DNA of 6,204 nucleotides from Armatimonadota bacterium (GTDB lineage: Bacteria > Sysuimicrobiota > Sysuimicrobiia > Sysuimicrobiales > JACQTN01), in assembly GCA_016210785.1 (NCBI GenBank), contig JACQTN010000406.1, forward strand, positions 1 through 6,204, given 5' to 3'. Every line of letters begins with the position of its first letter. The first letter of the stretch is position 1. Position numbers and translations under genes: made by a program. The notes under the pieces are model-generated. The model did not search any database, was not told where the DNA came from, and saw only the letters and a list, made by a program, of their open reading frames with translations. Shown piece by piece: positions 1-6,204 of the stretch.

Positions 1-537
1 GCGGTCCACCTGCGCCTCCGGCAGCGGATAGGTTCCCTCGCTCTCGATGGGATTCTGCGTTGCCAGCACGAGAAACGGGTCGGGCAGGCGGAAGGTCTGC
101 TTGCCGATGGTCACCTGCCGCTCCTGCATCGCCTCCAGGAGTGCCGACTGGACCTTCGCCGGGGCCCGGTTGATCTCATCGGCCAGGATCAGGTGGGCAA
201 ACAGGGGCCCCGGTTCCGTCTCAAACGTCGCCGTCTGCTGGTTGTAGATGCGCGTGCCGATCAGGTCGGCCGGCACCAGGTCGGGGGTGAACTGGATGCG
301 GTGGAAGTCACAGGTGATGACGCGCGCGGTGGTCTTGACGGCAAGCGTCTTCGCCAGCCCCGGGACCCCCTCGATCAGGATGTGGCCGCGCGCCAGCAGG
401 GCCACCAGCATCCGCTCGATCATCAGGTCCTGGCCCACGATCACCTGCTTGATCCCGTAGACAACCCGGCGCAGCGTGGCGGACGCCTGTTGAACGACTT
501 CGGTATGGCGTGACCTGAGCCGCGGCTCTCCGCTCAT
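1..537 (-). CDS. MoxR-family AAA+ ATPase, N-terminal 179 residues (partial)
   Basis: This is the N-terminal half of a MoxR-type AAA+ ATPase, a cytoplasmic chaperone-like ATPase that usually works with von Willebrand factor A or DUF58 proteins in maturing enzymes or envelope complexes. The frame is open from ATG 537 to the window edge. Visible motifs are Walker A GVPGLAKT (residues 57-64), the family segment [12 protein letters not shown] (83-94), Walker B LILADE followed by INRAP (116-126), the sensor-1 stretch LATQNP (158-163) and [10 protein letters not shown] (170-179). Full-length members have about 310-330 residues, so roughly 140-150 are missing to the left. The start is fixed by GGAGG five bases upstream (543-547). 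The usual DUF58/VWA partner would lie outside the window. Family assignment is certain from the motifs; the substrate cannot be told. Confidence 0.95.
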
Positions 538-542
538 CGTTG

Positions 543-547
543 CCTCC
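543..547 (-). promoter_or_regulatory. Shine-Dalgarno GGAGG of the MoxR gene
   Basis: GGAGG on the minus strand lies five bases before ATG 537. It supports this start over any upstream one. Confidence 0.8.
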
Positions 548-605
548 GTCTCGGTGTAATGTCGTGCGTGCACTGGAAATCACGCTCCCCCGTTGCCTGC
601 ACCGT

Positions 606-625
606 GGCCCCGAATCAGCGGGGCC
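606..625. repeat. Perfect 7-bp GC hairpin in the MoxR leader region
   Basis: GGCCCCG (606-612) and CGGGGCC (619-625) are perfect inverted repeats around a 6-base loop, 68 bases upstream of the MoxR start. If MoxR is transcribed from further upstream this would form in its 5' leader. There is no T-tract on either strand, so it is not a classical terminator. The structure is seen directly; a regulatory role is a guess. Confidence 0.4.
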
Positions 626-851
626 CACCAGCACGCTGATGTCTTGCCGCTCCAGTGGCTAGAACGGCCACAGGGCGGCTATTATGCCCGTTTCTCCAGG
701 CCCGAAGGAAACCATCAGCGGGTAGCGCGGAGGTGGACAGGGCAACCGGCACCGCCGGACCGACTCGGACGGATATGCCGGGACCGTGCGTGCGGGCGGC
801 GACGGGGAGTTGCGGGTGAGGGAGTAAACGCGGTGTTCCCACCGTTTGTAT

Positions 852-892
852 GAGGTGAAAGAGGACGAGCAGCCGGCGCATCGCCTCACCTC
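852..892. repeat. Inverted repeat GAGGTGA / TCACCTC
   Basis: GAGGTGA at 852-858 is repeated inverted as TCACCTC at 886-892 with a 27-base spacer, ending 41 bases before the start of the plus-strand zinc-ribbon ORF. It could be an operator or a leader hairpin. With 7-bp arms in GC-rich DNA it could also be chance. Confidence 0.25.
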
Positions 893-920
893 GGGGCATC
901 ACGGCGTCTGAGGGCCAGGC

Positions 921-926
921 AGGGAG
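921..926 (+). promoter_or_regulatory. Shine-Dalgarno AGGGAG before the zinc-ribbon ORF
   Basis: AGGGAG lies seven bases before ATG 934. It shows that this start was once a genuine translation start, even though the downstream gene is broken. Confidence 0.6.
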
Positions 927-933
927 ACAACGG

Positions 934-1164
934 ATGGTCTCGCCAGGGCCGACATGCCAGCACTGCGGCATCGCCCTGCCCGACGCAGCCTACGTTGACA
1001 GGCCGCGGGTCTTCTGCTGCCACAGATGCGCCCTGCGGGCTCAGGAGCTGCGGCGGCTGCTGAAACAGGTCGAGCGGTCGTACCTGATGACCGTGGAGGC
1101 GCTGGCCGCGGCGCTGGCGCCAACGCCGTCGCGGTCATCGACGTGCCGGCGCTCCGCCTGCTGA
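934..1164 (+). pseudogene. Zinc-ribbon plus truncated HD-GYP-like N-terminus (gene remnant)
   Basis: The 76-residue reading frame starts with a good ribosome-binding site. It has a Cys4 zinc-ribbon pattern: CQHC at residues 8-11 and CCHRC at 28-32. A helical linker follows, then SYLMTVEALAAALA (residues 49-62). That last stretch resembles the very start of HD-GYP or HD phosphohydrolase domains, which usually read 'TVEALAAALEARD' followed by the metal-binding HD region. Here the similarity stops at about 1118 and the remaining codons are low-complexity Ser/Arg/Pro. The catalytic HD and GYP motifs are absent, so no cyclic-di-GMP phosphodiesterase activity is possible. The zinc ribbon alone could still be made as a short protein. 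The HD-GYP link rests on one short motif recalled from the family and is moderate; the zinc ribbon is plain to see. Confidence 0.5.
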
Positions 1165-1223
1165 AGATGATTCCGGCCGGCCGGCATCCGTGGGGTGTGC
1201 TCGTGATGGGCGTATCGCCATGA
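1119..1223 (+). pseudogene. C-terminal blade fragment of a YVTN-type beta-propeller
   Basis: Beginning at 1119, in a frame shifted relative to the preceding zinc-ribbon frame, the sequence encodes ANAVAVIDVPALRLLKMIPA followed by GRHPWGV and a TGA at 1221-1223. This matches the terminal repeat of YVTN/40-residue beta-propellers (pattern 'VAVID-x5-6-IP-G-xxPWGV'), proteins often found outside the cytoplasm next to cytochromes and quinoprotein dehydrogenases. Only one blade remains, directly abutting the HD-GYP-like piece at about 1118, with no start or ribosome-binding site of its own. It is therefore a remnant joined by deletion or recombination. The family match is inferred from one repeat. 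Confidence 0.5.
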
Positions 1224-1280
1224 CGGTTGTCGCGCACCGGCGCTGATCAATTCGACGCAGGAGGGCGGCGCCGGCCGGCG

Positions 1281-1312
1281 AACGGCCCGCGCGTGACGCG
1301 GGAAAGGCCGTT
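1281..1312. terminator. GC-rich composite hairpin between convergent genes
   Basis: AACGGCC (1281-1287) pairs with GGCCGTT (1306-1312). Inside it CCCGCG (1286-1291) and CGCGGG (1297-1302) form a second perfect stem with a 5-base loop; the two stems share two C residues. The structure overlaps the TAA stop of the minus-strand glycosidase and lies 57 bases after the plus-strand remnant, the usual place for a bidirectional terminator. No T-run follows on either strand, so intrinsic termination would be weak. Confidence 0.45.
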
Positions 1313-2510
1313 AGCCGGGGCGGTCACCCTCGAGGCCCAGCGCATGGACGGCGTAGACGTAGAGGCCGGCATTCCAGGCGAAGGGCACCTCGGCATGATA
1401 GAAGCGCCGGGCCACCGGCCGGCCTTCCGCGGTGTACACCTCTGCCACCGCGTTCTCCCGGAGAAACCACTCACCGATCCGCGCCAGGTCGACGACGGCG
1501 GCTTCGCGGTCGCCCAGCCGGGCCTTGTTCACGGCGTTGAGCGTGCCGAGCCACGGCCAGAGCAGGGTGCGGTGATAGTCGGGGATGCCCGCCAGGACGT
1601 AAAAGGGGAACACCTGCCGCAACGGGTAGACAGGGTGACAGGTGCGCAGCGGAGTGCGCGCATCCAGTCCCTGTGTGGTGATGTAGGCCATGATGCGCCG
1701 TGACTGCTCCTCCGTCGCCACACCGAACAGCATCGCGAGCACGTTGCCGTCGGCGGAAAACCCGCCCCGCCGGCGGCCGCGGATCCAGTCGGTGAAGTAC
1801 TCGCAGGTCCAGAACTCGCCGTGGATCCGGGCATAAGCCCGGTCGGCCGCCTGCCGGAACATGTCGGCGTCGGCCGTCTGCCCGAGAGACCGCTTGATGT
1901 CCTCACATGCTCGCAGCCCTTCGTAGAAGAGGACGTTCAGGTTGAAGAGCTTGTCTTTCTTGAGGATCGAGTCCATCCAGTCGGCCAGGTGGCGGTTTTC
2001 GATGAGGCCGTCGCCGTCTCGATCCTGCGCGATGAGCCAGCGCACGGCCCGGTCCATGACCGCGTCGAACCGGTCACAGAACGCCATGTCCCCGGTATGC
2101 CGGAAATACTCCCGCGCCGCGACGATGAACAGCGCCGCCGGGTCGACGGGGTCCCGGAAGATGCCGCCGGCACGGTAGAGCACCTTGGGGCGGGCCAGGC
2201 GCGTGTGGTAGCCGCCGAAGGTGTGCCCGACGAACTCGACCCGGACCGGGAGCTGGCCCGACGGTAACTGGTGCCGGATGAACAGATCCAGGTGGGCCCT
2301 CGCCTGATCGTAGTCACCGAGGGCCAGGACGCCAAAGAGCGCCCAGAAGCTGTCACGCGCCCAGTACGCGTTGAAGTGGAGCCGCCCGGCGACAACACCG
2401 TCGGGGTTATAGCACGCGCGGAGGTCGCGGACGGCGATGCGGTAGGCCCGCCGGATCGCGTCGAGGCGGGCGTCGCGAGAGAGCGGTTCCACCCTCGTCG
2501 AGGCGCACAC
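1311..2510 (-). CDS. Six-hairpin glycosidase (glycogen-debranching / GH63-GH100-like)
   Basis: The 399-residue protein has the look of an (alpha/alpha)6-barrel glycosidase, as in amylo-alpha-1,6-glucosidases and neutral invertase or GH63-like enzymes. Visible are AYWARDSFWALFG (residues 48-60), the helical-pair segment ending in GQLPVRV, a DRDGDGLIEN loop (163-172) followed by DWMDS (177-181) with the likely general-acid Asp, and a C-terminal YHAEVPFAWNAGLYVYA stretch typical of these barrels. No signal peptide is seen, so it is probably cytoplasmic and acts on a glucan or oligosaccharide. The GTG start at 2510 has GGAGG about 12 bases upstream (2523-2527), a slightly long spacing; a second in-frame GTG lies at 2492. 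The gene is complete and ends TAA inside a hairpin. Fold class is confident; substrate and exact family are not. Confidence 0.8.
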   Translation of the reverse strand: MCASTRVEPLSRDARLDAIRRAYRIAVRDLRACYNPDGVVAGRLHFNAYWARDSFWALFGVLALGDYDQARAHLDLFIRHQLPSGQLPVRVEFVGHTFGGYHTRLARPKVLYRAGGIFRDPVDPAALFIVAAREYFRHTGDMAFCDRFDAVMDRAVRWLIAQDRDGDGLIENRHLADWMDSILKKDKLFNLNVLFYEGLRACEDIKRSLGQTADADMFRQAADRAYARIHGEFWTCEYFTDWIRGRRRGGFSADGNVLAMLFGVATEEQSRRIMAYITTQGLDARTPLRTCHPVYPLRQVFPFYVLAGIPDYHRTLLWPWLGTLNAVNKARLGDREAAVVDLARIGEWFLRENAVAEVYTAEGRPVARRFYHAEVPFAWNAGLYVYAVHALGLEGDRPG

Positions 2511-2617
2511 GTTCCAGTGTTTCCTCCCCTGCTCGCGCCGGAGCCATCGCGAACCACCCCGGCGCTGGTGTGTACCGGCGAGGCCCCATGCCCGGGAGCG
2601 CCGGGACCTCGTCTGCG

Positions 2618-2884
2618 CTACCCGGCGTCGCGGAGGCGGGGCCCGCCGCGCGCCCCGGCCTCCGAGGGCGCGCAGGCCGTGGTGACCCGTCCACCCAGGA
2701 TGATGCTGATGCGGCCGTGGACGGCGGCCAGGCCCTCACGGGTATTGGGATTGAAGGACCCGAAGTCGGTGAGGAAGTCGTGCAGGATCGTGAGCGCCAG
2801 ACCGTTGGGGAGGTCGCCGAGCAGTCCTCTGTCGGCCCGCGCGATCGCCTCCAACTCGACGATAGACTCCTCCACCCGTCCCAA
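2618..2884 (-). CDS. Unrecognised coding fragment (88 residues, TTG start)
   Basis: The frame has strong G/C third-position bias and ordinary amphipathic protein composition for about 65 residues, for instance VEESIVELEAIARADRGLL and ILHDFLTDFGSFNPNTREGL, before turning into Gly/Arg/Ala-rich tail sequence. I do not recognise the family. It opens at TTG 2884 just after an in-frame TGA, with no convincing Shine-Dalgarno, and overlaps by a few bases the end of the CcdA-like fragment that runs in another frame. The likeliest reading is a piece of a larger gene whose start was lost at about 2880. A small intact gene is possible. It precedes the glycosidase by 107 bases on the same strand. Confidence 0.4.
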   Translation of the reverse strand: MGRVEESIVELEAIARADRGLLGDLPNGLALTILHDFLTDFGSFNPNTREGLAAVHGRISIILGGRVTTACAPSEAGARGGPRLRDAG

Positions 2885-3035
2885 AGCCGATCATCACGGC
2901 GCTGCTGGCCAGGGTCATCAAGGGCGCGAAGCGTGTCAATCGCGTCAGGAGCGGCAGAGCGCGGGCCATGGCCGCTGCCGCAGCCACCAGCGGCACGCTG
3001 ATGCCCAGCGCAAAGATGAACAGCGGCCGGCGTCC
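2880..3035 (-). pseudogene. CcdA/DsbD-type transmembrane fragment (cytochrome c biogenesis family)
   Basis: About 52 residues resemble the last two membrane helices of CcdA/DsbD-like thiol-disulfide transporters, which carry electrons across the membrane for cytochrome c maturation or disulfide reduction. The pattern is FALGISVPLVAAAAAMARAL, a short basic TRLTRF hinge, then APLMTLASSAVMIGFG, compared with the family's 'ALGLGIPFLL..ALPLLRRLRRFLPWI..VSGVLLI.FG'. The helices carrying the redox-active cysteines are missing. The piece is cut at about 3030-3035, where a plus-strand recombinase fragment begins, and at about 2880, where another frame takes over. It is non-functional. The identification is from the helix-hinge-helix pattern and is moderate. 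Confidence 0.5.
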
Positions 3036-3307
3036 TGCGAGGCTACCTCGCCTACTTGCACGCCGCGCACTATCGACCCGCGTCCATCCGGCGCCGGCTC
3101 TACAGTCTGAGTTCACTGTGCGATTACCTCGTCGAGCAGGCCGAGGTCCTGGTCCGCAACCCGGTGCGCAAGCTGACCGTGCCGAAGCGACCGCGGCACC
3201 TGCCCACGTTCCTGGAGGCTGAGGGCCACCAGGAGATCACCTCCACCAGAATCTACGACCCTGTCGTCCTCGATGACATGAAGACCGCCCTGTTGCAGCA
3301 TCCACTC
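3032..3307 (+). pseudogene. Tyrosine recombinase/integrase with catalytic core deleted
   Basis: The frame runs from after a TGA at 3017-3019, with a TTG at 3056 as the first possible start. It reads VLRGYLAYL, then YRPASIRRRLYSLSSLCDYL and RNPVRKLTVPKR, the typical N-terminal SAM-like DNA-binding domain of XerC/D-type recombinases, ending in LPTFLEAE, where the catalytic domain normally begins. The sequence then jumps directly to GHQEITSTRIYDPV and MKTALLQHPL, the end of the catalytic domain with the last His and the tyrosine nucleophile (TAC at 3254-3256). Some 120-150 residues with the catalytic Arg, Lys and HxxR motif are gone in frame, so recombination is impossible; DNA binding could in principle survive. 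The frame reads on past 3307 without a stop into the next ORF, so the native stop is also lost. It abuts the inverted CcdA-like piece at about 3030. Confidence 0.7.
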
Positions 3308-3431
3308 AAGCCGCGACACCTCACCGCTGGGAGCCCAACGAATAGGGGGACTGAAAGGCGCCACGGCGGAAACGCGTACAGAAGCAATTCGGTGTCGGTC
3401 ACACACGCGGCGGTGAATGTGAATACTCCAC

Positions 3432-3436
3432 GGAGG
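3432..3436 (+). promoter_or_regulatory. Shine-Dalgarno GGAGG of the small zinc-ribbon ORF
   Basis: GGAGG ends six bases before ATG 3443. It makes that ATG a credible independent start inside the long frame that reads through from the recombinase remnant. Confidence 0.6.
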
Positions 3437-3442
3437 GCCATC

Positions 3443-3793
3443 ATGGTAAAGGGTTCGCGCAAGAAGTCCAGCCAGCGAGGGCAACCCGCACGGGTGCGCC
3501 GATTGCCGCCCCCGCGGGACCCGACGGAGTTGCGTGGGCATGTGCACTGCCCAGGGTGCGGGCATGAGCTGCGGCCGCTTCGGGTGTCCAACGGTCAAAC
3601 ATCCGCACGTCCCTCGGGTTGTGATCTGCGCAAAATGACCGTCACGTGGCGGTGCGCACCTACATGTCGGGCTGGCCGGTCATGCGCCGGATGCGTCTGC
3701 CGGGACCGTCGCCCGCCACGCTACCGCCTCACGATGAGGCGGCCCTCCATGCCGCGCTCCCGGTGCCCCTCGATGTCGCAGATAGTGGTGTAG
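3443..3793 (+). CDS. Small basic zinc-ribbon protein, hypothetical; 3' end doubtful
   Basis: An ATG with an ideal Shine-Dalgarno opens a 116-codon frame. Residues 1-25 are very basic (KGSRKKSSQRGQ and so on), followed by PRDPTELRGHVHCPGCGHEL with a CPGC knuckle at residues 36-39. Further Cys pairs appear later, but the last 73 bases overlap the convergent cupredoxin gene and have Arg/Pro/Ser composition, so the real protein may end earlier. A one-base shift near 3564-3570 would give CGRFGCP...PRVVICAK ending at TGA 3636-3638, which looks at least as protein-like. The gene may thus be frameshifted, or one indel may be an assembly error. A nucleic-acid-binding or metal-binding role is only a guess from charge and cysteines. 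Confidence 0.4.
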   Translation: MVKGSRKKSSQRGQPARVRRLPPPRDPTELRGHVHCPGCGHELRPLRVSNGQTSARPSGCDLRKMTVTWRCAPTCRAGRSCAGCVCRDRRPPRYRLTMRRPSMPRSRCPSMSQIVV

Positions 3794-4098
3794 GTGCCCT
3801 CACCGGGCAGGTCCACCTCGAAGTTGAGGGACTGCCCAGCGCGCACGTTGTCGGAGATCACGGTGAGGTCCTTGGACGAGCCCGGTCCGATGATGCCGAA
3901 GGTGTGCTGTCGGCGTCCCTCATTACGCAGGACGAACCGCACCCGGCCCGGCGTCACCGTAACCTCCTTGGGGTCGATCGCCCATTCCTTCAGGGACACT
4001 CTGACCTCCTGCACAGCCGGGGCAGCGATGACATGCAGCGCAGTGCCGATGAGAACAGCGGCAGCCAAGAGTCCGGATGTGTGAACACTCTTCCACAT
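3721..4098 (-). CDS. Exported type-1 copper cupredoxin (plastocyanin/halocyanin-like)
   Basis: The protein has 125 residues. Residues 1-28 form a signal peptide: a Lys near the start, the hydrophobic stretch SGLLAAAVLIGTALHVIA and a probable cleavage after APA (26-28). The mature domain of about 97 residues is a single cupredoxin with all four type-1 copper ligands: His65 in RRQHTFGI, then Cys107, His112 and Met117 in CDIEGHRERGM, the Cys-x4-His-x4-Met spacing of plastocyanin and halocyanin. It should be a periplasmic or cell-surface one-electron carrier. ATG 4098 is chosen because it begins the signal peptide and has AAAGGGG eight bases upstream; an earlier in-frame start at 4194 would add 32 residues that spoil the leader. 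It is the last gene of the minus-strand run, 111 bases after the small membrane protein. Its electron partner is not in the window. Confidence 0.9.
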   Translation of the reverse strand: MWKSVHTSGLLAAAVLIGTALHVIAAPAVQEVRVSLKEWAIDPKEVTVTPGRVRFVLRNEGRRQHTFGIIGPGSSKDLTVISDNVRAGQSLNFEVDLPGEGTYTTICDIEGHRERGMEGRLIVRR

Positions 4099-4209
4099 TT
4101 GGATCGCCCCTTTCGACCAGAGCGGTACGGCGCGTTGCGGATGGCGCATCGCCGTCGCCACGTCAGCCGCTCGTGGGACGCCGAGCCCCGGCAAACCGGA
4201 ATCTCCGCC

Positions 4210-4374
4210 CTACTCGGCGATCGGCCGACGGCCAGGATCGGCCCCAGCGAGCCAGCCCAGGTACACGACCCCAAGACTGAGGTTGAGCACCAACACCCCC
4301 ACGGCGACTGGGGCAAAGACCTTCAGCCGTGCCCGGATAGCGCGCCATAGCCCGCGCAGCACCCTCGCCACCAT
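4210..4374 (-). CDS. 54-residue single-span membrane protein
   Basis: From ATG 4374 the protein has a basic amphipathic N-terminus (MVARVLRGLWRAIRARLK), one membrane span (VFAPVAVGVLVLNLSLGVVYLGWLAG, residues 19-44) and a short polar tail. By the positive-inside rule the N-terminus faces the cytoplasm. It contains no Cys or His, so it is unlikely to bind metal itself. I do not recognise the family; it could be an accessory subunit or a membrane anchor. It lies 52 bases after the MerB-like gene and 111 before the cupredoxin, on the same strand. The start is uncertain: GTG at 4380, two codons earlier, is equally possible, and no strong Shine-Dalgarno is seen. Confidence 0.55.
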   Translation of the reverse strand: MVARVLRGLWRAIRARLKVFAPVAVGVLVLNLSLGVVYLGWLAGADPGRRPIAE

Positions 4375-4426
4375 AATCACACGCCCGCCACGAAGCCCTT
4401 TTACTCCTGCGTCGGGACGACGGTTT

Positions 4427-5299
4427 CTAGGACGACCAGAGATCCCGGGCTCTCCCTTGTTCGGCGCCACGAAATCGCGGATGGTCGGCCAGGTACCCCG
4501 TCAGGTGCTCTTCCGACCGGAAGAGGTTGTTGACCCCTCACCCACCCCCGCGCAGGTACATCGCGCCCTCAGGCTCGACGTCCGCCAGCCGGCCACAATT
4601 CACCACGATCGTGATGGGGTCGGCGCAGTGCGCGCACGCGTCGCGGAGGACCACCCGCCGGTCGTCGCAGGCGTGCCGGACCAGACCGGCGGCCCCGACC
4701 GCTTCCAGGGCCTCCAGCATGCGGGCCGTCATGCCAGGGGTCCTGGAGGACCGGCGCCGCCCCTCGCGCGCCCGGCGGTCCCGGAACTGTGGGTTCACGA
4801 GGAGCACGAAGTCAAAGAAACAATTGACGTTAAAGCGCTCCCCCGAATCCAGCACCACCTCATGGAAGTTGAAGCCAAGCCCCTCAAGAAATGACTCGTG
4901 ACCGGGCGCCAGCCGATACGCCCGCCGATCCCCGACGGTAATCCCCAGCCAGGCCAGCGCCTCCAGGCCATCCGCCACGGCATCGGCGGGCAGGCCGGTG
5001 GCAGGCGCGAGTCCAGAGGCGTCAACGGGTCGCCCGTCTCGCCCCTGGCGAAGAGCCGCCCGGGCGATCAGGCGCTCGTCGTTGGTCAGGATGTAGGTGT
5101 GGGGCGCCCACCGCACGGCGGCCTGCACCGCGGGGTCGTGCAGCAGGTGACCGGCGAGCCGGCGGCGGGTGGCGTCGGAGAAGGGCAGTCCGACCCGCGC
5201 CATCGCCTGCTCGACGTTTGTACACCGTAGTACGTCCTTCCAGTCCTCCAGGAGGATCTCGAGGACGCGTCGCTCGTCTGCGTTCAGTTGGTGTTCCAT
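4427..5299 (-). CDS. MerB-like (alkylmercury lyase family) protein, probable selenoprotein with in-frame TGA
   Basis: The product is 290 residues if TGA 4538-4540 is read as selenocysteine (position 254). Classical MerB splits C-Hg bonds in the cytoplasm with Cys96, Asp99, Cys117 and Cys159. Here NVNCFFDF gives Cys160-x2-Asp163 (Cys96/Asp99). AHCADPITIVV followed by ADVEPEG gives Cys225, matching MerB's SHCAATGAPVSLTV and QAVEPAG around Cys117. After the TGA the same frame continues GVNNLFRSEEHLTGYLADHP, aligning with MerB's C-C-H-V-H-F-F-A-S...W..H, so the TGA falls on Cys159. Residues 84-150 match MerB's winged-helix part (GRPV.. GLPADAVADGLEAL). Compared with MerB (about 212 residues) there is an N-terminal extension of about 80 residues and an insertion between Asp163 and Cys225. 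Codons after the TGA keep the G/C bias and the frame ends at TAG 4427-4429. Starts at 5299 (ATG) or 5305 (ATG) fit; neither has a clear Shine-Dalgarno. A mercury role is inferred from residues and from the MerF-like neighbour. Confidence 0.78.
4500..4534 (-). promoter_or_regulatory. Candidate bacterial SECIS element in the MerB-like mRNA
   Basis: Directly after the in-frame TGA the minus strand folds as CTCTTCC-GGTC-GGAAGAG (4525-4508): a perfect 7-bp stem with a GGUC tetraloop. A possible lower stem GTCA/TGAC (4534-4531 with 4503-4500) lies below an internal loop. The loop begins 19 bases after the TGA. Bacterial SECIS elements lie inside the coding region just after the UGA and present G (usually GGU/GU) in the apical loop for SelB. 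The E. coli fdhF element, as I recall it, also has a GGUC loop about 18 bases downstream. The extra bulged U of fdhF is not evident. The structure is seen directly; SelB recognition is inferred. Confidence 0.7.
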
Positions 5300-5336
5300 A
5301 CCCATCAATCGCGCCGGCGGCCCCGATCTCACCGGG

Positions 5337-5528
5337 CTATCGCGCCCGCCGCTTGGCCGCGAGATAGGCGGCACCGACGACCAGAACCACCCCCGCCGCG
5401 ACCAGCAGGGTCGTCCCGGTCACGGCGCCAGAGATGATACTCGCGCCACCCGCCAGGAGAAGGACGGGGAGCGCACAGCACAGTGCCGCCACCACCAGGA
5501 TGCCGAGACTTGCGCCAAAATCCCGCAT
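5337..5528 (-). CDS. MerF-like small mercury transport protein
   Basis: The protein has 63 residues and two membrane spans: SLGILVVAALCCALPVLLLAG (residues 7-27), then TTLLVAAGVVLVVGAAYLAA, ending in the basic tail KRRAR. The vicinal pair Cys17-Cys18 inside the first helix followed by x2-Pro matches MerF's ALCCFTPVL, and the second helix ending in a basic tail matches MerF's TIYAIQRKRQ. MerF carries Hg(II) across the inner membrane by passing it between cysteine pairs. This protein lacks MerF's second, C-terminal Cys pair, so it would have to hand the metal directly to a partner. ATG 5528 is chosen because GGAGG lies six bases upstream (5535-5539); a GTG at 5549 is worse. It precedes the MerB-like gene by 37 bases and is probably co-transcribed with it. 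Confidence 0.7.
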   Translation of the reverse strand: MRDFGASLGILVVAALCCALPVLLLAGGASIISGAVTGTTLLVAAGVVLVVGAAYLAAKRRAR

Positions 5529-5534
5529 GGCCAG

Positions 5535-5539
5535 CCTCC
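5535..5539 (-). promoter_or_regulatory. Shine-Dalgarno GGAGG of the MerF-like gene
   Basis: GGAGG, part of a longer purine run, lies six bases before ATG 5528 and decides this start over GTG 5549. Confidence 0.75.
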
Positions 5540-5564
5540 CCCCAGGCACTATGATCCGCTCAGA

Positions 5565-6204
5565 TCACCCGCGTGTGGGAAGGCGGAAGAACCAGAGGCG
5601 GACGCCCCGGCCCCCCTCACGCCCGGTGCCCAGCGCAGCCAGCCAGGACCCGGCGAGCCTGACCAGCTGCACGCCGCCCTCGACGGTCCCCTGCCAGACC
5701 GTTCCCCCCTTGGCGAGGTCGCGGACCTCGAGGGCGCTGCCCACGGCCACGGCAGCCAGGCGACCGTCCGGTGCCAGCCCCATGGCGATGGGTTCCCGCT
5801 TGCTGCGCGTCTGGCAGAGTACCCGTCCCTGCGACGACCGCAGCGCCCCCTTCCGCTCCGTGGGCATCGCCGACGGTCACCCACTGCGCCCGGTCGTCCA
5901 TCTGCACCGGGGGCACCCCTCCCCGACGACCTGTTCCCAGACGGGCTTCGGGCGGCCGCGGGTGAAGAAAGCCACAAGCGCCTTGCCATCGGGCCGCTTC
6001 CACCCCAACGCGATGTGTCCGCCGTCCCCGGAGATCGCCACGGTGGCCATCATCTGGGAGGGACCGTAGGGCAGGCGGGCGAGACGCTTACCGTCCGCAG
6101 CCTGGAGCAGATGTACGGCGTCGGGCGTAGCGGCCGCCAGCACCCCGCCTTTCCGACTCATGGCCAGGGACAGGACGGTGTCATTGAGCCGCACCGTCCA
6201 CAGC
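5565..6204 (-). CDS. Beta-propeller (WD40/PQQ-like repeat) protein, partial, two compensating frameshifts
   Basis: The gene enters from the right edge without a start and ends at TGA 5565-5567. Repeating blades of about 40-45 residues are visible: VLSLAMSRKGGVLAAATPDA with VHLLQAADGK, then MATVAISGDGGHIALGWKRP, then IAMGLAPDGRLAAVAVGSAL with EVRDLAKGGTVW, a 'V-x-L-x-G-x-L-A-A-x-x-x-x-x-V-x-L' propeller pattern. The frame breaks twice. Near the G-run at 5916-5919 one G seems lost, and near the G5 at 5846-5850 one seems gained. Reading frame B between them gives VPPVQMDDRAQWVTVGDAHG, which joins both sides smoothly into ALRSSQGRVLCQ. Either these are homopolymer assembly errors or the gene is a young pseudogene. 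It ends 36 bases before the MerF-like gene on the same strand. Its ligand is unknown. Confidence 0.65.

Follow-up and report, generated by a model that had tools for sequence, protein, structure and literature searches.

We propose that the 6,204-nucleotide stretch analysed here (the window) encodes a protein with the fold of the organomercurial lyase MerB, in which an in-frame TGA at residue 254 is, judging from sequence comparisons, very likely decoded as selenocysteine (Sec). The protein is a predicted organomercurial lyase in which selenium replaces the third-ligand cysteine, Cys159 of MerB. Our high confidence in this description belongs mostly to the Sec reading, while the lyase role taken alone, with cleavage of the Hg–C bond as the predicted reaction, is a prediction that we consider probable. 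The observations behind it are the TGA itself, the conserved tail beyond it, the exchange of Cys and TGA among homologues, compensatory changes in a hairpin, the MerB fold of a structure model, a selD gene with its own TGA, and merA neighbours of relatives. The features of the gene are the following:

4427..5299, minus strand: MerB-like gene with the TGA read through, 290 residues from ATG to TAG
Domains of the protein: N-terminal extension; winged helix (about residues 70-142); MerB catalytic domain (about residues 145-290)
4820..4822, minus strand: codon of Cys160, putative equivalent of MerB Cys96; TGA in nine relatives
4811..4813, minus strand: codon of Asp163, putative equivalent of MerB Asp99
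4634..4636, minus strand: codon of Cys222, equivalent of MerB Cys117 by MerB2 alignment and column conservation
4538..4540, minus strand: in-frame TGA, residue 254, putative selenocysteine at the MerB Cys159 position
4430..4537, minus strand: 36-codon tail, residues 255-290, dropped by normal annotation
4508..4525, minus strand: SECIS-like hairpin, 7-bp stem, GGUC loop starting at nucleotide 23 counted from the U of UGA

The initial annotation had described a single in-frame TGA followed by 36 further codons of similar G+C bias and a TAG, and the frame and codon statistics agree: the TGA is the sole in-frame stop before the TAG, and the G+C contents of the three codon positions are 0.77/0.49/0.83 upstream of it vs. 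0.69/0.50/0.75 downstream. It had also foreseen truncation by normal annotation, and the window's own annotated ORF indeed ends at residue 253. Against ten Cys-bearing homologues selected for comparison, the tail shows 35-53% identity, a range like that of residues 1-253 (36-50%). Used as the sole query, it matched 15 of 118 homologues at E ≤ 1e-3, about 26 of the 118 extending that far.

In an alignment to MerB2, residue 254 pairs with the cysteine that the initial annotation had called Cys159, which bears out its placing of the TGA; thus the position of MerB Cys159 is occupied by a TGA. Cys222 pairs with the buried cysteine of MerB2. The earlier choice of Cys225 as the Cys117 equivalent was rejected, as column 225 is variable (66 Ser, 24 Cys and 17 Thr in 107 proteins). 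Cys160 and Asp163 were tentatively matched to MerB Cys96 and Asp99 by CxxD spacing and fold, the residue-level MerB alignment not reaching over that part. All three columns are strongly conserved among proteins with a residue there: Cys in 108 of 111 at column 160, Asp in 110 of 114 at column 163, and Cys in 105 of 106 at column 222.

Protein relatives were collected by a single-sequence search (36 homologues) and a profile search (118), each of which scored only the roughly 8,000 candidates sharing most words. The resulting alignment holds P0001 and 119 others, as protein records only, so that the stop codon of the 73 truncated others is unseen. The chain ends exactly at residue 253 in 74 of the 119 homologues, the window's own ORF among them, and 26 carry Cys at column 254. 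No homologue has any other residue there, 19 of the 119 being partial, shifted or out of frame at that column; one of these, P0119, stops after ‘FNVP’, one residue short of the Cys160 column. The initial annotation had staked its case on Cys or TGA in this column, and would have given way to some other residue in all relatives; only Cys or a chain end occurs, and nine further TGA genes with a conserved tail were found (see below). An in-frame UGA facing Cys in homologues, with conserved sequence past it, is the pattern of bacterial selenoproteins. A quick tree that leaves out column 254 requires five switches between Cys and a state comprising Sec or truncation. It has 94 rows, 8 of the 102 labelled ones having been excluded for their shortness, and in 66 of the 94 Sec was deduced from truncation. 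P0058 (403 aa) also ends at residue 253 and is annotated with a long N-terminal extension that starts with membrane-like segments.

Relatives were then read as DNA. Scanning named genomes yielded a single relative, L012, in a Chloroflexi bacterium MAG (genome G043). Follow-up searches matched 2 of 400 genomes in the phylum of G043 and 8 of 393 in its class; both sets were drawn from larger groups and include G043. Within the window's phylum, 3 of 43 genomes matched: the window's own (G000), G037 and G039. No relative was found in a plasmid collection or in two viral scans. Column 254 could be read in 13 genes, with TGA in ten and a Cys codon in three (G037, G039 and G582). The ten TGA genes come from nine genomes: the window's, G043, G116, G560, G673 (two copies), G704, G684, G618 and G626, the last gene being interrupted by a contig end. 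In all nine outside the window (eight genomes) the Cys160 column is TGA too, so that both presumed mercury ligands would be selenocysteine. The double-TGA relatives, in which a separate hairpin follows each TGA save for one site (see below), are L012 (4995-5849), L039, L063-L066 and L068-L070. G582, G037 and G039, for their part, have Cys at both columns. G037 and G039 were rejected as extra TGA genes, since both carry a Cys codon at 254; the TGA of G037 is its normal stop, and that of G039 is out of frame. A frameshift near codon 165 splits the Cys-type G039 relative (L015, about position 1995).

Putative hairpins of the kind expected of bacterial selenoproteins follow these UGAs. We required a GGUC or GUUC loop that starts at nucleotide 22-25, on a stem of 5 bp or more. 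The GGUC loop was taken from the window and L012 and then recurred at both G116 sites; GUUC was admitted only after G560 and G673 had been seen, so the rule was partly set post hoc. With both loops allowed, 18 of 19 UGA sites (columns 160 and 254) have the hairpin, the one failure being the 254 site of G673b, where the closing pair is A-C; with GGUC only, 16 of 19 pass, the column-254 sites of G560, G673a and G673b failing. Across 5,611 distinct TGA contexts there was only one match outside these UGA sites (about 5,590 others). At the Cys codon of the three Cys genes read the hairpin is absent, with stems of only 2-4 bp.

Covariation was assessed over nine distinct 254 sites, G704 and G684 being identical there and counted once. 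Of the cells in these, 96.8% are paired; C-G closes the stem in three sites, U-A in three and A-U in two, and in one the closing position is unpaired. The 3′ partner of this closing pair is the third, silent base of a Ser codon, so that a silent base tracks its partner. The percentage paired, the number of double-change cells (6) and the covariation score (0.282) were each matched by 0 of 500 shuffles, whereas 68 of 500 matched the count of pairs that show a double change (2) and 182 of 500 that of further pair types (5). Slid alignments scored 0.000-0.234, with the top value at -3 (0.234, 55.6% of cells paired, 7 double-change cells). When the peptide was held fixed, synonymous recoding produced the window hairpin in 1460 of 20000 trials, because of which it is weak as lone evidence; for L012 the corresponding counts were 1475 for the 254 site and only 5 for the 160 site (of 20000). 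Free-energy folding was not significant at the window site (z -1.31 and 0.04) or at two L012 sites (z -1.15 and -0.09), and the folds of the 48-nt window and of the L012 254 site prefer other pairings. Rfam gave no match in the window at E ≤ 1.

The initial annotation had tied its proposal to the presence of Sec machinery in the source genome, and this part held for selD only. The G000 bin (3.73 Mb, 616 contigs, 72.39% complete) contains, where a contig ends, the first half of selD (206 bits vs. a cut-off of 125), with a TGA within ‘CAG-U-ASK’, which we take to be the known Sec/Cys site of SelD. Not found in this 72%-complete bin were selB (best 52 bits), selA (best 20.7 bits) and tRNA-Sec (selC), the eight candidates listed for the last being other tRNAs. 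SelB occurs in 31 of the 43 genomes of the phylum; a match at E ≤ 1e-60 is absent in the other 12, including G000, G037 (72% complete) and G039 (94% complete). Beyond the phylum, sel genes were searched in G043 and G116, where SelB scores 344 and 356 bits, respectively, and SelA 559 and 575 bits; both genomes also carry a tRNA-Sec whose anticodon is TCA. Of the 43 phylum genomes compared, 14 besides the window's encode proteins with 60-70% identity to a glycosidase of the window contig, in keeping with its bin.

Could the TGA be something other than a Sec codon? If it were an ordinary stop, the product would be a 253-residue protein without the third ligand and the tail a relic. The missing SelA, SelB and tRNA-Sec in the incomplete bin would suit this, as would the gene callers' choice to end 74 of 119 homologues at residue 253. 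We nevertheless think it very improbable, given a tail as conserved as the body, Cys in all 26 relatives that have a residue at the column, hairpins that covary and are missing from the three Cys genes, and a SelD in G000 that carries its own TGA. Translation of UGA as Trp, Cys or Gly, whether by an altered code or by read-through of a stop, would agree with the failure to find SelB in the bin and seems even less probable: TGA terminates at least two other G000 genes, which led us to reject a bin-wide code change, neither Trp nor Gly occupies column 254 in the homologues examined, and SECIS-like hairpins lie downstream of the UGAs. Least credible of all is a fault in the window contig alone, be it an error of sequencing or assembly, a frameshift or a recent pseudogene. 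The bin is fragmented and the G039 relative frameshifted, but the same TGA codon in the same column of nine other genes from eight other genomes made us reject an error limited to the window.

For the window's protein, the structure model predicts the fold of MerB, i.e. a winged helix plus the catalytic domain. All 11 PDB matches at E ≤ 1e-3 are MerB, as are rows 1-8 in VIA-align. The Pfam MerB model (PF03243) scores 20.9 bits, below its gathering cut-off of 27, and a precomputed PF03243 domain is present in 4 of the 36 homologues from the single-sequence search. MerB holds mercury through Cys96 and Cys159, Asp99 handles protons and MerA receives the Hg(II), as described in the accessible parts of two papers (PMC4525700, PMC8261052). 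Compared with MerB (PF03243; PDB-codes: 3f0o, 3f2f, 5c17), the window protein shares the predicted fold, the alignment of residue 254 with the third-ligand cysteine and of Cys222 with the buried one, and, in three relatives, linkage to merA. It differs in the putative Sec that takes the place of Cys159 (in nine relatives, that of Cys96 as well), in an N-terminal extension of about 60 residues ahead of the winged helix, and in scores under the Pfam and NCBIfam cut-offs.

MerB-like selenoproteins have appeared in print before. In the parts of these papers open to us, one is listed in PMC9312934, an ‘Organic mercuric lyase MerB2’ stands among the predicted selenoproteins of PMC7435645, and SaoL (NF040728), an organometallic lyase by name, encoded in the SAO operon and bearing a CU motif, is predicted in PMC13188914. 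The initial annotation's statement that no Sec-containing organomercurial lyase has been characterised therefore needs qualification: going by the available portion of that literature, a MerB-like selenoprotein (SaoL) has been published, but as a prediction only. SaoL and the window protein are alike in being predicted MerB-like selenoproteins. The window protein, however, scores 11.3 bits on NF040728 (equivalog cut-off 140), its Sec is preceded by Gly whereas Cys precedes that of the CU motif as given in the accessible SaoL text, and the genes identified near this family are mer genes and ArsR genes. Among ten relatives scanned against NCBIfam, P0112 (22.7 bits) and P0121 (30.8 bits) matched SaoL far under the cut-off, and eight matched no model at E ≤ 0.01. 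By model score, Sec-preceding residue and neighbours, the TGA254 MerB-like family is distinct from SaoL.

A survey of MerB sequences, in its accessible text, screened for Cys96, Asp99, Cys117 and Cys159 and distinguished the variants 99Ser and 117alt (PMC8261052). These variants, as described there, resemble the present family in being MerB-like proteins off one signature residue. To such a screen, as far as its available description goes, a protein with Sec at 159 or 96 would appear truncated; the word selenocysteine is absent from its main text. PMC2398784, PMC5029168 and PMC12013277 contain no MerB, and only PMC2398784 mentions mercuric transport proteins. Among the papers listed by literature searches, which did not reach most subscription papers, none was seen to describe the TGA254 MerB-like family.

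The MerB-like gene is preceded by another gene on the same strand:

5337..5549, minus strand: small membrane-like protein of 70 codons that contains a Cys-Cys pair and stops 37 bases short of the MerB-like start

This small protein has no Pfam or NCBIfam match and is 49% identical to a counterpart lying between merA and a MerB domain on contig C235 of G000. That second mer locus (L037, 262-1517) comprises a C-terminal part of merA (260 bits), the Cys-Cys membrane protein and the MerB domain, a C-terminal part of the profile only (61.6 bits, profile positions 29-124). No merA was noticed among the ORFs of the window contig. Downstream of the MerB-like gene, at 3721-4098 (minus strand), lies a cupredoxin-like protein (PF13473, 35.6 bits), and a short membrane-like ORF (4210-4371) sits between the two. 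Two ORFs in different frames at 5565-6204 (minus strand) give the impression of pieces of one beta-propeller protein and have no Pfam match at E ≤ 0.01. At 3056-3330 (plus strand) there is a remnant that resembles the end of a tyrosine recombinase, which may point to past mobility of the region.

In three other genomes (G037, G039 and G116) merA lies in the same gene run as the relative. It is upstream of the Cys form in G037 and G039, and in G116 a full merA (502 bits, over the cut-off) and a thioredoxin-like gene (74.8 bits to ResA, under the cut-off) are found upstream of the double-TGA gene, together with an upstream gene that we take to be CcdA-like (no NCBIfam match). An ArsR-type regulator (79.3 bits, over the cut-off) accompanies the G116 gene, and ArsR homologues 52-54% identical to it are divergently oriented beside the double-TGA genes of G560 and both G673 copies (L080, L081, L082). 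The fetched 6.6-18 kb stretches of G560, G673, G704, G684, G618, G582, G626 and G043 contain no merA at E ≤ 1e-4, and those of G704, G684, G618, G582, G626 and G043 no such ArsR. In L012, a MerB with the usual Cys signature (3876-4721, plus strand; 96.6 bits, PF03243) is encoded two genes upstream of the double-TGA form.

Compared with a thiolate, a selenolate attacks more readily as a nucleophile and binds mercury more strongly. We hypothesize that the UGA would be translated as Sec by SelB and tRNA-Sec, that Cys160 and Sec254 would grip R-Hg(+), and that Asp163 would pass the proton that frees the hydrocarbon, leaving Hg(II) between sulfur and selenium to be handed to MerA. Such a cycle would be that of MerB with selenium at position 159, and in nine relatives both grips would be selenium. 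With selenium, capture would be expected to become faster and release slower, unless the metal is removed by MerA or by a further selenol or thiol.

The Sec could also be real and the substrate not methylmercury, the protein acting on another organometal or organometalloid, or as a mercury buffer instead of a lyase. We consider this unlikely. Similarity to SaoL rises in the double-Sec branch, with P0121 still well short of the cut-off, and merA was unmatched in the stretches fetched around the relatives in eight other genomes. Since L012 already provides a MerB and contig C235 a MerB domain, a further organomercurial lyase could be redundant. Against it stand the merA genes within the same run in G037, G039 and G116, the retention of the presumed catalytic positions, and MerB as the top structure matches. 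On the lyase reading, which we prefer, the sequences would represent a widespread unannotated family in which the mercury-gripping Cys of MerB is replaced by Sec, at one position in the window's protein and, probably, in dozens of the truncated relatives, and at both positions in a second lineage; this we find somewhat favoured by the evidence.

New here is a very probable MerB-like selenoprotein separate from SaoL, with predicted Sec on one or both of the mercury-ligand positions. If this is true, the enzyme of the double-Sec lineage would hold mercury between two seleniums. Selenium binds mercury more tightly than sulfur, which raises the question of how a demethylating enzyme with selenium ligands would release Hg(II); the natural Sec/Cys pairs, single and double, make it testable. 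Moreover, because annotation stops one residue early, these genes would escape surveys of methylmercury degradation in which Cys96, Asp99 and Cys159 serve as the screen, and the capacity of uncultured bacteria to break down methylmercury may therefore be under-counted.
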